This document shows positions 1 to 64,000 of a stretch of DNA of 64,000 nt, piece by piece. This DNA comes from Tenacibaculum sp. MAR_2010_89 (lineage in GTDB: Bacteria; Bacteroidota; Bacteroidia; Flavobacteriales; Flavobacteriaceae): NCBI RefSeq assembly GCF_900105985.1, contig NZ_FNUB01000005.1, positions 124,001 through 188,000 of the forward strand, in the 5' to 3' direction. The translations under genes were made by a program, and so were the position numbers. Below the pieces are notes generated by a model, which saw nothing but the letters and a program-made list of their open reading frames with translations, did no database searches and was not told the origin of the DNA. Numbering within the stretch: the first letter of the stretch is position 1; every line of letters begins with the position of its first letter.

Positions 1-68
1 GTTCACTAATATTTTATAATTTGAGTGTAAAATACTAAAAGTTTAGCATATATACCATCTTTAATGTA

Positions 69-1046
69 TTATACAACTCCTGCATTCCAAACAGGAACAT
101 TTAACAATTTACTTATTTTAATCATATCACTCAATAAGTATTGTTTATCCCCATGATTTAACAAATTAAACCTATCTCCTTTATTCGTTACTAAATTTAA
201 CTCATAAGAAAAGTAACTTCCTGAAGAACTGCTGCCTTCTGTGAATTTCTGCAGCACTTGCAAGGCATACACTTGCTGGAAAGGCAGAATTTCGCCACCT
301 ACAATAATTTTTCTTTTACGCGTATGAATATGCACTTTAGGTGAAAAAAGTAATGCTAAAAAACAGCCTATCAATAAAAATGGCCCTCCAGAAGTAAAAA
401 AGAGCTTACCTCCCTTCATAAAGGTAAGTGGACTAGTATTAAACTGATAATATTCATAAAAAGAAAAAACTACATAATTTAAACCTATTAATAAAAAACT
501 CCATGCAAATATCTTTGTAAATGAACTAGACGTTATTTTATACCCTTTTGGAGTTTTCTTAAATGTTTCACTTGCAAAATTACTACCAGAACTTTCTACA
601 GCTTCCCATGAAATTTGCTCGCCTATAACATCATTTGTATAATCATCAAAAGTAAAGTTTACTTGCTTGTTTTTAGAGGAAGTTTTATTTCTATTAGAAA
701 TATAACTTGTTGTAACCATCCCAATACCCATAAATGCTAAAACAAGTAACATTCCACCAGTTTTAAAATAGAGAAACTTTTCTTTCCCATATACTTTTGT
801 GTGTATTGGAACCGTAATTTCTAGCTTTTTTAGCAGATGTTTATCTTTAGAAGTAGGATGTTGCAACTGCCTTAAAGAGTCTAACTTATAAATATCTTTT
901 TGAAGTGTTAATTGTTTTTCTGCATACTTTTTATATTTACCTTCAAACTCAGGTACAAGTACAAAAAAAACAATACCTAAAGGTATTAATAAAAACAGCC
1001 AAGAGCTTTTATAGGACAACTTTTTCATAGAATATTTTTTGTGCAA
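69..1046 (-). CDS. Multi-pass membrane protein of unknown function
   Basis: I do not recognise a family. Four hydrophobic segments are visible at about residues 14-32, 92-115, 178-198 and 213-234. A lysine-rich, helix-prone stretch (about 35-85) lies between the first two, and a polar domain (about 115-175) lies between the second and third. The C-terminal 90 residues look like a soluble beta-rich domain with a serine cluster. A second in-frame Met at residue 7, followed by a lysine-rich start and a hydrophobic run, is an equally good start. The gene lies downstream of the leuS terminator on the same strand, so it is probably transcribed separately. Confidence 0.6.
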   Translation of the reverse strand: MHKKYSMKKLSYKSSWLFLLIPLGIVFFVLVPEFEGKYKKYAEKQLTLQKDIYKLDSLRQLQHPTSKDKHLLKKLEITVPIHTKVYGKEKFLYFKTGGMLLVLAFMGIGMVTTSYISNRNKTSSKNKQVNFTFDDYTNDVIGEQISWEAVESSGSNFASETFKKTPKGYKITSSSFTKIFAWSFLLIGLNYVVFSFYEYYQFNTSPLTFMKGGKLFFTSGGPFLLIGCFLALLFSPKVHIHTRKRKIIVGGEILPFQQVYALQVLQKFTEGSSSSGSYFSYELNLVTNKGDRFNLLNHGDKQYLLSDMIKISKLLNVPVWNAGVV

Positions 1047-1077
1047 ATTTGAGAATATTTTTAGTTTTAATCACAAA

Positions 1078-1115
1078 AAAACACCTTAGTTTAATTAAAT
1101 AAACCAAGGTGTTTT
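1078..1115 (-). terminator. Rho-independent terminator after leuS
   Basis: A 16-bp inverted repeat (arms 1078-1093 and 1100-1115, one mismatch) with a 6-nt loop lies just 3' of the leuS stop. On the minus strand it is followed by a T run (complement of the A run at 1075-1080). Confidence 0.85.
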
Positions 1116-1139
1116 ACTACTTTGTAGTTCAGTGTTTTA

Positions 1140-3953
1140 CTATCCTACTATATTAATAATTTTTCCAGGCACAATAATTACTTTCTTAGGAGTGCGTCCT
1201 TGTAATTGAGCTTGCGTTTTTTCATACGCCATTACAGTTTTCTCTATCTCTTCTTTAGACATATCTAAAGGTAACTCTAACGTAAAACGCATTTTTCCAT
1301 TAAATGAAACTGGGTAATTTTTAGAACTCTCAACTAAATGAGAAGCTTCAAATTTTGGAAAGTTAACTGTTGAAATAGATTCAGCATGTCCTAATTTACT
1401 CCATAATTCTTCTGAAATATGAGGTGCATACGGAGAAATTAATGTTAGCAACGGCTCTAAAATAGCACGTTTATTACATTTTAATGCAGTTAATTCATTC
1501 ACAGCAATCATAAAGGTAGAAACTGAAGTATTAAATGAGAAATTCTCAATATCTTCTTCTACTTTTTTAATTGTTTTATGTAACGTTTTTAACTCATCTT
1601 TTGTTGGTTCATCATCAGAAATAGTGATTCCATTTTCACCAACATATAATTTCCATAATTTTTTTAAGAAAGAATATACCCCTGAAATACCCGAAGTTTT
1701 CCAAGGTTTTGTTTGCTCTAAAGGACCTAAAAACATTTCAAATAAACGTAGTGCATCTGCTCCGTATTCTTCGCAAATGTCATCCGGGTTTACAACATTA
1801 AACCAACGTTTAGACATTTTTTCAACTTCCCTTCCAACTACATATTTATCCCCTTCTAAAATAAACTCAGCATTTTCAAATTGAGGTTGCCATTTCTTAA
1901 GAGCATCTAAATTTAATTCATCAGAAGTGTTTATTAACTTAACATCAACTCTTATTTCATCAGTATCATATTCTTCTTTTAATCCTTTTGAAACGTATTT
2001 ATCGGAACCTTTTACTCTATAAACTATAGCACTCGTTCCCAAGATCATTCCTTGGTTAATTAGTTTTTTTGCAAACTCATCAACAGGTAGAAGTCCTTTA
2101 TCAAACAAGAATTTTTGCCAAAAACGTGCATATAATAAATGCCCTGTAGCATGTTCAGAACCACCAATATATAAATCAACCTCTTTCCAGTAATCAACCG
2201 CTTCTTTGCTTACAAATTCTCCATCATTCGTAGAATCCATATAACGGTTAAAATACCAAGAACTTCCTGCCCAACCTGGCATTGTATTTAACTCAAGTGG
2301 AAACACAGTTTCGTTATTAATTAAATCATTACTAACAACCTTTGCGTTTTCGCAGTCCCATGCCCAAACCTCAGCATTTCCTAGAGGTGGTTTTCCATCT
2401 TCTGTAGGTAAATATTTTTCAACTTCTGGTAAAACGATTGGCAAATGTTTTGTGTCAATCATTTGAGGCATTTCATTTTTATAATATACTGGAAATGGTT
2501 CACCCCAATAACGTTGACGGCTAAATACAGCATCACGTAAACGGTAATTTATTTTTCCATACCCAAAACCGCGTTTCTCTAATTCATAGATTACGGTTTT
2601 CATTCCTTTTTTATAATTTAAGCCATCTAAGAAATCAGAATTCGCTAATTTAATTCCGTCTTTAGCATCATTTGCTTTTTCAGAAATATCAACATTTGCA
2701 AAAATATTTGGAATTTGTAATCCAAAATGATTTGCAAAATCATAATCACGCTGATCACCACATGGAACAGCCATAACAGCACCAGTTCCATAACTTGCCA
2801 ATACATAATCACCAATCCAAATAGGCACTTGTTTACCAGTAAATGGATGCAAAGCATATGCACCAGTAAATACCCCAGATATTGTTTTAACATCTGCCAT
2901 ACGATCACGTTCAGAACGTTTAGCTGTTGCTTCTATATAAGTATCAACTGCCTTTTTTTGTTCAGCTGTTGTAATTTTTGCTACTAAATCATGTTCAGGA
3001 GCCAATGTCATAAAAGACACTCCAAAGATTGTATCAGGTCGTGTTGTGAATACATCAATTTTAGCATCGTACCCATCTACATCAAAAGAAACCATTGCAC
3101 CTTGACTTCTACCAATCCAATTTGTTTGGCTATCTTTTAAAGGTTGTGGCCAATCTATATTTTGAAGTCCATCTAATAAACGTTGCGCATATGCAGAAAT
3201 TCGCATAGACCATTGCGTCATTTTTTTACGAATCACCTCATGTCCTCCACGTTCTGAAACTCCATTTACAATTTCATCATTTGCCAAAACAGTTCCTAAA
3301 GCAGGACACCAGTTTACCTCGGTATCAGATAAAAAGGTTAAACGATATTGTAATAGTATTTCTTGTTGTTTTTCTGATGAGAAACTTTTCCATTCATCCG
3401 CAGAAAAAACATCAATATCTTCATCTGAAACTGCATTAATATTTGCATTTCCTTCTGCTTCAAATTTTAAAATTAAGGTTGAAACATCTTCTGCTTTATC
3501 GGTATCTTTATTATACCAAGAATTAAATAATTGAGTAAAAATCCACTGAGTCCATTTATAATACTCTGGACTAGAGGTACGCACTTCACGAGACCAATCA
3601 AAAGAAAAACCGATATTATCTAATTGACGACGGTATGTTTTTATGTTTGTTTCTGTAGTAATTGCAGGGTGTTGTCCTGTTTGAATTGCATACTGCTCAG
3701 CTGGTAACCCAAATGAATCATATCCTTGTGGATGCAATACATTAAATCCTTTATGACGTTTATAACGTGCATAAATATCACTTGCAATATACCCTAAAGG
3801 ATGTCCAACATGAAGTCCTGCTCCTGAAGGATAAGGAAACATATCGAGTACGTAATATTTTGGTTTATCAGAAGTGTTACTGGCTTTAAAAGTTTGGTTG
3901 TTTGCCCAAAATTGTTGCCATTTTTTTTCTATTTCTTGATGATTGTATTGCAT
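1140..3953 (-). CDS. leuS: Leucyl-tRNA synthetase
   Basis: Class I aminoacyl-tRNA synthetase that attaches leucine to tRNA-Leu in the cytoplasm. The HIGH-type signature is HVGH at residues 48-51, after a YPSGAGL stretch. The editing (CP1) domain follows, with a TTRPDTIFGVSF motif. The KMSKS loop is present as KMSKR near residue 710, followed by NPDDICEEYGADALR. The C-terminus carries the anticodon-binding helical region and an LQGRTPKK motif. At 937 residues it is longer than the E. coli enzyme (860), consistent with an acidic insertion around residues 150-195 and another before KMSKR. The gene is monocistronic: its own terminator lies downstream and a candidate -7 box about 110 bp upstream. 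Confidence 0.98.
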   Translation of the reverse strand: MQYNHQEIEKKWQQFWANNQTFKASNTSDKPKYYVLDMFPYPSGAGLHVGHPLGYIASDIYARYKRHKGFNVLHPQGYDSFGLPAEQYAIQTGQHPAITTETNIKTYRRQLDNIGFSFDWSREVRTSSPEYYKWTQWIFTQLFNSWYNKDTDKAEDVSTLILKFEAEGNANINAVSDEDIDVFSADEWKSFSSEKQQEILLQYRLTFLSDTEVNWCPALGTVLANDEIVNGVSERGGHEVIRKKMTQWSMRISAYAQRLLDGLQNIDWPQPLKDSQTNWIGRSQGAMVSFDVDGYDAKIDVFTTRPDTIFGVSFMTLAPEHDLVAKITTAEQKKAVDTYIEATAKRSERDRMADVKTISGVFTGAYALHPFTGKQVPIWIGDYVLASYGTGAVMAVPCGDQRDYDFANHFGLQIPNIFANVDISEKANDAKDGIKLANSDFLDGLNYKKGMKTVIYELEKRGFGYGKINYRLRDAVFSRQRYWGEPFPVYYKNEMPQMIDTKHLPIVLPEVEKYLPTEDGKPPLGNAEVWAWDCENAKVVSNDLINNETVFPLELNTMPGWAGSSWYFNRYMDSTNDGEFVSKEAVDYWKEVDLYIGGSEHATGHLLYARFWQKFLFDKGLLPVDEFAKKLINQGMILGTSAIVYRVKGSDKYVSKGLKEEYDTDEIRVDVKLINTSDELNLDALKKWQPQFENAEFILEGDKYVVGREVEKMSKRWFNVVNPDDICEEYGADALRLFEMFLGPLEQTKPWKTSGISGVYSFLKKLWKLYVGENGITISDDEPTKDELKTLHKTIKKVEEDIENFSFNTSVSTFMIAVNELTALKCNKRAILEPLLTLISPYAPHISEELWSKLGHAESISTVNFPKFEASHLVESSKNYPVSFNGKMRFTLELPLDMSKEEIEKTVMAYEKTQAQLQGRTPKKVIIVPGKIINIVG

Positions 3954-4168
3954 TCTTCTTATTTATTCCTATCGTTATAATTAACAAAAGAATGCAGTAA
4001 TCTATTAATTAGATTTTAACAACAAACTCGTTACTATTACTACGATATTTATTTAAAGGTGCAAATTTACGTTTATTTGAGGATTATAAAAGTTTTATGA
4101 TATTCAATTCTAAGTAAGTACTGAATTTTATAACAGTATTAAATTTATATTTTCTTTTTTATCCTAAA
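3954..4168. other. Intergenic region upstream of leuS
   Basis: The gap between leuS and the next lipoprotein gene spans 3954-4261. Apart from the -7 box at 4062-4069 and the hairpin at 4169-4208, I see only AT-rich sequence. No leucine-rich leader peptide or convincing T-box was found. Confidence 0.5.
4062..4069 (-). promoter_or_regulatory. -7 promoter box for leuS
   Basis: On the minus strand this reads TAAATTTG, matching the Bacteroidota -7 consensus TAnnTTTG. It would give a leader of about 100 nt before the leuS start. No convincing -33 TTG was found. Confidence 0.45.
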
Positions 4169-4208
4169 AAGGTTGACAAAAGTAGACGTCTCTACTATTG
4201 TCAACCTT
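4169..4208 (-). terminator. Hairpin, probable terminator of the 139-residue lipoprotein gene
   Basis: Nineteen-base arms (4169-4187 and 4190-4208) pair with few mismatches, beginning AAGGTTGACAA and ending TTGTCAACCTT. A short A run lies on the left, so the minus-strand transcript would carry U residues after the stem. A related hairpin with similar flanks is at 33968-34027. Confidence 0.65.
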
Positions 4209-4261
4209 ACTCATGAAAGACAATCACATTGAATTAAAAATATTTCCCCTTAAAATTATTT

Positions 4262-4681
4262 TTACTCTATACATGTTTTATAATTAGACCCTTCCTTATA
4301 TAATACTTGTAAAACCTCTTTATTAATAAAAAAAGATACAATCGTATTTTCACAACTAAACTCAACCTCATAACTCTTAATATTACTACCTCCATAATTG
4401 ATTGTTAATTTTTCATTTGTTTTATAGTAATCGAATGTCCTTGGAATCGGAGTTGTAAACACTCCATCAATTCCATAAAATGTTGATCGTTTACCACTTT
4501 TAAAAGTATGCTTAACATTTTTCTCAAGCCCTTTCAACAACCAATCACCTTTTTCTAACAATTCAATTTTATCTTCTATTGTTAGTTCTTTAGGTAATTC
4601 ATCTTCATTAGAGCTACAGCTTGAAAACCCAAGGAGTATTATAATTCCTATAAAAACAATTAGATTACATAAACTTTTCAT
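4262..4681 (-). CDS. Small lipoprotein of unknown function
   Basis: 139 residues. The N-terminus is a lipoprotein signal: a hydrophobic core (about 6-19) followed by the lipobox FSSC, with the lipidated Cys near residue 22 and acidic residues after it. The mature part contains a GDWLLKGLE stretch of the kind seen in lipocalin-like lipoproteins, which are often about 130-150 residues long; that link is only a suggestion. A second Cys pair lies in the C-terminal third. It stands alone, with a hairpin terminator downstream. Confidence 0.6.
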   Translation of the reverse strand: MKSLCNLIVFIGIIILLGFSSCSSNEDELPKELTIEDKIELLEKGDWLLKGLEKNVKHTFKSGKRSTFYGIDGVFTTPIPRTFDYYKTNEKLTINYGGSNIKSYEVEFSCENTIVSFFINKEVLQVLYKEGSNYKTCIE

Positions 4682-4836
4682 AATTTCTGTATTTTGGATT
4701 AGTGATTTAAGACACTTCGAAATACGTATTATTTATTAAGTTTTACAGCCTAAAACTTAGCTAAGAGGGTTAAAAAAGAATTAAAGAGGAAAAAAAAGAG
4801 TTAAACTTTTAAGTAATTACTAATAAAGTAATACTA

Positions 4837-5931
4837 TTATATGTTAAGCCATTGTTTAAATTCAGCTGCTTTATTTTTACTAATAATAATTGCTTCAGGA
4901 GTTTCTGATTGTAAAACAATTTTTAATTGACTCTTTCCATATTTAATTATTTTATCAATAGAAGCAATATTTATAATAAACTGCCTATTCGCTCTAAAAA
5001 ACAAGGATTCATCAAAATTAGTATACATATCATCTAAACTTGCATTAGATGTAGATTTTTTTCCATCAAAACAAACTACATAAGTAATTGTGTTTTCTGT
5101 ATAAACATAAGCAATGTCTTTAATTAGCACAGGTACTAACTCATTTCTCATGTACGTTAAAATTCTATTTTTATTTTTTTCTGAATTTCCTTCTGTTTTA
5201 TCTTGCTTAGTTACTTTTATTACTTTTTCCTTATAAGATACAAGGTCAGTATTTAGCTTTGATAAATTCATTACTTCAGAAGTCAAATTAGAGTTTTTTA
5301 GTTCTAACTGTTTTTCATAACGACTACCAATTATCCTTACTGCAAATGAAGATAAAACAATAACTAAAATACCCATAATTAAAAAAATTAGGTAAAAATT
5401 TCGTCTTAGCTTTTTCATTTGAATTTTAATGCTATTCACATTAACATTTGCCGCTACAATAAGATCGGACGTTTTAGTTGGTGCAATATGAATTACTTCC
5501 GAAGTTAATTGAGCTATATTTGATGAATTTGTAACAAGCAGTTCATACAAATCATCAGAATTATTCTTTCCTTTTAAAGATGATAACAAGTTTGAATTAG
5601 AGTTAATACTTTGTCCGATTTTAGTTATATCTGGATGACATACCTTTTGTCCAGACCAATTAAACACACTAATAAACCAACTATCTGAGCTAGTTTCAGT
5701 AATTGTTTCTTGAAGATTGTTAATAGCTTTATTCTTATCTAAGTTGTTAGATAATTGAAAATCTAACATCCTAGCTATTTCATTTGCTTCTCTTTTACTA
5801 GATTCAACTTGAACCTCTATAAGTTGATTAGCACTAGCTTTTATAAAATAATTAGAGGCAACAGTTGCCACTATTAAAAAGACAAATGCTATTGACAAAA
5901 TCGTTAAAAAATACAATCTATCTTTTCTCAT
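4837..5931 (-). CDS. Membrane-bound LytTR-domain transcription regulator
   Basis: 364 residues. A first membrane helix (about 8-30) and a second (about 178-200) bracket an extracytoplasmic sensor region of about 145 residues that resembles a Cache-type fold; it includes FISVFNWSGQKVCHPD. A coiled-coil segment (about 205-245) follows. A C-terminal LytTR DNA-binding domain (about 262-364) is recognised by FFRANRQFIINIASIDKI and the closing strand-helix. The layout suggests a one-component regulator that senses outside the cytoplasmic membrane and binds DNA directly, with no kinase. It is divergently placed from the OB-fold/YceI/DUF5777 operon, which is the obvious candidate target. The ligand is unknown. 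Confidence 0.8.
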   Translation of the reverse strand: MRKDRLYFLTILSIAFVFLIVATVASNYFIKASANQLIEVQVESSKREANEIARMLDFQLSNNLDKNKAINNLQETITETSSDSWFISVFNWSGQKVCHPDITKIGQSINSNSNLLSSLKGKNNSDDLYELLVTNSSNIAQLTSEVIHIAPTKTSDLIVAANVNVNSIKIQMKKLRRNFYLIFLIMGILVIVLSSFAVRIIGSRYEKQLELKNSNLTSEVMNLSKLNTDLVSYKEKVIKVTKQDKTEGNSEKNKNRILTYMRNELVPVLIKDIAYVYTENTITYVVCFDGKKSTSNASLDDMYTNFDESLFFRANRQFIINIASIDKIIKYGKSQLKIVLQSETPEAIIISKNKAAEFKQWLNI

Positions 5932-6022
5932 GTTTTACTTTTCAAAAAACGAAATATACTACTATTATTGGTTTTTTAGTGTTTATTTTTTCTTCTTCAA
6001 CTTTTAATATTACCTTTTCACG

Positions 6023-6043
6023 TAGATTTGTTCTGTAATTTTG
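6023..6043 (+). promoter_or_regulatory. Two overlapping-range -7 boxes for the OB-fold/YceI operon
   Basis: TAGATTTG (6023-6030) and TAATTTTG (6036-6043) both match TAnnTTTG and lie 40-60 bp upstream of the GTG start at 6086. Which one is used cannot be told from sequence. Confidence 0.45.
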
Positions 6044-6047
6044 AAAT

Positions 6048-6072
6048 AATTCTTTTTCTTTGAAAAAGAATT
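6048..6072 (+). promoter_or_regulatory. 5' leader hairpin
   Basis: Perfect 11-bp inverted repeat (6048-6058 with 6062-6072, arm AATTCTTTTTC) with a 3-nt loop. It lies between the predicted transcription start and the GTG start at 6086. It may influence translation or message stability. Confidence 0.5.
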
Positions 6073-6085
6073 AACTTTTGAAAAT

Positions 6086-6523
6086 GTGATTACCAAAAAG
6101 ACTTTCTTTTTCGCTATTATTTTCTTATTCCTATTATTGATTGGAATAATTACATATCAGTTTTTGATTGTTAATAAAAAGCATTCAAGTACTTCAAAAG
6201 TTGAAATCAGTATTCAGTCAACTAAATTAGTAGAGGCTTTTATAGATAATGAAACTAAAGCTGATGATTTATACATCAATAAACTAATACAAGTTACTGG
6301 AATTATTAAAGAAATAAATTTTTTAAACGATAAAACTACCCTCATTTTAGAAGGTAACAACTCTAATAATTCTGGAATTATTTGTGACATTCATAAAAGT
6401 CAAACAAAAAAACTAACCAACATAAAAAAACATCAAAAAGTAACTTTAAAAGGAATTTGCAAAGGTTTTTTAAAAGATGTAATACTTTTAGATTGTTATA
6501 TAGATTTTAAAATTAATGAATAA
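6086..6523 (+). CDS. Membrane-anchored OB-fold protein (tRNA_anti-like)
   Basis: 145 residues. One N-terminal membrane helix (about 7-28) is followed by a domain from about residue 45 with the pattern of the tRNA_anti-like OB-fold family: KLIQVTGIIKEI, then a strand-rich stretch ending in a KVTLKGICKGF motif and LLDCYI. In Bacteroidota such proteins are often encoded beside YceI and DUF5777 genes, as here. The start is GTG, because the overlapping ATG two bases upstream is followed directly by a TGA stop. It overlaps the next gene by 8 bp. The role is unknown; the likely location is the periplasmic face of the inner membrane. Confidence 0.7.
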   Translation: MITKKTFFFAIIFLFLLLIGIITYQFLIVNKKHSSTSKVEISIQSTKLVEAFIDNETKADDLYINKLIQVTGIIKEINFLNDKTTLILEGNNSNNSGIICDIHKSQTKKLTNIKKHQKVTLKGICKGFLKDVILLDCYIDFKINE

Positions 6524-7073
6524 ATTACTTGTATTCTTCTTATTCAGTGCTCTTTTTTTTACTCAAATAAGTGCACAAAATCAATTTATTGCTCGGCAGG
6601 GGCAAGTTTCATTTTTCTCATATGCTTCTGTTGAAAATATAGAAGCTAAAAACAATCAAGCTTTAAGTATTTTAGATATTGAAAAAAAAGAAATAGCTGT
6701 AAGTATGTTAATGCGTGCTTTTGTTTTTAAGAAAAACTTGATGCATGAACATTTTAATGAAAGTTATATTGAATCGGATGTTTTCCCAAAAGCAACTTTT
6801 GAAGGAAAGATCATTGATTTTGATCCATTAGCTTCTGGAGTTCAAACTAAATTAATAAAAGGTACCATTACCATTCGTGGTATCTCTAAAGAGATTTCTA
6901 TAAAAACATCAATTAGTAAAACTCCAAAAGGATTTTATCTAGATGGTGAATTTAGTTTAGTTGTTAAAGATTTCGAAATTAAAATACCTCCAATTTTATC
7001 TAATAATATTGCCAAAATTGTTTCAGTTAAAATCAAAATCCAATACCTTCCTTATGAAGAAATCAATCGTTAA
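6516..7073 (+). CDS. YceI family exported lipid-binding-like protein
   Basis: 185 residues. Cleavable signal peptide (about 1-20, ending ISA-QN). The mature protein matches the YceI lipocalin-like fold: FFSYASVENIEAKN, then the typical MHEHFNESYIESDVFPKA stretch, then GTITIRGISKEI and a C-terminal strand set. YceI proteins bind polyisoprenoid-type lipids in the periplasm; the ligand here is unknown. It overlaps the OB-fold gene by 8 bp at the start and the next gene by 20 bp at the end, which implies translational coupling in one operon. Confidence 0.85.
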   Translation: MNKLLVFFLFSALFFTQISAQNQFIARQGQVSFFSYASVENIEAKNNQALSILDIEKKEIAVSMLMRAFVFKKNLMHEHFNESYIESDVFPKATFEGKIIDFDPLASGVQTKLIKGTITIRGISKEISIKTSISKTPKGFYLDGEFSLVVKDFEIKIPPILSNNIAKIVSVKIKIQYLPYEEINR

Positions 7074-7965
7074 ATATTTATTCTCTTTTTCTTTTATAGC
7101 AGGTTTGTTTTCCATGAATGCTCAAAGTTTATTAACTAAACTAGAAAAAGAATACCAAACAAAGCCAGTAAACGAAATAGCCACTTTTAAAACTACAAGA
7201 ATTGGTTTAGGTCATTCTATTGAAACTAGAAAAAAGGGAGCTTTAGAAATCTCTCTTTATAGTAGATATTGGAATCATAAAGAGGGGAACACGCAACGTT
7301 TTTTAGCAGATGAAGTTAGTGTACGCTTTGGTTTAGACTATGCTATTACTGATAATTTTACAATTGGTGCTGGCTATACAAATTTTAATAAGGTTACGGA
7401 TGGTTTTCTAAAGTATAAAATTATTAAACAAAAAAGAAACACTAACAAATCCCCATTTAGCATTGTTCTATTTCAAGGAGCTTCTATTAGAAAGAATAAA
7501 AATTCTACATCTGGATTATACGGAAGTAGTACTTTAGATTCAAACATCTATAGTTTTACAAGTCAAGTTTTAATTGCCAGAAAATTTAACAGAAAGTTTT
7601 CTATGCAGTTAACGCCAACTTTAATTAATCGTACTAATAGTGTTTTTGAAGGTCAACCCAAAAGCCAATTTGCTTTAGGGCTTGGAGCAAGGTATAAAGC
7701 AGGAGGACATGTTTCTATTGTTTCTGAATACTATCATGTAACCAACCCTGTAAAATCACCTATAAAAATTTACAACCCTTTTATGGTTGGAGTTAACTGG
7801 GAGCTAAGTCATTTACTTTTACAATTTCAAATTACAAATGCTCGAAGTTTTTCTGAGGATGCTTTTATTACACAAACTCAAAATAATTTCAACTTTCATG
7901 ATGGTAATTTCCATTTTGGTTTTAATGCAACATTTGTATTACATTTAAGTAAAAACAAACTTTAA
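7054..7965 (+). CDS. DUF5777-type outer-membrane beta-barrel protein
   Basis: 303 residues from the ATG at 7054. An upstream in-frame ATG-like start at 6961 lies inside yceI and would add 31 residues with no signal peptide in place, so 7054 is preferred. The N-terminus MKKSIVKYLFSFSFIAGLFS with AQS is a signal peptide. The rest is alternating amphipathic strands (for example RIGLGHSIETRKKGALEISL and DYAITDNFTIGAGYTNF) ending in a strand set, as in DUF5777 barrels. In related genomes this family travels with YceI and c-type cytochrome genes. A hairpin terminator follows. Confidence 0.75.
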   Translation: MKKSIVKYLFSFSFIAGLFSMNAQSLLTKLEKEYQTKPVNEIATFKTTRIGLGHSIETRKKGALEISLYSRYWNHKEGNTQRFLADEVSVRFGLDYAITDNFTIGAGYTNFNKVTDGFLKYKIIKQKRNTNKSPFSIVLFQGASIRKNKNSTSGLYGSSTLDSNIYSFTSQVLIARKFNRKFSMQLTPTLINRTNSVFEGQPKSQFALGLGARYKAGGHVSIVSEYYHVTNPVKSPIKIYNPFMVGVNWELSHLLLQFQITNARSFSEDAFITQTQNNFNFHDGNFHFGFNATFVLHLSKNKL

Positions 7966-7986
7966 ATTAAGTTTTCAATACTATAA

Positions 7987-8019
7987 AAAATCGTCTAAAA
8001 GTAAATTCTAGACGATTTT
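7987..8019 (+). terminator. Terminator after the OB-fold/YceI/DUF5777 operon
   Basis: Perfect 11-bp arms (7987-7997 and 8009-8019, AAAATCGTCTA) with an 11-nt loop, 22 bp after the stop codon. The T run is short. Confidence 0.7.
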
Positions 8020-8519
8020 AAATAAAAGTAGTTAGTTGATTTTGATAAATCATAAAAGGTAGTACTATGTTTAAATTTAATATTACCTATAAAATATTTC
8101 CCCTTCCAGTTATACTGGCTCATCAAATATCTATTTAATTATTAATTGTTTTTCACAAAATTCCTTAAGCGTATTATTTTTAGTCATAAACGAAAGTAAT
8201 AGAATAGAAATATTTTATCTATTCTTTCTTACATTATAGTAACAGGGAGTAAACTAAAAGGTTTAATGCTCAATGGCGATTCCCATTGAGCATCAAGGGG
8301 TAAAATTGTAAGTTAAGTAGTTCTTATAAATGTTTCTTTTTAGTGACCTCTTTCTTATATGGTGAGATTTACTTTATGTTTCATTTATCTAGTAAATGTA
8401 TTTGTTACTACTTACACTATTATGACACGTTTTAAAACAATAAGTCACTGATTATCAAAATATTTTAACAATTTTTATTTTTATAATCCATAAGCTTTAT
8501 ATTAGCTAAAAAAACTGTT
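8020..8519. other. Long non-coding interval
   Basis: About 500 bp with no credible gene. It holds a perfect 11-bp inverted repeat at 8266-8293 (arm ATGCTCAATGG, 6-nt loop) without a T run, and a 15-base stretch at 8091-8105 that also occurs at 4237-4251. The segment around 8225-8330 is less AT-rich than its surroundings, which is the only hint of a structured RNA or a decayed gene. Confidence 0.4.
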
Positions 8520-9020
8520 ATGAAATACTTTTATCTATCATTTTTACTTTTTATTCTATTAAGTTGTTTTTCAACTCATAAAGTAGCGTTTGAAAAATTT
8601 AATTTTATCCATAAAAGTGATACAACTTCTTATAACGAAATACGCTTTACAGGAGGTTCACCACTTGATACTCATAAAGTAATGTATGACAAGTTTGGGA
8701 AATGGAGTAAAAAAACATATTCAAATAATATAAAGCACCCCATTTTAATATGGGAAAATATAGACTTATTTTCAAATGGAAAAAAGTATACAATTATAAC
8801 TAATGGTTATGAAGCCTTTAAATACACTTACTCCTCAATTATAATATTAGATAAAGACGAAACAGATTTACTATCTGAATCATCATCTGAAAAAAAAGTC
8901 TTAGCTAATTTATTTTCACGTCTTATAAATAAAAACAATCTGAAAAAAAGAGATTTTTATGAACCCTACTGGAAAGAAGTAGATCCTGAAAAATATAAAC
9001 GCATAAAAAAAAGGGGTTAA
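8520..9020 (+). CDS. Lipoprotein of unknown function
   Basis: 166 residues. Lipoprotein signal: hydrophobic core (about 4-14) and lipobox LLSC with the lipidated Cys at residue 16. The mature part is charged, with GGSPLDTHKVMYDKFGKW and a lysine-rich C-terminus. No family is recognised. The stop codon sits inside the arm of the terminator at 9009-9040, so the gene ends directly in the hairpin. Confidence 0.6.
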   Translation: MKYFYLSFLLFILLSCFSTHKVAFEKFNFIHKSDTTSYNEIRFTGGSPLDTHKVMYDKFGKWSKKTYSNNIKHPILIWENIDLFSNGKKYTIITNGYEAFKYTYSSIIILDKDETDLLSESSSEKKVLANLFSRLINKNNLKKRDFYEPYWKEVDPEKYKRIKKRG

Positions 9021-9040
9021 AATAAATTTTAACCCCTTTT
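9009..9040. terminator. Bidirectional terminator between convergent genes
   Basis: Perfect 15-bp arms (9009-9023 and 9026-9040, AAAAGGGGTTAAAAT) with a 2-nt loop. It has A residues on the left and T residues on the right, so it can stop both the lipoprotein gene (plus) and the DUF2911 gene (minus). Confidence 0.9.
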
Positions 9041-9056
9041 TATTTTTCTATAAAAA

Positions 9057-9599
9057 TTATCCTTTAACAGGAACTGAAACTATCGTTTTTCCCCAACCTA
9101 AATTCATGGTAAAATTATCGCCTTCACCACTAAAAGCTATTGAAAAAACTTCTAATTTTTCTTTTGCTGTTGAAACCTTTCCGGTTACACGAACTACATC
9201 TTCACTTTCTTTATAAAAATATGATCCCCAAACATTTTTAGCTGTACTTAAAATCACAGTCCATTTGGTAGCTCCTGGAATTGTAAATAAAGTGTATGTA
9301 CCTGCCTTTACTTCTTTACCACCAAAATTCACATTTTTATAAAAAGTAATTTCCGCTGCTTCATTAGCTCCCGTTCTCCATACTTTACCTGCTGGCGCTA
9401 ATTTATCTAAACCTCTTCCTTTTAACTGAGGGCGACTATATATTACTTTTACCTTCTTATTAGAAACTCTATAGCTTGAAGGGTATGACGCTGCATCCAT
9501 AGGACTTTTATCTAATCCTGGAAATTCTTGCGCATTTATTTCATTTGAAAACACTAGCGCTATTGTAAATACAATAATTGATAAAATTGATTTTTTCAT
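9057..9599 (-). CDS. DUF2911 family exported protein
   Basis: 180 residues. Signal peptide about 1-23 (ending NEINA-QE). The DUF2911 core is clear: SPMDAASYP, YSRPQLKGR, LAPAGKVWRTGANEAAEITF, GTYTLFTIPG, WTVILS and a WG pair near the end. This Bacteroidota family has no established function; the fold is probably beta-rich and the protein periplasmic. It has its own -7 box, so it is probably independent of the copper-type operon upstream. Confidence 0.85.
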   Translation of the reverse strand: MKKSILSIIVFTIALVFSNEINAQEFPGLDKSPMDAASYPSSYRVSNKKVKVIYSRPQLKGRGLDKLAPAGKVWRTGANEAAEITFYKNVNFGGKEVKAGTYTLFTIPGATKWTVILSTAKNVWGSYFYKESEDVVRVTGKVSTAKEKLEVFSIAFSGEGDNFTMNLGWGKTIVSVPVKG

Positions 9600-9635
9600 T
9601 ATTCTGTGTATATGTGATTATTTCGTATTCGTCTA

Positions 9636-9643
9636 CAAATCTA
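9636..9643 (-). promoter_or_regulatory. -7 promoter box for the DUF2911 gene
   Basis: Minus strand TAGATTTG matches TAnnTTTG, 37 bp upstream of the start at 9599. Confidence 0.5.
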
Positions 9644-9686
9644 AATATCCTTACGTTAAACTTTTATTAATTTTAAAAAAATATTT

Positions 9687-10931
9687 TTACTTTTTAGCTA
9701 CTAAAAATCTTCTTTGCTTCATTAACTCATATATAAACAATAACAATACACTTAGTCCAAAAAGAGGTAATAAAATTGCTAAGAACACTATAAATAATAT
9801 AACTACTGCCCCCACTTTAAAATCTTTTTTTACTTTAGGTATTCCCCAGTTTCCTTTTTGCCTTCTTAATAAATATGAAAAAACAGCTCCAATACTCATT
9901 AATGTGAGTGCAATGGCTACCCCAAACATTAGCCACCAATTCCATACTCCAAACTGTCCTTGATGAAATACCATAACCCACATTCTTCCTCTCATTAAAA
10001 TACCTACATCACTCCAGTTATGCGCCTTTAGTAATTTACCAGAATATTGATCAAAATGTAACATTTTTTGAGCTTTTAAGTTACTTGTTTTATTAGATAC
10101 ACTAAATGTGCTTTTGGACGATTTTGGTAGTCCTATACTTATTGTACCCTCTAAATTTTGCTGTTTTGCTATAAAAACCATTTTATCTAATGTTAATGAT
10201 TTATTAGCAATCGCTGAAGATAACCCTCTTCCATTCCATGTTTTTGGATATCCTGTATTGGTTACTTTCTGCACCCATTTAAAATTACCTCCAAAAACAT
10301 CTGTCCATGGTAAACCACCTGCTAAGGTTAGTAATAACAAACCTGAAATCCAAAACCCTAACACTGCATGTACATCTCTAAAAAGAATTCTTTTTCCTTC
10401 TTTGTATCTAATTGTAAAAACACCTTTAATACCTCTTTTAAAAGGCCACCAAATATATAGACCTGTAATAATAAGTACAATCATCCAACTTGCAATTAGT
10501 TCAATAATTTTTGTTCCTACTTTACCTCCTAATAATTCACCATGTAGTTTTCTAACGCTATACATCCATGTGTCTTTTGATGAAAACTTTCCTGATACTT
10601 CATTAGTATATGGATTTACAAATAGTGATTTTTTATGACTAAATCTACCTGAAACAAACTCTATACTTTCTTCACTATTTACAGGTAAAACCATTGCATT
10701 TGGTTTCTTTTTCATATGCTGTATAGCAACATCCCATTGTTGTTGAAAGGAGTGTTTTACTTCACCTTTTCCTACTACATGTTGAATATTCTTTTTTACC
10801 TCCTTTTCTACTTTAGGATTAAACAAATAAATAGCCCCCGTCACCGAAAGCACTAATACGAAAGGTAATGATATTAAACCAGCAATAAAATGCCACTTCC
10901 ACAACCATTGATTCAAATTTCTATTTTTCAT
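9687..10931 (-). CDS. PepSY-associated membrane protein (inner-membrane metal uptake/reductase type)
   Basis: 414 residues. The PepSY_TM architecture is visible: a first helix about 14-38 containing WHFIAGLISLPFVLVLSVTG, a periplasmic PepSY-like part, a helix pair starting near 140 (SWMIVLIITGLYIWWPF) and near 190, a second periplasmic part, and C-terminal helices from about 325. Conserved His residues on the helices (WHFIAG, KLHGE, DVHAVLGF, HQGQ) could bind haem or metal. Such proteins accompany TonB-dependent siderophore or metal receptors and are thought to reduce or move the metal across the inner membrane. It is the last gene of the operon, 8 bp after the receptor. Confidence 0.85.
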   Translation of the reverse strand: MKNRNLNQWLWKWHFIAGLISLPFVLVLSVTGAIYLFNPKVEKEVKKNIQHVVGKGEVKHSFQQQWDVAIQHMKKKPNAMVLPVNSEESIEFVSGRFSHKKSLFVNPYTNEVSGKFSSKDTWMYSVRKLHGELLGGKVGTKIIELIASWMIVLIITGLYIWWPFKRGIKGVFTIRYKEGKRILFRDVHAVLGFWISGLLLLTLAGGLPWTDVFGGNFKWVQKVTNTGYPKTWNGRGLSSAIANKSLTLDKMVFIAKQQNLEGTISIGLPKSSKSTFSVSNKTSNLKAQKMLHFDQYSGKLLKAHNWSDVGILMRGRMWVMVFHQGQFGVWNWWLMFGVAIALTLMSIGAVFSYLLRRQKGNWGIPKVKKDFKVGAVVILFIVFLAILLPLFGLSVLLLFIYELMKQRRFLVAKK

Positions 10932-10939
10932 TTCATTCT

Positions 10940-13291
10940 TTAAAAATTATACTTCACTCCAAAATGAAATGCTCTTGGGTTTCCAATACTGTACGTATTT
11001 TGTTTACCCCATTTACTATAAGAAGCTCTTACTGCATACAACTTATCAAAAATATTTAAGGCTTGCCCCCAAATTTCAAACTGTTTGTACGTATAATTTG
11101 CTCTAAAATTAAAAACTTGATGACCACCATAAGTAGAAGTTCCAAAAACTGAATTCCCTAATCCATCTTTGCCAACAACGGCTTGTCCTTCAAAACTAGT
11201 ATTATATTTTCCTATTTGTTCATGTTCAAGTGTTACTAATAAATTATTAATAGGTTTATAATTCAAAGAAGTTATTGCTATATATTTAGGTGCAGTTTGC
11301 ATATCAGTATTAGAATAATCTACATTATTATCAAAAAAAGAACGATACTTATGAGTTGCATAACTACCACTATAATTCACCCATAAATTATGAATAAAAT
11401 TATATTTAACTCCTAATTCAATTCCTTTTGAACGTGTTTTTCCAGCATTCTTTTGAACAAAATCTCCGTTATCATTTCTAATAGAAATCAACCTATCAAT
11501 TCCATCTAATTGATAAATAGCCACATCTACTTTTAATTTTGAAGGAATCATAAAGTACCCTCCAATTTCATAATTATGAAATTTAGCAGGTTGTAAAGAA
11601 AATGCATTTCCAGTTGTATTTTTTCCATTTCTAAACAAAGTTCCAACTTGTGGTGGCGTAAATCCTTTAGAGTAATTAGAATATATTCCCGCATTTTTAC
11701 TTAAATTCAAGTTAACACCTAACTTCGGTGAAAAATTAGTATAGGTTACATTTGTATCTTGTACTCCTGAATTCCCTTCATCTTTGTTATCATACTTATA
11801 TTTAAAACCATCATAACGAATTGCACCAGTTAACTTAACATTTTGTAAAGGTGATATTTCAAACTGTGCATACCCTGCATAATTAAAAATATCTGCTTCG
11901 TACTTTAAAATATAATCTCCTTTTTTAATAGAATAATATATATTTTTAGCAGATGCAACATCAACAGTTACATCAATATTTTCTGCTTGATAAGTTTGTG
12001 GTGAAAAATCAGTTGTAGCACCAACTATTAAACTTGAATTAGCAAAATTAAAATCTATTTTATGCTGAATTAAACCAACATAACTTTTAAATTTATTAAC
12101 GTTAATTTCTCCTTTTCCTGTACCATCTAAAACTCCCCCAACTCTGTTTTGTTTAATTCTATAAGATGGTAATTGGTTCATTTCATTATTTCTGTATATA
12201 AAATTAAAAGAAGTTTTATTTCGATCATTCCAAAATTTATCTAACGTAGAACGAAACCTATAAGCTTTTGCCTTACGCTCAGTAAATGTTTGATTGCTTT
12301 TATAATTTCCATCTGTATAATTTTTCTCAGAAATTGATCCTGACATATCAGAGCGATAGTTTATATATGTTAAACTATTTGTCCATTGTAAGCTCTCAGA
12401 AAACTCATTTGCATTTTTAAATGAAACAGCCGTTTTTTCATAATCAGAATGCCCTACAATACCATTATCTCTTCGTACATGATGCCCTCCAATATAAAAA
12501 CCATGCTTTTCTTTTACCGTTGTTGAAGCTTCAAGTTCATATCTTGTTAACCCTAAATCATTAATTTGAAAACCTATGGAACCACCAAACTCTTTACTAG
12601 GGTTTTTAGTAATAAAATTAAAGCTCCCTCCAATAGCTTCACTTCCATAAATACTAGAAGCTGGCCCTTTCAATACCTCAACTCTATTAAAGGTCGTATT
12701 ATTCATTTCTAACAAAGCATTATGATTAAACACTGCTACTGGACGTATTGGCAAACCATCTTCAACATATAAAAACAATGATTTTGTTGATATTGGAGAT
12801 CGAGTAGCCATAAAATGTTGCTCATTACTTGATGCTTTTGAAGTACTCATAAAAACTCCTGGAACTTGATTTACCAGCTGCTCTATTCCAAATGCTTTCA
12901 TTTCCTTTATTTGGTTCGCTGTTAATAATCCAATAGAAGCCGAAACCTCTTGTCTTTTTTGTGTTTCTCTACTTGCCGAGATTATTACTTCCTCTAAGTT
13001 TTCAATGTCCTCGTCTAAAACAATAGTATTGTAACCCTCTTTTAAAATTACTTGTTTTGTTTTATAACCTATAGCTGATACTTGTACACTTTCATTTTTT
13101 AACTTTATAGAAAAGTTACCATCGAAATCGGTAATTGTTCCTTTCTTTCTATTCTCTTGTGATATAATTGTAGCTTGTACAATAGATTCTTTTTGCTTTG
13201 TAACTACTTTTCCTTTAAAAATAGTTTGAGCTGAAGTATTTATTACAACAAATAGCATTGTAATACATACCATTAAATATGTTTTCTTCAT
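10940..13291 (-). CDS. TonB-dependent outer-membrane receptor, probably copper/metal linked
   Basis: 783 residues. Signal peptide 1-21, then a carboxypeptidase-regulatory-like domain (about 25-100, FKGKVVTKQKESIVQATI and DGNFSIKL). The plug domain starts at EEVIISASRETQKRQEVSAS and includes GIEQLVNQVPGVF and VLKGPASSIYGSEAIGG. The barrel follows and ends in a terminal Phe (HFGVKYNF). It sits between a barrel protein gene (5 bp) and a PepSY protein gene (8 bp), downstream of MbnP/MbnH homologues, which points to copper or a copper chelate as substrate. The substrate cannot be read from the receptor itself. Confidence 0.9.
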   Translation of the reverse strand: MKKTYLMVCITMLFVVINTSAQTIFKGKVVTKQKESIVQATIISQENRKKGTITDFDGNFSIKLKNESVQVSAIGYKTKQVILKEGYNTIVLDEDIENLEEVIISASRETQKRQEVSASIGLLTANQIKEMKAFGIEQLVNQVPGVFMSTSKASSNEQHFMATRSPISTKSLFLYVEDGLPIRPVAVFNHNALLEMNNTTFNRVEVLKGPASSIYGSEAIGGSFNFITKNPSKEFGGSIGFQINDLGLTRYELEASTTVKEKHGFYIGGHHVRRDNGIVGHSDYEKTAVSFKNANEFSESLQWTNSLTYINYRSDMSGSISEKNYTDGNYKSNQTFTERKAKAYRFRSTLDKFWNDRNKTSFNFIYRNNEMNQLPSYRIKQNRVGGVLDGTGKGEINVNKFKSYVGLIQHKIDFNFANSSLIVGATTDFSPQTYQAENIDVTVDVASAKNIYYSIKKGDYILKYEADIFNYAGYAQFEISPLQNVKLTGAIRYDGFKYKYDNKDEGNSGVQDTNVTYTNFSPKLGVNLNLSKNAGIYSNYSKGFTPPQVGTLFRNGKNTTGNAFSLQPAKFHNYEIGGYFMIPSKLKVDVAIYQLDGIDRLISIRNDNGDFVQKNAGKTRSKGIELGVKYNFIHNLWVNYSGSYATHKYRSFFDNNVDYSNTDMQTAPKYIAITSLNYKPINNLLVTLEHEQIGKYNTSFEGQAVVGKDGLGNSVFGTSTYGGHQVFNFRANYTYKQFEIWGQALNIFDKLYAVRASYSKWGKQNTYSIGNPRAFHFGVKYNF

Positions 13292-13296
13292 TCTTT

Positions 13297-14292
13297 TTAA
13301 AAATTATAATTTAAATAGATGCTTGATCTATATTTTATTTTAATAGTTCCTTGCGCTAATTTTTGTTGTACTGGATACATTGCTAATGCTCCTATTGTTA
13401 GCTTATTTGTATTATACTCAGCTCCAAAACTTGTAAATAAAGCATGCCCTTTTGTATTTTTAATTGGTACATCAAAAACTTTATTACTATCATAAAACTC
13501 TCCTGATACTCCCACAGATGGAACAAAATTATTTTTGCCGACATCTTTGAACATATAAAAAAAAGTACTACTAAAGTTAAACTGGTTACCAAATTGGTAC
13601 TCTTTGCTATTAGCAGTTTTTAAATAATAATTAAGATAGTTTGTTACTCCCCAGTTATTATGTTTATATACATATTGTACGTTGGTAATTACATCAATAC
13701 TACCAGTACCTAACTGAAAACTTGGGTTAATTGAATTATTAACTGTTTCGTCATAATTTCCAGTAGGAAGCTTTATACCTCCTCCCACTTTTAGTAAGTG
13801 ATTAGATGTTGAAATCACATCTTTTTCTTCATTATAACTACTCTTTTTTTTATTTAAAACAGTGTAACTAATTAAAAAAGAGATATCTCCCAACCCTTCA
13901 ATTCCTGTTGTTTTATTTACATACTCTCTTGAGTGAAAATGAAAAGGAACAAAAATTTGAGCTTCTAAATACCCTTTGATTATTGGAATTCTAGACCAAA
14001 CCTGTATTGTATTAAAAAATTCATTTATTATTGGTGAATTATTAAAAATACCATCTTTAGATTGGTACTTTTGATGTAGGTATCTTACCCCTATGAAATT
14101 ATTATCAATGATTCCTCCCAGTCCTAAACTTCCTCCATTGTTACTACACCCGCAGGCATCGCAGTCATCTAAAAACGAAGTGTAATATTTAGGAAAAGGA
14201 TTATTTGCCTCTAATTTCACTGATAAAAAACACATTAAAAGTGCTACTATTATTTTATTCTGTAAACCTCTTATCTGTAATAAATTCTTCAT
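13297..14292 (-). CDS. Outer-membrane beta-barrel protein with N-terminal Cys motif
   Basis: 331 residues. The N-terminal signal segment (hydrophobic about 13-27) precedes a Cys cluster at residues 44, 47 and 49 (CDACGC) followed by a Gly/Asn-rich run. The remainder is made of alternating strands such as GLGDISFLISYTVL and VGGGIKLPTGNY, and it ends in a barrel-like terminal Phe (YLNYNF). The GIKLPTGNY-type pattern is shared with outer-membrane transporter-like barrels of metal and aromatic-compound loci. It overlaps the MbnH gene by 38 bp, so the two are co-translated. A role in copper export or uptake is inferred from context only. Confidence 0.7.
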   Translation of the reverse strand: MKNLLQIRGLQNKIIVALLMCFLSVKLEANNPFPKYYTSFLDDCDACGCSNNGGSLGLGGIIDNNFIGVRYLHQKYQSKDGIFNNSPIINEFFNTIQVWSRIPIIKGYLEAQIFVPFHFHSREYVNKTTGIEGLGDISFLISYTVLNKKKSSYNEEKDVISTSNHLLKVGGGIKLPTGNYDETVNNSINPSFQLGTGSIDVITNVQYVYKHNNWGVTNYLNYYLKTANSKEYQFGNQFNFSSTFFYMFKDVGKNNFVPSVGVSGEFYDSNKVFDVPIKNTKGHALFTSFGAEYNTNKLTIGALAMYPVQQKLAQGTIKIKYRSSIYLNYNF

Positions 14293-15286
14293 CTGTTAAT
14301 GTTTTTAAGAAAGTAATTATTGCTGTCTTCTCCTCTTGTTTTAATTGAATTCCAACGATGCCTTTTGTGCTTTTAAGAATAGGATCTAAATTTTGTGTTT
14401 CTTGAATTCCATTAGAATAAAAATTAAGTACTGAAACTAATGAACCAAACCTTCCATCATGCATATAAGGAGCAGTTAGCTCAATATTTCTAAGACTAGG
14501 AACTTTAAACTTGTATTTATCTTCTTCTAACAAAGTAACTGTCATTCTTCCTAAGTCATTCAAATCTGGATTAATAGGTAGTCCATTATTCCTAAAAGCA
14601 TCATCTGTAAATAAATCTGAAGTATGACATGAAGCGCATTTTTCTTTAAAAAGCACTAGTCCTTTTTTTTCTTCATTTGAAAAATCTCCCCCCTTTTCCT
14701 TTCTAACATATTTATCGTATTTAGAATTCGATGAAACCATCATCAACATAAATTGTGACAATGCTTTAAATGTATTGTCTGCATTTATTTTTCCATCTTC
14801 AAACGCTTCACTAAACAACTGTTTATATGCTTTATCTTTTTGTAACTTCTCAATAACATTCGTTACAGTTTCATCCATTTCATCTGGGTTAGTAATTGGT
14901 ATTATCGGAAAGAGATCTAAATGAAAAGCTGCTCCATCCCATGAAAATTGTTTTTGAAAAGCTACATTTTGAATAGGCTGAGTATTTCTTTTACCTTTTC
15001 TATCTTCAACACCATGACTAAACTGATGTCCATGATGGGTAAAAGCAAATTTTTGTTGATGACAAAAAGCACAAGAAACCACACCATCACTAGATAATTT
15101 TCCATCATGGTACAATTTCTTTCCTAACTCAAACCCTTTCTCTGTAATAGGATTTGAACTTAAATCATAATGTGGCTCAGGAAAATTACTAGGTTTTTCA
15201 AATACAAGCTCTATATTAGTATATACCTCACCTTTTTTACAACTAAGAAAAGTACATACCAATAATACTATCAATATTTTTTTCAT
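14255..15286 (-). CDS. mbnH: MbnH-type di-haem cytochrome c peroxidase family lipoprotein
   Basis: 343 residues. Lipobox FLSC with Cys at residue 16. Two c-type haem motifs: CAFCH at 72-76 and CASCH at 217-221. Family motifs include GKKLYHDGKLSSDG, NTQPIQN, SWDG and YMHDGRFG. The MauG/CcpA family uses two haems with H2O2 to oxidise a partner protein. Because the gene just upstream encodes an MbnP homologue, this is best read as MbnH, which in the characterised methanotroph pair oxidises a Trp of MbnP to kynurenine to build a copper site. The symbol is assigned on homology and context. The start is 100 bp after the mbnP stop, with two dyads in the gap. Confidence 0.85.
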   Translation of the reverse strand: MKKILIVLLVCTFLSCKKGEVYTNIELVFEKPSNFPEPHYDLSSNPITEKGFELGKKLYHDGKLSSDGVVSCAFCHQQKFAFTHHGHQFSHGVEDRKGKRNTQPIQNVAFQKQFSWDGAAFHLDLFPIIPITNPDEMDETVTNVIEKLQKDKAYKQLFSEAFEDGKINADNTFKALSQFMLMMVSSNSKYDKYVRKEKGGDFSNEEKKGLVLFKEKCASCHTSDLFTDDAFRNNGLPINPDLNDLGRMTVTLLEEDKYKFKVPSLRNIELTAPYMHDGRFGSLVSVLNFYSNGIQETQNLDPILKSTKGIVGIQLKQEEKTAIITFLKTLTDEEFITDKRFTE

Positions 15287-15303
15287 TACGTATTATTTTT
15301 ACA

Positions 15304-15323
15304 ATTGATTAAGCTTAATCAAT
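15304..15323. promoter_or_regulatory. 20-bp perfect palindrome upstream of mbnH
   Basis: ATTGATTAAGCTTAATCAAT is a perfect dyad 18 bp upstream of the mbnH start. Its size and position fit an operator for a dimeric regulator, or a small RNA hairpin. No known regulator box is claimed. Confidence 0.5.
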
Positions 15324-15338
15324 ATCAATTAGTATAAC

Positions 15339-15377
15339 AATTCAAAAGAATGGTGTTAAATACCATTCTTTTGAATT
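15339..15377 (-). promoter_or_regulatory. Intercistronic hairpin between mbnP and mbnH
   Basis: Perfect 16-bp arms (15339-15354 and 15362-15377, AATTCAAAAGAATGGT) with a 7-nt loop, 9 bp after the mbnP stop. No U run follows on the minus strand, so it looks more like a 3'-end stabiliser or partial attenuator that would keep mbnP message above that of the downstream genes. Confidence 0.6.
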
Positions 15378-15385
15378 ACGTAATG

Positions 15386-16180
15386 TTAATGATGAGTTGC
15401 ATTATGAACATGATGCACCATGAACATATCTGTATAATTTTCAGATATATTTGAAGCTTTATCACCTCCCATAATAGTTGAGCCCTCAGATAATTTGATC
15501 TTTGTTTTTCCGTCTAGCATTTTGTTAGCATCAACTTTAATATGCAATTGAGGAGACGTTTCTTTGCTTACAATAGCAATATCCATAGGTAGGGTTACCT
15601 CCTTGTATAAGTCTACCGTAGTTCCTCTACTTGCTATATGTAGCATAAAAGGAGACGCTGTAGCTTGAGTGTTTTCTTTATAGTTCCCTTCTAAAACAAC
15701 AAATTTATACCCTGCTTGCCAACTCCAAGTTAAATTATAACCTTCAGCTAAAGTCCAAAAACCTTGTTGCACAGCTTGACCTTGCTTAAAACGCTCTTGA
15801 TCTACACCTATTCCAAACTTAATTTTGGTATATCTCCCGGCAGGTACATCTTTAAGTGAAATTTGAACTTTTTTAGTTTTATTAGTTCCTCCTTCACTTA
15901 TTATAAAGTAGCTATTATCTTTCGGGTAAACTACTTCTTTGCCTTCTTCAGTTATAAGTACAAAATTACTAACGATATAATCAAAAGAATTAATAGTTAA
16001 TATTTCACCGTTTCCATTAGTATATGTTGAAGTTCCTAATAACAATTTATCATTTGAAAATCCGTTATCAAATTCAATTGCTACTTCATTTTTTCCTTCT
16101 AATTTTTCATTTCCTATTTCGTCATCACTACACGAAACAAAAGCCATAGCTAGCGCTATGAAAGTTATTATTTTTTTCAT
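15386..16180 (-). CDS. mbnP: MbnP-like copper-binding lipoprotein
   Basis: 264 residues. Lipobox FVSC with Cys at residue 17. The family hallmarks are the N-terminal strand with a conserved FDYIVSNFVL segment, the VPAGRYTKIKFGIGVD motif, and the tryptophan-rich NLTWSWQAGYKFVVLEG stretch. A C-terminal copper-ligand-like tail MVHHVHNATHH carries five His. MbnP proteins bind copper in the periplasm using a kynurenine made from Trp by the partner MbnH, which is encoded next. Here the lipobox suggests attachment to a membrane facing the periplasm or the surface. It is probably the first or second gene of the operon. Confidence 0.85.
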   Translation of the reverse strand: MKKIITFIALAMAFVSCSDDEIGNEKLEGKNEVAIEFDNGFSNDKLLLGTSTYTNGNGEILTINSFDYIVSNFVLITEEGKEVVYPKDNSYFIISEGGTNKTKKVQISLKDVPAGRYTKIKFGIGVDQERFKQGQAVQQGFWTLAEGYNLTWSWQAGYKFVVLEGNYKENTQATASPFMLHIASRGTTVDLYKEVTLPMDIAIVSKETSPQLHIKVDANKMLDGKTKIKLSEGSTIMGGDKASNISENYTDMFMVHHVHNATHH

Positions 16181-16362
16181 CTTTTATATTTTTTTACAGC
16201 AAATTTTAACATACATATTGTTATACTCTTCCATAATAGCTTTGATCATAGAAGAGGCTTCTTACTGTAAGAATTGTATTAAATAAGTTTAAATTATGTG
16301 AATAACTACACTAACCTACTATTAAAAAAAGTAAGCCAGTTAGTTAAAAAAGTATGTAAAAA

Positions 16363-16731
16363 TTAAACTGTAGGTGGATGAAAAATTTCTTTATTAAATA
16401 AGTAGTAGTACCCTTTTTTATAGGAAAATTGTTGTGTTTTTTTATAGAAACCTTCTCTTTCGCTTTTAACCTTTAAAATACTAACAAATCCTATAGGATA
16501 TTCTTCCATAGATATTCGTAAAGAGTTAAAATCATCTTCTTGCTGCTGTTCAAGTTTTTTCATAAGCTGACATTTTCCTTTACAGCTCATCTCAGGTTTA
16601 TCTTTATTTATACATAATATTTTTGATATGTAATCATAATTAATTACATACTCTACAAATGGAGCAATTGGTCTTAACATTGCCACCATATATAAAATAA
16701 CAAAAATGTATATGTTTATTTTTTTTAACAA
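16363..16731 (-). CDS. Small CxGKC membrane protein near copper-type TonB operon
   Basis: 122 residues. One N-terminal membrane or signal helix (about 6-22) is followed by Cys40 and the motif CKGKCQLMKKL with Cys50 and Cys54, then a charged middle and a HPPTV C-terminus. Small proteins of this build (about 120-130 residues, MLRPIAPFVEY start, CxGKCxLM motif) are found next to TonB-dependent metal receptors in Bacteroidota; that is from memory. It has its own -7 box 20 bp upstream. With 182 bp to mbnP it may be the first gene of the copper-type operon or a separate co-regulated one. Confidence 0.6.
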   Translation of the reverse strand: MLKKINIYIFVILYMVAMLRPIAPFVEYVINYDYISKILCINKDKPEMSCKGKCQLMKKLEQQQEDDFNSLRISMEEYPIGFVSILKVKSEREGFYKKTQQFSYKKGYYYLFNKEIFHPPTV

Positions 16732-16750
16732 ACCTTGATTATATTCGGTG

Positions 16751-16758
16751 CAAAGATA
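16751..16758 (-). promoter_or_regulatory. -7 promoter box for the CxGKC gene/copper-type operon
   Basis: Minus strand TATCTTTG matches TAnnTTTG, 20 bp upstream of the ATG at 16731, implying a very short leader. Confidence 0.5.
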
Positions 16759-16918
16759 ATTTTAGTTTTTTAAAAAGAATATGATATTTAACATATTTCT
16801 TTACTATTAAGAACCTGAACCTTTTAACAATTAATGATTTTTACAAGAATGAGATTCTCTAATTATTAGAAAAAGAATGCTTTGTAAGTGCTATTTTAAT
16901 TTATTCTAAATAAATTAC

Positions 16919-16926
16919 TATATTTG
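16919..16926 (+). promoter_or_regulatory. -7 promoter box for the 63-residue Cys-rich gene
   Basis: TATATTTG matches TAnnTTTG, 20 bp upstream of the ATG at 16946. It supports the reality of this small gene. Confidence 0.5.
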
Positions 16927-16945
16927 CACTTTATATTAAAAGAAT

Positions 16946-17137
16946 ATGATTGTTTTTTACGTTGATAATAAAAAAGTTACGCCTATAGTATCTCTAAATA
17001 ATGAGAAAACTATCTGTGACTCTATTTGCTCATCAAACTGCATAAAACCAAAAGGTAAATGTTGCAATAAGTACCTAAAAAAAGGCATCAACTGTAAGCG
17101 ATGCCCTTTAACTTTTGATTTAAAAGCTGTATCTTAA
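16946..17137 (+). CDS. Small cysteine-rich protein, possibly metal binding
   Basis: 63 residues with seven Cys at 24, 28, 32, 39, 40, 50 and 53, in the pattern CxxxCxxxC-x6-CC-x9-CxxC, in a lysine-rich context. No signal peptide, so it is probably cytoplasmic. The Cys spacing suggests a zinc- or copper-binding mini-domain. Small proteins with a KCCxKYxKKG-x-xCKxCP motif occur in other flavobacteria, but I know of no function. It is divergent from the CxGKC gene and ends 6 bp before the convergent tyrS stop. Confidence 0.65.
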   Translation: MIVFYVDNKKVTPIVSLNNEKTICDSICSSNCIKPKGKCCNKYLKKGINCKRCPLTFDLKAVS

Positions 17138-17142
17138 ACTAA

Positions 17143-18447
17143 TTATTCAACTTTTAATAAGAAATAGTTTTTCTTACCTCTTTGTAATAACACGTATTTA
17201 TCAGCTATTAAATCTTTTTCTGTAATTGTAAAATCTTCTTTTACTTTTTCTTTATTTACAGAAATTGAATTTTCTTTTAAAGCTCTTCTAGCATCTCCAT
17301 TTGACTTTAAAAAATTTGTTTTAGCTGCTAAAGCTCCTATCATATCTAACCCCTCATTGATATCAGAAGTACTAACTGAAGCTTGAGGAACCCCATCAAA
17401 TACATCTAAGAAGGTTTGCTCATCTAAACTTTTTAAATCTTCCGCTGTTGATTTTCCAAACAATATATTTGAAGCCGCTATTGCTTTATCTAATTCTTCT
17501 TTAGAGTGTACAAAAACAGTAACCTCTTCCGCTAATTTTTTCTGTAATACTCTCTGATGTGGTGCTTCTTTATGTTCTTCTATTAAAGAGCTAATAGTTT
17601 CTTTATCTAAAAATGTAAAAATTTTGATGTACTTTTCTGCATCTTCATCAGAAGTGTTTAACCAAAATTGATAAAACTTATATACAGAAGTTTTATCAGC
17701 ATCTAACCAAACATTTCCTCCTTCAGACTTTCCAAATTTAGATCCGTCAGCTTTAGTTATTAATGGACATGTAGCTGCATATGCTTTTGCCTCTTCACCA
17801 ACATTCATTCTACGTACTAATTCAGTACCTGTAGTTATATTTCCCCATTGATCAGAACCTCCCATTTGTAATTTACAGTTGTAGGTTTTATATAAATGGT
17901 AAAAATCGTACCCTTGAATTAATTGGTATGTAAATTCAGTAAAACTCATCCCTCCACTACCTTCTCCAGAGATACGCTTCTTTACAGAATCTTTTGCCAT
18001 CATATAGTTAACAGTAATACGCTTACCTACATCTCTAGCAAATTCAATAAAAGAAAAACTCTTCATCCAATCGTAGTTGTTTACTAAAATAGGTGAGTTT
18101 TCACTGCCATTATCAAAATTTAAAAAACGCCCTAAGGTTCTTTTAATTCCCTCTACGTTTTTAGCAAGTGCTTCTTCATTTAATAAATTACGCTCATCAG
18201 ATTTCCCAGATGGATCACCAATCATTCCAGTAGCGCCTCCAACTAAAGCAACAGGTTTATGCCCTGCTTTTTCAATATGAACCAATAAAATAATTGGAAC
18301 CAAACTACCAATATGTAATGAGTCTGACGTTGGATCAAAACCTATATAAGCCGTTGTCATTTCTTTTTGCAATTGCTCTTCGGTTCCAGGCATCATATCA
18401 TGTATCATACCTCTCCATTGTAATTCTTCAACTAAATTCTTGGTCAT
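17143..18447 (-). CDS. tyrS: Tyrosyl-tRNA synthetase
   Basis: 434 residues. Class I enzyme charging tRNA-Tyr. The HIGH-type signature is HIGS in [14 protein letters not shown]; the tyrosine-site motifs YDFYHLYK and [13 protein letters not shown] are present; the KMSKS loop appears as KFGKS. The C-terminal S4-like RNA-binding domain (about 365-434) contains the [16 protein letters not shown] pattern. Length fits the bacterial TyrRS type (about 420-430). It is monocistronic with its own -7 box. Confidence 0.98.
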
Positions 18448-18469
18448 TATTATAATCTTTTTTGGTTTA

Positions 18470-18477
18470 CAAATATA
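18470..18477 (-). promoter_or_regulatory. -7 promoter box for tyrS
   Basis: Minus strand TATATTTG matches TAnnTTTG, 23 bp upstream of the tyrS start. Confidence 0.6.
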
Positions 18478-18615
18478 GTGTTTCGAAATTTTTTAACATC
18501 ATCCACATTATGTCAATTTAATTTTAACCATAGAATTAATATTTACCAAACAAGGAACATGAAATCATTTTATATAAAAAAAACTTTTGAGCTTATTTAA
18601 CAAGGTTGCTTTTTT

Positions 18616-18623
18616 TATATTTG
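18616..18623 (+). promoter_or_regulatory. -7 promoter box for the epimerase gene
   Basis: TATATTTG matches TAnnTTTG. It lies downstream of the first possible ATG-like start at 18606 but 22 bp upstream of the ATG at 18645, so it decides the start of that gene. Confidence 0.55.
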
Positions 18624-18644
18624 ATAGTTTATATTTTATCATAT

Positions 18645-19646
18645 ATGATTTTAGTTACAGGAGGAACAGGCTTAGTAGGATCGCATTTACTATATCATTT
18701 AACTCTAAAAAATGATACGGTTTTAGCTATTTATAGAACTGAGGAACGAATAAAGAATGTAGAAAAAGTATTTTCTTATTATACAAATGACACTAATTCT
18801 TTATTAAAAAAGATTCATTGGATCCAGGGAGATATAACTGACATTCCTTCTTTAAAAATTGTTTTTTCTAATCTTATAACTCAAGTGTATCATTGCGCAG
18901 CATTAGTATCATTTAACCCTAAAGATTATAAAAAAATGCGTAGAGTTAATATTGACGGGACTGCAAATATTGTTAATTTTTGTATTGATAACACCATAAA
19001 AAAAATATGCTTTGTTAGTTCAATTGCCACAGTAGGTGATAGTATTAACAATAAAATTATAACTGAAGAAAATGAATGGCAAGATAGTAGTAATAACCAT
19101 GGTTATGCTATCACAAAATATGGTGCTGAAATGGAAATTTGGCGCGCAAGTCAAGAAGGTGTTAATGTAGTTGTTATAAACCCAGGTGTTATTTTAGGTA
19201 GTGGTTTTTGGAAAGAAGGCTCAGGGAAATTGTTTACTCAAGTATTCAATGGTTTTAAATTTTACACTGAAGGGGTTACTGGTTTTGTTGGTGTTAAAGA
19301 TGTTGTTAAAATCATGATTATGCTTGCAGAATCTAGCATTAAAAATGAACGTTTTATTCTAGTTTCTGAAAATAAATCATTTAAAGAAGTTCTCTCTATA
19401 ATAGCCAAAGGATTTGATAAAAAAGGTCCTACAATAAAGGTGAATAAGCTTGCTACAAAAATATTTTGGCGTATTGATTGGCTTGTAACAAAACTTACTG
19501 GAAAAGAACCATTACTAACAAAGAACTCTGCTAAATCATCTCATAACAAATCGTACTATTCATCACAAAAAATAAAAGACGCTTTAACTTTTGATTTTGA
19601 ACCTATTCCTAAAGTTATTAACGGAGTTTGTAAAGATTACCTATGA
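18645..19646 (+). CDS. NAD-dependent epimerase/dehydratase family protein
   Basis: 333 residues from the ATG at 18645; translation begins MILVTGGTGLVGSHLL, directly at the Rossmann strand, and the extra 13 residues of a longer reading would precede the promoter box. Extended short-chain dehydrogenase: GxxGxxG nucleotide motif at about residues 6-12, a HCAALVSFNP stretch, and the catalytic YxxxK (YAITK) near residue 164. The C-terminal half is variable. It resembles dihydroflavonol reductase-like and 3-beta-HSD-like members. The substrate is unknown. It converges on the DUF4296 gene, overlapping it by 10 bp. Confidence 0.85.
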   Translation: MILVTGGTGLVGSHLLYHLTLKNDTVLAIYRTEERIKNVEKVFSYYTNDTNSLLKKIHWIQGDITDIPSLKIVFSNLITQVYHCAALVSFNPKDYKKMRRVNIDGTANIVNFCIDNTIKKICFVSSIATVGDSINNKIITEENEWQDSSNNHGYAITKYGAEMEIWRASQEGVNVVVINPGVILGSGFWKEGSGKLFTQVFNGFKFYTEGVTGFVGVKDVVKIMIMLAESSIKNERFILVSENKSFKEVLSIIAKGFDKKGPTIKVNKLATKIFWRIDWLVTKLTGKEPLLTKNSAKSSHNKSYYSSQKIKDALTFDFEPIPKVINGVCKDYL

Positions 19647-20116
19647 TTTCCTTTATCTAATTCTTCTAATTTCTCTGGTAATTCTTTTCCTTTTAATAAT
19701 AGTTTTTTATCTATTTGTTTTTCTGTTTCAGTTCCTGTTAAATTAAGAATATTTGGTCTGTCTAATGAATCTTGAATTCGTTGTTTAGTAATATAAATAT
19801 CATACAAGCTATCAATATTTTTCTTTACTAAGTTTAACATTTCAGAATACTCATCTATTCTTGAAGTATAATATTTATTACTTGTATCAAACCTAACAGT
19901 ATCTATTTTATATTTTTCATATACAACTACCATATAATTCGATAGCTTTTTCAAGTTTTTATTCTTAATATTCTTTGCCGACGATGCCAAATACATATCG
20001 GTCAGCAAATTAACCATAGAATCTTTAGGAATTAAGTCTTTTGGCTTCTTGTAAATAGTATTACTAGTACAAGAAACCAAAAACATTAATATAAAAAAAT
20101 ATAAAAATTTATTCAT
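19637..20116 (-). CDS. DUF4296 lipoprotein
   Basis: 159 residues. Lipobox FLVSC with Cys at residue 16. The DUF4296 pattern is seen: PKDLIPKDSMVNLLTDMYLASSAK, YEKYKIDTVRFDTSNKYY and the LYDIYITKQRIQDSLD helix, with a charged C-terminal tail. Function unknown; the mature part is probably helical and envelope-attached. Its start overlaps the pyrC stop, and the DUF4296-pyrC-mannosyltransferase order is common in Flavobacteriaceae. Confidence 0.85.
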   Translation of the reverse strand: MNKFLYFFILMFLVSCTSNTIYKKPKDLIPKDSMVNLLTDMYLASSAKNIKNKNLKKLSNYMVVVYEKYKIDTVRFDTSNKYYTSRIDEYSEMLNLVKKNIDSLYDIYITKQRIQDSLDRPNILNLTGTETEKQIDKKLLLKGKELPEKLEELDKGNHR

Positions 20117-21450
20117 TATCTATTAAAAACTAGACGTTCACCTTTAACCTCTTCATTAAATTCACCTTCATTATACATCAAATTCCCATTAACAAAAGTA
20201 TGCGTAATTTTGTTTGAAAATTTTTGTCCTTCAAAAGGAGACCATCCACATTTATATAAAATATTTTCTTTAGAAACTTCCCAATTTTGAGTAGGATCTA
20301 CCAAAACAAGATCAGCAAAAAAACCTTCTTTTATAAATCCTCTTTTTTCAACACTAAACAATTTAGCAGGATTATGACACATTTTCTCTACTGCTTTCTC
20401 AATAGGTAATACTCCTTCTTTAACTTTTTCTAAAACAGCAGTTACAGCATGTTGTACTAAAGGGCCTCCACTTGGAGCTTTGGTGTACACATTATCTTTT
20501 TCTTCAAGAGTATGAGGAGCATGATCTGTAGCAATAACATCTATTCTATCGTCTAATAAAGCCTTCCATAACCCATCTTTATCCTTTTGAGTTTTAACCG
20601 CTGGATTCCATTTAATATGAGTTCCTTTGACATCATAATCAGCATCTGTAAACCATAAATGATGAACGCATACCTCCGCTGTAATTTGCTTTTCTTCTAA
20701 TGGAATATCATTTCTAAATAAATGAGTTTCTTTTTCAGTAGACAAATGAAATATATGTAATCGAGCTCCTGTTTTCTTTGCTAACTCTATTGCTTTTGAT
20801 GAAGATAAATAACATGCTTCTTCACTACGTATAATTGGATGATATTTAACTGGAATATCATCACCATACTTTGCATTATACTCTTCTGTATTTTTTCTTA
20901 TAGTTGCCTCATCTTCACAATGAACAGAAATCAAAAGCTTCGTAGATGAAAATATTTTTTCTAAAACCTCTTCATTGTCAACTAACATATTTCCTGTTGA
21001 AGAGCCCAAAAACAACTTAATTCCTGCAACATTTTTAGAATCAGTTTTTAATAATTCTTCTAAATTATCATTAGTTCCACCAAACATAAAAGAATAGTTG
21101 GCATATGATGTTTTTCGTGCTACTTCAAACTTCTCTTCCAGTAATTCTTGAGTTGTTGCTTGTGGAACAGTATTAGGCATTTCAATAAATGACGTAATTC
21201 CTCCAGCAATTGCTGCTTTACTTTCAGTTGCTATGTTAGCTTTATGAGTTAATCCTGGTTCTCTAAAATGAACCTGATCATCAATCATACCTGGAATTAA
21301 ATACTTTCCTTCAGCATTAATAATTGTTGCTGTGGTTGCTTCAATATTAGTTGCTATTTGTTTTATATATCTATCTTCAATTAAAACATCGCCTGTAAAA
21401 ACCTTGTTTTCGTTAACGATTTTGGCATTTTTTATTAAATATGATTGCAT
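20116..21450 (-). CDS. pyrC: Dihydroorotase
   Basis: 444 residues. Amidohydrolase that closes N-carbamoyl-aspartate to dihydroorotate in pyrimidine synthesis. Motifs: DDQVHFREPGLTHK near residue 58, the metal-bridging Lys in AGIKLFLGSSTG, His in SVHCEDE, His in LHIFHLST, and the catalytic Asp in VIATDHAPHT. The usual HxH of the first strand reads QVH; I recall this as normal for the Bacteroidota form of the enzyme. The gene starts 1 bp after the mannosyltransferase stop. Confidence 0.92.
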   Translation of the reverse strand: MQSYLIKNAKIVNENKVFTGDVLIEDRYIKQIATNIEATTATIINAEGKYLIPGMIDDQVHFREPGLTHKANIATESKAAIAGGITSFIEMPNTVPQATTQELLEEKFEVARKTSYANYSFMFGGTNDNLEELLKTDSKNVAGIKLFLGSSTGNMLVDNEEVLEKIFSSTKLLISVHCEDEATIRKNTEEYNAKYGDDIPVKYHPIIRSEEACYLSSSKAIELAKKTGARLHIFHLSTEKETHLFRNDIPLEEKQITAEVCVHHLWFTDADYDVKGTHIKWNPAVKTQKDKDGLWKALLDDRIDVIATDHAPHTLEEKDNVYTKAPSGGPLVQHAVTAVLEKVKEGVLPIEKAVEKMCHNPAKLFSVEKRGFIKEGFFADLVLVDPTQNWEVSKENILYKCGWSPFEGQKFSNKITHTFVNGNLMYNEGEFNEEVKGERLVFNR

Positions 21451-21451
21451 G

Positions 21452-22183
21452 TTATTTTGGTAATCCGTTTAGTCTCATTTTTATAACTCCAAAAAGCGCT
21501 TCGTACACTATACCTCCACTCATTTTGGATTCTCCTCGAGTTCTATCAGTAAAAATAACTGATACTTCCTTTATTTTAAATTTATGCTTCCATGCTTTAT
21601 ATTTCATTTCTATTTGAAAAGCATATCCAACAAATTTAACTTTATCTAATTGTATTGTTTCTAAAACGTTGCGCTTCCAACAAACAAATCCTGCAGTAGT
21701 ATCATGCACTGGTATTCCCGTTATAAAACGAACATATTTAGAAGCAAAGTATGACAATAATACCCTATTCATTGGCCAATTAACAACATTAACTCCTACA
21801 GAATATCTTGACCCTACTGAAACGTCTCCTCCCTCAATTGCACATGCATTATACAACCTTATTAAATCTTTAGGATTATGAGAAAAATCAGCGTCCATTT
21901 CTATAATATAGTCATACCCTTTATTTAAAGACCACTTAAATCCATGAATATAAGCAGTTCCTAAACCATTCTTTTCTTTTCTGTTTTCTATGTATAATCT
22001 ATCAACAAATTCTTTTTGTAATTCTTCAACAATTGAAGCAGTTCCATCAGGAGAATTATCATCAACTACTAAAACATCAAAAGCCTTTTCTTGATCAAAT
22101 GTAGCTCTTATAATTGCTTCAATATTTTCTTTTTCATTGTATGTAGGAATAATGACTATGGTGTCTGACCTCATAATTTTCAT
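21452..22183 (-). CDS. Polyprenol monophosphomannose synthase (GT2 family)
   Basis: 243 residues. GT2 fold: VIIPTYNEKENI at the N-terminus, VVDDNSPDGTA, the DxD-type site in IIEMDADFSHNP, and DTTAGFVCWKR with KVKFVGYAFQIEMKYKAW, all typical of the dolichol-phosphate mannose synthase-like family lacking membrane helices. It transfers a hexose from GDP or UDP sugar to a polyprenyl phosphate for envelope glycan or glycoprotein assembly. The second Met (residue 4) is an alternative start. It is the first gene of a three-gene operon and has its own -7 box. Confidence 0.85.
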   Translation of the reverse strand: MKIMRSDTIVIIPTYNEKENIEAIIRATFDQEKAFDVLVVDDNSPDGTASIVEELQKEFVDRLYIENRKEKNGLGTAYIHGFKWSLNKGYDYIIEMDADFSHNPKDLIRLYNACAIEGGDVSVGSRYSVGVNVVNWPMNRVLLSYFASKYVRFITGIPVHDTTAGFVCWKRNVLETIQLDKVKFVGYAFQIEMKYKAWKHKFKIKEVSVIFTDRTRGESKMSGGIVYEALFGVIKMRLNGLPK

Positions 22184-22194
22184 CTAAATAAGGG

Positions 22195-22202
22195 CAAATA
22201 TA
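22195..22202 (-). promoter_or_regulatory. -7 promoter box for the mannosyltransferase-pyrC operon
   Basis: Minus strand TATATTTG matches TAnnTTTG, 12 bp upstream of the start at 22183, so the leader is very short. Confidence 0.55.
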
Positions 22203-22216
22203 CACTAATTTATCAC

Positions 22217-22224
22217 TAATTTTG
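22217..22224 (+). promoter_or_regulatory. -7 promoter box for the DUF4271 gene
   Basis: TAATTTTG matches TAnnTTTG, 29 bp upstream of the TTG start at 22253. Together with the box at 22195 it makes a compact divergent promoter. Confidence 0.5.
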
Positions 22225-22252
22225 TGTTAATTAAGAGCTCAAAACACCAATT

Positions 22253-22894
22253 TTGCAAGCAATAGAACTTATTAATAACTCTGATAGTTGGTTTACCTTA
22301 GTAATTCTTTTTACTATCGTATTACTTGCTATACTTAAACTTATAAAACCAAATTATTTGTTGGGGTATACATTGGCTTTTTTTACACCTGGTTTCTTTC
22401 AGAAAAAAGCTGAAGAGAATATGTATCTTTTCTCACCTTTTAAATTTATTTTGTTTTGCTATAGTTCAATTTCTATTTCTTTAGTTTTTTACTTAATCGT
22501 ACAACCATCAACAACTAACAAAAATAATTTCATAACATTTCTAATTATATTGGCTTCTGTATTTTTTTATTTACTTATTAAGTATTTTATAGAAAACATA
22601 ATTGCTAGTATCTTGGCTATAAAAGGAAACATTAATTATTTTTTGCATGTTAAATATGGTTATTTATTTACCGTAGGTTTATGGATTTTACCTTTAATTA
22701 TACTCTATAAATATAGTTTACACAGTAGCTATTTTTTATTTACTGGACTAATTACATTACTTATTTTCAGAGCCTTTTTAATAATAACCAACAATAAAAA
22801 CATAGTTATAGGTAAGTTGTTTTATTTTATTTTGTATTTTTGCACCCTTGAAATAGCACCGCTATTGATTCTTTATAAAACAACAACTACGTAA
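22253..22894 (+). CDS. DUF4271 membrane protein
   Basis: 213 residues starting at TTG; the first internal ATG is about 56 residues further on and would remove the first membrane helix, so TTG is preferred. Six or so hydrophobic segments (about 13-29, 68-87, 95-122, 133-155, 160-180, 185-207). The pattern fits DUF4271, a Bacteroidota membrane family encoded next to hemD. Function unknown. The promoter of hemD lies inside its 3' end. Confidence 0.8.
   Translation: MQAIELINNSDSWFTLVILFTIVLLAILKLIKPNYLLGYTLAFFTPGFFQKKAEENMYLFSPFKFILFCYSSISISLVFYLIVQPSTTNKNNFITFLIILASVFFYLLIKYFIENIIASILAIKGNINYFLHVKYGYLFTVGLWILPLIILYKYSLHSSYFLFTGLITLLIFRAFLIITNNKNIVIGKLFYFILYFCTLEIAPLLILYKTTTT
22835..22842 (+). 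promoter_or_regulatory. Internal -7 promoter box for hemD
   Basis: TATTTTTG matches TAnnTTTG and is followed by GCACCC, a common start context in this window. It lies within the last codons of the DUF4271 gene, 64 bp before the hemD ATG. Confidence 0.5.
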
Positions 22895-22905
22895 AGAGAA
22901 AATTT

Positions 22906-23652
22906 ATGAAAGTGAAAACTATTTTAGTATCTCAACCAGCACCAAAAACTGAAACTTCTCCATACTTTGATTTGGCAGAAAAACAAAAAGTCAAAATTGA
23001 CTTTCGCTCGTTTATTCATGTTGAAGGTATTCCGGTAAAAGAGGTAAGGGCTCAAAAAATAGATTTAAATAACTATACCGCTATTATTTTAACAAGCAGA
23101 AATGCTGTTGATAATTTCTTCAGAATAGCAGAAGAGATGCGTTTTACGGTTCCTGATGATATGAAATATTTCTGTCAGTCAGAAGCTGTTGCTTATTACC
23201 TACAAAAATATGTAGTTTACAGAAAACGTAAAATTTATGTTGGTAACAGAACTTTTCCTGAGTTAACAAAATTAATTAAGAAGCATAAAGATGAAAAGTT
23301 TTTATTACCTTCTTCTGATAAATTAAAAGCATTAATTCCAGCTGAATTAGATAAGTTAGGAGTTGATTGGAAACGTGCTGATTTATACAGAACAGTAGTA
23401 AGTGATTTAACGGATTTGGAAAATGTTTTTTATGATGTATTAGTATTCTTTAGCCCTTCTGGTATTGATAGCTTATTTAAAAATTTCCCAAACTTTAAAC
23501 AAAACGATACTCGAATTGCTGTGTTTGGAAATTCAACTATTAAAGCTGTCGAAAAAAGAGGTTTACGTGTAGATATTTCTGCACCAACCCCAGAAACTCC
23601 ATCAATGACAATGGCTTTAGATAAATATATTAAAGAAGTAAATAAAAAGTAA
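22906..23652 (+). CDS. hemD: Uroporphyrinogen-III synthase
   Basis: 248 residues. Cyclises hydroxymethylbilane to uroporphyrinogen III in haem synthesis. Recognised from the two-domain layout of this poorly conserved family: ILVSQPAP at the start, YTAIILTSRNAVDNFF, YFCQSEAVAYYLQ and KFLLPSSDKLKALIPAELDKLG in the second lobe, DVLVFFSPSGIDSLF, and the closing RIAVFGNSTIKAVEKRGLRVDI followed by the PTPETPSM stretch. The position after DUF4271 is the usual flavobacterial arrangement. A strong terminator follows. Confidence 0.9.
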   Translation: MKVKTILVSQPAPKTETSPYFDLAEKQKVKIDFRSFIHVEGIPVKEVRAQKIDLNNYTAIILTSRNAVDNFFRIAEEMRFTVPDDMKYFCQSEAVAYYLQKYVVYRKRKIYVGNRTFPELTKLIKKHKDEKFLLPSSDKLKALIPAELDKLGVDWKRADLYRTVVSDLTDLENVFYDVLVFFSPSGIDSLFKNFPNFKQNDTRIAVFGNSTIKAVEKRGLRVDISAPTPETPSMTMALDKYIKEVNKK

Positions 23653-23672
23653 TTTTTTATTTTAAAATATTT

Positions 23673-23706
23673 AAACCCCATCAGAATTAATTTTGATGGG
23701 GTTTTT
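23673..23706 (+). terminator. Terminator after hemD
   Basis: Perfect 11-bp arms (23673-23683 and 23694-23704, AAACCCCATCA) with a 10-nt loop and a T run to 23706. Confidence 0.95.
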
Positions 23707-23762
23707 CTTGTTCGTAAGTTTCACATAAATACTTCGTCAGAATTGTAACACAAAATATTTTT

Positions 23763-24758
23763 ATGATACTAATTCTTCTTTTTATTTCTGCTTGTTTTTT
23801 AGCATATACAAATGGTGCAAATGATAATTTTAAAGGTGTTGCCACATTATTTGGAGCTGGCATAACTGATTATAAAAAAGCTATTAATTGGGCAACTTTA
23901 ACAACCTTTGCCGGTTCAGTTACTACTATTTTTCTAGCCAAAGAATTAGTTAAAAACTTTTCAGGAAAAGGGTTAGTTCCTAATGAACTAATACAATCTC
24001 CTACTTTTGCTATTTCAATTGCATTAGGAGCTGCTATTACAGTTTTTACAGCTACAAAAATAGGAATGCCAATTTCTACTACACATAGTTTAGTGGGTGC
24101 TCTTTTTGGAACCGGAGTGATGGCAGTTGGTTCACAATTTAATTTTGGGAAGCTAGGCAATACCTTTTTAATGCCACTTATAGTAAGCCCATTAGTTGCT
24201 ACAACTTTAAGTTTAATCGCTTACTTAGTATTTAAGTATATAAGAAAACAAATTCCAAGTTTAAACACAAAAAAACCAACTCTAATTGGTGTATCTTCTC
24301 CTAAGATTTTAGACGGATTACATTATTTAAGTTCTGGAATTGTAAGTTTTTCTAGAGGATTAAATGACACTCCTAAAATAGTTGGTTTATTAATTATCAT
24401 TAACACAATAGACATTAAATGGAGTATGATTTTTATTGCTGTAATTATGGCTTTGGGTGGTTTAATAAATGCTAAAAAAGTTGGTGAAACAATGAGTGAA
24501 AAAATTACAAAAATGAATTCTGGTCAAGGTTTTACTGCAAATATGATTACTGGTTTATTAGTTACAACTGCCAGTATACATGGATTACCCGTATCAACCA
24601 CCCATGTTTCTGTTGGCTCTCTATTTGGTATCGGTATAGTAACTAAAAAAGCTAACTATAAAACAATTGGAAAAATTATATTATCTTGGGTACTTACCCT
24701 TCCTATAGCTGCAATTATGAGCGCAATTGTTTTTAAAACATTAGAATTATTAATGTAA
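23763..24758 (+). CDS. PiT family inorganic phosphate transporter
   Basis: 331 residues. Both halves of the PiT inverted-repeat signature are present: GANDNFKG near residue 19 and GLNDTPKI near residue 203, plus the paired PISTTHSLVGALFG and PVSTTHVSVGSLFG motifs. About ten membrane helices are evident. It is shorter than E. coli PitA (about 500), lacking most of the central loop, as many Bacteroidota members do. PiT proteins move metal-phosphate with protons or sodium and also admit arsenate. The position just before arsenic-methylation genes makes that of interest. Confidence 0.92.
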   Translation: MILILLFISACFLAYTNGANDNFKGVATLFGAGITDYKKAINWATLTTFAGSVTTIFLAKELVKNFSGKGLVPNELIQSPTFAISIALGAAITVFTATKIGMPISTTHSLVGALFGTGVMAVGSQFNFGKLGNTFLMPLIVSPLVATTLSLIAYLVFKYIRKQIPSLNTKKPTLIGVSSPKILDGLHYLSSGIVSFSRGLNDTPKIVGLLIIINTIDIKWSMIFIAVIMALGGLINAKKVGETMSEKITKMNSGQGFTANMITGLLVTTASIHGLPVSTTHVSVGSLFGIGIVTKKANYKTIGKIILSWVLTLPIAAIMSAIVFKTLELLM

Positions 24759-24790
24759 CTTCTGATACAAATTTAATTGAAACAATTAGT

Positions 24791-24798
24791 TATTTTTG
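24791..24798 (+). promoter_or_regulatory. -7 promoter box for the hydroxylase-to-arsM operon
   Basis: TATTTTTG matches TAnnTTTG, 28 bp before the ATG at 24819. If used, it would separate the PiT gene from the genes after it. Confidence 0.45.
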
Positions 24799-24818
24799 AA
24801 ATAATGTAAATACTATTT

Positions 24819-25700
24819 ATGAATAAATACCTGGAAATTATCAAAAATTCTTATACAGGATATTGGAATTACTTAAAACAATCTGTATTCTTTGAATTAA
24901 ATTGGGAGAATTATTTTTATGGGTTGATTCTAATATCATTTGTTGTTTGGGGACTGGAACTAATATTTCCTTGGAGAAAAAAACAACCCATATTCAGAAA
25001 AGATTTTTGGCTAGATATTTTTTACATGTTTTTTAATTTTTTCATATTAAACTTAATTGTTTTAATTGCTCTATCCAACACCTCTGAGCAATTACTAAAT
25101 GATTTTTTAAGCATATTTAATCTATCTGTATCTAGTTTTCAATTATTTGAAATTAATAGTCTCCACTACATATTAAGGCTTTTTATATTCTTTATAATTA
25201 TTGATTTCATCCAATGGTTTACGCACACCTTATTACATAAGTATGAATTTTTATGGAACTTCCATAAAGTACATCATTCTGTAAAAGAAATGGGGTTTGC
25301 GGCGCACTTACGCTATCACTGGATGGAACCTGTTGTTTATAACTCTATGAAGTACATCCCACTTGCTATAATGGGAGGGTTTACCGCTAAAGATGTAGCT
25401 ATCATTCATTTTTTTAACATTACTATAGGTCATTTAAATCATGCTAACATTAATTGGGATTATGGTTTTTTAAAGTATATACTAAATAATCCTAAAATGC
25501 ACATATGGCATCATGCTAAAGAACTTCCTAAAGAAAGAAAAAAAGGAGTTAATTTTGGAATTACCTTAAGCATATGGGACTACTTATTTAAAACTAACTA
25601 CATACCTCATAACGGAAGAGATATTGAAATTGGCTTTGAAGGTGATGATACATTTCCTAAAGATTTTATTAGCCAAGAATTATACCCGTTAAAAAAATAA
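24819..25700 (+). CDS. Sterol desaturase/fatty acid hydroxylase family membrane protein
   Basis: 293 residues. Membrane di-iron oxygenase: the His-box set is HTLLH (near 134), HKVHH (near 148), a HLRYHWME segment, HLNHANINWD and HIWHH (near 230). Membrane helices at about 33-50, 68-88 and 105-133. The family hydroxylates or desaturates lipid chains or carotenoids at the membrane. Its place ahead of arsenosugar genes could mean it acts on an arsenolipid or membrane lipid, but that is conjecture. Confidence 0.85.
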   Translation: MNKYLEIIKNSYTGYWNYLKQSVFFELNWENYFYGLILISFVVWGLELIFPWRKKQPIFRKDFWLDIFYMFFNFFILNLIVLIALSNTSEQLLNDFLSIFNLSVSSFQLFEINSLHYILRLFIFFIIIDFIQWFTHTLLHKYEFLWNFHKVHHSVKEMGFAAHLRYHWMEPVVYNSMKYIPLAIMGGFTAKDVAIIHFFNITIGHLNHANINWDYGFLKYILNNPKMHIWHHAKELPKERKKGVNFGITLSIWDYLFKTNYIPHNGRDIEIGFEGDDTFPKDFISQELYPLKK

Positions 25701-25753
25701 ACACTTCTTTTTCCTTGTAAGTATTCAAAGAAAAAATCGATTAAAAACTGAAT

Positions 25754-26392
25754 ATGAGTAAAAATCTTTTAATAATTTTTGTAAAGAACATTAAGCTAGG
25801 AAAGGTCAAAACTAGACTAGCAAAAACTATTGGTAATGAAAATGCCTTTGAAATATATAAAGAGCTTGTAAAAATTACTGAAGATGTAACAGAAAAACTG
25901 ACCATTGATAAACGTATTTACTTTTCTGATACTATTATTGATTCGAAATGGCAAAATCATACTAAAAAAATTCAAAAAGGTATTGATTTAGGCGAACGAA
26001 TGAAGAATGCTTTTCTTGAAGGCTTTGAAGAAGGCTATGAAAACATCATTTTAATTGGATCAGATTTACCTGATATTTCATCAGAAGTAATTACCAAGGG
26101 ATATGAAAACTTACAAAAAAATGAGATTGTTTTTGGTCCGGCCGAAGATGGCGGGTACTATTTATTAGGCTTATCAAAAATGATTAATACTATTTTTGAT
26201 AATAAACCATGGAGCCAATCTAACTTATTAAAAGTAACTTTACAGGAATTAAAAACAACCCAAGAAAAAATTTCCTTTTTACAGGAATTAAACGATATTG
26301 ATACTATTGAAGATTTATTAAAATCTGATTTTTACAAGAACAATATCCATATTCAAAAGCTAACTAAAAATGACGAAACAACAACAACTTAA
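25754..26392 (+). CDS. TIGR04282-type arsenosugar-linked glycosyltransferase
   Basis: 212 residues. GT-A-like fold of the TIGR04282 family: IIFVKNIKLGKVKTRLAKTIG at the start with the nucleotide-binding Lys/Arg pair, QKGIDLGERMKNAF, IILIGSDLPDIS with the DxP metal site, and FGPAEDGGYYLLGL. This family is named for its frequent location in arsenosugar loci; the acceptor is not proven. The last 23 bases overlap the purine nucleoside phosphorylase gene. Confidence 0.85.
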   Translation: MSKNLLIIFVKNIKLGKVKTRLAKTIGNENAFEIYKELVKITEDVTEKLTIDKRIYFSDTIIDSKWQNHTKKIQKGIDLGERMKNAFLEGFEEGYENIILIGSDLPDISSEVITKGYENLQKNEIVFGPAEDGGYYLLGLSKMINTIFDNKPWSQSNLLKVTLQELKTTQEKISFLQELNDIDTIEDLLKSDFYKNNIHIQKLTKNDETTTT

Positions 26393-27188
26393 AGAGACTA
26401 AAGAGTATCTTCAAAATAAAGGAATTACAAACCCAGAAATAGGAATTGTTTTAGGAACTGGTTTAGGTAAACTAGTAGATGAAATAGCCATTGAACAAGA
26501 AATTCCATATTCAGAAATTCCTCATTTTCCTCAGGCAACTGTTGAATTTCATTCTGGAAAACTTATTTACGGAGTACTATCTGAGAAAAAAGTAGTCGTT
26601 ATGTCTGGTCGTTTTCATCTATATGAAGGTTATAATCTTTGGGAAGTTACCTACGGAATACGTACCATGCAACAATTAGGAATCAAAACCTTATTAGTTT
26701 CAAATGCTGCAGGAGCTATCAACTTAAACTTCAAAAAAGGTGATTTAATGCTTATTGATGATCATTTAAATTTACAAGGAGGTTCACCTTTAGCATTTAA
26801 AGGTGCAGGAGAATTTGGTGATTTATTTGCTGATATGCTTGAGCCATATTCAAAAAAATTAAACACCAAAATGAAAGCTATTGCCAAAACAAACGACATA
26901 GATTTGAAAGAAGGTGTGTATGCTAGTGTTGTTGGTCCGCAATTAGAAACTAGAGCAGAATATAGAATGTTACAAATTTTAGAAGTTGATGCTGTAGGTA
27001 TGAGTACCGTACCCGAAGTAATAGTAGCCAAACACTTACAATTGCCTTGTATAGCTATCTCTGTTTTAACTGATGAATGCGACCCAAAAAATCTTCAACC
27101 TGTTAATATTCAAGAGATTATTGAAGTAGCAGGAAAAGCAGAGCCAAAAATGATAACATTATTTAAAGAATTGATACAACAATTATAA
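26370..27188 (+). CDS. Purine nucleoside phosphorylase
   Basis: 272 residues. Trimeric PNP family: GIVLGTGLGKL (phosphate site), the SGRFHLYEGY His loop, VSNAAGAIN, the GPQLETRAEY substrate loop, and VGMSTVPEVIVAKH. Splits purine nucleosides with phosphate to base and ribose-1-phosphate. In arsenosugar pathways a nucleoside-derived ribose is the sugar source, so PNP may remove adenine from an arsenical nucleoside; it may equally be general salvage. It overlaps the upstream gene and its last base overlaps the DoxX start. Confidence 0.92.
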   Translation: MTKQQQLKETKEYLQNKGITNPEIGIVLGTGLGKLVDEIAIEQEIPYSEIPHFPQATVEFHSGKLIYGVLSEKKVVVMSGRFHLYEGYNLWEVTYGIRTMQQLGIKTLLVSNAAGAINLNFKKGDLMLIDDHLNLQGGSPLAFKGAGEFGDLFADMLEPYSKKLNTKMKAIAKTNDIDLKEGVYASVVGPQLETRAEYRMLQILEVDAVGMSTVPEVIVAKHLQLPCIAISVLTDECDPKNLQPVNIQEIIEVAGKAEPKMITLFKELIQQL

Positions 27189-27619
27189 TGATTAGAAATC
27201 AACAAATAGCGGTCTTAACAATTCGATTGTTATTAGGATTTATTCTTTTTTTTCAAGGTTTTGGAAAAGTCTTTACGTTTGGTTTAGATAACGTTTACAA
27301 AAACTTCTTTCAAGCAAGTTATTCAGAATTATTACCTGATTTTTTATTATTATTTACTTCTTATTATACATCTTTAGTAGAATTAATTGGAGGTTTTTTA
27401 TTAATTATCGGTTTTAAAAGAGATTATACTTTATATGTTTTAGCATCAGTTTTAGTTATTGTTACTATTGGTCATGGTCTAAAAAATCCTATTTGGGATT
27501 TATCACATGTAATGTATAGAGCTATTTTATTAATAAGTTTATTACTATTACCCAAGAATTTAGATATATTTTCAATTGATAATTATTACATCAATTACAA
27601 ATCAAAAAAACAAAGATGA
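27188..27619 (+). CDS. DoxX family membrane protein
   Basis: 143 residues with four hydrophobic segments (about 9-27, 55-73, 80-98, 105-122). The first helix carries the DoxX-type IRLLLGFILFFQGFGKVF, and GGFLLIIGF follows. DoxX-like proteins are four-helix membrane proteins linked in some bacteria to redox or thiol stress, and they appear in many arsenosugar loci. Start overlaps the PNP stop, and the stop overlaps the arsM start by 4 bp. Confidence 0.8.
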   Translation: MIRNQQIAVLTIRLLLGFILFFQGFGKVFTFGLDNVYKNFFQASYSELLPDFLLLFTSYYTSLVELIGGFLLIIGFKRDYTLYVLASVLVIVTIGHGLKNPIWDLSHVMYRAILLISLLLLPKNLDIFSIDNYYINYKSKKQR

Positions 27620-28584
27620 GTTATTTAGAAACCACACATAATGTATATAAAGAAGCAGCGCTAACACCTGATGTTGGTTTATGTTGTACTACTAATCCTA
27701 TTTGGGAATTACCTGGATTAAAAATTCCACGAATCATGCAAGAAATGAACTACGGTTGTGGTTCTACTGTTCATGCTCGTGACCTAACTAACAACCCTAA
27801 AATGCTATATGTTGGTGTTGGTGGAGGTATGGAATTATTACAATTTGCTTATTTCAATCGTTCAAAAGGTGGAGTTATAGGACTAGATGTTGTAGATGAA
27901 ATGTTAGAAGCTTCTCGTAAAAATTTTGTAGAAGCTGAAGAAATGAATCCTTGGTTTAAAAGTGATTTTGTTGATTTACGAAAAGGGGATGCGATGAACC
28001 TTCCTGTTGAAGATAACTCAATAGATGTAGCTGCTCAAAACTGCTTGTTCAATATTTTTAAATCAGACGATTTGAAAAAGGCTATTGCTGAAATGCATAG
28101 AGTATTAAAGCCTCATGGACGTTTAGTAATGAGTGACCCCACTTGTGAACAGCCTATGAATGATGAATTACGAAATGACGAACGTTTACGTGCTTTATGT
28201 TTAAGCGGAAGTTTATCAATTGCTGATTATGTAAAAGCATTGACAGATGCTGGTTTTGGAACTATTGAAATAAGAGCTAGGAAACCGTATAGAATTCTAG
28301 ATCCTAAAAACTATCCAACAGACGAACTAATTTACATAGAATCTATTGAAGTTGCTGCTATTAAAGATCCAATGCCTGAAGATGGGCCTTGTGTTTTTAC
28401 AGGTAAAGCTGCAATTTATTTTGGTGATGAAGATTTCTTTGATGATGGCTTAGGGCACACTTTATTAAAAAATCAACCATTAGCTATTTGCGATAAAACT
28501 GCTGGAGCTTTAAAAGCTTTAGGCAGAGACGATATTTTTTTCTCAGAATCAACCTATCATTACGATGGTGGTGGATGTTGTTAA
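27616..28584 (+). CDS. arsM: Arsenite methyltransferase, arsenosugar-pathway type
   Basis: 322 residues. SAM-dependent methyltransferase: glycine-rich motif I VGVGGGMELLQFA, acidic end of strand 2 in GVIGLDVVDEML, DAMNLPVEDNSIDVAAQNC, and HRVLKPHGRLVMSD. Cysteines that could bind As(III) occur in GLCCTTNP near 23-24, YGCGST near 49, DPTCEQP near 155, LCLSGSL, ICDKTAG and the C-terminal GGGCC. The N-terminus YKEAALTPDVGLCCTTNP is typical of the arsenosugar-associated ArsM, which methylates arsenite. It ends the operon with a clear terminator. Confidence 0.92.
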   Translation: MSYLETTHNVYKEAALTPDVGLCCTTNPIWELPGLKIPRIMQEMNYGCGSTVHARDLTNNPKMLYVGVGGGMELLQFAYFNRSKGGVIGLDVVDEMLEASRKNFVEAEEMNPWFKSDFVDLRKGDAMNLPVEDNSIDVAAQNCLFNIFKSDDLKKAIAEMHRVLKPHGRLVMSDPTCEQPMNDELRNDERLRALCLSGSLSIADYVKALTDAGFGTIEIRARKPYRILDPKNYPTDELIYIESIEVAAIKDPMPEDGPCVFTGKAAIYFGDEDFFDDGLGHTLLKNQPLAICDKTAGALKALGRDDIFFSESTYHYDGGGCC

Positions 28585-28606
28585 TAATAAAATTTAAAAA
28601 AGTAAT

Positions 28607-28633
28607 AAACCCTCGCATTTTGTGAGGGTTTTT
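28607..28633 (+). terminator. Terminator after arsM
   Basis: Stem AAACCCTC/GAGGGTTT (28607-28614 and 28624-28631), extended by inner pairs, with a T run to 28633, about 22 bp after the stop. Confidence 0.92.
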
Positions 28634-28739
28634 CTTGAATAAATTTAACTTGATTCTTAAATTGTATTCTAATAACTTCGCTAACTCCTGATATAATGAA
28701 TTAAAACTCGACATATCAATAAAATTAGGATGCCATAGA

Positions 28740-29330
28740 ATGCTCATGATTGAAGAAATAAAAAAAATAATTATCGCCCATGCACTACACCAAATCTCTG
28801 TCGAAGAACTAGAAAAACATATTGTCCCCAAACTTGATGATTTTGAAGCCGATTTGAAGGATCATGACGAGTATAACCTAATTAAAAGACTGAAAAATCA
28901 TAAACACGAAGACTCTAAAGAAGCATGCTGGAAAATACATGCTTTATTTTCTCCGTTACTTGATATGCGGGAATTAGAAGAAGAAAGATTGAAACAAATA
29001 GAAGATACCGAAGAACAGTATATTCCGATTAAGAAAATGGGTTCTCCCCAAGAATGGCTTAGCGGTACAACTACTTTTGAATACACCGGTATGGATGAAA
29101 AAAAACATCAATTTATCATTAACCACCCATATAATAGAATTATTAAACACTCTCTTAATCTTGTTGGAGCTATTTATTTGGACAATAAAATCGTCCCAGT
29201 TAGATCCAAACTTGAGTGTTTACTAATTGAAGACCTCAAAAAAGTATCCAGAGGATCTGCTACGTCAATAGTTGATTTCATCAGCTCAGAGCAATATCTT
29301 CAAGTAGCAAAAGAACTCGGTAGGATTTGA
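28740..29330 (+). CDS. Orphan accessory gene of unknown function
   Basis: 196 residues; a second Met at residue 3 is an alternative start. No signal peptide or membrane helix. The first 80 residues are charged and helical (IEEIKKIIIAHALHQISVEELEKHI), followed by a mixed domain with MGSPQEWLSGTTTFEYTGMDEK, RIIKHSLNLVGAIYLD and a short helical end. No family is recognised. The codon choice (more GCC, TCC, CTC, CCC) and base composition differ from both neighbours, and an attC-like imperfect palindrome follows it, which suggests a horizontally gained cassette. Confidence 0.6.
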   Translation: MLMIEEIKKIIIAHALHQISVEELEKHIVPKLDDFEADLKDHDEYNLIKRLKNHKHEDSKEACWKIHALFSPLLDMRELEEERLKQIEDTEEQYIPIKKMGSPQEWLSGTTTFEYTGMDEKKHQFIINHPYNRIIKHSLNLVGAIYLDNKIVPVRSKLECLLIEDLKKVSRGSATSIVDFISSEQYLQVAKELGRI

Positions 29331-29346
29331 AAACGGCACCAAACAC

Positions 29347-29469
29347 GAGGATATAGTTCATTGTGGCTTATGTACTTACTAATAAAATAAATTACTTAAA
29401 CAAAGTTTATTTTTTATTTGCTAATTTAGAGCCAAAACACCACAACAAAACATACCCCAAACGTTAGCG
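29347..29469 (+). repeat. attC-like imperfect palindrome after the orphan gene
   Basis: The arm GAGGATATAGTTCATTGTGG (29347-29366) is a close inverted match to 29440-29459, separated by a 73-nt AT-rich spacer. The sequence then ends in AACGTTAGCG (29460-29469). Size (about 125 bp), imperfect pairing and a GTTAGCG-like end resemble integron attC sites, but GTTAGCG does not fully meet the GTTRRRY core. The complement TTCGCTAAC of 29463-29471 also occurs at 28677-28685, so the gene is bracketed by a 9-bp inverted repeat. Confidence 0.45.
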
Positions 29470-29552
29470 AAAACATTTTGCAATCCTATACCAAATTTAT
29501 TTTATACCCAAAGAAAACACTTAGAAAAGTATACCTTCAATTTAACTAAGAA

Positions 29553-31004
29553 ATGAAAAATAAAAAAACTTATTGGTCTGTTTGTAAAGAATGTAAAGGA
29601 GAAGGTAGAAAAAAACTAAATATCAGTAAAAAAACTAAACTACGTTACCAAAAAGCTCTAGATAAACACGAAAAATCAAAAGAAGAAACAACAGCTCCTT
29701 CTCCTCCTAAAAATGGAATTTCTTTATGTGCCAATTGCACAGGTTCTGGATTAATTCCTACTGCTAATCGTCCTATTGCTGATACAGAAAGTTATCCACA
29801 CATTGCTATTATTGGTGGTGGAATAGGTGGTGTTGCCTTAGCTGTTGCTTGTTTACATCGTAAAATACCTTTTACGCTTTATGAGAGAGATAGTAGTTTT
29901 GATACAAGGTCGCAAGGTTATGGATTAACATTGCAACAAGCCAGTAAAGCTATTCAAGGTTTTGGTATTACTTCACTAAAAAAGGGACTTGTTTCTACAA
30001 AGCATGTTGTACACAAAACTAATGGAGAAATTATTGGAGAATGGGGTGCTAAAAAATGGTTAGCAACCGACACAAAAAAGAACACTAAACGTACAAACGT
30101 ACATATATCTCGACAATCTTTACGTTTAGAGTTACTTGAACAACTTAATAGCTATAATGCCGTACACTGGAACCATCAATTAATAGATTTTAAAGAATCT
30201 GAAAACAACGGCATTCAACTTAATTTTAACGTAAATGGTGAAGTAAAAAATGTAACAGCTGACCTTGTAGTAGGAGCTGATGGTATTCGCAGTACAATGC
30301 GAAAAATATTAATTGGCGAAAAGAAAACACCTTTACGTTACTTAGGCTGTATTGTAATATTAGGTATTTGTCCTTTAAAAGATTTAGAATACCTTAATAG
30401 CCCATTATTAGATTCATCTACCGTATTTCAAACAGCAAATGGTATTGAACGAATTTATATGATGCCTTATGATAAAGACACTATAATGTGGCAACTTAGT
30501 TTTCCTATGACTGAAAAAGATGCTATAAAATTAAGTAAAGAAGGTAGGCAGGCTCTTAAAGAAGAAGCATGTCGTAGAACGCAATGGCATCACCCAATTC
30601 CTCAAATTTTAGCAACAACTCACGAATCAAAAATTTCTGGTTATCCTGTTTACGATAGAGAATTACTTACTCCTGATTTATTAGAAAAAGGAAAACAAAT
30701 AACACTTATTGGAGACGCAGCACATCCTATGAGCCCGTTTAAAGGTCAGGGAGCAAATCAAGCATTATTAGATGCTTTATCGTTAGCCCGAAAAATATTT
30801 AAAAATTGTGGTCCTTTATCTAAATGGAAAGAAATTGGAATACGAAAAAGTGTATTAACTGCCTTTGAACTTGAAATGTTAACACGTAGCGCTTCAAAAG
30901 TAAAAGGTTCTGCCGCCGCCGCGTCCTTCTTACATTCAGATATTGTACTTCAAAAAGGGAATAAAACAAGGGGAAGCTTTTTAAAAGAAAAAAAAGCGCA
31001 ATAA
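29553..31004 (+). CDS. FAD-dependent monooxygenase with N-terminal DnaJ-like zinc ribbon
   Basis: 483 residues. Residues 1-70 hold two CxxCxGxG motifs (Cys11/14 in CKECKGEG and Cys59/62 in CANCTGSG) separated by a lysine-rich spacer, as in one zinc centre of the DnaJ cysteine-rich region. From residue 83 a flavoprotein hydroxylase follows: GGGIGG dinucleotide motif at 88-93, TLYERDSSFDTRSQGYGLTL, LVVGADGIRSTMRK (the DG motif) and the FAD-ribityl motif LIGDAAHPMSPFKGQGANQAL. It belongs to the p-hydroxybenzoate hydroxylase/TetX-like class. The substrate is unknown. It stands alone. Confidence 0.85.
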   Translation: MKNKKTYWSVCKECKGEGRKKLNISKKTKLRYQKALDKHEKSKEETTAPSPPKNGISLCANCTGSGLIPTANRPIADTESYPHIAIIGGGIGGVALAVACLHRKIPFTLYERDSSFDTRSQGYGLTLQQASKAIQGFGITSLKKGLVSTKHVVHKTNGEIIGEWGAKKWLATDTKKNTKRTNVHISRQSLRLELLEQLNSYNAVHWNHQLIDFKESENNGIQLNFNVNGEVKNVTADLVVGADGIRSTMRKILIGEKKTPLRYLGCIVILGICPLKDLEYLNSPLLDSSTVFQTANGIERIYMMPYDKDTIMWQLSFPMTEKDAIKLSKEGRQALKEEACRRTQWHHPIPQILATTHESKISGYPVYDRELLTPDLLEKGKQITLIGDAAHPMSPFKGQGANQALLDALSLARKIFKNCGPLSKWKEIGIRKSVLTAFELEMLTRSASKVKGSAAAASFLHSDIVLQKGNKTRGSFLKEKKAQ

Positions 31005-31061
31005 TGATTATTAGAAAATTTGTGTTTTTTTAGTTTAATGAATGTATTAAAAAACAACCCA

Positions 31062-31967
31062 TCATTTTATAATTTCAATATCAAATCCAATAATATCTCT
31101 AATACCTTGTTCAGTCGTTTCTATTGGCTGAATAGGTGTTACATAATGCCATAAATCGTTACCAAAGGTTTTTTCTTCACCAGTATCTGCTTGAAAAGCA
31201 AATTCTCCTAATTCTAATTCTTTATTAAAAACTAACTCTTTATTATTCCCGATTTTCTCAAATATTTGAGTTTCTCCCCCTACAATATTTTTTCTATTTA
31301 CAACCAACGCTGAAATAATATATTGCGCTCCATCTTCATGCATCCCTTCTGGAGAATTCTCGCCTTTCACTTCTCCTTTTGTTAGGGTTCTCATAAAATG
31401 ACTTGTAATTTTTAGTTTATAAATTTCAGGGTGGATACTAGCTACTAATTCAAACGCCTTTTGAAGTAACTGATAAAACAATTCATTTTCAACAGCTTGT
31501 TCTGTTGCTTGTTTAAACTCTCGCTTCCAACTTCTAAAATCATTTACCTTTTGTTCAAAACTATCAGCTTCAACTCGTTGAATTTGATATTCATCTTTAA
31601 CTTTTTCAATCGTAAATGTTGAAATATTTCGTTGTCTTGTTATTGTAGAAACATGTGAGAATTGTTTTTTCTGTTCAATAGTTAATCTAGAAATCCAAGG
31701 CTCTAAAACCTCTACACCGACTTGCTTTTCAAAATAAGATTTATGAATACTACTTATAGAATCAATATCATCAGAAAAATTATTTTTTAGAAACGTTATT
31801 TGATTTTCTTTCACCAAATATTCATCGCTTTCTAAGTTTTCAAACAACGGCTGAAAATAGCTTAGAAACGCTTCTCTATTAATTTGTAACTCTATTAAAC
31901 TTCCTATGCGAATAGGAGATTTAATTTCTCTATTAATTACTGCCGATATGTTTTTTTCGGTAACCAT
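31062..31967 (-). CDS. 2OG-Fe(II) dioxygenase family protein (PF10014-like)
   Basis: 301 residues. The C-terminal half contains the iron-binding motif HEDG (HxD, near residue 219) and SALVVNRKNIVGGETQIFE, then LWHYVTPI with the distal His near residue 277 and an Arg in EQGIRDIIGFDI positioned to bind 2-oxoglutarate. This matches the 2OG-Fe dioxygenase family that includes free amino-acid hydroxylases such as isoleucine dioxygenase; the N-terminal 130 residues are not recognised. It starts 4 bp after the AAA ATPase stop, so the two probably work together. Confidence 0.8.
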   Translation of the reverse strand: MVTEKNISAVINREIKSPIRIGSLIELQINREAFLSYFQPLFENLESDEYLVKENQITFLKNNFSDDIDSISSIHKSYFEKQVGVEVLEPWISRLTIEQKKQFSHVSTITRQRNISTFTIEKVKDEYQIQRVEADSFEQKVNDFRSWKREFKQATEQAVENELFYQLLQKAFELVASIHPEIYKLKITSHFMRTLTKGEVKGENSPEGMHEDGAQYIISALVVNRKNIVGGETQIFEKIGNNKELVFNKELELGEFAFQADTGEEKTFGNDLWHYVTPIQPIETTEQGIRDIIGFDIEIIK

Positions 31968-31971
31968 CTAC

Positions 31972-33867
31972 TTATTCCTTTTCTTGAAATTGTAAATACT
32001 CTTCTACTGTTTTATTTACTGGCGGAATATCTTCTTCTGTTATTGTTTTTAAAATCTCAACTGTTATTGGAGCAATACTCACAATTCTATTAGCTTGGTA
32101 TTCTATTATTTTTTCGAATAAATTTCTTGCCACACGTGCATTTCCAAAATTTTTATCTTTCTTTTCGTAAAACTTATCAAAAATAAAATGCAATTTCTCT
32201 TTCGCATCCTCTATTAATACAAAATCATTCTTTCTACAGAACAACTCAAAAATACCAATTAACTCACTTGGCTTGTAATGATCAAACGTAAAGTATCTAT
32301 TAAAACGCGATTGTAGCCCAGGATTTGATGTAATGAAATTTTTCATTTCATCTGGGTATCCTGCAACAATTACCACCAACTCTTTTCGGTGATCTTCCAT
32401 CTTTTTTAATAACACCTCTATAGCTTCATTCCCAAAATCTTGTTTATTATCTTTTGATAATGCATACGCTTCATCAATAAATAACACACCGTTTAAAGAG
32501 GTATTCACAATCTCTTCAACCTTCAAAGCAGTTTGACCAACATACCCAGCAACCATACCACTTCTATCCGTTTCTATTAAATGCCCTTTTTCAAGATATT
32601 CAAGGTGTTTATATATTTTAGAAACCAAACGAGCAACCGTCGTTTTTCCTGTTCCAGGAGGTCCCATAAAAACAGAGTGCAATGAATTATTTACCGATTT
32701 TAGCCCTTCTTTTTCTCGTAGTTTTTGAACTTTTAAAAAGTTTGCTAATTCTTGAACAGCAATTTTAATAGTATCTAACCCTATCAATTCATTCAATTCA
32801 TCTAATACATCTTGCAACGTTTCATTTTCATCTACTTCAGTTTGTGTTACTCCTTGTAATTTTTGCTTAGGGCGTGATACACTATTATTAATTTCTTTCA
32901 ATGCTTTTTCTTCTTCTTCAGAAATAGTTCCATCAGCTTTTGAAATTAATGTTGCTATACGGTATAAAAAGGCTCCTGTATTTGTAAAGTGCTTATTATC
33001 TAGTTTCTTTAATATTGAAGGTAATAGAAACTCATTTTTATATGCTTCTCCTAAATCAAACAATGAAGCTTTTTGAATAATCTCAATATTTTTATCAAAA
33101 CTATTAGACGTTACAAATTTATTAATTCGTTCAATTGTTAAACTACTAATAATATCATTTCCCTGAAGTTTTTCAAACAGAAAAGCTAGTAAGAATTTCA
33201 CTTTTAAGGTTGCTTCCTCATTGGTAGCATCATGTAATCCATATGTTTTATTATATACTTTTATAATGTCTTGTAAAATTACATGTTCAGCTTTAAACTC
33301 TATAGCATCATCTGTTTTATTTACAATGGTATTGATTACATTAGAAAAATGTTTATTTCTATTTAAATCTTCAGCTAATTCCTGAATTTTCTCTCCTTCT
33401 TCTTTTAAGATTTCTAAAAAATCATGCTCAATTGCATAATCTTTATCTCCATTCTCTTTTTGATTTACAAAATCTTTAAACTTATTTGTAAAATACTCTA
33501 AATTCTTTTTTTCTTCTTTTTGTTGTAAATGAAGATTTTCTATTAACTTTTTTAAATAGGCTATATGCTCTTTAGGAAAAAAACTAAATGCAGTATGATC
33601 TAAAGAGTTTACTGTTAATGGCAACACCAAGTTTTTAGTATGTATTTTTTTTGATGTTACAATAAAATCTAGCTGACTTTGATCTTTTTTTGTAGAGTAT
33701 AACAACAATAAATCTTCTTCTTTTAATTTTAATGAAGAAAAAACATTCGATAAACTTACTATTTTAATTGGATTTACTGTTTTTCCTTTAAAAAAAAAGG
33801 GTTGAACAGTTTCATTTAATTGCAAAAAAAAACGATCAACAATTTTATAGTGTTTTGTACTGTACAT
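31972..33867 (-). CDS. CbxX/CfqX-type AAA ATPase with TerB-like domain
   Basis: 631 residues. The N-terminal part (1-300) is mostly uncharacterised, with a helical charged region about 110-200. A TerB-like helix set at about 300-335 carries the ISKADGTISEEEEKALKEI motif. The AAA domain (about 360-610) has Walker A GPPGTGKT, AGYVGQTALKVEEIV, Walker B VLFIDEAY, sensor-like VIVAGYPDEM, and the arginine finger region GLQSRFNRYF. The AAA class is that of CbxX/RuBisCO activase and EccA, which remodel enzymes or secretion complexes. With a dioxygenase gene directly downstream, it may remodel or activate that enzyme or its protein target. Confidence 0.82.
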   Translation of the reverse strand: MYSTKHYKIVDRFFLQLNETVQPFFFKGKTVNPIKIVSLSNVFSSLKLKEEDLLLLYSTKKDQSQLDFIVTSKKIHTKNLVLPLTVNSLDHTAFSFFPKEHIAYLKKLIENLHLQQKEEKKNLEYFTNKFKDFVNQKENGDKDYAIEHDFLEILKEEGEKIQELAEDLNRNKHFSNVINTIVNKTDDAIEFKAEHVILQDIIKVYNKTYGLHDATNEEATLKVKFLLAFLFEKLQGNDIISSLTIERINKFVTSNSFDKNIEIIQKASLFDLGEAYKNEFLLPSILKKLDNKHFTNTGAFLYRIATLISKADGTISEEEEKALKEINNSVSRPKQKLQGVTQTEVDENETLQDVLDELNELIGLDTIKIAVQELANFLKVQKLREKEGLKSVNNSLHSVFMGPPGTGKTTVARLVSKIYKHLEYLEKGHLIETDRSGMVAGYVGQTALKVEEIVNTSLNGVLFIDEAYALSKDNKQDFGNEAIEVLLKKMEDHRKELVVIVAGYPDEMKNFITSNPGLQSRFNRYFTFDHYKPSELIGIFELFCRKNDFVLIEDAKEKLHFIFDKFYEKKDKNFGNARVARNLFEKIIEYQANRIVSIAPITVEILKTITEEDIPPVNKTVEEYLQFQEKE

Positions 33868-33967
33868 AACTTTGTTTATAATAATTTTACAGAAATTAAA
33901 TAAATCTATTTAGATTTAGCTAACATAATTTTATGTAAATAAAAATTGAAAAGTTTAAATATATAAA

Positions 33968-34027
33968 AAAGGTTGCATAAAAAGATGCATCTATTTTTAA
34001 AAACACATTGCTCTTTATACAACCTTT
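33968..34027 (-). terminator. Hairpin, probable terminator of the fibre-gene operon
   Basis: Arms 33968-33984 and 34011-34027 (AAAGGTTGxATAAAxAG) pair with two mismatches. The A run at 33965-33970 gives a U run on the minus transcript. It resembles the hairpin at 4169-4208, including the CAACCTT-xACTyATGAA flank. Confidence 0.55.
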
Positions 34028-34091
34028 ACTTATGAAGGCTACAAATAGTATATTTTAAATACTTTAAATATATTTTAACCTCAAATTTAAA

Positions 34092-34171
34092 AGATTACTT
34101 CGTCGTTCCTCCCTTCGTAATAACCAACAAAATTGTCACTAAGCGCGTAAAGAAGTGGAGCAAAGTAGTCT
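34092..34171. repeat. Dispersed palindromic repeat, copy 1
   Basis: Starts AGATTACTTCGTCGTTCCTC and ends CAAAGTAGTCT, an imperfect inverted-repeat unit of about 80 bp. The core TTACTTCGTCGTTCCTCC recurs at 34214 and 34336. Similar ACTTCGTCGT-TCCTC-CGTAATGAC units are widely scattered in bacterial genomes (from memory). Confidence 0.75.
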
Positions 34172-34213
34172 TTGTTTTCATTACTAAACTATAAATTTAA
34201 ACTAGTAAACAAC

Positions 34214-34291
34214 AGATTACTTCGTCGTTCCTCCTTGTAATGACATTTAAAATCGTCACTACGAATGAAACGCAGTGAAATAAAGTAGTCT
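34214..34291. repeat. Dispersed palindromic repeat, copy 2
   Basis: Same unit as copy 1: begins AGATTACTTCGTCGTTCCTC, includes TTGTAATGAC, and ends TAAAGTAGTCT. It is the most complete of the three copies. Confidence 0.75.
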
Positions 34292-34335
34292 ATTTATTTT
34301 TTATTCTAAACTTAACTTTTCAACTCTCTTTAATA

Positions 34336-34366
34336 AGTTTACTTCGTCGTGCCTCCTCGTAATGAC
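34336..34366. repeat. Dispersed palindromic repeat, copy 3 (half unit)
   Basis: Contains TTACTTCGTCGTGCCTCC and CGTAATGAC but lacks the second half. It abuts the stop of the first fibre-like gene at 34383. Confidence 0.7.
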
Positions 34367-34382
34367 GTTTTATTATAGTGAA

Positions 34383-35420
34383 TTACTTCTTTATCGCCTT
34401 CTCTAATTTAGTAACTCTTTCTAACAGTGATTTTAATATTATGTTTTCTTTTTCTAACTTTTCAATTTTAGAATTCTGTTCTTTTAATTGCTTAACTTCT
34501 TTATCTTTTTCATTTAATCTTTTCTCTTGCTGCAATGTATACAACGTTAACTCTTCAATTTTCTGTAATAACTTAGCATCCATTTCACCTAAAAAGAATC
34601 CGTTTTTTTCTACTTCCTTAGCACTAGGGATATCTTTTAAATGTCCTTTCTCTTTAATGTGTTTTTCTACTTCAGTAAGTGTTGGTAATTTATATTCTTT
34701 TTCAAATACAAAATCTGACCAATTCGCGTAGCTCGCTACTTTTACTTCTGTTGTTGCTATTTTTCCATTTACGCCTAATTTAAATCCTTTAGTATCTGTA
34801 GTACCAATTCCAACATTACCATTCGTTTTAATTGTCATTCGAGCAACATTACTTGTCATAATTCCAAAATCATGATTAGATATAGTTCCTACTTTAGAAT
34901 TCCCTCCCATATGTGACCATAGAGCTGTTTGAACACCTGTCTGTCTCTCTTCTATTAAAATTCTTGAATGTACATTATCATCAATATTAATAGTTTGTCC
35001 CCAACTACCTGGATTTGAAAAAGTCTCATCCCCAACATAAAGGTGTCCATTTCTAACATCTAATTTAGCACTTGGTGTTGTAGTTCCAATCCCTACTTCG
35101 CCATCTTTGTTTAAATAAAATTTAGCAAAACTTTTTTGAGAACTAGCTGTATTTAGCTCATTATTATTACTTACACCAATCATAAAACTGTTTGCATGAT
35201 CGGTATAAGGGTTTCCAATAAACCAATTATTTGTTTGTCCTAAAGTAAATATTCCTGCTCCTCTATAGTCGGAATGACTTTTTAAAAATATCTTAGAGGC
35301 AACATACCCACTTCCATTATCTGCATTAACTTGGAAATAACTACTTACTTCGTTTTGTGCAGTAACCCCAAAGCACATACCTACTATTGTTACAATAGTA
35401 ATTTTCATTCTTGTTTTCAT
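34383..35420 (-). CDS. Secreted fibre-like protein, paralogue 1
   Basis: 345 residues. Signal peptide about 1-21 (ending VTAQ-N). The N-terminal domain (about 22-105) has NNWFIGNPYTDHANSFMIG and ends in VGIGTTTPSAKLDV, the repeat found in Bacteroidota tail-fibre-like surface proteins; a second GNVGIGTTD follows. The C-terminal part is the conserved LPTLTEVEKHIKEKGHL with DIPSAKEVEKNGFFLGEMD and a coiled coil (about 285-345) likely to trimerise. It may form a surface fibre or be exported; there is no type IX sorting domain that I can recognise. Third gene of the tandem operon, 9 bp after paralogue 2. Confidence 0.75.
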   Translation of the reverse strand: MKTRMKITIVTIVGMCFGVTAQNEVSSYFQVNADNGSGYVASKIFLKSHSDYRGAGIFTLGQTNNWFIGNPYTDHANSFMIGVSNNNELNTASSQKSFAKFYLNKDGEVGIGTTTPSAKLDVRNGHLYVGDETFSNPGSWGQTINIDDNVHSRILIEERQTGVQTALWSHMGGNSKVGTISNHDFGIMTSNVARMTIKTNGNVGIGTTDTKGFKLGVNGKIATTEVKVASYANWSDFVFEKEYKLPTLTEVEKHIKEKGHLKDIPSAKEVEKNGFFLGEMDAKLLQKIEELTLYTLQQEKRLNEKDKEVKQLKEQNSKIEKLEKENIILKSLLERVTKLEKAIKK

Positions 35421-35429
35421 ATTTTTTTT

Positions 35430-36734
35430 TTATTTTTCTAATAACCTTTTAACCAAAATTTTTAACTCTTTTAATTCTTTTTCTTGTTTCTCAAATTTTT
35501 TATCCTGCTCTTTTAATCTCTTCTCTTGCTCCAATGTATACAAGGTTAGTTCTTCAATTTTTTGTAATAACTTAGCATCCATTTCACCTAAAAAGAATCC
35601 ATTTTTTTCTACATCCTTAGCACTAGGGATATCTTTTAAGTGTCCTTTTTCTTTAATGTGTTTTTCTACTTCAGTAAGTGTTGGTAAATTATAGTTTTTT
35701 TCAAATACAAAGTCTGGCCAATTTTCTCTTAATTGAACCTTAACTTCTTCTGTTATTGTTTTCCCTGCTACTGCAAGTTTATATTCAGAAGGAATATTTT
35801 CTGTTCCAATTCCCACTTTTCCTCCTTGAGGATTTATTAAAAATGTTCTATTTTGGGAATAATTAATTGGATTTTTAGCTTGTATGTATCCAGCATAATC
35901 TTGATTATGACTATTAATTATACCTGATAAAATTTCAGTTCCACCCCAGCTTCTATCTGTAAAACCAATTCTTAAAAAACCATTTGGTGAACTACCTGAA
36001 GTTGCTGGTAATCCAAATGAATTGGATGCCACATCCAATTTAGTACTTGGATTTATTGTTCCTATACCTACATTACCTTTTGTATCAATTCTTAATTTAA
36101 TATTTTGGTTAGAATTAGCAACTTCGTCAAGAGTTACATTTCCTTCTTTTCCAAAAAAATCAATTTGCCCATTTTGTCCCATTTTTATTCCTGAAAAGCC
36201 ATCAGTTTTTGTTTTACCAACTCTTGCAACAAAATTATCATCTCCTCCATTATATCTCGTATAAATATTTTTTCCTAAAACTAAACCACCATCAGAACGT
36301 GTTGAGCCAATTGATGAATATCCTTTTCCTCCTCCAAGTGTAATTAAACCATTTAAAGTTCCACTACCTATTTGTAAATTCCCTTCTGGAGATGTCGTTC
36401 CAATTCCAACCCTACCATTGGCGTTCAAATAAAATTTAGCAAAACTTTTTTGAGCAACTGGGTCAATACCGTCACTTTTGTTACTTACCCCAATCATAAA
36501 ACTATTTGCATGATCAGTATAAGGGTTTCCTATAAACCAATTATTGGTTTGCCCTAAAGTAAACAGTCCAGTACCTCTGTCATTACTATGACTCTTTAAA
36601 TAAATTTTTGATGCGACATATCCATTTGAATTGTCTGCATTAACTTGGAAATAAGTGCTTACTTCGTTTTGTGCAGTAACCCCCATGCACATCCCTACTA
36701 TTGTTACAATAGTAATTTTCATTCTTGTTTTCAT
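35430..36734 (-). CDS. Secreted fibre-like protein, paralogue 2
   Basis: 434 residues. Signal peptide nearly identical to paralogue 1, but residues 22-110 are nearly identical to paralogue 3 (only Val/Ile differs in the DGIDPxAQKSFAKFYL stretch), so it looks like a mosaic. The middle has VGIGTTSPEGNLQIGSG, a GNVGIGTINPSTKLDV unit and GGKVGIGTENIPSEYKLAVAG, followed by the same LPTLTEVEKHIKEKGHL coiled-coil C-terminus. It lies 11 bp after paralogue 3 in the same operon. Confidence 0.75.
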   Translation of the reverse strand: MKTRMKITIVTIVGMCMGVTAQNEVSTYFQVNADNSNGYVASKIYLKSHSNDRGTGLFTLGQTNNWFIGNPYTDHANSFMIGVSNKSDGIDPVAQKSFAKFYLNANGRVGIGTTSPEGNLQIGSGTLNGLITLGGGKGYSSIGSTRSDGGLVLGKNIYTRYNGGDDNFVARVGKTKTDGFSGIKMGQNGQIDFFGKEGNVTLDEVANSNQNIKLRIDTKGNVGIGTINPSTKLDVASNSFGLPATSGSSPNGFLRIGFTDRSWGGTEILSGIINSHNQDYAGYIQAKNPINYSQNRTFLINPQGGKVGIGTENIPSEYKLAVAGKTITEEVKVQLRENWPDFVFEKNYNLPTLTEVEKHIKEKGHLKDIPSAKDVEKNGFFLGEMDAKLLQKIEELTLYTLEQEKRLKEQDKKFEKQEKELKELKILVKRLLEK

Positions 36735-36745
36735 AAAAATATTTT

Positions 36746-38056
36746 TTATTTTTCTAATAATCTTTTAACCAAAATTTTTAACTCTTTTAGCTCTTTTTCT
36801 TGTTTAGCTATTTTAGAATTTTGCTGTTTTAACGCCTTAATTTCTTTGCTTTGTGAGTTTAATCTTTTCTCTTGCTTAAGAGTATACAACGTTAACTCTT
36901 CAATTTTTTGTAATAACTTAGCATCCATTTCCCCTAAAAAGAATCCGTTTTTTTCTACATCCTTAGCACTAGGGATATCTTTTAAATGTCCTTTTTCTTT
37001 AATGTGTTTTTCTACTTCAATAAGTGTTGGTAATTTATATTCTTTTTCAAATACAAAGTCTGACCAACCGCTTGCTTCTACTTTTATTTCTCTTGCTCCT
37101 ATTGATCCTTCTACAGCTAACTTGTGATTTCCTGTATTTAAAGTTCCTATACCTACATTACCAGTATTTAAATTGATTACCATATTATGATCATAACCAT
37201 TATTAATTCTGTTTTTATCAAAACCGAAAAAACCAAAAAAATCACCTACCCCTCCTAAATTCACAGTATGTCCAGAAGATGTTTTTTGTCTAATTAACGA
37301 ATGATAACTACCTGTTACCAATTGTGTATTAGAAGTAATCCCACCATTACCTGTTTTACCAGTAATCCAACTACTTCCAGGCGCAGTAAATGAAAGATTT
37401 CCGTTAATTTCTAACTTTGTTTTAGCAATTAACACTCCAATTCCAATATTACCATTTTCTAAGTTCATAACCATATTATGATCATAACCATTACTAGTTC
37501 TATTTTTGTCAAATCCAAAAATACCAAAGTAATTGCCTATTCCTCCTAAATTCACAGTATGACCGGAAGATGTTTTTTGCCTAATTAATGAATGGTAAGT
37601 ACCTGTCTGTAATTGAGTATTAGAAGTAATCCCACCATTACCTGTTTTACCAGTAATCCAAGTACCTCCAGGTGCAATAAATGCTAAATTCCCACTTACG
37701 TCTAATTTAGCACTTGGAGTTGTTGTTCCAATCCCTACTCTACCATTGGCATTTAAATAAAATTTAGCAAAACTTTTTTGAGCAATAGGGTCAATACCAT
37801 CACTTTTATTACTAACCCCAATCATAAAACTATTTGCATGATCGGTATATGGATTTCCTATAAACCAATTATTTGTTTGTCCTAAAGTAAATAATCCAGT
37901 ACCTCTGTCATTACTATGACTCTTTAAATAAATTTTTGATGCGACATATCCATTTGAATTGTCTGCATTAACTTGAAAGTAAGTACTTACTTCGTTTTGT
38001 GCTTTAATTCCTAAACACATAGTCACCATAGCAATGACTGCAATTTTTATTTTCAT
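36746..38056 (-). CDS. Secreted fibre-like protein, paralogue 3, with internal duplication
   Basis: 436 residues. Signal peptide about 1-20. Two copies of a roughly 85-residue unit at 122-206 and 219-304 (period 97) share WITGKTGNGGITSNTQL and YHSLIRQKTSSGHTVNLGG and each ends in an NxGIG strand turn. The C-terminal LPTLIEVEKHIKEKGHL and coiled coil are shared with the other two paralogues. First gene of the operon, with a -7 box 29 bp upstream. Confidence 0.75.
   Translation of the reverse strand: MKIKIAVIAMVTMCLGIKAQNEVSTYFQVNADNSNGYVASKIYLKSHSNDRGTGLFTLGQTNNWFIGNPYTDHANSFMIGVSNKSDGIDPIAQKSFAKFYLNANGRVGIGTTTPSAKLDVSGNLAFIAPGGTWITGKTGNGGITSNTQLQTGTYHSLIRQKTSSGHTVNLGGIGNYFGIFGFDKNRTSNGYDHNMVMNLENGNIGIGVLIAKTKLEINGNLSFTAPGSSWITGKTGNGGITSNTQLVTGSYHSLIRQKTSSGHTVNLGGVGDFFGFFGFDKNRINNGYDHNMVINLNTGNVGIGTLNTGNHKLAVEGSIGAREIKVEASGWSDFVFEKEYKLPTLIEVEKHIKEKGHLKDIPSAKDVEKNGFFLGEMDAKLLQKIEELTLYTLKQEKRLNSQSKEIKALKQQNSKIAKQEKELKELKILVKRLLEK
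37145..37402 (-). repeat. Intragenic duplication, second unit (paralogue 3)
   Basis: Encodes residues 219-304 and is a near copy of 37439-37693 at the protein level, with most changes around the FGFFGFDKNRINNG segment. Confidence 0.8.
37439..37693 (-). repeat. Intragenic duplication, first unit (paralogue 3)
   Basis: Encodes residues 122-206; see the copy at 37145-37402. The two units share long identical peptide runs, so the duplication is recent or homogenised. Confidence 0.8.
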
Positions 38057-38084
38057 ACTATTTTTTTAAATAATTAATTTAGTG

Positions 38085-38092
38085 CAAAAATA
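38085..38092 (-). promoter_or_regulatory. -7 promoter box for the fibre-gene operon
   Basis: Minus strand TATTTTTG matches TAnnTTTG, 29 bp upstream of paralogue 3. It separates the fibre operon from the ABC operon that ends at 38113. Confidence 0.55.
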
Positions 38093-38112
38093 TATATTAC
38101 TGAAACAACCAC

Positions 38113-38922
38113 CTAATTTCCAGCATCAATTTGCATCATGGCATCTTCAACCTGATGTACTAATTCATCAAAATGTGCTAATCTTTTCGTTTCTCTAGTT
38201 CTATTAAAAGGTAGATCGACATTAATATGTTTTACGAAATTTGAAGGCGCATGCTTCATTATATAAATATCATCTGCTAAATACACTGCTTCTTGAATAT
38301 CATGTGTTACAAACAAGATGGTTGGACTAAATTTTTCCCAAATACCTATTAATAGATCTTGCATTTGTAAGCGTGTTTTCACATCTAATGCACCAAAAGG
38401 TTCATCCATTAATAAAATTTCTGGGTTCGACATTAAACTTCTAGCAATAGCAACACGTTGTAATTGTCCTCCAGATAAGTTTGGATATTGTGCATACTTT
38501 TTTTGATGCCCATCTAAACCTACCAGTTGAATCATTTCCATTGCACGTTCATCTCTTTCTTTTTTAGAGATTCCCTGAAACTGTAATCCTAAACCAACAT
38601 TGTCTAGTACCGTCATCCATGGTAAAGAAGAGTATTGCTGAAACACCATGCTTACCCGGTTTTCTTTACTTACAGGTTTCCCTTTCACCAATACAGAACC
38701 AGAAGTTGGTTCTTGTAATCCGGCTATATATCTAAGCAATGTAGATTTTCCACAACCTGACATTCCTAAAATTACACCAAATTGCCCCTGCATGGGTTTG
38801 TCTTCAATTAATAAATCTAAATTTTCAATTATTTGAGTTTTTCCATTATTATACGATTGATGTATGTTGCGTAACTCAATAATATTTCCTGTAGTAGGAT
38901 TATCTATAAATTCTAATGCCAT
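38113..38922 (-). CDS. ABC transporter ATP-binding protein (nitrate/sulfonate/taurine type)
   Basis: 269 residues. Walker A GMSGCGKST (near residue 53), Q-loop VFQQYSSLPWM, signature LSGGQLQRV, Walker B ILLMDEPFGALD and switch His in FVTHDIQEAV. The Q-loop and FGALD patterns match SsuB/TauB/NrtD-type import ATPases. It drives uptake through the permease encoded 2 bp upstream. It is the last gene of the six-gene operon that includes the OmpA-fused binding protein. Confidence 0.92.
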   Translation of the reverse strand: MALEFIDNPTTGNIIELRNIHQSYNNGKTQIIENLDLLIEDKPMQGQFGVILGMSGCGKSTLLRYIAGLQEPTSGSVLVKGKPVSKENRVSMVFQQYSSLPWMTVLDNVGLGLQFQGISKKERDERAMEMIQLVGLDGHQKKYAQYPNLSGGQLQRVAIARSLMSNPEILLMDEPFGALDVKTRLQMQDLLIGIWEKFSPTILFVTHDIQEAVYLADDIYIMKHAPSNFVKHINVDLPFNRTRETKRLAHFDELVHQVEDAMMQIDAGN

Positions 38923-38924
38923 AG

Positions 38925-39896
38925 CTAATGTTTGTTACCTTTATTTACATGTTTAAACGGAAATAATACTTTATCAATCATTACAAAAATCTTATCCTGT
39001 AATACTCCAATAATTACAATAATTATTAAAATAGCAAAAGCTTTATCTATTCTACTTTGTCTTTTCGCTGTCCATATTAACTCACCAATTCCACCACCTT
39101 TATTTAACATTTCAACAATAGTAATGTAGGTCCAAGAAATAGCCGTTAACACTCTAATATCATCAATTAATTTAGAAAGTACATAAGGAATGTAAACCGT
39201 TTTTATTGTTTGCCAAGGCGAAGCTCCTAAAGTAAATACCGTATTTAAATATACTTTTTGAACCTCATCTATTCGTTGAACAACTACCGGAATTAAATAT
39301 ACAACTATACCAAAGGCTAAAAACGACACTTTCATCTGACTTCCTAAACCTAACCACATAATAAAAATACCAGTTACAGCAGTTAGTGGAATAAAACGAT
39401 ACGAATCTATAATTTTACTAAACAAGCCTCTAAACAAAGGTACTAACCCTAATAAAAAACCAATAGGAATAGCTACAACTATTGCTAATAAATAACCAAA
39501 AATATTTAATTTTATAGAAAAGAATGTATTTCCAATTACATCATCATCTCTATTTAATTCAGGAAATGCTTTAATTACTTTTATAGGAGAAGGTAACAAT
39601 GGGTATACCTTATTTTTTATCAATCCATATTGCTCTAATTCTTCTTTATTTAAAAGTTCTAATTTATCATAACTAGCAACTAATATAGAATCGTTTTCAT
39701 AATAAAGTTTATTTTCTTGCTTTAACGTTGAAACGTTTATGGATCCATTTTGTGTGATAACAGAATTTGATAAAACTTCTGCCATTAAGAACCATATTAA
39801 AACAAGAATTACGCTTCCCAAAATGGTAAGCGTAATTTTTTGTTTTGAGTCTAGTTCTCCACGTAACTCAAATAATTTTTTAAAATCAGTACTCAT
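38925..39896 (-). CDS. ABC transporter permease with periplasmic insert
   Basis: 323 residues. First helix about 25-46, then an unusual periplasmic insert of about 55 residues (47-105) before the canonical PSPIKVIKAFPEL start of SsuC/TauC-like permeases. Five more helices follow (about 125-150, 165-185, 190-212, 250-275, 285-305), with the EAA-type loop GASPWQTIKTVYIPYVLSK that contacts the ATPase. Its first base is shared with the stop of the upstream binding-protein gene. The insert may contact the tethered binding protein. Confidence 0.88.
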   Translation of the reverse strand: MSTDFKKLFELRGELDSKQKITLTILGSVILVLIWFLMAEVLSNSVITQNGSINVSTLKQENKLYYENDSILVASYDKLELLNKEELEQYGLIKNKVYPLLPSPIKVIKAFPELNRDDDVIGNTFFSIKLNIFGYLLAIVVAIPIGFLLGLVPLFRGLFSKIIDSYRFIPLTAVTGIFIMWLGLGSQMKVSFLAFGIVVYLIPVVVQRIDEVQKVYLNTVFTLGASPWQTIKTVYIPYVLSKLIDDIRVLTAISWTYITIVEMLNKGGGIGELIWTAKRQSRIDKAFAILIIIVIIGVLQDKIFVMIDKVLFPFKHVNKGNKH

Positions 39897-41443
39897 TAGT
39901 CTACTACTAATTCAAAGTCCGTTCTTCTATTCTTTGCCTTACAGTTAGCATTTTGATTCCTTTCGCATCCAGCAATAGGCTTATCAGGCCCGTTACCAAC
40001 AATAATAAATCTGTTTTTAGGCATGTTATGCTCACTTATTAAATACTGAGCAACAGAATTAGCTCTTCTTTTAGAAAGCGCAATATTAGAAGACCTTCCT
40101 CCTACATTATCAGTATTCCCTTCAATTCTAATACGAGCATTGGCAAACGCTCTTGCTATTGGGGTAAATTGAACATCTATTAATTGCTTTGCATTATCAC
40201 TTAACTGATATTCTCCAGTTCTAAAAGTGATACTTACTTTTTTAGAAGAAAGTGATTCTTTTTTAGCTACGGTTTCACTTGCCGCAGTAAACTCTTTTTG
40301 TTTTTCAGAAGTATGATTGGCTCCTATTAATGATTTTGTTTTAGACACTAAATCTCTTGTAGATAATAATCTCCAGCTTTTTGCTCCTGAAGTATTATAT
40401 CCTAAGTTATTATACTTCACTTTCATTTTGTTGTATAAATCTTCTCCAGTAACACCATTATAATTTTGATTCATACCAAAAAAGTTTTCATTATCTCCAT
40501 GAGTTGCTAAACGCACATTATTAATTGCATCATAACAAAAATCTTCTGGTTGTGATAAACCTTCAGCTAAAATTTTCGCTGCTTTTCTTTTATTCGCATC
40601 TGAATTATTAAGTTCAGAAGCTCCAATCATCCAACCTTCATATAAATCACGAAGTTGTTCTTTATTTTTTTCAATAAAATTTTTCTTAGAAACAAATACA
40701 TCAGCAATGATATGTGTTGCATTTTTAGTACTTTCTAACACACGTGCTCCAGCAACTTTACTAACACAATCAGCATCATCTGGACTCCAAACTACTGCTG
40801 CATCAACTGTTCCACTTTTAAAAGCGTCTGCAGCATCAATAGCACTTGGTACCTCTACAATTTTCACCTGACTTGTTTTAATATCTCCAGCTTCTAATAA
40901 CCAAATTAAAAACGAATGAGAAGGCGTCATAGGCGCTACTGCAATTTTCTTACCTTTTAAATCACTAACCTTTCTAATTCCTCTTCTTGCAACAATTGCA
41001 TCACCACCACGACTCCAATCTGCTTGAAAAACTACTTGTGGTTGGTATTGTGATAATCCTTCAACTTCAGTAGGAAAAGCATCAATTGTTGCCCACATTA
41101 AATCAATATCTCCATTTTTAAATGCATCTCTTGAAGCATCAAAATCATCAATTACCTTAAAGTTTACTTTAAAGCCATAGTCCTTGTAAAATCTAGAGTT
41201 CGTATTTGCTTCAAATCCTTCATTAAAATATTGTCCACCTGCATAACCACCCCAAGTTACTACACCTACATTAATAACATCTTTGTATCCATCTTTTGAT
41301 TTAGAACTAGATGTTGAAGTAACTTCATTTATTTTTTGCTTTACTTTAGGGTCACGTAATTTATTTAATAGGTAATACACCCCTCCAATTATTGCTAAAA
41401 CAATAAGTATTTTTGAAAATGGAGTTAGTCTTTTTCCTGCCAT
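39896..41443 (-). CDS. Tethered substrate-binding protein fused to OmpA domain
   Basis: 515 residues. N-terminal membrane anchor (about 9-26) without a cleavage site or lipobox. A periplasmic binding domain of the NMT1/SsuA/TauA type (about 55-385) follows: VINVGVVTWGGYAGGQYF, GDIDLMWATIDAFPTE, DLKGKKIAVAPMTPSHSFL and DAAVVWSPDDADCV. After a Ser/Lys-rich linker (about 385-402) comes an OmpA-like peptidoglycan-binding domain (about 405-515): IRIEGNTDNVGG, NIALSKRRANSVAQYL and KNRRTDFEL, with a likely disulfide between the Cys of GCER and ANCK. The protein should bridge inner membrane and cell wall. Ligand unknown. Confidence 0.85.
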   Translation of the reverse strand: MAGKRLTPFSKILIVLAIIGGVYYLLNKLRDPKVKQKINEVTSTSSSKSKDGYKDVINVGVVTWGGYAGGQYFNEGFEANTNSRFYKDYGFKVNFKVIDDFDASRDAFKNGDIDLMWATIDAFPTEVEGLSQYQPQVVFQADWSRGGDAIVARRGIRKVSDLKGKKIAVAPMTPSHSFLIWLLEAGDIKTSQVKIVEVPSAIDAADAFKSGTVDAAVVWSPDDADCVSKVAGARVLESTKNATHIIADVFVSKKNFIEKNKEQLRDLYEGWMIGASELNNSDANKRKAAKILAEGLSQPEDFCYDAINNVRLATHGDNENFFGMNQNYNGVTGEDLYNKMKVKYNNLGYNTSGAKSWRLLSTRDLVSKTKSLIGANHTSEKQKEFTAASETVAKKESLSSKKVSITFRTGEYQLSDNAKQLIDVQFTPIARAFANARIRIEGNTDNVGGRSSNIALSKRRANSVAQYLISEHNMPKNRFIIVGNGPDKPIAGCERNQNANCKAKNRRTDFELVVD

Positions 41444-41464
41444 AATTTATAATTTGATTTGTTG

Positions 41465-42472
41465 TTAAAAATTGAATAAATCTGAATATTGATTATCTTG
41501 ATTTCCTCTATTATTTTTTAATATTGGTGCATCTAAATCTACACTATGACTATCATTTACCAATATATCTTTTTGGTTTCCTAATATTAAAGAAACTCCT
41601 TCTTTTTCCCATTTTTCTAGTAATTCCAGTCCTTCTTCTTCAAAAATACCATTCTGTAAATCAATAGAGTCCATAAAGTTATTTGACATTTCCATAAAAC
41701 GTTCCATTTCTCCAATTTTCATACTTACATCATCTGCAATTGCTTCCAAAGCTCTATCAAACATTTCTTTTTTATCTGAATTCCCAGCAATAATATCCAT
41801 AGCTGATTTCATAGCAGAATGGCTTGCTCGTATTGCTTTTCTTTCCTGTTCCTTAACAGTTACCTGATCTTCAATATCTTCTACTAAAATTTCAGAATTC
41901 TCATACATCTTGGTTAATACTCTGTATAAAATTTCTAATTTCCTATACAGCTCATCCAATCGTAAATTAGATTCTTTTAAACGTCCAGCCTTTCTAGACT
42001 TCAAAATCATTATTCCTTTCTTGTCTTTCTGCTTAGCTGCGTTTGCAAGTTTTAAATTACTATTTATGCTTTTCTTATTTTCGTTAATAATTTGTTGTAA
42101 ACGTCTCATCTGTCCTTTTAAAACAGCGATTTGTTTATTCATTTTTTTCAAATTGCTTTTTAAATCGTCTACATAACTTTTTAAAATACCAATTGGATCA
42201 ATCTGAATAAATATACCTGTTATCCAACGCATAAATGATTTATACATGTAGAAAATCAAGTTTCTCATTTTAGGATCTAAGATCATATAAATAACAGCTC
42301 CCAAAACAGCTAATAAAACTCCTAAATACAAAGTATTTTCAACAATAGTAATTAGATATGGAAGTACTTTATACAACCCGTATAAAGCTCCTGCTCCTAA
42401 TAAACCTGTAAATAACATTCCTGTTTTTCCTTCAGGTCTTTCCCAAAAAGATTTTGGTTTTAAATTTTCCAT
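41465..42472 (-). CDS. Membrane-anchored coiled-coil protein of the ABC-OmpA operon
   Basis: 335 residues. Two adjacent hydrophobic segments (about 18-36 and 43-63) are followed by long helical heptad-rich stretches (about 80-140 and 150-230) and a helical region with MFDRALEAIADDVSMKIGEMERFME. The C-terminal 45 residues are acidic and low complexity. The overall pattern is reminiscent of PspA/ESCRT-III-like coiled-coil proteins, but I cannot claim membership. It is encoded 1 bp after a second coiled-coil gene and 21 bp before the binding-protein gene, so it probably scaffolds the transporter. Confidence 0.65.
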   Translation of the reverse strand: MENLKPKSFWERPEGKTGMLFTGLLGAGALYGLYKVLPYLITIVENTLYLGVLLAVLGAVIYMILDPKMRNLIFYMYKSFMRWITGIFIQIDPIGILKSYVDDLKSNLKKMNKQIAVLKGQMRRLQQIINENKKSINSNLKLANAAKQKDKKGIMILKSRKAGRLKESNLRLDELYRKLEILYRVLTKMYENSEILVEDIEDQVTVKEQERKAIRASHSAMKSAMDIIAGNSDKKEMFDRALEAIADDVSMKIGEMERFMEMSNNFMDSIDLQNGIFEEEGLELLEKWEKEGVSLILGNQKDILVNDSHSVDLDAPILKNNRGNQDNQYSDLFNF

Positions 42473-42473
42473 A

Positions 42474-43145
42474 TTACTTTAAATATTGTTTCATTTTTTC
42501 TACATCTTGCTCTAATTGTGTTCTTAGATGGTGATAAGAAAGCTTAAAATCATTTTTAGTCTTATCTATTTTCGCTTTACTCTCATCAACAACCTTTCTT
42601 AATTCAGAAATTTGTGCCTGATGTTTTGTTATTTCTTCAGTAAGTTGTTTTATTTTTTGTGATTTTTCTTTAATTATTGCATCAAATTGAACAATCTCTT
42701 TTTCTTTGTCTCCAACCTTAGTGGTTAACTGTCCTTCAAAAGCTTTTGTAAAAGAGTTGTTTTCATTATCTAAAACACTAATATAATGTTTTGTTGAATC
42801 GATTAACTTACTTAATGTAACTCCCATTGTTGATGCAGTTGCATAAGTTGATCTGTATTTTGTTGCTTCATCCATTGGGATTTTTTCTAAAGCCTTTAAT
42901 GCTTTTTTAAACTCCAAATAGTCAAATCCTTCTAAATTATTTTTCTCTATAGCTTGTAGTAACTTATCAATAATAGCATTATCAACGGCTCCCTTACTTG
43001 TAGGAGGTACATTTACAGTAGTTTTATTTTTTGCAGGTTGTTCCGTCTTTTTTACAACAGTCTCTTTTCCTTCTTTATTTTCAGGCTCTTTCTTTTCATC
43101 TGATGAATCATCTACTATAAATAGTGATTTTAAATTTTTTAGCAT
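42474..43145 (-). CDS. Cytoplasmic coiled-coil protein of the ABC-OmpA operon
   Basis: 223 residues. No signal or membrane helix. Residues 10-50 are charged and disordered (DDSSDEKKEPENKEGK); a helical domain (55-115) precedes a long C-terminal coiled coil (about 125-223) with EKEIVQFDAIIKEKSQKIKQL. No family is recognised. It lies 1 bp upstream of the membrane-anchored coiled-coil gene, so direct pairing of the two proteins is plausible. Confidence 0.6.
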   Translation of the reverse strand: MLKNLKSLFIVDDSSDEKKEPENKEGKETVVKKTEQPAKNKTTVNVPPTSKGAVDNAIIDKLLQAIEKNNLEGFDYLEFKKALKALEKIPMDEATKYRSTYATASTMGVTLSKLIDSTKHYISVLDNENNSFTKAFEGQLTTKVGDKEKEIVQFDAIIKEKSQKIKQLTEEITKHQAQISELRKVVDESKAKIDKTKNDFKLSYHHLRTQLEQDVEKMKQYLK

Positions 43146-43210
43146 AAATAATCAAATTTTAACAAATTTAAAAAAAATAACGAATTATAAGGTATACAAA
43201 GGCATTGTTA

Positions 43211-43714
43211 TTACTTAACAAACCTACTCCAACCTATTTTTAACACAATAAGAAGCACTATAAAAACACCTATCAAGTGTATAAAGCTCCCAATAAAAAA
43301 GATACCTATAAAAATTCGTTGAATAAAATAGGTAACAATAAATGCTATGAAAATCATAATAAATAACCCTGACAATCTACTAAAACCAGGTATTCGTTGT
43401 AACGGGATTGTTTTTTTTATGATTAATAACAATACAATCATAGCTATAATTGGCAAATAATAAGTTACCACTTGAAGAGTTATCAAGTTTTGGCCTAAGA
43501 AGAAAAAATTATAAACCACTAAAATTATCGATAACAATCCTGGTATTACAGCTGCATATATTAAAATTGTGTATAAATAATTGATCGGAGCTTTAAAATC
43601 CTGTGCCTTAACAAACAGCAATCCACATAAAGAAATAATAAGTAATGTAACGTAGTAATTAATAATTATATTAGATTTATCACTAAGTAAGTTTATAATA
43701 TCTTGTACAGTCAT
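43211..43714 (-). CDS. Small multi-pass membrane protein heading the ABC-OmpA operon
   Basis: 167 residues with about five hydrophobic segments (20-36, 45-68, 80-100, 112-130, 138-160) and very few charged residues; it ends in LLIVLKIGWSRFVK. No family is recognised. It is 65 bp upstream of the first coiled-coil gene on the same strand, so it is probably the operon's first gene, though a promoter in that gap cannot be excluded. Confidence 0.6.
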   Translation of the reverse strand: MTVQDIINLLSDKSNIIINYYVTLLIISLCGLLFVKAQDFKAPINYLYTILIYAAVIPGLLSIILVVYNFFFLGQNLITLQVVTYYLPIIAMIVLLLIIKKTIPLQRIPGFSRLSGLFIMIFIAFIVTYFIQRIFIGIFFIGSFIHLIGVFIVLLIVLKIGWSRFVK

Positions 43715-43816
43715 TTGAAGTAATTTACTTGTGTTTTATAGCTCTATTAAGGTTAAAAAAAATGATTCAGCAATATACTTATAAAAAAATTAGGGAATAT
43801 TTGTTACTTTTAATCT

Positions 43817-44530
43817 ATGAAAAACGCAATCACACTTCTTGCTTTACTTTTATCAATTTTATCTTTCTCCCAAGAATTAACTGGACTCGAATTACTAGAG
43901 AAATCTATTCAATATCATGATCCAAATAATAAATGGAAAACATTTAAGGGCACATTATGGGTGAATATGGTTACTCCTAATTCTCCAATTCGAAATAGTG
44001 AAATTACAATTGACCTACCGTCTGATTATTTTTATTTAAAAGCTTTTAAAAATAAAAATACTACAGAGTATTCTATCAACAAAGGTATTTGTAAAATCGA
44101 ATTTAATAAGAAAATCAACCTCTCAGAAAAAACAAAAAAAGAACACAATCTAAGCTGTAAACGAGCTAATCTTTATAAAAATTATTACACCTACTTATAT
44201 GGTCTTCCAATGAAACTAAAAGATAAAGGAACTATAATTCACAATAAAACAACGCGAAAAAATTTTAAAGGACAAGACTATATCGTTTTAAAGGTTACTT
44301 ATGAAAAAGACGTTGGCAAAGATACTTGGTATTTCTATTTTAATCCTACAACGTATTCCATGGAAGTTTATCAGTTTTTTAAAAACACTAAAGATAGTGG
44401 TGAGTATATATTATTGTCAGAAGAAGAGATTATTAATGATATTAAAATGCCTAAAAATAGAGCTTGGTATTACAATAAAAACAACAAGTATTTAGGAAGT
44501 GATATTTTAGAAAAAAGCAACTCGATTTAA
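43817..44530 (+). CDS. DUF6503 exported LolA-like protein
   Basis: 237 residues. Signal peptide 1-18 (ending SFS-Q). The mature part starts with ELLEKSIQYHDPNNKWKTFKGTL, a pattern typical of DUF6503, and ends in DIKMPKNRAWYYNKNNKYLGSD. The fold of this family is LolA/LolB-like, a half-open barrel that could carry a lipid. Periplasmic or outer membrane. It is followed 7 bp later by the CLC gene. Confidence 0.75.
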   Translation: MKNAITLLALLLSILSFSQELTGLELLEKSIQYHDPNNKWKTFKGTLWVNMVTPNSPIRNSEITIDLPSDYFYLKAFKNKNTTEYSINKGICKIEFNKKINLSEKTKKEHNLSCKRANLYKNYYTYLYGLPMKLKDKGTIIHNKTTRKNFKGQDYIVLKVTYEKDVGKDTWYFYFNPTTYSMEVYQFFKNTKDSGEYILLSEEEIINDIKMPKNRAWYYNKNNKYLGSDILEKSNSI

Positions 44531-44537
44531 ATTAACT

Positions 44538-46313
44538 ATGCCTAATACTAAAACGTTATTTAAAAAAATACTTATTTGGAGGTACAAAAACATTTCTGAA
44601 CGTCAGTTTATTTATGTTTTAAGTATTTTAGTTGGTTTTTTGGCTGGAATTGGCACACTAATTCTAAAAAACTTAACCTACTTTTTTCAATATATTTTAG
44701 AAGGAAAGTTTATAAAAGATATTCATTATTCTTTGTATTTTATCTTTCCAATTATAGGATTATTCTTAGTTTACTATATTAAAAATAAAATTATTAAAAA
44801 GGAAATTGGTCATGGTATCTCAACAACTTTGCATGCTATTTCCAAACGTAGCGGAATTATTGAACAATATAAAATATACGCTTCACTTATTACAGCACCA
44901 ATAACTGTTGGCTTCGGTGGATCTGTTGGTTTGCAAGGCCCTTCTGTAAGCACTGGAGCAGCGCTAGGATCTGGAATAGCACAGCTGTTTCATATGAACA
45001 CCAAAACTAGAATGTTACTAATTGGATGTGCAACAGCTGGAGCAGTATCATCTATGTTTAAAGCCCCAGTTGCTGCTATTATTTTTGCTGTTGAAATTTT
45101 TAGTTTAGATTTAGCTTTTGCATCTCTCATCCCTCTTTTATTAGCTTCAGTTTCTGGAGTTATTGTTTCTTATTTTTTCTTAGGAAAAGATGTTTTATTA
45201 GGATTTAAACTCCAAGACGACTTTTTAATTAACGATCTATTTTTCTACATTTTATTAGGCTTAGGAACTGGTATCGCATCTGTATATTTTTCTAAAATTT
45301 ATTTTAAAATCACTCGTTTTTTTAACCACTTCAAAAGTGATTTTCACAAATTGATTATTGGTGCTTTTGCTATTGGTTTTATGTTATATTTAATACCACC
45401 TTTGTACGGTGAAGGTTATAATATAATTAATAGCTTATTAGAACACAATGCTCAAGAAGCACTTAACGACCTTCCTTATGAAATTGATTTTAACAACGTT
45501 TGGATAGTTGTTCTTTTTTTACTTTTAATAACAGTCTTTAAAGCTATTGCAATGACCACTACTTTTGCTGCTGGTGGAGTAGGAGGAATTTTTATACCTA
45601 CCTTAGTAATGGGGAGTGCACTAGGTAATGTATTTGCTAAAATTATAAATGAGTTAGGTGGTCAAGTTTCTGAAAGTAACTTTACATTAATTGGAATGAG
45701 CGGCCTAATGGCAGGCGTACTACATGCTCCTTTAACTGCTATTTTTTTAATTGCAGAAATTACTGGTGGTTACGATCTTTTTGTCCCTTTAATGCTTGTA
45801 GTTGCTATATCTTTCGCCTTAACAAAATACTTCGTTTCAAACTCAATATACACAATAGAACTAGCAAAAAGAGGGGAACTTATTACGCATAATAAAGATA
45901 AGAATGTGATGATGATGATGCGTATCGATAAATTAATTGAAAAAAACTTTAAAATAATTCACCCAGAAATGACACTAGGAAAAATGCTAAAAGAAGCCGT
46001 TGCAAAATCATCAAGAAATATTTTTCCTGTTTTAGACAATGAACATCGTTTTTTAGGTATTGTTTTATTAGACGATATTCGTCCGTTAATGTTTGAACAA
46101 GAAATGTATGACACGCTAACAATTCAAGTACTTATGAAAAGTGCTCCAGCTATTATTTTTCATGATGATAGTATTGAAAAAGTAATGCAGAAATTTAAAG
46201 AAAGCGGCGCATGGAATTTACCCGTTATCAAAAACAAAAAATATATTGGTTTTATTTCTAAATCTAAACTACTATCTGCCTACAGAACTAAATTAATTGA
46301 ACTTACTGTTTAA
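44538..46313 (+). CDS. CLC family chloride channel/transporter with CBS domains
   Basis: 591 residues. The membrane part (about 20-425) has the CLC signatures GHGIS (near 91), GSVGLQGPSVSTG (128-140) and GGVGGIFIPTL (near 352). Two CBS domains follow (about 460-580). The gating glutamate of GxEGP is replaced by Gln133 (codon CAA at 44934-44936), so the local motif is GLQGP. In E. coli ClC-ec1 the equivalent E148Q change abolishes proton coupling. Anion transport is therefore likely, while proton exchange is doubtful. It converges on radA. Confidence 0.92.
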   Translation: MPNTKTLFKKILIWRYKNISERQFIYVLSILVGFLAGIGTLILKNLTYFFQYILEGKFIKDIHYSLYFIFPIIGLFLVYYIKNKIIKKEIGHGISTTLHAISKRSGIIEQYKIYASLITAPITVGFGGSVGLQGPSVSTGAALGSGIAQLFHMNTKTRMLLIGCATAGAVSSMFKAPVAAIIFAVEIFSLDLAFASLIPLLLASVSGVIVSYFFLGKDVLLGFKLQDDFLINDLFFYILLGLGTGIASVYFSKIYFKITRFFNHFKSDFHKLIIGAFAIGFMLYLIPPLYGEGYNIINSLLEHNAQEALNDLPYEIDFNNVWIVVLFLLLITVFKAIAMTTTFAAGGVGGIFIPTLVMGSALGNVFAKIINELGGQVSESNFTLIGMSGLMAGVLHAPLTAIFLIAEITGGYDLFVPLMLVVAISFALTKYFVSNSIYTIELAKRGELITHNKDKNVMMMMRIDKLIEKNFKIIHPEMTLGKMLKEAVAKSSRNIFPVLDNEHRFLGIVLLDDIRPLMFEQEMYDTLTIQVLMKSAPAIIFHDDSIEKVMQKFKESGAWNLPVIKNKKYIGFISKSKLLSAYRTKLIELTV

Positions 46314-46323
46314 TAGAAAATAA

Positions 46324-47685
46324 CTAAGCAAACAATGTTGCAAAAGCCTCTTCAATCTTCCCTACTAAAACAAGCTTAATATTATGGTTTTTTAAAGTGA
46401 TTTTATTATATTTTGAAGCAACAAAAGTTTTATATCCTAATTTTTCTGCCTCTATAATACGTTGATCAATTTTAGATACTGGTCTAATTTCTCCAGCCAA
46501 ACCAACTTCAGCCGCAAAACAAACATTCGGATTAATAGCTAAATCTTGATTTGATGATAAAATTGCCGCAACTACTGCCAAATCAATTGCCGGATCATCT
46601 ACTTGAATTCCACCAGTTATATTTAAAAACACATCTTTAGCTCCCAATTTAAAGCCAGCTCGTTTTTCTAATACTGCCAAAATCATATTTAAGCGCTTTA
46701 AATTATATCCTGTTGTAGAACGTTGTGGCGTTCCATAAACAGCCGTACTCACCAATGCTTGAATTTCTATCATAAGTGGACGAACACCTTCTAATGTAGA
46801 AGCTATTGCTGTTCCACTTAAATCAGCATCTTTTTTTGAAATTAATATTTCTGAAGGATTTGAAACTTCTCTCAACCCAGTAGATAACATTTCATAAATT
46901 CCTAATTCAGCTGTAGACCCGAAACGGTTTTTTTGCGAACGTAAAATCCTATAAGTATGATTCCTATCACCTTCAAATTGCAATACCACATCTACCATAT
47001 GTTCAAGAATCTTTGGCCCAGCAATATGCCCTTCTTTATTTATATGACCAATCAATAAAACTGGAGTAGCAGTTTCTTTAGCAAATTTAATTAACTCTGC
47101 TGATGTTTCTCGTATTTGTGAAATACTTCCTGGAGAAGCTTCAATAGAATTTGTATGTAATGTTTGAATAGAATCTATTACCAAAACATCGGGTTGTACT
47201 TCTTCGATATTTTTAAAAATCTGTTGAGTTTTGGTTTCTGTAAGAATTAAACAGTTAGAGTTTTTCATATCTAATCGTTCTGCTCGCATTTTTATTTGCG
47301 ATTGACTTTCTTCACCAGATACATACAAAACTTTCTGTGGGATTTGTAACGCAATTTGTAATAACAAAGTAGATTTACCAATTCCTGGTTCACCTCCTAA
47401 TAACACAACTGCACCTTTTACCAATCCACCACCTAAAACTGTATCTAGCTCTTTATTTTTAGTACCAAAGCGCTCTTCAGGATTCAACTGTATTTCTTCA
47501 ACTCGTAATGGCTTTGACACCCTTCTTTGAGTGTTATCAGTTGTCTTCCAACTTCTTTTCTCTTCTTTTTGCAGTACTTCTTCTACAATTGTATTCCATT
47601 GTTTACAAGTATTACATTGCCCCACCCATTGAGCATGTTGGGTTCCACAATTTTGACAGAAAAAAGTAGTTTTGGTTTTGGCCAT
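46324..47685 (-). CDS. radA: DNA repair protein RadA
   Basis: 453 residues. N-terminal C4 zinc finger (CQNCG ... CNTCKQW), RecA-like ATPase with Walker A GGEPGIGKST and Walker B VLVIDSIQT, the RadA-specific KNRFG motif, and a C-terminal Lon-protease-like domain (about 300-453). RadA promotes branch migration in recombinational repair. It is the last gene of a panC-panD-flippase-radA run, with 35 bp between it and the flippase gene; downstream it converges on the CLC gene with 10 bp between stops. Confidence 0.97.
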   Translation of the reverse strand: MAKTKTTFFCQNCGTQHAQWVGQCNTCKQWNTIVEEVLQKEEKRSWKTTDNTQRRVSKPLRVEEIQLNPEERFGTKNKELDTVLGGGLVKGAVVLLGGEPGIGKSTLLLQIALQIPQKVLYVSGEESQSQIKMRAERLDMKNSNCLILTETKTQQIFKNIEEVQPDVLVIDSIQTLHTNSIEASPGSISQIRETSAELIKFAKETATPVLLIGHINKEGHIAGPKILEHMVDVVLQFEGDRNHTYRILRSQKNRFGSTAELGIYEMLSTGLREVSNPSEILISKKDADLSGTAIASTLEGVRPLMIEIQALVSTAVYGTPQRSTTGYNLKRLNMILAVLEKRAGFKLGAKDVFLNITGGIQVDDPAIDLAVVAAILSSNQDLAINPNVCFAAEVGLAGEIRPVSKIDQRIIEAEKLGYKTFVASKYNKITLKNHNIKLVLVGKIEEAFATLFA

Positions 47686-47720
47686 TCTAGTTGTAAGATT
47701 TACCTACAAAGAAAAGAAAA

Positions 47721-48665
47721 CTATTTGTTTTTATTATAAATCGGCAATAGTAAAAATGCCAATCCACCAAAAACAATAATCATAGCAGTTTGAGCAGTCC
47801 ACATAATCCAACCAAAAGCATTTGCTGGCTCTTCAGGAATACCAAATAAAGCAAAAGCACCTGCTACAGCTATAGGATATAAACCTACACCTCCATTGGT
47901 AGCAGCAATACTAAATCCTCCTGCTATAAAACCAATCAGTATAGCTCCAAACGGAACATTTAAACTTTCTATTGCAGGAATCGTAGCCCAAAACATAGCC
48001 ACATACATTGCCCAAATAAAAACAGTATGAAAAATAAATGCCCACTTATTTTTCATTTTAAAAATACTAGTAGCTCCTTCAACCAAACCAGTAACAAAAT
48101 TCTTGATTTTTAAACCAATTCCTGAATTTGCTTTTTTAACAAACTGTGAAAAAATTAGAAAACCTATTATTAAAACACTAAGTAGTATTACAATTTTTAC
48201 TGGTGAAAAATTCTTTGTGAGTAATTCATAAATAAAATCAAACTGAACAAACAAAGTAATGCAAATAATTAATAACATCATTATTAGATCAGCTATTCTC
48301 TCAGCCACAATAGTTCCAAAACCTTTCTCAAATGGTATTTTTTCATAGTTCGCCATCACTGCAGCCCTAGAAACCTCGCCTGCTCTTGGCACTGCGTAAT
48401 TCACTAAATAAGCAACCAAAACCGCCATGGTACTATTACCAAAATCAGGTTTATAACCCATTGGCTCTAGTAAAAACTTCCACCTATACGCTCTAGATAA
48501 ATGGCTTAATATTCCAAAAAACAACCCTAAAGCAATCCACCAATAATTTGCACTTTTAAAATACTCAAATAAAGTATCTATAGACACTTTAGATAATGAA
48601 TACCAAACTAAAAAACCTCCCAAAACGAGAGGTATTATAACTTTTAATATCTTTTTTAAACCCAC
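47721..48665 (-). CDS. Flippase-like membrane protein (UPF0104 / LPG synthase TM region family)
   Basis: 314 residues, eight or so membrane helices. Family motifs include SHLSRAYRWKFLLEPMGY in the first half and VPRAGEVSRAAVMANYEKIPF, followed by GTIVAERIADLIMML. A GGVGLYPIAVAGAFALFG stretch marks the C-terminal part. This is the TIGR00374/UPF0104 membrane domain that in MprF flips lysyl-phosphatidylglycerol; free-standing members probably move a lipid. It starts 2 bp after panD. Confidence 0.85.
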   Translation of the reverse strand: MGLKKILKVIIPLVLGGFLVWYSLSKVSIDTLFEYFKSANYWWIALGLFFGILSHLSRAYRWKFLLEPMGYKPDFGNSTMAVLVAYLVNYAVPRAGEVSRAAVMANYEKIPFEKGFGTIVAERIADLIMMLLIICITLFVQFDFIYELLTKNFSPVKIVILLSVLIIGFLIFSQFVKKANSGIGLKIKNFVTGLVEGATSIFKMKNKWAFIFHTVFIWAMYVAMFWATIPAIESLNVPFGAILIGFIAGGFSIAATNGGVGLYPIAVAGAFALFGIPEEPANAFGWIMWTAQTAMIIVFGGLAFLLLPIYNKNK

Positions 48666-48667
48666 TT

Positions 48668-49018
48668 CTAATTAAGTAAATTAGTTTCTTCATTTGGAAA
48701 AACTAATTGCGGTTTGAATTTTTTAGCTTCTTCTAACTCTAAAAAACCATACACAATTAAAATTAACACATCTCCTTTAGCAACTTTTCTTGCAGCTGCA
48801 CCATTTAGAGTAATCTCTCCACTTTTTCTTGGCCCTGGTATTGCATAAGTTTCCAAACGTTCACCATTATTATTATTAACAATCTGAACACGTTCTCCTT
48901 CTATAATACCTGCAGCATCCATTAAATCTTCATCAATGGTTATGCTTCCTATATAATTTAAATCAGCACCTGTAACTTTTACACGGTGGATTTTAGATTT
49001 TACTACTTGTACTAACAT
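48668..49018 (-). CDS. panD: Aspartate 1-decarboxylase
   Basis: 116 residues. Pyruvoyl enzyme making beta-alanine from aspartate for pantothenate. The self-cleavage site is Gly24-Ser25 in YIGSITID, where Ser25 becomes the pyruvoyl group. [11 protein letters not shown] is the N-terminal substrate-binding part and [17 protein letters not shown] the C-terminal part. Length fits (about 115-126). It is preceded by panC 50 bp upstream in the same operon. Confidence 0.97.
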
Positions 49019-49068
49019 ACTACAAAAATAGTTGTTTTTAATGATTAACGATTTGTTTTCTAATGAAT

Positions 49069-49914
49069 TTATTTTAATCCAACATTATCAATCAAACGAA
49101 TATCTCCAGCAAAAACAGCTATAAACGCTCTGTATTTCTTTTTCGCTTCGATATTTTTCGGAGTTTGCAACGTATTTTCGTCAGCAATAGTGAAATATTC
49201 TAACTCTAATAAAGGCTCTTTTTTAAATTGCTTTTTCACCCACTTTGTTAACTCTTCAATATCTTTTGCTCCAAATTTCTTCTTTGCTTTCTTTAAAGTC
49301 TTGTATATAAAGGGAGCTATTTCTCGATGTTCTTTAGTTAACCTTGCGTTTCTAGAGCTCATGGCTAAACCATCATCTTCTCTATAAATAGGTCTTCCTT
49401 TTATCTTTACAGGAAGATCATATTTTTCTGCAAGTTTTTTAACTATTTGTAGTTGTTGAAAATCTTTTTTTCCAAAATAAGCTGTATTTGGCATTACTAT
49501 TTCAAGAAGAGCTTTTACTATGGTTCCCACACCGTCAAAATGACCTTCTCGAAATTTACCTTCCATTTCATGTTCCAAACCGTCAAAATTGAATTTCTCA
49601 GAGCTTATATTGTTATCATAAATCTCTTCCACTGAAGGCACAAATAAAACATCACAGGCTACACTCTCAAGTAATTCCTTGTCGTTCTCTAATGTTTGTG
49701 GGTATTTTTTTAAATCTTCATTGCTATCAAACTGAGTTGGATTTACAAAAATACTTACCACAGCTATGTCGTTTTTTTCTTTCGCTCTTTTAACAAGTGA
49801 TAAATGCCCTTGGTGTAAAGCACCCATTGTAGGCACAAATCCAATTGACTTAGCCCTTTCTTTTTGTTCAGCTAAAAACGCTTTTAATTCTAATTTTGTG
49901 TTAAATATATTCAT
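49069..49914 (-). CDS. panC: Pantothenate synthetase
   Basis: 281 residues. Ligates pantoate and beta-alanine with ATP. HIGH-type motif: [15 protein letters not shown] near residue 27. Also [46 protein letters not shown] and the KMSKS-like [12 protein letters not shown]. It works directly with PanD encoded next. Divergent from the GT5 gene with a shared promoter region. Confidence 0.97.
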
Positions 49915-49936
49915 TGCCTATTCATTGAAATGCATG

Positions 49937-49944
49937 CAAAATTA
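49937..49944 (-). promoter_or_regulatory. -7 promoter box for panC
   Basis: Minus strand TAATTTTG matches TAnnTTTG, 23 bp upstream of panC. Confidence 0.5.
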
Positions 49945-49976
49945 GCAATTTAACATCATTTTAGCATAAAAATTCG

Positions 49977-49984
49977 TATTTTTG
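49977..49984 (+). promoter_or_regulatory. -7 promoter box for the GT5-DUF4270-glmS operon
   Basis: TATTTTTG matches TAnnTTTG, followed by GCATCC; 27 bp before the ATG at 50011. Confidence 0.55.
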
Positions 49985-50010
49985 CATCCTCATACAAAGA
50001 GTTCGATTTA

Positions 50011-50829
50011 ATGAAGGATAAGAGAATATTATATGTTTCATCTGAGGTGATACCATATTTACCAGAAACAGAATTATCGTCAACTGCATTTAACGTTGCA
50101 AAACAAGCACATTCTAAGGGGGTTCAAACACGTATTTTTATGCCTCGTTTTGGGGTAATCAATGAACGAAGACATCAATTACATGAAGTTATTCGTTTAT
50201 CTGGTATGAACTTAATCATTAACGACATGGATATGCCATTAATTATAAAAGTGGCTTCTATTCCTAAAGAACGAATGCAAGTTTACTTTATTGATAATGA
50301 TGAATACTTCAAGCGTAAAGCCGTTTACTCTGATGAAGATGATCAATTATTCAATGATAATGATGAGCGTATGATCTTTTTCGCCAAAGGCGTTATTGAA
50401 ACTGTAAAAAAATTAAATTGGGCACCAGACATTATTCATGTTCATGGATGGATGGCTTCCTTACTACCATTATATTTAAGAGAATTTTATAAAGAAGAAC
50501 CATTATTTACTGAAAGTAAGATTGTAACTTCGCTTTATAATAATGGTTTTAAAGGTGAACTAAATAACGAACTTGCAAAAAAAGTTTGTTTTGACAAAAT
50601 TAATAAAGACAAAACAACCGTATTTGAAACACCTAACCATATTAACATACTAAAAAGTGCTATTGAAAATTCAGATGCAATAGTAAAAGGTAGTGAAACA
50701 TTACCTAATGAAATTGAAGACTTTATTGGAAACAATGATACAAAAGTTTTAGAATTTCAATCTGAAGAAAATTTAACAGAAGCATATTTAGAATTTTATA
50801 AAGAAAACGTTTTAGAATTAAGCGAATAA
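50011..50829 (+). CDS. GT5-type glycogen/starch synthase N-terminal domain protein
   Basis: 272 residues. Resembles only the N-terminal half of GT5 glycogen synthase: RILYVSSEVIPYLPETELSS, VQTRIFMPRFGVINERRHQLHEVIRLSG, and DIIHVHGWMASLLPLYLREFY. The C-terminal GT5 lobe with the ADP-glucose site is absent. Such short forms next to DUF4270 and glmS are normal in Flavobacteriaceae, so it is probably not a broken gene. An ADP-glucose transferase activity is doubtful. Confidence 0.75.
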   Translation: MKDKRILYVSSEVIPYLPETELSSTAFNVAKQAHSKGVQTRIFMPRFGVINERRHQLHEVIRLSGMNLIINDMDMPLIIKVASIPKERMQVYFIDNDEYFKRKAVYSDEDDQLFNDNDERMIFFAKGVIETVKKLNWAPDIIHVHGWMASLLPLYLREFYKEEPLFTESKIVTSLYNNGFKGELNNELAKKVCFDKINKDKTTVFETPNHINILKSAIENSDAIVKGSETLPNEIEDFIGNNDTKVLEFQSEENLTEAYLEFYKENVLELSE

Positions 50830-50831
50830 GA

Positions 50832-52526
50832 ATGGTTAGAAAAATTGGTATTTTAGGTGTAAGCTTACTTTGTTTAGCTTCTATTATCTCGTGCGAAAAA
50901 GATCTTAATGATATTGGTACTGGTATTGTTAAAAACACAAAATTTAATACAAATCAAATTGACCTGGAGCTAGAAATTACTCCAGTAGATTTAGAAGTTG
51001 ATTCAAATGGTAATCCATCTGCTATTAGAGCAGACAACATTAATACAGCTGTTTCTGAGTATTGGCTAGGAGTTTATAATAGTAAAGATTATAAAACTGT
51101 AGAATCATCATTCATTAGTCAGTTAGGTTTTGTAACCGACCTTAAAACACTAGATACTAATCCCGTAGCAAAAGATGGTGATATAGATTCAGTTTTTATT
51201 TTAGACAAAGTAATATTAAAGTTACCATATAGGGCTACAAGTAAAGGGAAAGAAAGTGACGGAAAGCCTAAATTTCATTTAGATTCTGTTCTTGGAGATC
51301 CAACTATAGCTACAAGCTTAAAAATTATCAAAAACGGTACATTTTTAAATACATTTGATCCAACAAACCCGTCAAAAAACAATTCTTTTTTATCTAATCA
51401 TACCTATATAGAAGATGAAGTCCTAAATGAAGACCCTAATTTTAGTTTTAAACCAAATACTAGAGATACTATGTATGTATTTACACGATCTACTAGTACT
51501 GGTGTTACATTTAAAGACACTATAAAATTAAGTAACAAAGCTCCTTTCATAACAGTTCCTTTAAAAATGAACAGAATGAAAGAACTTTTTTGGGACAAAT
51601 TTAACGATAGTGAATTTTCTTCATCACAAGCTTTAAACGAATACTTTAGAGGCATCTATGCAAAAGTAGAAGGTAGTAACGGGTCAATGGTTCCATTAAG
51701 TTTATTAGGAACTAGTGAGTCAGCAAGTTTAGAGTTTTATTACACAATTACTCGTTTTGAAAAGAAAGAAGGAATAACAAATTCTGTATACAAAGACACT
51801 GTTCCAACCAAATTTTCTTTTCCTTTAGCTGGTGTTCGTAATTCTAAATACAAAATGTCTGCTGCAACTAATAGCATTCCTTCTAATAATTTTGTTATTC
51901 AAGGAACTACTGGTTCTATGGCTAATGTTAAAGTTTTAGGCGTTAATTTAGGTAAATTAAAACTTAATGACCCTAACAATACAATTTTGAAACATGAAGC
52001 AAAAGACAATAATGGTGATGGTTATTTAGATTTAAAAGAATTATCAAACATTAAAGACCTTGCTAATGATCAATATGGCTTATTAGTTAACGATGCTGTT
52101 TTATCTTTTTATATAAACCAAACTGTTAATACTGATAAAAATATTTTACCTCAAAAACTACACCTTTATCTTAATAAAGACAATGGAAGTGGAGGCATAA
52201 CTCCAACACAAATTTCAGATACATATAAAGAGTCTAACACCTATGGTGGTAACTTAATTTTATCTGATGACAAACCAGAAAGATACACTTTTAGAATTAC
52301 CGATTATGTAGCTAGTTTATTTGACAAAACTTCTACTGATTTCGCACCTCTTGTTTTAAAAGTTTACAACAACCCCACTGATGCTTCTCTTAAAAATAGA
52401 GCGATAGATCTTAATGTTGAGTCTTACAATTGGAACCCTAGAGGGGTTACCATTTTAGATGAAAACGAAGCTGCTAACGGAACAAAAAGAGCAGTTTTAA
52501 AAATTTCATATTCAGAAAAAAAATAA
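50832..52526 (+). CDS. DUF4270 lipoprotein
   Basis: 564 residues. Lipobox IISC with Cys at residue 21 followed by EKDLNDIG, the DUF4270 N-terminal hallmark. The mature part is beta-rich with repeated VFILDKVILKLPY and FRITDYVASLF-like strands. The family is a Bacteroidota surface or periplasmic lipoprotein with no known function. It is 2 bp after the GT5 gene and 9 bp before glmS, an arrangement conserved in flavobacteria. Confidence 0.88.
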   Translation: MVRKIGILGVSLLCLASIISCEKDLNDIGTGIVKNTKFNTNQIDLELEITPVDLEVDSNGNPSAIRADNINTAVSEYWLGVYNSKDYKTVESSFISQLGFVTDLKTLDTNPVAKDGDIDSVFILDKVILKLPYRATSKGKESDGKPKFHLDSVLGDPTIATSLKIIKNGTFLNTFDPTNPSKNNSFLSNHTYIEDEVLNEDPNFSFKPNTRDTMYVFTRSTSTGVTFKDTIKLSNKAPFITVPLKMNRMKELFWDKFNDSEFSSSQALNEYFRGIYAKVEGSNGSMVPLSLLGTSESASLEFYYTITRFEKKEGITNSVYKDTVPTKFSFPLAGVRNSKYKMSAATNSIPSNNFVIQGTTGSMANVKVLGVNLGKLKLNDPNNTILKHEAKDNNGDGYLDLKELSNIKDLANDQYGLLVNDAVLSFYINQTVNTDKNILPQKLHLYLNKDNGSGGITPTQISDTYKESNTYGGNLILSDDKPERYTFRITDYVASLFDKTSTDFAPLVLKVYNNPTDASLKNRAIDLNVESYNWNPRGVTILDENEAANGTKRAVLKISYSEKK

Positions 52527-52535
52527 AGAATTGAT

Positions 52536-54392
52536 ATGTGTGGTATAACAGGTTACATAGGCTATAGAGATGCTTATCCGATAGTAATTAATGGTTTAAA
52601 AAGACTAGAATACAGAGGGTATGATAGTGCTGGAATTATGATGTATGATGGAGAGAAAATGCATTTATCAAAAACCAAAGGTAAAGTTTCAGACTTAGAA
52701 GTAATTACCAATAATGATGACTCTAAAAAAGAAGGAAAAATAGGAATTGGACACACTCGTTGGGCAACTCACGGAGTTCCTAATAATACAAATTCTCACC
52801 CTCATTTTTCTCAATCTGGAAATTTAGTTATCGTTCATAATGGTATTATTGAAAACTATGATACTATAAAAAAAGAATTAATCTCTCGTGGATATAGCTT
52901 TCAAAGCGATACTGATACTGAAGTTTTAGTTAACTTAATTGAAGAAGTTAAAAAAAATGAAGGTTGTAAATTAGGAAAAGCGGTTCAAGTAGCATTAACA
53001 AGTGTTATTGGAGCTTATGCTATTGCTGTTTTCGATAAAACAAAACCAACCGAATTAATTGTTGCAAGACTAGGAAGCCCAATAGCGATTGGTGTTGGGA
53101 AAGATAATGAAGAGTTTTTTGTTGCTTCTGATGCTTCTCCATTTATTGAATACACCAAAAACGCTATTTACCTAGAAGATGGTGAATTAGCTATTATCAA
53201 AAAAGATAAAGGTATTAAAGTTCGTAAAATTGACAACGATAAAGAAGTTGATACCGATATACAAGAACTTCAATTAAACTTAGAGCAAATAGAAAAAGGT
53301 GGCTATGACCACTTCATGCTTAAAGAAATTTACGAGCAACCAAAAGCAATAACAGATACTTATAGAGGTAGAATGTTAGCGAATGAAGGTGTAATTCGTA
53401 TGGCTGGTATTGATGATAATATTTCTAAGTTCTTAAACGCTGATAGAATTATTATTATAGCTTGTGGTACTTCATGGCATGCTGGATTAGTAGGTGAATA
53501 TCTTTTTGAAGATATGGCTAGAATACCTGTAGAAGTTGAATATGCTTCAGAATTTAGATACAGAAACCCTATAATTACTCCAAAAGATGTGGTTATTGCA
53601 ATTTCACAATCAGGAGAAACTGCTGACACTTTAGCCGCTATAAAATTAGCAAAAGCAAAAGGTGCTTTTGTTTTTGGTGTATGTAATGTTGTAGGTTCAT
53701 CAATTGCTAGAGAAACTCATGCTGGTGCGTATACACACGCAGGGCCAGAAATAGGTGTTGCTTCAACAAAAGCATTCACTACTCAAATCACTGTGCTTTC
53801 TTTAATTTCATTAAAATTAGCAAAAGCAAAAGGAACATTATCTACTTCTGCTGTTAACAATTACTTACAAACACTACAACAAATCCCATCTCAAGTTGAA
53901 AAACTTTTAGAAATTGATCCTGTTGTCAAAGAAATTGCGTCTGTATATAAAGATGCTAAAAACTGTTTATACCTAGGTAGAGGGTTTAATTTCCCTGTTG
54001 CTTTAGAAGGTGCTTTAAAGTTAAAAGAGATTTCTTACATTCATGCTGAAGGTTACCCTGCTGCTGAGATGAAACATGGACCTATTGCTTTAATTGATGA
54101 AAATATGCCTGTTTTTGTTATAGCAACAAGTAAAGGACACTACGAAAAAGTAGTTAGTAATATTCAAGAAATAAAATCTAGAAGCGGTAAAATTGTAGCT
54201 ATTGTCACTGAAGGTGATGTAACAGTTAAAGAGATTGCTGATCATGTTATCGAGATTCCAGATACTGAAGAAGCATTTACTCCTTTACTAACCACTATTC
54301 CATTTCAATTACTGTCTTATCACATAGCAGTAATGTTAGATAAGAATGTAGATCAACCTAGAAATTTAGCAAAGTCGGTTACTGTAGAGTAG
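52536..54392 (+). CDS. glmS: Glutamine-fructose-6-phosphate aminotransferase
   Basis: 618 residues. Makes glucosamine-6-phosphate for peptidoglycan and lipopolysaccharide. The mature N-terminal nucleophile is Cys2 (MCGITGYIG). Glutaminase domain: HTRWATHG, HNGIIENYD and SDTDTEVLVNLI. Two SIS domains follow (about 290-430 and 455-600), with ACGTSWHAG, ISQSGETADT and GRGFNFPVALEGALKLKEI. Ends in the conserved DQPRNLAKSVTVE. No glmS ribozyme-like leader is visible in the 9-bp gap, as expected for this phylum. Confidence 0.98.
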   Translation: MCGITGYIGYRDAYPIVINGLKRLEYRGYDSAGIMMYDGEKMHLSKTKGKVSDLEVITNNDDSKKEGKIGIGHTRWATHGVPNNTNSHPHFSQSGNLVIVHNGIIENYDTIKKELISRGYSFQSDTDTEVLVNLIEEVKKNEGCKLGKAVQVALTSVIGAYAIAVFDKTKPTELIVARLGSPIAIGVGKDNEEFFVASDASPFIEYTKNAIYLEDGELAIIKKDKGIKVRKIDNDKEVDTDIQELQLNLEQIEKGGYDHFMLKEIYEQPKAITDTYRGRMLANEGVIRMAGIDDNISKFLNADRIIIIACGTSWHAGLVGEYLFEDMARIPVEVEYASEFRYRNPIITPKDVVIAISQSGETADTLAAIKLAKAKGAFVFGVCNVVGSSIARETHAGAYTHAGPEIGVASTKAFTTQITVLSLISLKLAKAKGTLSTSAVNNYLQTLQQIPSQVEKLLEIDPVVKEIASVYKDAKNCLYLGRGFNFPVALEGALKLKEISYIHAEGYPAAEMKHGPIALIDENMPVFVIATSKGHYEKVVSNIQEIKSRSGKIVAIVTEGDVTVKEIADHVIEIPDTEEAFTPLLTTIPFQLLSYHIAVMLDKNVDQPRNLAKSVTVE

Positions 54393-54416
54393 TTCACTTT
54401 CATTAAAAAAATAATT

Positions 54417-54453
54417 AAAAGTCTCAGAATTCTATTTTCTGAGACTTTTTTTA
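54417..54453. terminator. Bidirectional terminator between glmS and the EEP gene
   Basis: Perfect 12-bp arms (54417-54428 and 54438-54449, AAAAGTCTCAGA) with a 9-nt loop and a T run to 54453. It overlaps the last codons of the minus-strand gene ending at 54432. Confidence 0.92.
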
Positions 54454-55400
54454 TTGAAAGTTAAATACACAGGAAAATGATCTGAAAAACCACCTTCATA
54501 CCATGGACCAATATATGTTCTAAAGGGACTACCTTTAAATTTACCTTTATAAATTCTCATCCAAGGTTTCTTGAAAATTTTAGCCTTCGAAAAAATTAAG
54601 CTACTTTCATCATTATCAAAATTATTTGATATAATTATCTGATCAAATAAGTGCCATTCGTTATAAAAAGTTGAAGTTCCATTATTTTTTTTATGCATAG
54701 TATACATAGGGTTGTAAAATTCATTAGTTACAAGATGTTTTTTAACACTCTCACTTGATGGATCATCATTAAAATCTCCCATAATAATAAACTTAGATTC
54801 AACTTTTTCTTCACTCTTTATTTCTTCTATAACTTCATGAACTAACTTTGCTGCCTTAATTCTTTTATGTTGAGTTTTATCCTCTCCATCTCTCCTTGAC
54901 GGCCAATGATTAACTAAAACATGCACTAAATCACCGTTTAAAACTCCTTTAACCACTAGTAAATCCCTGGTGTAATCATGATTTCCATCAGTATCGCTTA
55001 AATGTAATGGATGCGTTTTTGATGATAAAACAGTAAATAAGTCATTCTTATATAGCATTGCAACATCAATACCTCTTTCATCAGGTGAATTGTAATGTAT
55101 ATAACTATAATTATGATTTATAAGATTTTTATGCCTTATTAAATCTTTCAACACTTTAGCATTTTCAACTTCTACTAAACCAATTATAGCTGGAGCATAC
55201 TTTGATTCTTGAGCACCTAAAAGAGGTAATATTGAGCTAATTTTTTTTATTTTATGTCTATATCTATTTTTATTCCATTTCTTCTTTCCTTTTGGAGTAA
55301 AGTCATTATCCATTGTTAATGGATTATCAATGGTATCAAATAAATTTTCAACATTATAAAAAGCAACTGTAAGAGTGTTTTTTCGTTTATTTCTAGACAT
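54432..55400 (-). CDS. Endonuclease/exonuclease/phosphatase family protein
   Basis: 322 residues, no signal peptide. EEP fold: FYNVENLFDT at the start (metal-binding Asn/Glu), IIGLVEVENAKVL, the VNHWPSRRDGE His motif, and FIIMGDFNDDPSSESV, with a closing GGFSDHFPVYLTF (SDH motif). The family hydrolyses phosphodiesters or phosphomonoesters; the substrate is unknown. The last codons form the terminator stem. Confidence 0.88.
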   Translation of the reverse strand: MSRNKRKNTLTVAFYNVENLFDTIDNPLTMDNDFTPKGKKKWNKNRYRHKIKKISSILPLLGAQESKYAPAIIGLVEVENAKVLKDLIRHKNLINHNYSYIHYNSPDERGIDVAMLYKNDLFTVLSSKTHPLHLSDTDGNHDYTRDLLVVKGVLNGDLVHVLVNHWPSRRDGEDKTQHKRIKAAKLVHEVIEEIKSEEKVESKFIIMGDFNDDPSSESVKKHLVTNEFYNPMYTMHKKNNGTSTFYNEWHLFDQIIISNNFDNDESSLIFSKAKIFKKPWMRIYKGKFKGSPFRTYIGPWYEGGFSDHFPVYLTFNKKSLRK

Positions 55401-55737
55401 TTAATCAAAAAAATTTCATCTAATTTACAAAGTAAATATTACAATTAAACATTGTGATAACACAAAGTATTGAAAAATTTTTATTAATTTTTTTTAAAAA
55501 AATATCAAATCAATAAAACTATACAACAACAATTTAATTATTAACTATAAATGTAAATAAAAAACAAGCATAACTCAATGTTAAGTAATTGTTATGCAAC
55601 ACTATAAAGAGTATTAAATAACATAAAAAACATTTTTACATAACACAAAAAACAAACTATAAACAACTAATACACAGTATTTTTACACCATAAAATAAAC
55701 AGAATATTTAACCCTCTATTTATAAAAACCAAGAAAG
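55401..55737. other. AT-rich divergent intergenic region
   Basis: 337 bp between the EEP gene (minus) and the 107-residue secreted protein (plus). It is extremely AT-rich with many A runs. I see no RNA gene and no clean TAnnTTTG box in either direction. Confidence 0.5.
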
Positions 55738-56061
55738 ATGAGAAAATTTGTTTTATTAGTATTTGTTGCTTTGATGAATGTCTCAGCATTTGCAATTAAT
55801 GAAAATCCAGTAAAAGAAGAAATCAGAACCAACATTGTAAAATTATTAGGAAAAGTAGATTTTACTATTGAGAAAGATGTTAAAACTACTATAGATTTCT
55901 TAGTAAACAAAAAAGGTGAAGTAGTTATTTTAGACGTAGATTGTGCTAGTCCAGAAGTTTGTGCTTACATTAAAAGTAAACTAAATTACAAAAGAGTGTA
56001 TAAAAACATAAAAAAATCAGTACAAATATATAAAATGCCTTTAAAGATCGTTAGAAGTTAA
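55738..56061 (+). CDS. Small secreted protein of unknown function
   Basis: 107 residues. Signal peptide about 1-19 (ending SAFA-I). The mature part has EIRTNIVKLLGKVDF, DFLVNKKGEVVILDV, YIKSKLNYKRVYKN and a final YKMPLKIVRS strand, a layout like a truncated TonB C-terminal domain. A likely Cys pair (VDCASPEVCAYI) could form a disulfide. Small exported proteins of this kind are common in flavobacteria with no assigned role. A strong terminator follows. Confidence 0.7.
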   Translation: MRKFVLLVFVALMNVSAFAINENPVKEEIRTNIVKLLGKVDFTIEKDVKTTIDFLVNKKGEVVILDVDCASPEVCAYIKSKLNYKRVYKNIKKSVQIYKMPLKIVRS

Positions 56062-56083
56062 TTAATGAAAGTTGTGTATAATT

Positions 56084-56110
56084 AAAACCTCGCAAAGTCG
56101 AGGTTTTTTT
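56084..56110 (+). terminator. Terminator after the 107-residue secreted protein
   Basis: Perfect 9-bp stem AAAACCTCG/CGAGGTTTT (56084-56092 and 56099-56107) with a 6-nt loop and a run of seven T residues. It reaches the umuD stop at 56109 and may serve both directions. Confidence 0.9.
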
Positions 56111-56543
56111 ATACTTTTTTTATAACGCTAGTTACCACACCCCATATAACAAAATTATTTTCCTTTGTTATTTTAATAACAGGATAGTCAGGATTCTCTG
56201 GTTGTAGCCATACATTGACTCCCTCAACTCTTAATCGTTTAACAGTAAATTCACCATCTAAAAAACATACTGCTATTTTGTTATTTGTTGGTTCAATACT
56301 TCTATCAATAACCAATAAGTCATTATCATCTAATCCTGCCCCTATCATAGATTGACCACTAACTCTCGCAAAAAAAGTTGCTTCTTTGTTCTTAATTAAT
56401 TCTTCATCTAAAGAAATACGAGTCTCTTTAAAATCATCAGCGGGCGAAGGAAATCCTGCAGAAATCCCTATATCTATGTACACTGAACCCTCATTTTTCA
56501 AGTCTTTAATAGAAAAAAAAGTTAATGCTTTAGATGCTTTCAT
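56109..56543 (-). CDS. umuD: UmuD-like autoproteolytic subunit of DNA polymerase V
   Basis: 144 residues. LexA/UmuD peptidase fold: cleavage site Ala29-Gly30 in ISAGFPSPA, nucleophile Ser65 in SGQSMIGAG, general base Lys102 in GEFTVKRL. There is no DNA-binding domain, so it is UmuD and not LexA. RecA-stimulated self-cleavage would activate the translesion polymerase encoded by umuC. Unlike the E. coli operon, umuD is here the downstream gene, 1 bp after umuC. Confidence 0.93.
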   Translation of the reverse strand: MKASKALTFFSIKDLKNEGSVYIDIGISAGFPSPADDFKETRISLDEELIKNKEATFFARVSGQSMIGAGLDDNDLLVIDRSIEPTNNKIAVCFLDGEFTVKRLRVEGVNVWLQPENPDYPVIKITKENNFVIWGVVTSVIKKV

Positions 56544-56544
56544 A

Positions 56545-57798
56545 TTATTTTACTTTAATAATTTGATTAATATTCGTTGTAAACTTTGGAGACAAATGTT
56601 CTTGACGCATTTTCCAAGTACGTTTTAAATCTTGACTAGCTAATTTTATTGCATCTGATTTAAACTTTCTATTTACAGTATCTATTACCTTCATTAAAGG
56701 TTTATGTTTTGGGTTCTCCATTTCAAAAAAGTTTAATTGAAAATTTTCATCTGGTACTAGACCTGTAACTATAACGCCAGCTCTTTTATAATTTACACCT
56801 TTTTTAAAAATTGTCTCAACAGCGTTAACAGCCTCTTTGCTAATTATTAAAGATGAATTTGTTGGATGCGAAAAAACAATTGACTTACTAGCCCGATATC
56901 TTTCATTTTCTTTTTCATGTTTATTACTATTTAAAGATACAATAACCATATGACAACATGAATTTTGCTTTCGTAATTTTTCAGAACAAGACATTGCAAA
57001 AGTAGCAATACGCTCTTTTATATTGGCCAAATCAGAAAAGGTATATTCAAAACTTCTTGTAGTAGCAATAGCCTTTTTATTTAACACATCCTCTAATTTC
57101 AAAACAGATTTACCTCTTAAATCTTGCTGTAACTTCCACTCAGTTATAGAAAAATTTTTTCGCACCCATTCACTATCTAATTCTGCAAAATCTAATGCCT
57201 TAAAACAACCTTTCTCTTTTAGCCTTTTTTGAAGACGATAACCTATTCCCCAAACTTTTTCTATAGGCATCCATTTTAAAGCCTTCATCCTTTTCTCTTC
57301 AGAATCTATAACATAAACACCATTCGTTTCTTCAGGAAAACTTCTTGCTATTTTATTAGCCACTTTACTCAAAGCTTTTGTAGGAGCTATACCAACACAG
57401 GTAGGGATTCCTGTCCACATTGAAATTCGTTGTTTTATTTTTGTCCCATAATCATTGAAATTAACTTTATCAAAACCTTTAAACTCTAAAAAAGCTTCAT
57501 CAATTGAATATACCTCAATATCTGGCGTAAAATTGGATAAAATATTCATTACACGTTCACTCATATCTCCATACAAAGGATAATTTGAAGACAAAACAGT
57601 AACATTATAACTTTTAAATTCCCTTTTAAATTTAAAAGCCGGTGCTCCCATAGGAATAAACTTTTTAGCCTCATCACTGCGTGAAATAACGCACCCGTCA
57701 TTGTTACTTAACACAACCACAGGTTTATGAAGTAAATTCGGATTAAACACCCGCTCACAAGAAGCATAAAAATTATTACAATCAACTAAAGCAAACAT
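56545..57798 (-). CDS. umuC: UmuC-like Y-family translesion DNA polymerase
   Basis: 417 residues. Begins MFALVDCNNFYASCERVFNP, with the catalytic Asp and the steric-gate tyrosine, then VVVLSNNDGCVISRSDEAK and the second carboxylate motif YSIDEAFLEF. The thumb and little-finger regions follow with TCVGIAPTKALSKVANKIA and KVWGIGYRLQKRLKEKG. It copies damaged DNA with low fidelity when activated by UmuD'. It is the first gene of the pair and divergent from hflX with only 35 bp between starts. Confidence 0.95.
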   Translation of the reverse strand: MFALVDCNNFYASCERVFNPNLLHKPVVVLSNNDGCVISRSDEAKKFIPMGAPAFKFKREFKSYNVTVLSSNYPLYGDMSERVMNILSNFTPDIEVYSIDEAFLEFKGFDKVNFNDYGTKIKQRISMWTGIPTCVGIAPTKALSKVANKIARSFPEETNGVYVIDSEEKRMKALKWMPIEKVWGIGYRLQKRLKEKGCFKALDFAELDSEWVRKNFSITEWKLQQDLRGKSVLKLEDVLNKKAIATTRSFEYTFSDLANIKERIATFAMSCSEKLRKQNSCCHMVIVSLNSNKHEKENERYRASKSIVFSHPTNSSLIISKEAVNAVETIFKKGVNYKRAGVIVTGLVPDENFQLNFFEMENPKHKPLMKVIDTVNRKFKSDAIKLASQDLKRTWKMRQEHLSPKFTTNINQIIKVK

Positions 57799-57819
57799 CG
57801 TGTAAAGATAAGAAATTCG

Positions 57820-57827
57820 TACTTTTG
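57820..57827 (+). promoter_or_regulatory. -7 promoter box for hflX
   Basis: TACTTTTG matches TAnnTTTG and ends only 6 bp before the ATG at 57834, so the mRNA may be leaderless or nearly so. It also overlaps a possible TTG start at 57825, arguing against that start. Confidence 0.55.
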
Positions 57828-57833
57828 CACTCT

Positions 57834-59030
57834 ATGATAGAAACACGTAAGGCCATATCTGAAAAAGCGGTTTTAATTGGTATTATAACCCAACAGCAAA
57901 ATGATAAACAATCTGAAGAATATTTAGATGAATTAGAATTTTTAACATCTACTGCTGGTGGTGTTACAGTAAAACGTTTTGTTCAAAAACTAGAAAAACC
58001 AAATCCTAAAACATTTTTAGGTACTGGAAAATTAGATGATGTAAAAGCATACATAGAAACTCATAATATTGGTACTGCTATTTTTGATGATGAACTTTCT
58101 CCTGCACAATTAAGAAATATAGAGAAGATTCTTGATTGTAAAATATTGGATAGAACAAATTTAATTTTAGACATCTTTGCAAACAGGGCACAAACCAGCT
58201 CCGCAAAAACTCAAGTAGAACTAGCTCAATATCAATACCTTTTGCCTAGGCTAACAAAAATGTGGACTCACCTTGACAAACAAAAAGGTGGTATTGGAAT
58301 GCGCGGTCCTGGTGAAACTGAAATAGAAACAGATCGTCGTATAATTAGAGATAAAATTACCCTTTTAAAAAAGAAATTGACCACCATTGATAAACAAATG
58401 GCCGTTCAACGAAAAAACAGAGGTAAAATGGTTCGTGTAGCTCTAGTTGGTTATACCAACGTTGGAAAATCAACTTTAATGAATGTTATCAGTAAAAGCG
58501 ATGTTTTTGCTGAAAATAAATTATTTGCAACACTTGATACAACTGTTAGAAAAGTAGTAATAAAAAACATTCCTTTTTTAATGACTGACACCGTTGGTTT
58601 TATAAGAAAGTTACCTACGCAATTAGTAGAGTCGTTTAAATCTACTCTTGACGAAGTTAGAGAAGCTGATTTATTATTACATGTTGTTGATATATCACAT
58701 CCAAATTTTGAAGATCATATTTCTTCTGTTAATCAAATTTTAGATGAAATTGACAGCGCAGACAAACCTGCTGTTATGGTTTTTAATAAAATTGATGCTT
58801 ATACACATGAAACAATAGATGATGATGATTTAATTACAGAAAAAACTAAAGCGCATTATACTCTTGAGGATTGGAAAAAAACTTGGATGAATGATTTACA
58901 GAAAGAAAGTATTTTTATTTCAGCACTCAATAAAAGTAATTTAGAAGAATTTAAAGAGAAAACATATAATGAAGTTAAAAAGATTCATATTGAACGCTTT
59001 CCGTATAACGATTTCTTATACTTAGAGTAG
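57834..59030 (+). CDS. hflX: HflX family ribosome-associated GTPase
   Basis: 398 residues from the ATG at 57834. N-terminal HflX domain (about 1-190) with PKTFLGTGKLDDVK, DDELSPAQLRNIE and QVELAQYQYLLPRLTKMW, then a glycine-rich GGIGMRGPGETEIETDRR linker. The GTPase domain has G1 GYTNVGKSTLMN, G3 DTVGFIRKLP and G4 NKID. HflX binds the large ribosomal subunit and rescues or splits stalled ribosomes under stress. Confidence 0.95.
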   Translation: MIETRKAISEKAVLIGIITQQQNDKQSEEYLDELEFLTSTAGGVTVKRFVQKLEKPNPKTFLGTGKLDDVKAYIETHNIGTAIFDDELSPAQLRNIEKILDCKILDRTNLILDIFANRAQTSSAKTQVELAQYQYLLPRLTKMWTHLDKQKGGIGMRGPGETEIETDRRIIRDKITLLKKKLTTIDKQMAVQRKNRGKMVRVALVGYTNVGKSTLMNVISKSDVFAENKLFATLDTTVRKVVIKNIPFLMTDTVGFIRKLPTQLVESFKSTLDEVREADLLLHVVDISHPNFEDHISSVNQILDEIDSADKPAVMVFNKIDAYTHETIDDDDLITEKTKAHYTLEDWKKTWMNDLQKESIFISALNKSNLEEFKEKTYNEVKKIHIERFPYNDFLYLE

Positions 59031-59361
59031 TTTTTTTCTTTTAACTCAACATCATATTATTAACATAAAACACCTGAAATTAGTTTTTTTAATTATTTTT
59101 CTATATCTTTAAATTATTATTTTAATATAATATTAACATTTTAAGCCCCCTAAAAATGAAAACGCTCATAAATTTAACACCTTCACAAAAAAAAGAACAT
59201 CAAAAAAGTAATTTTTTAGTTTTTCAAATACAAACATATAATTATTAAAAAACTTCCTAACTAATAATTAGCAAACTAAAATACCCCCTTTTAGAATTAG
59301 TGACTATACACTAAATCTATTTTTTTAGTAAGCAAAATTTATAGGATTTAATTATAAACGT
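59031..59361. other. AT-rich interval upstream of the first exported TonB-like gene
   Basis: 331 bp without a credible gene. It has short poly-A and poly-T runs, an isolated CCCCCTTTT stretch at about 59284-59292, and GCCCCCTAAAAATGAAAA at about 59143. No hairpin of note and no TAnnTTTG box close to 59362. Confidence 0.45.
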
Positions 59362-60093
59362 ATGAGAAAACTAACCCTATTATTACTAGCCCTACTCGGT
59401 TTTCAAGTAGCATTTTCTCAAGAAGTGTGTACTTCAAAATCTGATGTAGAATCCATTAATGAAATTTCTAATGTAACAAAGTGCATAGTTACTGGCACTA
59501 ACAAAATAGATGGTTCAAAAAAAGCATCTAAAGTTATTGTTGTATCTAATAGAAGTAGACATAAAAGACGTCTATTTGAAAATAAAGAAGTTCATACTGC
59601 CAACCAATTACACGCTGCTAATATCAACATCAAAGCAGAAAACAGCAACAACCAATTAAAAATAAACGACTTAAAAAGCAGAATAGCTAAAATAAACAAT
59701 GCAATAGAAGAGGAAAATTCACGTAGAAAAATATCTTTTGACACTGTTGATCAAATACCACAATTCCAATCTTGTTCAGACAGTTCTTTAAGTATTGTTG
59801 ATTGTTTTAATCATGAAATGCAAAAACACTTAGTTCAAAACATTGTGTACCCAGAAGACGCAATTAGAAAAAAAATTACTGGTGATATTTGGATAAGCTT
59901 TGTAATTACAAACAAAGGAACAATAAAGAATATTATTACTACTGGACCTAAAGACAGCGACTCTTTAGAAAAAGAAGCCATTAGAGTAGTTTCATTATTA
60001 CCTAAATTTATTCCTGGTAAACAAAATAATAAAGATATCAATGTTACATATACATTTCCTATAAGCTTTAACCTTGATAATTCACTAGATTAA
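59362..60093 (+). CDS. Exported TonB C-terminal domain protein, paralogue 1
   Basis: 243 residues. Signal peptide-like N-terminus (1-19, ending VAFS-Q) in place of a stable membrane anchor. A basic middle (about 45-80) and a coiled-coil stretch (about 95-125) precede the TonB C-terminal domain (about 145-240): YPEDAIRKKITGDIWISFVI, GTIKNIITTGPK, EKEAIRVVSLLPKFIPGKQN. Cysteine positions in QEVC, TKC, QSC and VDC recur in the paralogue at 60405. It may deliver energy to or scaffold a TonB-dependent receptor, but its anchoring is unclear. A 60-bp palindrome follows. Confidence 0.75.
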   Translation: MRKLTLLLLALLGFQVAFSQEVCTSKSDVESINEISNVTKCIVTGTNKIDGSKKASKVIVVSNRSRHKRRLFENKEVHTANQLHAANINIKAENSNNQLKINDLKSRIAKINNAIEEENSRRKISFDTVDQIPQFQSCSDSSLSIVDCFNHEMQKHLVQNIVYPEDAIRKKITGDIWISFVITNKGTIKNIITTGPKDSDSLEKEAIRVVSLLPKFIPGKQNNKDINVTYTFPISFNLDNSLD

Positions 60094-60109
60094 AGTTATT
60101 GAATATAAT

Positions 60110-60169
60110 ATTAAACAGAAAAGAGTCTAGTTTTTTTAATTAAAAAAACTAGACTCTTTTCTGTTTAAT
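60110..60169. repeat. 60-bp perfect palindrome, possible terminator
   Basis: Thirty-base arms (60110-60139 and 60140-60169) are exact reverse complements with no spacer; the centre is TTTTTTTAATTAAAAAAA flanked by CTAGACTCTTTTCTG and its complement. It lies 17 bp after the paralogue 1 stop. As RNA it forms a long hairpin and may terminate; as DNA it could extrude a cruciform. Confidence 0.85.
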
Positions 60170-60404
60170 TAGTGAACAAGAGAATAAAAACTCATAATAA
60201 AACCTATAACACCCTATTGTAAAACCAACATAAACAACACCTTACCTATTTAGACTTTATACAAATAGCGAAATAAAGTTAAAAAAACAACTTGATTTAA
60301 TTTTTTTTCATAAATTTGCACCCGCTAAAAACAGCTAACTAACTAACAAGCTACTAACAAGTATATTACAATTTTAAGGTTATTAATTTTTGAACTCCCC
60401 TTTT
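60170..60404. other. Promoter region of the TonB/receptor operon
   Basis: Intergenic sequence between the palindrome and the second TonB-like gene. It contains the -7 box at 60311-60318. Nothing else stands out. Confidence 0.5.
60311..60318 (+). promoter_or_regulatory. -7 promoter box for TonB paralogue 2 and the receptor
   Basis: TAAATTTG matches TAnnTTTG, with TTG at 60292-60294 as a possible -33 element (16-bp spacer). The leader would be about 85 nt. Confidence 0.55.
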
Positions 60405-61148
60405 ATGAAAAAAACACTTTTACTCGTAGTATTAGTAATGATTTCAGTTTTTAGTACTACAGCTCAAGAGGTCTGCGCATCTCCAGAAGATGAATCATTA
60501 GATTTAAATAGTATCACAAAATGTACTATTAAGCCATCTAAAAATTCGAAAGACAAAAAAACTAGACAAATTACAGTTAAAGTTTCAGCAAGAAGACGTT
60601 TTCTAAAGAAAAGAGAACCTATAAAAAAGCGTGCAGCTTCTAGTCTTGGAACATTAAACACAGCTGGTGTTAGTAAAATTGAAACTACTCCTAGTATTCA
60701 AAATGAAAAAATAAAAACTAAATCAGTTAGTTTAAAAAACAATATCGAAAGCTTAAAAGAAAAGTTATCTAAAGAAGAAGTTAGGAAAGCTTCAAGATTT
60801 ACTGCTGTTGATAAAATACCTTCTTTTGACACTTGTAATAGTGCAAAAAAAGAAGATAGAATGAATTGTTTTAACACAGAAATGATTAAACATATTCAAA
60901 AGTATTTTAGATATCCTAGTGAGGCTGTAAGAGATCAAATTCAAGGTGAAGTTTGGGTTCGTTTTATTATTGACAAAAATGGATATGTAAGAAATATAAA
61001 AACTCTAGGGCCTAAAAATGGAGAAATCCTAAATGAAGAAGCTAAAAGAGTTGTAACCAAACTTTCACGTTTTAAACCTGCAAGAAGAGAAGGAGAAAAG
61101 GTATCTGTTAAATACGGCTTCCCTATTAACTTTTCTTTAGAAGAATAA
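60405..61148 (+). CDS. Exported TonB C-terminal domain protein, paralogue 2
   Basis: 247 residues from the ATG at 60405; a TTG start 15 bp upstream is possible but adds nothing to the signal peptide. Signal peptide about 1-20 (ending STTA-Q). Basic linker (about 40-80), coiled coil (about 105-130), then the TonB C-terminal domain (about 155-247): YPSEAVRDQIQGEVWVRFII, GYVRNIKTLGPKNGE, EEAKRVVTKLSRFKPARREG. Shares QEVC, TKC and paired Cys positions with paralogue 1. It precedes the receptor gene by 39 bp, so they likely form an operon. Confidence 0.78.
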   Translation: MKKTLLLVVLVMISVFSTTAQEVCASPEDESLDLNSITKCTIKPSKNSKDKKTRQITVKVSARRRFLKKREPIKKRAASSLGTLNTAGVSKIETTPSIQNEKIKTKSVSLKNNIESLKEKLSKEEVRKASRFTAVDKIPSFDTCNSAKKEDRMNCFNTEMIKHIQKYFRYPSEAVRDQIQGEVWVRFIIDKNGYVRNIKTLGPKNGEILNEEAKRVVTKLSRFKPARREGEKVSVKYGFPINFSLEE

Positions 61149-61187
61149 TTCCCAATCACTTTTATATTATAATTAAAATTAAAAAAA

Positions 61188-63980
61188 ATGTTTAAAAAAC
61201 AGTTAGCAATGATTGTTTTTACTTTATGCGTTATGGTTAGCTATGCGCAAGTAAAAATTAATGGAGTCGTTTACGATGAGTATTTAGAGCCGTTTTACAA
61301 TGCTAAAATTACAAATGGTAAAAACTATGCATTATCTAATGAAGATGGAGAGTTTTCTATTACTATTAGTAACAAATTACCTCAAACGATAATTGTTTCT
61401 TCTTTTGGCTACAGAACTGAAACAATAGAAATTACTTCATTAGATCAAGAGGTAAACGTAATTCTTAAAGAAAATTTATTATTAGATCAAGTAGTTATTT
61501 CTGCTTCTAGAGTTCCGGAAAGAATTATAGAATCACCAGTAACTATTGAGAGGTTTGGTCTTAATGATATAAGAAAGAACACTTCAAATTCTTTTTATGA
61601 TGGTTTAACAAACTTAAAAGGAATTAGCTCAAGAGAAGGTAGTTACGGTTTTAAATCTATTAACACAAGAGGTTTTGCTGATTTTAGCAACTCTCGTTTT
61701 GTTCAATTAGTAGATGGAATGGATACAGCTGCTCCTGCATTAAATTTTAGTGCGGGTAACTTATCTGGTGTATCTGAATTAGATATAAAAAGCGTTGAAA
61801 TTTTACCTGGTGCGGCTTCTGCTTTATATGGAGCAAATGCATATAATGGTATTATGCTTTTAAATACTAAAAGCCCTTTTGATTTTACAGGTATCAACAT
61901 ACTTCTTAAAAGCGGGGTGATGAGTCAAGAAGCTGCAGGAAACAATACATTTTATGATGTTGCAGTAAGAATGGGTTACAAGTTTAGCGAAGCGTTTGCA
62001 GCAAAAGTTAACTTCTCATATTTTGAAGCTGAAGAATGGCATGCTAATGACTCTAGAAATAGAGAAGTAGATACAAACAAATTAATTGATGGATCACTTA
62101 ACTCAACTCCAAACTATGATGGAGTTAATACTTATGGTGATGAATTATTTTATGGTTTATCTAATTTTAATGCATTTTTACAATCTGTTAGACCTGGAAG
62201 TCCAACGATACCAGCAGATCTTCTTCTTAGAAGAACTGGGTATGCTGAAAAAGATTTATTAAATAGCTATAAATCTAAAAATTTAAAATTTTCAGGTTCT
62301 TTACACTACAGACCTTTTAAAGATGAATCATTAGAAATTCAGTTAGCAACTAGACTAGGTATGGGAGACAATCTTTTCCAAGGAACTAGTAGATTTGCAC
62401 AACGTAATTACTATATAGGACAATCAAAATTAGAAGTTAAAGGAGATAATTTTTATGTAAGAGGATATTACACAAGAAATGATGCAGGAAATAGTTATGA
62501 TTTAACTAGAACAGGTATATACCTTACTGAAGCATCTACTCCATTTGGATCATATATCAATGATTATTTCATTCAAAGATACCTTAATAATCAAACTGTT
62601 GAAGCTTCAAGAAATTATGCTGACAGAAACAGATTACAGCCTGGCACGACTGCTTTTAATAGTGCTTTTAATAAAATAACAACTACTTTAATAACTGAAG
62701 AAGGTGGTAGTGCTATATATGACAAAAGTTCTTATCAACATTTAGAAGGTAACTATAACTTTAGAAGTTTATTAAACGATTGGGCTGATGTTCAAGTTGG
62801 TGGATCATTTAGAGAATATAATCCAGAATCAAAAGGTACTATCTTTAATGATAAAGATGAAGCAATAAGCGTTCAAGAATATGGTGTATACACCCAAGTT
62901 CAAAAGAAATTAATGGATGAAAGGTTAAAATTAACTGCTTCTCTTCGTTATGATAAATCAGAAAATTTTAAAGGAAATGTTTCTCCTCGTTTTGCAGTAA
63001 ATTACTCTTTAGGTCAAGATAAAGATCATATCTTAAGAGCATCATTTCAAACTGGTTTCCGTAATCCTACGATACAAGAACAATATTTATTTTTAAACAC
63101 AGGTGTTAAAACTAATGTTGGTTCTACTTCTGACAACTTAAGAAGAATTCAATATAGAAATGAGAATTTCTTCCCTGGTTTTGGTACTGTTATTACTGAA
63201 ACAACTGGTAGTGATATTATAAACAATGCTTTATTAACAAGATCTGTTTATGACACAAACTTTATAAATGCGAACGGAAGCTTAATTAAATCTGATTATA
63301 AAGAAATTCAAGCTGAAGTTGTTAAAACTTTTGAACTTGGATATAGAAGCATACTACGTTTAAACAACAACACTAATTTAGATATTGATGTTAATGGTTT
63401 CTATAGTCAACATGATGATTTTGTGTTTTTTCAAGATGTAGTTGTTCCAAACTATGGAACAGTGATTGCAACTGGTCAATTAGATGCTGATGCTAATTTA
63501 GCTTTAAACCAAGGACACGTTCGTGAGTTTTACTTAATTACAAATAGTAAATCACAAGTAAAATCATACGGTTTCGGATTAGGAATGCATACTAAGTTCT
63601 TTAGAAATTATGACTTCGGAGTAAACTATAACTTTATTGATTACTCTTTCGAAGATGCTGATTTTGGTTCATTTGAACCTAATTTCAATACTCCAAAACA
63701 TACAGTAAAAGTTCAGTTAGGTAATGATAAACTTTTCAAAAACTTTGGATTTAACATTAACGGTAGATGGTTAGATAGTCATAAATGGGTTTCACCTTTT
63801 GCTAAAGGAGATGTAGAAGCTAGAACTGTTCTTGACGCTCAATTAAACTATAGAATTCCTTCGTTAAAATCTAAATTTAAAATTGGTGGTACTAATATCT
63901 TTGGAAAAGAATATTTAGTTGCACCAGGATCTGGGAGAATTGGTAAATTATATTACATTTCTTGGACAATCAATAATTAA
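61188..63980 (+). CDS. TonB-dependent outer-membrane receptor
   Basis: 930 residues. Signal peptide about 1-20. Carboxypeptidase-regulatory-like domain (about 22-95, VKINGVVYDEYLEPFYNAKI). The plug (about 100-235) contains DQVVISASRVPERIIESPVT, the RGF motif in INTRGFADFSNSRF and ILPGAASALYGANAYNG. The barrel to residue 930 includes a typical FRNPTIQEQYLF segment, and the chain ends in a terminal strand (KLYYISWTINN). It is larger than classical siderophore receptors. The substrate is unknown. Paired with an exported TonB-like gene. Complete within the window. Confidence 0.9.
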   Translation: MFKKQLAMIVFTLCVMVSYAQVKINGVVYDEYLEPFYNAKITNGKNYALSNEDGEFSITISNKLPQTIIVSSFGYRTETIEITSLDQEVNVILKENLLLDQVVISASRVPERIIESPVTIERFGLNDIRKNTSNSFYDGLTNLKGISSREGSYGFKSINTRGFADFSNSRFVQLVDGMDTAAPALNFSAGNLSGVSELDIKSVEILPGAASALYGANAYNGIMLLNTKSPFDFTGINILLKSGVMSQEAAGNNTFYDVAVRMGYKFSEAFAAKVNFSYFEAEEWHANDSRNREVDTNKLIDGSLNSTPNYDGVNTYGDELFYGLSNFNAFLQSVRPGSPTIPADLLLRRTGYAEKDLLNSYKSKNLKFSGSLHYRPFKDESLEIQLATRLGMGDNLFQGTSRFAQRNYYIGQSKLEVKGDNFYVRGYYTRNDAGNSYDLTRTGIYLTEASTPFGSYINDYFIQRYLNNQTVEASRNYADRNRLQPGTTAFNSAFNKITTTLITEEGGSAIYDKSSYQHLEGNYNFRSLLNDWADVQVGGSFREYNPESKGTIFNDKDEAISVQEYGVYTQVQKKLMDERLKLTASLRYDKSENFKGNVSPRFAVNYSLGQDKDHILRASFQTGFRNPTIQEQYLFLNTGVKTNVGSTSDNLRRIQYRNENFFPGFGTVITETTGSDIINNALLTRSVYDTNFINANGSLIKSDYKEIQAEVVKTFELGYRSILRLNNNTNLDIDVNGFYSQHDDFVFFQDVVVPNYGTVIATGQLDADANLALNQGHVREFYLITNSKSQVKSYGFGLGMHTKFFRNYDFGVNYNFIDYSFEDADFGSFEPNFNTPKHTVKVQLGNDKLFKNFGFNINGRWLDSHKWVSPFAKGDVEARTVLDAQLNYRIPSLKSKFKIGGTNIFGKEYLVAPGSGRIGKLYYISWTINN

Positions 63981-64000
63981 ATCTCAATATTGTAACAACT

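Follow-up and report, generated by a model that had tools for sequence, protein, structure and literature searches.

What might a bacterium do with an ABC importer whose binding protein appears to be fastened to the cell wall, and whose genes are joined to those of two coiled-coil proteins? This question is raised by a locus of Tenacibaculum sp. MAR_2010_89 that lies within a stretch of 64,000 nucleotides analysed as a whole (the window). Six ORFs were found in a row on the minus strand, with intergenic gaps of 65, 1, 21, -1 and 2 bp, and the ORF list agreed exactly with the preliminary description of a six-gene, same-strand run. All features located below are on the minus strand. The reading that we favour, at close to an even chance of being right, is that five of these genes, in Bacteroidota and huge phages alike, encode an importer station fixed between the inner membrane and the wall and steadied by a scaffold of the ESCRT-III type.

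Importer genes and the predicted anchoring of the binding protein

Genes 4, 5 and 6 together supply the parts of a NitT/TauT-type type I ABC importer, as determined by Pfam matches. These consist of an NMT1-like binding domain in the 515-aa product of gene 4 (39896..41443; NMT1_2, E 4.4e-14), a 323-aa permease of the TauC/SsuC type from gene 5 (38925..39896; BPD_transp_1, E 8.1e-15), and a 269-aa ATPase of the TauB/SsuB type from gene 6 (38113..38922; ABC_tran, E 3.6e-31), with Walker and signature motifs visible in the translation. A hydropathy scan of the 515-aa protein predicted a single membrane segment at its N-terminus (residues 8-26, 41366..41422), and its C-terminal part matched the OmpA family (PF00691, E 2.2e-17, 63.6 bits against a cut-off of 27.2; residues 406-497, 39953..40228). 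In the OmpA-like domain, D445 was kept in 29 and R460 in all of the 32 aligned family members, which were picked from 47 representatives and the window protein. Both residues line up with A. baumannii OmpA (chain 3td3), and we take them to be the diaminopimelate-binding Asp/Arg pair of OmpA domains. The membrane anchor and the OmpA domain that the preliminary description had assigned to this protein are thus borne out, down to the Asp/Arg pair to which it had drawn attention, and the prediction of a protein doubly anchored, in the inner membrane and on the cell wall, is supported.

Double anchoring also agrees with the proposal, made in the preliminary description, that the binding domain no longer serves transport and the assembly is a passive gauge or spacer between membrane and wall, and in some loci genes 2 to 4 do have neither a permease nor an ATPase gene within 8 kb. 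However, the residues of the ligand pocket (S144, G146, D148 and P221, within the NMT1/TauA-type domain at residues 82-293, 40565..41200) were invariant across very distant copies, and most loci keep the permease and the ATPase, parts for which a passive tether would have no use. We therefore regard this proposal as very improbable. Given the conservation of the ATPase and of the pocket residues, transport would be a simpler reading than a spacing sensor. The same description had flagged a periplasmic insert in the permease (residues 47-105, 39582..39758) as a possible docking device. This idea does not hold in general, since the insert was absent in 4/4 phage permeases aligned, and short permeases of 254-261 aa were found in four bacterial loci.

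The two coiled-coil proteins

ESCRT-III proteins shape and mend membranes across all domains of life and, to our knowledge, little is known of their use in bacteria beyond the classical Psp response. Profile comparison and structure prediction identify the 335-aa product of gene 3 (41465..42472) as a relative of PspA and ESCRT-III, and not as a generic coiled coil. Its HHalign match to PspA reached 96.6% (E 7e-10), while 20 column shuffles of its soluble part, used as a control, gave a maximum of 1.71%. The predicted structure is a long helical hairpin with further helices after it; Vipp1 ranked first in the structure comparison with modest scores, and the predicted ESCRT-III-like helical core (residues 92-229, 41786..42199) begins at the family-invariant Pro93. 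In terms of profile match and predicted hairpin, the protein resembles PspA and Vipp1, but it differs from them in having a predicted N-terminal membrane anchor (one weak segment at residues 36-54 in the hydropathy scan), a score below the cut-off of the curated Pfam PspA_IM30 model (19.1 bits against 33.9), and a tie to an ABC importer. The profile search with gene 3 gave 5615 matches at E 0.001 among the 7998 candidates scored. A separate PspA that scores above the Pfam cut-off is also encoded in the Tenacibaculum sp. MAR_2010_89 genome.

Gene 2 (42474..43145) encodes a 223-aa protein whose AF2 model (mean pLDDT 84.8) shows three small helices followed by one helix of 110 residues, and its near-invariant residues are N70, G73, D75, E78 and Y121. 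The possibility that it is a second PspA was rejected, as its HHalign match to PspA was 1.09% and its model matched no PDB fold at E 0.001. Its match to gene 3 was 5.05%, or 7.12% for the soluble part, and the PDB sequence matches of both proteins were generic coiled coils. The preliminary description had presented the pair as two coiled-coil scaffold proteins; their co-occurrence with the ABC genes stands, whereas one of them is better described as a PspA/ESCRT-III relative. The gene of an ESCRT-III relative is here coupled to those of a transporter and of a protein with a wall-binding domain.

Gene order, operon extension and phage copies

Genes 2 to 6, the five core genes, were found in the same order in 56/80 bacterial loci and in 22/30 viral loci, counts of the latter excluding L030 (a repeat of phage G) and the unverified faecal record L015. 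Because this order is kept in 56 of the 80 bacterial loci, it is conserved beyond chance, and the claim that the two coiled-coil genes travel with the ABC genes is upheld. The six-gene unit of the preliminary description is reduced by one. Gene 1 (43211..43714), which encodes a 167-aa multi-pass protein with five membrane segments in the hydropathy scan and no match in the Pfam scan, was present in 22/80 bacterial loci, in records titled Tenacibaculum, Aquimarina or Aureisphaera, and was absent from all viral loci examined. It is a clade-specific gene outside the core, and not a part of the system as had been suggested.

These counts also bear on the view that the locus is an ordinary taurine, sulfonate or nitrate importer, anchored to the wall by chance, for which the PspA-like and coiled-coil genes aid folding or placement only. 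All of the importer parts match families of the TauABC/SsuABC/NrtABC type, and in two loci (L111 and L119) genes 2 and 3 are missing next to the three importer genes, with 8 kb upstream covered. Against this, genes 2 and 3 lie beside the binding protein in four loci without permease or ATPase within 8 kb (L095, L108, L112 and L114), and they accompany it in the 22 viral loci. In addition, the binding protein fell below the cut-off of every curated equivalog model among the matches listed, which include urea-type, SsuA and TauA models of NCBIfam, with TIGR03427 as the best (76.6 bits against 333.9). We consider an ordinary importer rather unlikely.

The operon extends downstream to a 631-aa AAA+ ATPase of the SpoVK/EccA/CbbX type (31972..33867) and a 301-aa 2OG-Fe dioxygenase (PF10014; 31062..31967), which lie behind three tandem paralogues of 436, 434 and 345 aa (34383..38056). 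The paralogues, which separate gene 6 from the AAA+ gene, are apparently an insertion and not part of the system; the distance from the ABC ATPase gene to the AAA+ gene was less than 200 bp in 18 of 25 relatives and 0.6-1.7 kb in the other 7. This extension was absent from the preliminary description. The AAA+ gene adjoins the cassette in 25/80 bacterial loci and additionally in L144 and L146, and an SF1 helicase lies downstream in 9 loci. Genome-wide, AAA+ relatives were found in 9/11 further bacterial genomes and in phage G (10/27 records in all); most of these proteins have about 870-920 aa.

An operon of this composition could also serve defence or superinfection exclusion in the manner of Zorya, with the wall tether noticing phage entry, the AAA+ ATPase and helicase acting inside, and the phage-borne core excluding rivals. 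The presence of the operon is patchy, as would suit defence: it was found in 8/97 genomes of the genus, Tenacibaculum sp. MAR_2010_89 included. Another survey, with a strict limit of E 1e-60 and five candidates scored per genome, gave at least 6 of 296 genomes. The downstream helicase and AAA+ genes and the occurrence of the cassette in phages point the same way, as do the PADLOC matches, with IetA for the AAA+ protein (E 2.6e-11), MkoA/MkoC for the helicase (about 1e-40) and mads_3 for the ABC ATPase (1.5e-26), and with weak hits on coiled-coil defence proteins for genes 2 and 3. However, matches of the ATPase, helicase, AAA+ and OmpA proteins are expected from families so broad. Of the Zorya models, the six proteins (PADLOC, E 0.1) matched those of ZorB alone, through the OmpA domain, with no match to ZorA or its partners ZorC and ZorD, and neither the helicase nor the AAA+ gene was recognised beside any phage cassette. 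A defence role is thus unlikely.

The viral carriers of the five genes in order include Lak megaphages, a 462-kb phage and a 735-kb phage, and phage G has a rearranged gene set (gp243-gp250). The cassette is made up of TAG-free genes, which early expression in Lak phages would fit. The coiled-coil genes of phage G gave no match with the gene 2 and gene 3 HMMs at E 1e-3. HHalign nevertheless linked the gp246 type with gene 2 at 95.5%; for the gp247 type it gave 84.1% with gene 3 and 61.4% with PspA. The faecal record L015 encodes a permease, a binding protein, a PspA-type protein and a match to gene 2, and its phage G-type relative passes PspA_IM30 (42.4 bits against a cut-off of 33.9). A single viral origin of the cassette was rejected. 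One viral/bacterial label change sufficed in the first tree (71 rows), in which the bacterial rows, thinned by shared 4-mers, were restricted to near relatives of the window. The 50-row tree, with five more distant non-viral rows added, bacterial rows thinned from 43 to 20 and three long-branch viral rows dropped (two of L013, one of L015), needs 4 changes, of which the starred branches force at least 3.

In very large phages the cassette would likely help to keep the envelope of the infected cell working. A fuller statement, which we offer tentatively and as somewhat improbable, is that giant phages of unrelated hosts carry a wall-tethered importer and an ESCRT-III-like scaffold that energise and supply the envelope of the infected cell in the course of a long infection, and that the module moves both ways between them and Bacteroidota chromosomes. 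The whole five-gene unit is kept in the same order by phages whose genomes are among the largest, which makes the benefit testable; if this reading were true, it would provide a first function for two phage families listed as unknown, phrog_25518 and phrog_33389.

Proposed working and known systems

Gene content, order, conservation, key residues and PspA kinship are established for the operon; for the fixed importer station that we propose, transport, ligand, polymerisation and phenotype are what we infer. The binding protein would be anchored by its N-terminus in the inner membrane and by its OmpA domain on peptidoglycan, which would hold the ligand-binding domain above the permease and keep it from diffusing. 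The ATPase would power the uptake of a small solute of the kind handled by nitrate/taurine transporters. On the same membrane, the PspA-like protein may polymerise around the importer and prevent leaks there; the gene 2 protein would be its cytosolic partner. Where it lies beside the cassette, the SpoVK/CbbX-type AAA+ ATPase may disassemble the PspA-like polymer. Huge phages would use the five-gene set without AAA+ to maintain both the supply and the integrity of the infected cell's membrane.

Genes 4 to 6 share their binding-domain, permease and ATPase families with the TauABC/SsuABC/NrtABC importers, from which the gene 4 protein differs in its predicted anchoring to membrane and wall and in scoring far below equivalog cut-offs. 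Two other clusters, the ABC-VWA-TelA cluster of Vibrio plasmid pSEA2 and a cluster of the 595-kb phage LR756511, likewise combine an ABC ATPase and a permease with coiled-coil partners and with binding proteins that bear OmpA-type domains, but they differ in an extra VWA protein and, in Vibrio, in TelA. Compared by HHalign with genes 2 and 3, the coiled-coil proteins of L013 and Vibrio gave nothing above 8.2%, and those of the LR756511 cluster had no match above 8.2%. A PspA-like gene is also present in the huge Jug phage, but there, according to excerpts of the preprint (PMC12363816), it is a neighbour of terD; the text of the preprint does not contain the word "transporter". A link of our cassette with tellurite or Ter functions was rejected, with TerD (PF02342) in 0/28 records and TelA in the Vibrio cluster only.

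The bacterial operon type is already known. Ravi et al. (2024, mSystems, PMC11237479) describe, in one passage among the excerpts of that paper, a PspA/Snf7-AAA+-ABC-PBPB/OmpA operon, and they suggest a link of membrane remodelling with solute transport. Excerpts of a Psp survey (PMC9239133) hold nothing on a PspA-ABC-OmpA operon. No report of the phage copies was found in the open-licence literature, a scope that does not prove their absence from print; excerpts of the Lak paper (PMC8346664) do not mention OmpA, PspA or a permease, and their sole transporter mention is of a magnesium one. As far as the passage of Ravi et al. allows comparison, the window locus likewise has an ABC ATPase, a permease, a PBPB-OmpA protein and a TM-bearing PspA/Snf7 relative, with the AAA+ gene at 31972-33867 behind the three tandem genes. 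It differs from the operon of that passage in having a five-gene core of fixed order that includes a second coiled-coil protein, which matches neither PspA nor gene 3, in that AAA+ stands beside the core in 25/80 bacterial loci, L144 and L146, and in that the core is carried by huge phages.

Organization of the operon and the predicted wall anchor

An ORF listing of the window reproduced exactly the positions and spacings of the six minus-strand ORFs (38113..43714) claimed in the preliminary description; the source genome is 4.17 Mb in five contigs. Profile matches identified gene 6 as an ABC ATPase, gene 5 as a TauC/SsuC-type permease, and gene 4 as encoding an NMT1/TauA-type binding domain with an OmpA domain after it. 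Judged by the gene 4 protein, Tenacibaculum and Aquimarina are the closest named relatives of the window's genome. The predicted fold of gene 2 (mean pLDDT 84.8) consists of one 110-residue helix after three short helices, and gave no match in the PDB at E 0.001. Gene 1, with five membrane segments predicted by hydropathy, is present in 22 of 80 bacterial loci and in none of the viral loci.

The proposed attachment of gene 4 to peptidoglycan is supported at the residue level. In an alignment with A. baumannii OmpA (chain 3td3), D445 and R460 coincide with the Asp and Arg of that chain, and across 32 diverse family members the Asp is kept in 29 and the Arg in all 32, the exceptions for the Asp being both phage G proteins and the protein of its relative L029. 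S144, G146, D148, and P221, in the ligand pocket region, are invariant in all 32 members and, judging from family membership, probably line the pocket. Phage G (L012 8001-11206) carries the binding protein in two tandem copies, neither with the wall-binding Asp.

The operon is flanked by genes for a DUF6503 protein and a CLC chloride channel (43817-46313), both of which are present without the operon in all six operon-free genus members fetched (14 kb read). At L148, a genus member whose operon adjoins the chloride channel, no DUF6503 match was found.

Distribution in bacteria and the downstream extension

Genome contigs were scanned with the window protein; of 100 confirmed loci, 80 were kept. 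Their titles assign nearly all of them to Bacteroidota, and a single Chlorobiota and a single Thiotrichaceae bin also occur. Genes 2-6 occur in order in 56 of the 80. Among the other 24, L074 has the complete set with a split permease gene, 12 have a contig end no more than 1.7 kb away on the missing-gene side, and three (L084, L116, L118) show no permease or ATPase within 2.1-2.6 kb. The remaining eight lack partners despite about 8 kb on that side: five (L085, L095, L108, L112, L114) have the binding protein and gene 3, mostly gene 2 too, but neither permease nor ATPase in the 8 kb downstream, two (L111, L119) lack genes 2 and 3, and L081 has none of the partner genes. The five-gene unit is thus usual but splittable. 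The operon is an accessory trait, occurring in at least 6 of the 296 phylum members scanned (E 1e-60) and in 8 of 97 genomes of the genus, counting the window's own genome and one copy with two stops. This last binding-protein gene (G318:C8:1969-3243), whose matched part contains two stop codons, is apparently a decaying copy.

The six genes stood as first described, but the operon is longer, extending downstream into a SpoVK/EccA/CbbX-type AAA+ ATPase and a 2OG-Fe dioxygenase (33867-31062, minus strand). An AAA+ gene lies downstream of gene 6 in 25 of the 80 loci (within 200 bp in 18, at 0.6-1.7 kb in 7), mostly Flavobacteriaceae by title, with L062 a Lacihabitans; it is followed on the same strand by the dioxygenase in 19 of the 25, and an SF1 helicase follows it in 9. 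The window AAA+ is 75% identical to the copy at bacterial locus L041; in the window, the AAA+ and dioxygenase genes lie behind three tandem paralogues. These paralogues (34383-38056; 345, 434, and 436 aa) lie between the ATPase and AAA+ genes and have 'GIGTT.P..KLDV' repeats and a coiled-coil end; none matched a Pfam model at its cut-off, and one, scanned against NCBIfam, gave no match. The AAA+ is not universal in the operon, since at L148 none was found in the 11 kb read downstream of gene 6. A distant AAA+ relative (40% identity, query residues 320-600) was seen in a phage G record (L134 439337-440179), far from the cassette.

Occurrence in huge phages and possible exchange with bacteria

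The PHROG family of unknown function phrog_25518 spans nearly all of the binding protein (E 5e-53). By tblastn the binding protein matched 28 phage records; in 20 the match spans 80% or more of its length, and these comprise 15 records of Lak megaphages, two each of a 735-kb phage and of phage G, and a single faecal record. A plain tblastn with gene 3 found all 15 of these Lak records and nothing else. In the viral set of 30 loci, 25 from IMG/VR, 22 show the five genes in the order seen in bacteria; the independent phages are fewer, since L014 and L034 appear to be a single phage and Lak accounts for both L010 and L011. In phage G and L029 the binding protein, permease, and ATPase are ordered differently, beside coiled-coil neighbours of two types, one linked by HHalign to gene 2 (95.5%) and the other to gene 3 (84.1%). 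L013, a 595-kb phage, has a divergent cluster, gene 2 or 3 was not recognised in L027 and L028, and the match is confined to the OmpA part in L036, L039, and L040. Of 27 viral records, 13 gave a match to a terminase of family PF03237, and the six named phage records are all among them; for the 14 in which none was found, two of them larger than 350 kb, the viral label therefore rests on IMG/VR.

The five Lak-A2 genes (L010 5367-11733) contain no in-frame TAG over 1706 codons, compared with 17.7 expected from the rate in 113 other ORFs (three 50-kb pieces). Because 58 of these 113 are TAG-free, five such genes in a row would arise by chance at about 0.04 if independent. An ORF with a terminase match near the cassette has 17-18 TAG.

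The viral label needs four changes on a tree of 50 binding proteins, at least three of them forced by well-supported branches, in a tree whose long branches and uneven sampling fix neither the direction nor the dates of exchange. L144 and L146, a pair from the window's own family with the five genes and the AAA+, group with two viral contigs (99/90) within a mostly viral clade; an earlier tree without these rows was compatible with a single origin.

Comparison with known systems

The anatomy of the operon is well supported; whether it works as an importer station with an ESCRT-III scaffold is, in our estimate, about evenly poised. A related cluster lies on Vibrio plasmid pSEA2, typed as mobilizable (L129 5355-14130), and comprises an ABC ATPase, two OmpA-type binding proteins, VWA, TelA, a third binding protein, and a permease. 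The cluster of the 595-kb phage (L013 7881-16443) is laid out like it and includes a VWA protein as well as three binding proteins. The portions of the literature searched showed no mention of the fixed five-gene core, of its presence in huge phages, or of the AAA+-free form. The bacterial kind of operon is already published (Ravi et al., mSystems 2024, PMC11237479), and the interest lies chiefly in the phage copies, which were out of sight of the preliminary description.
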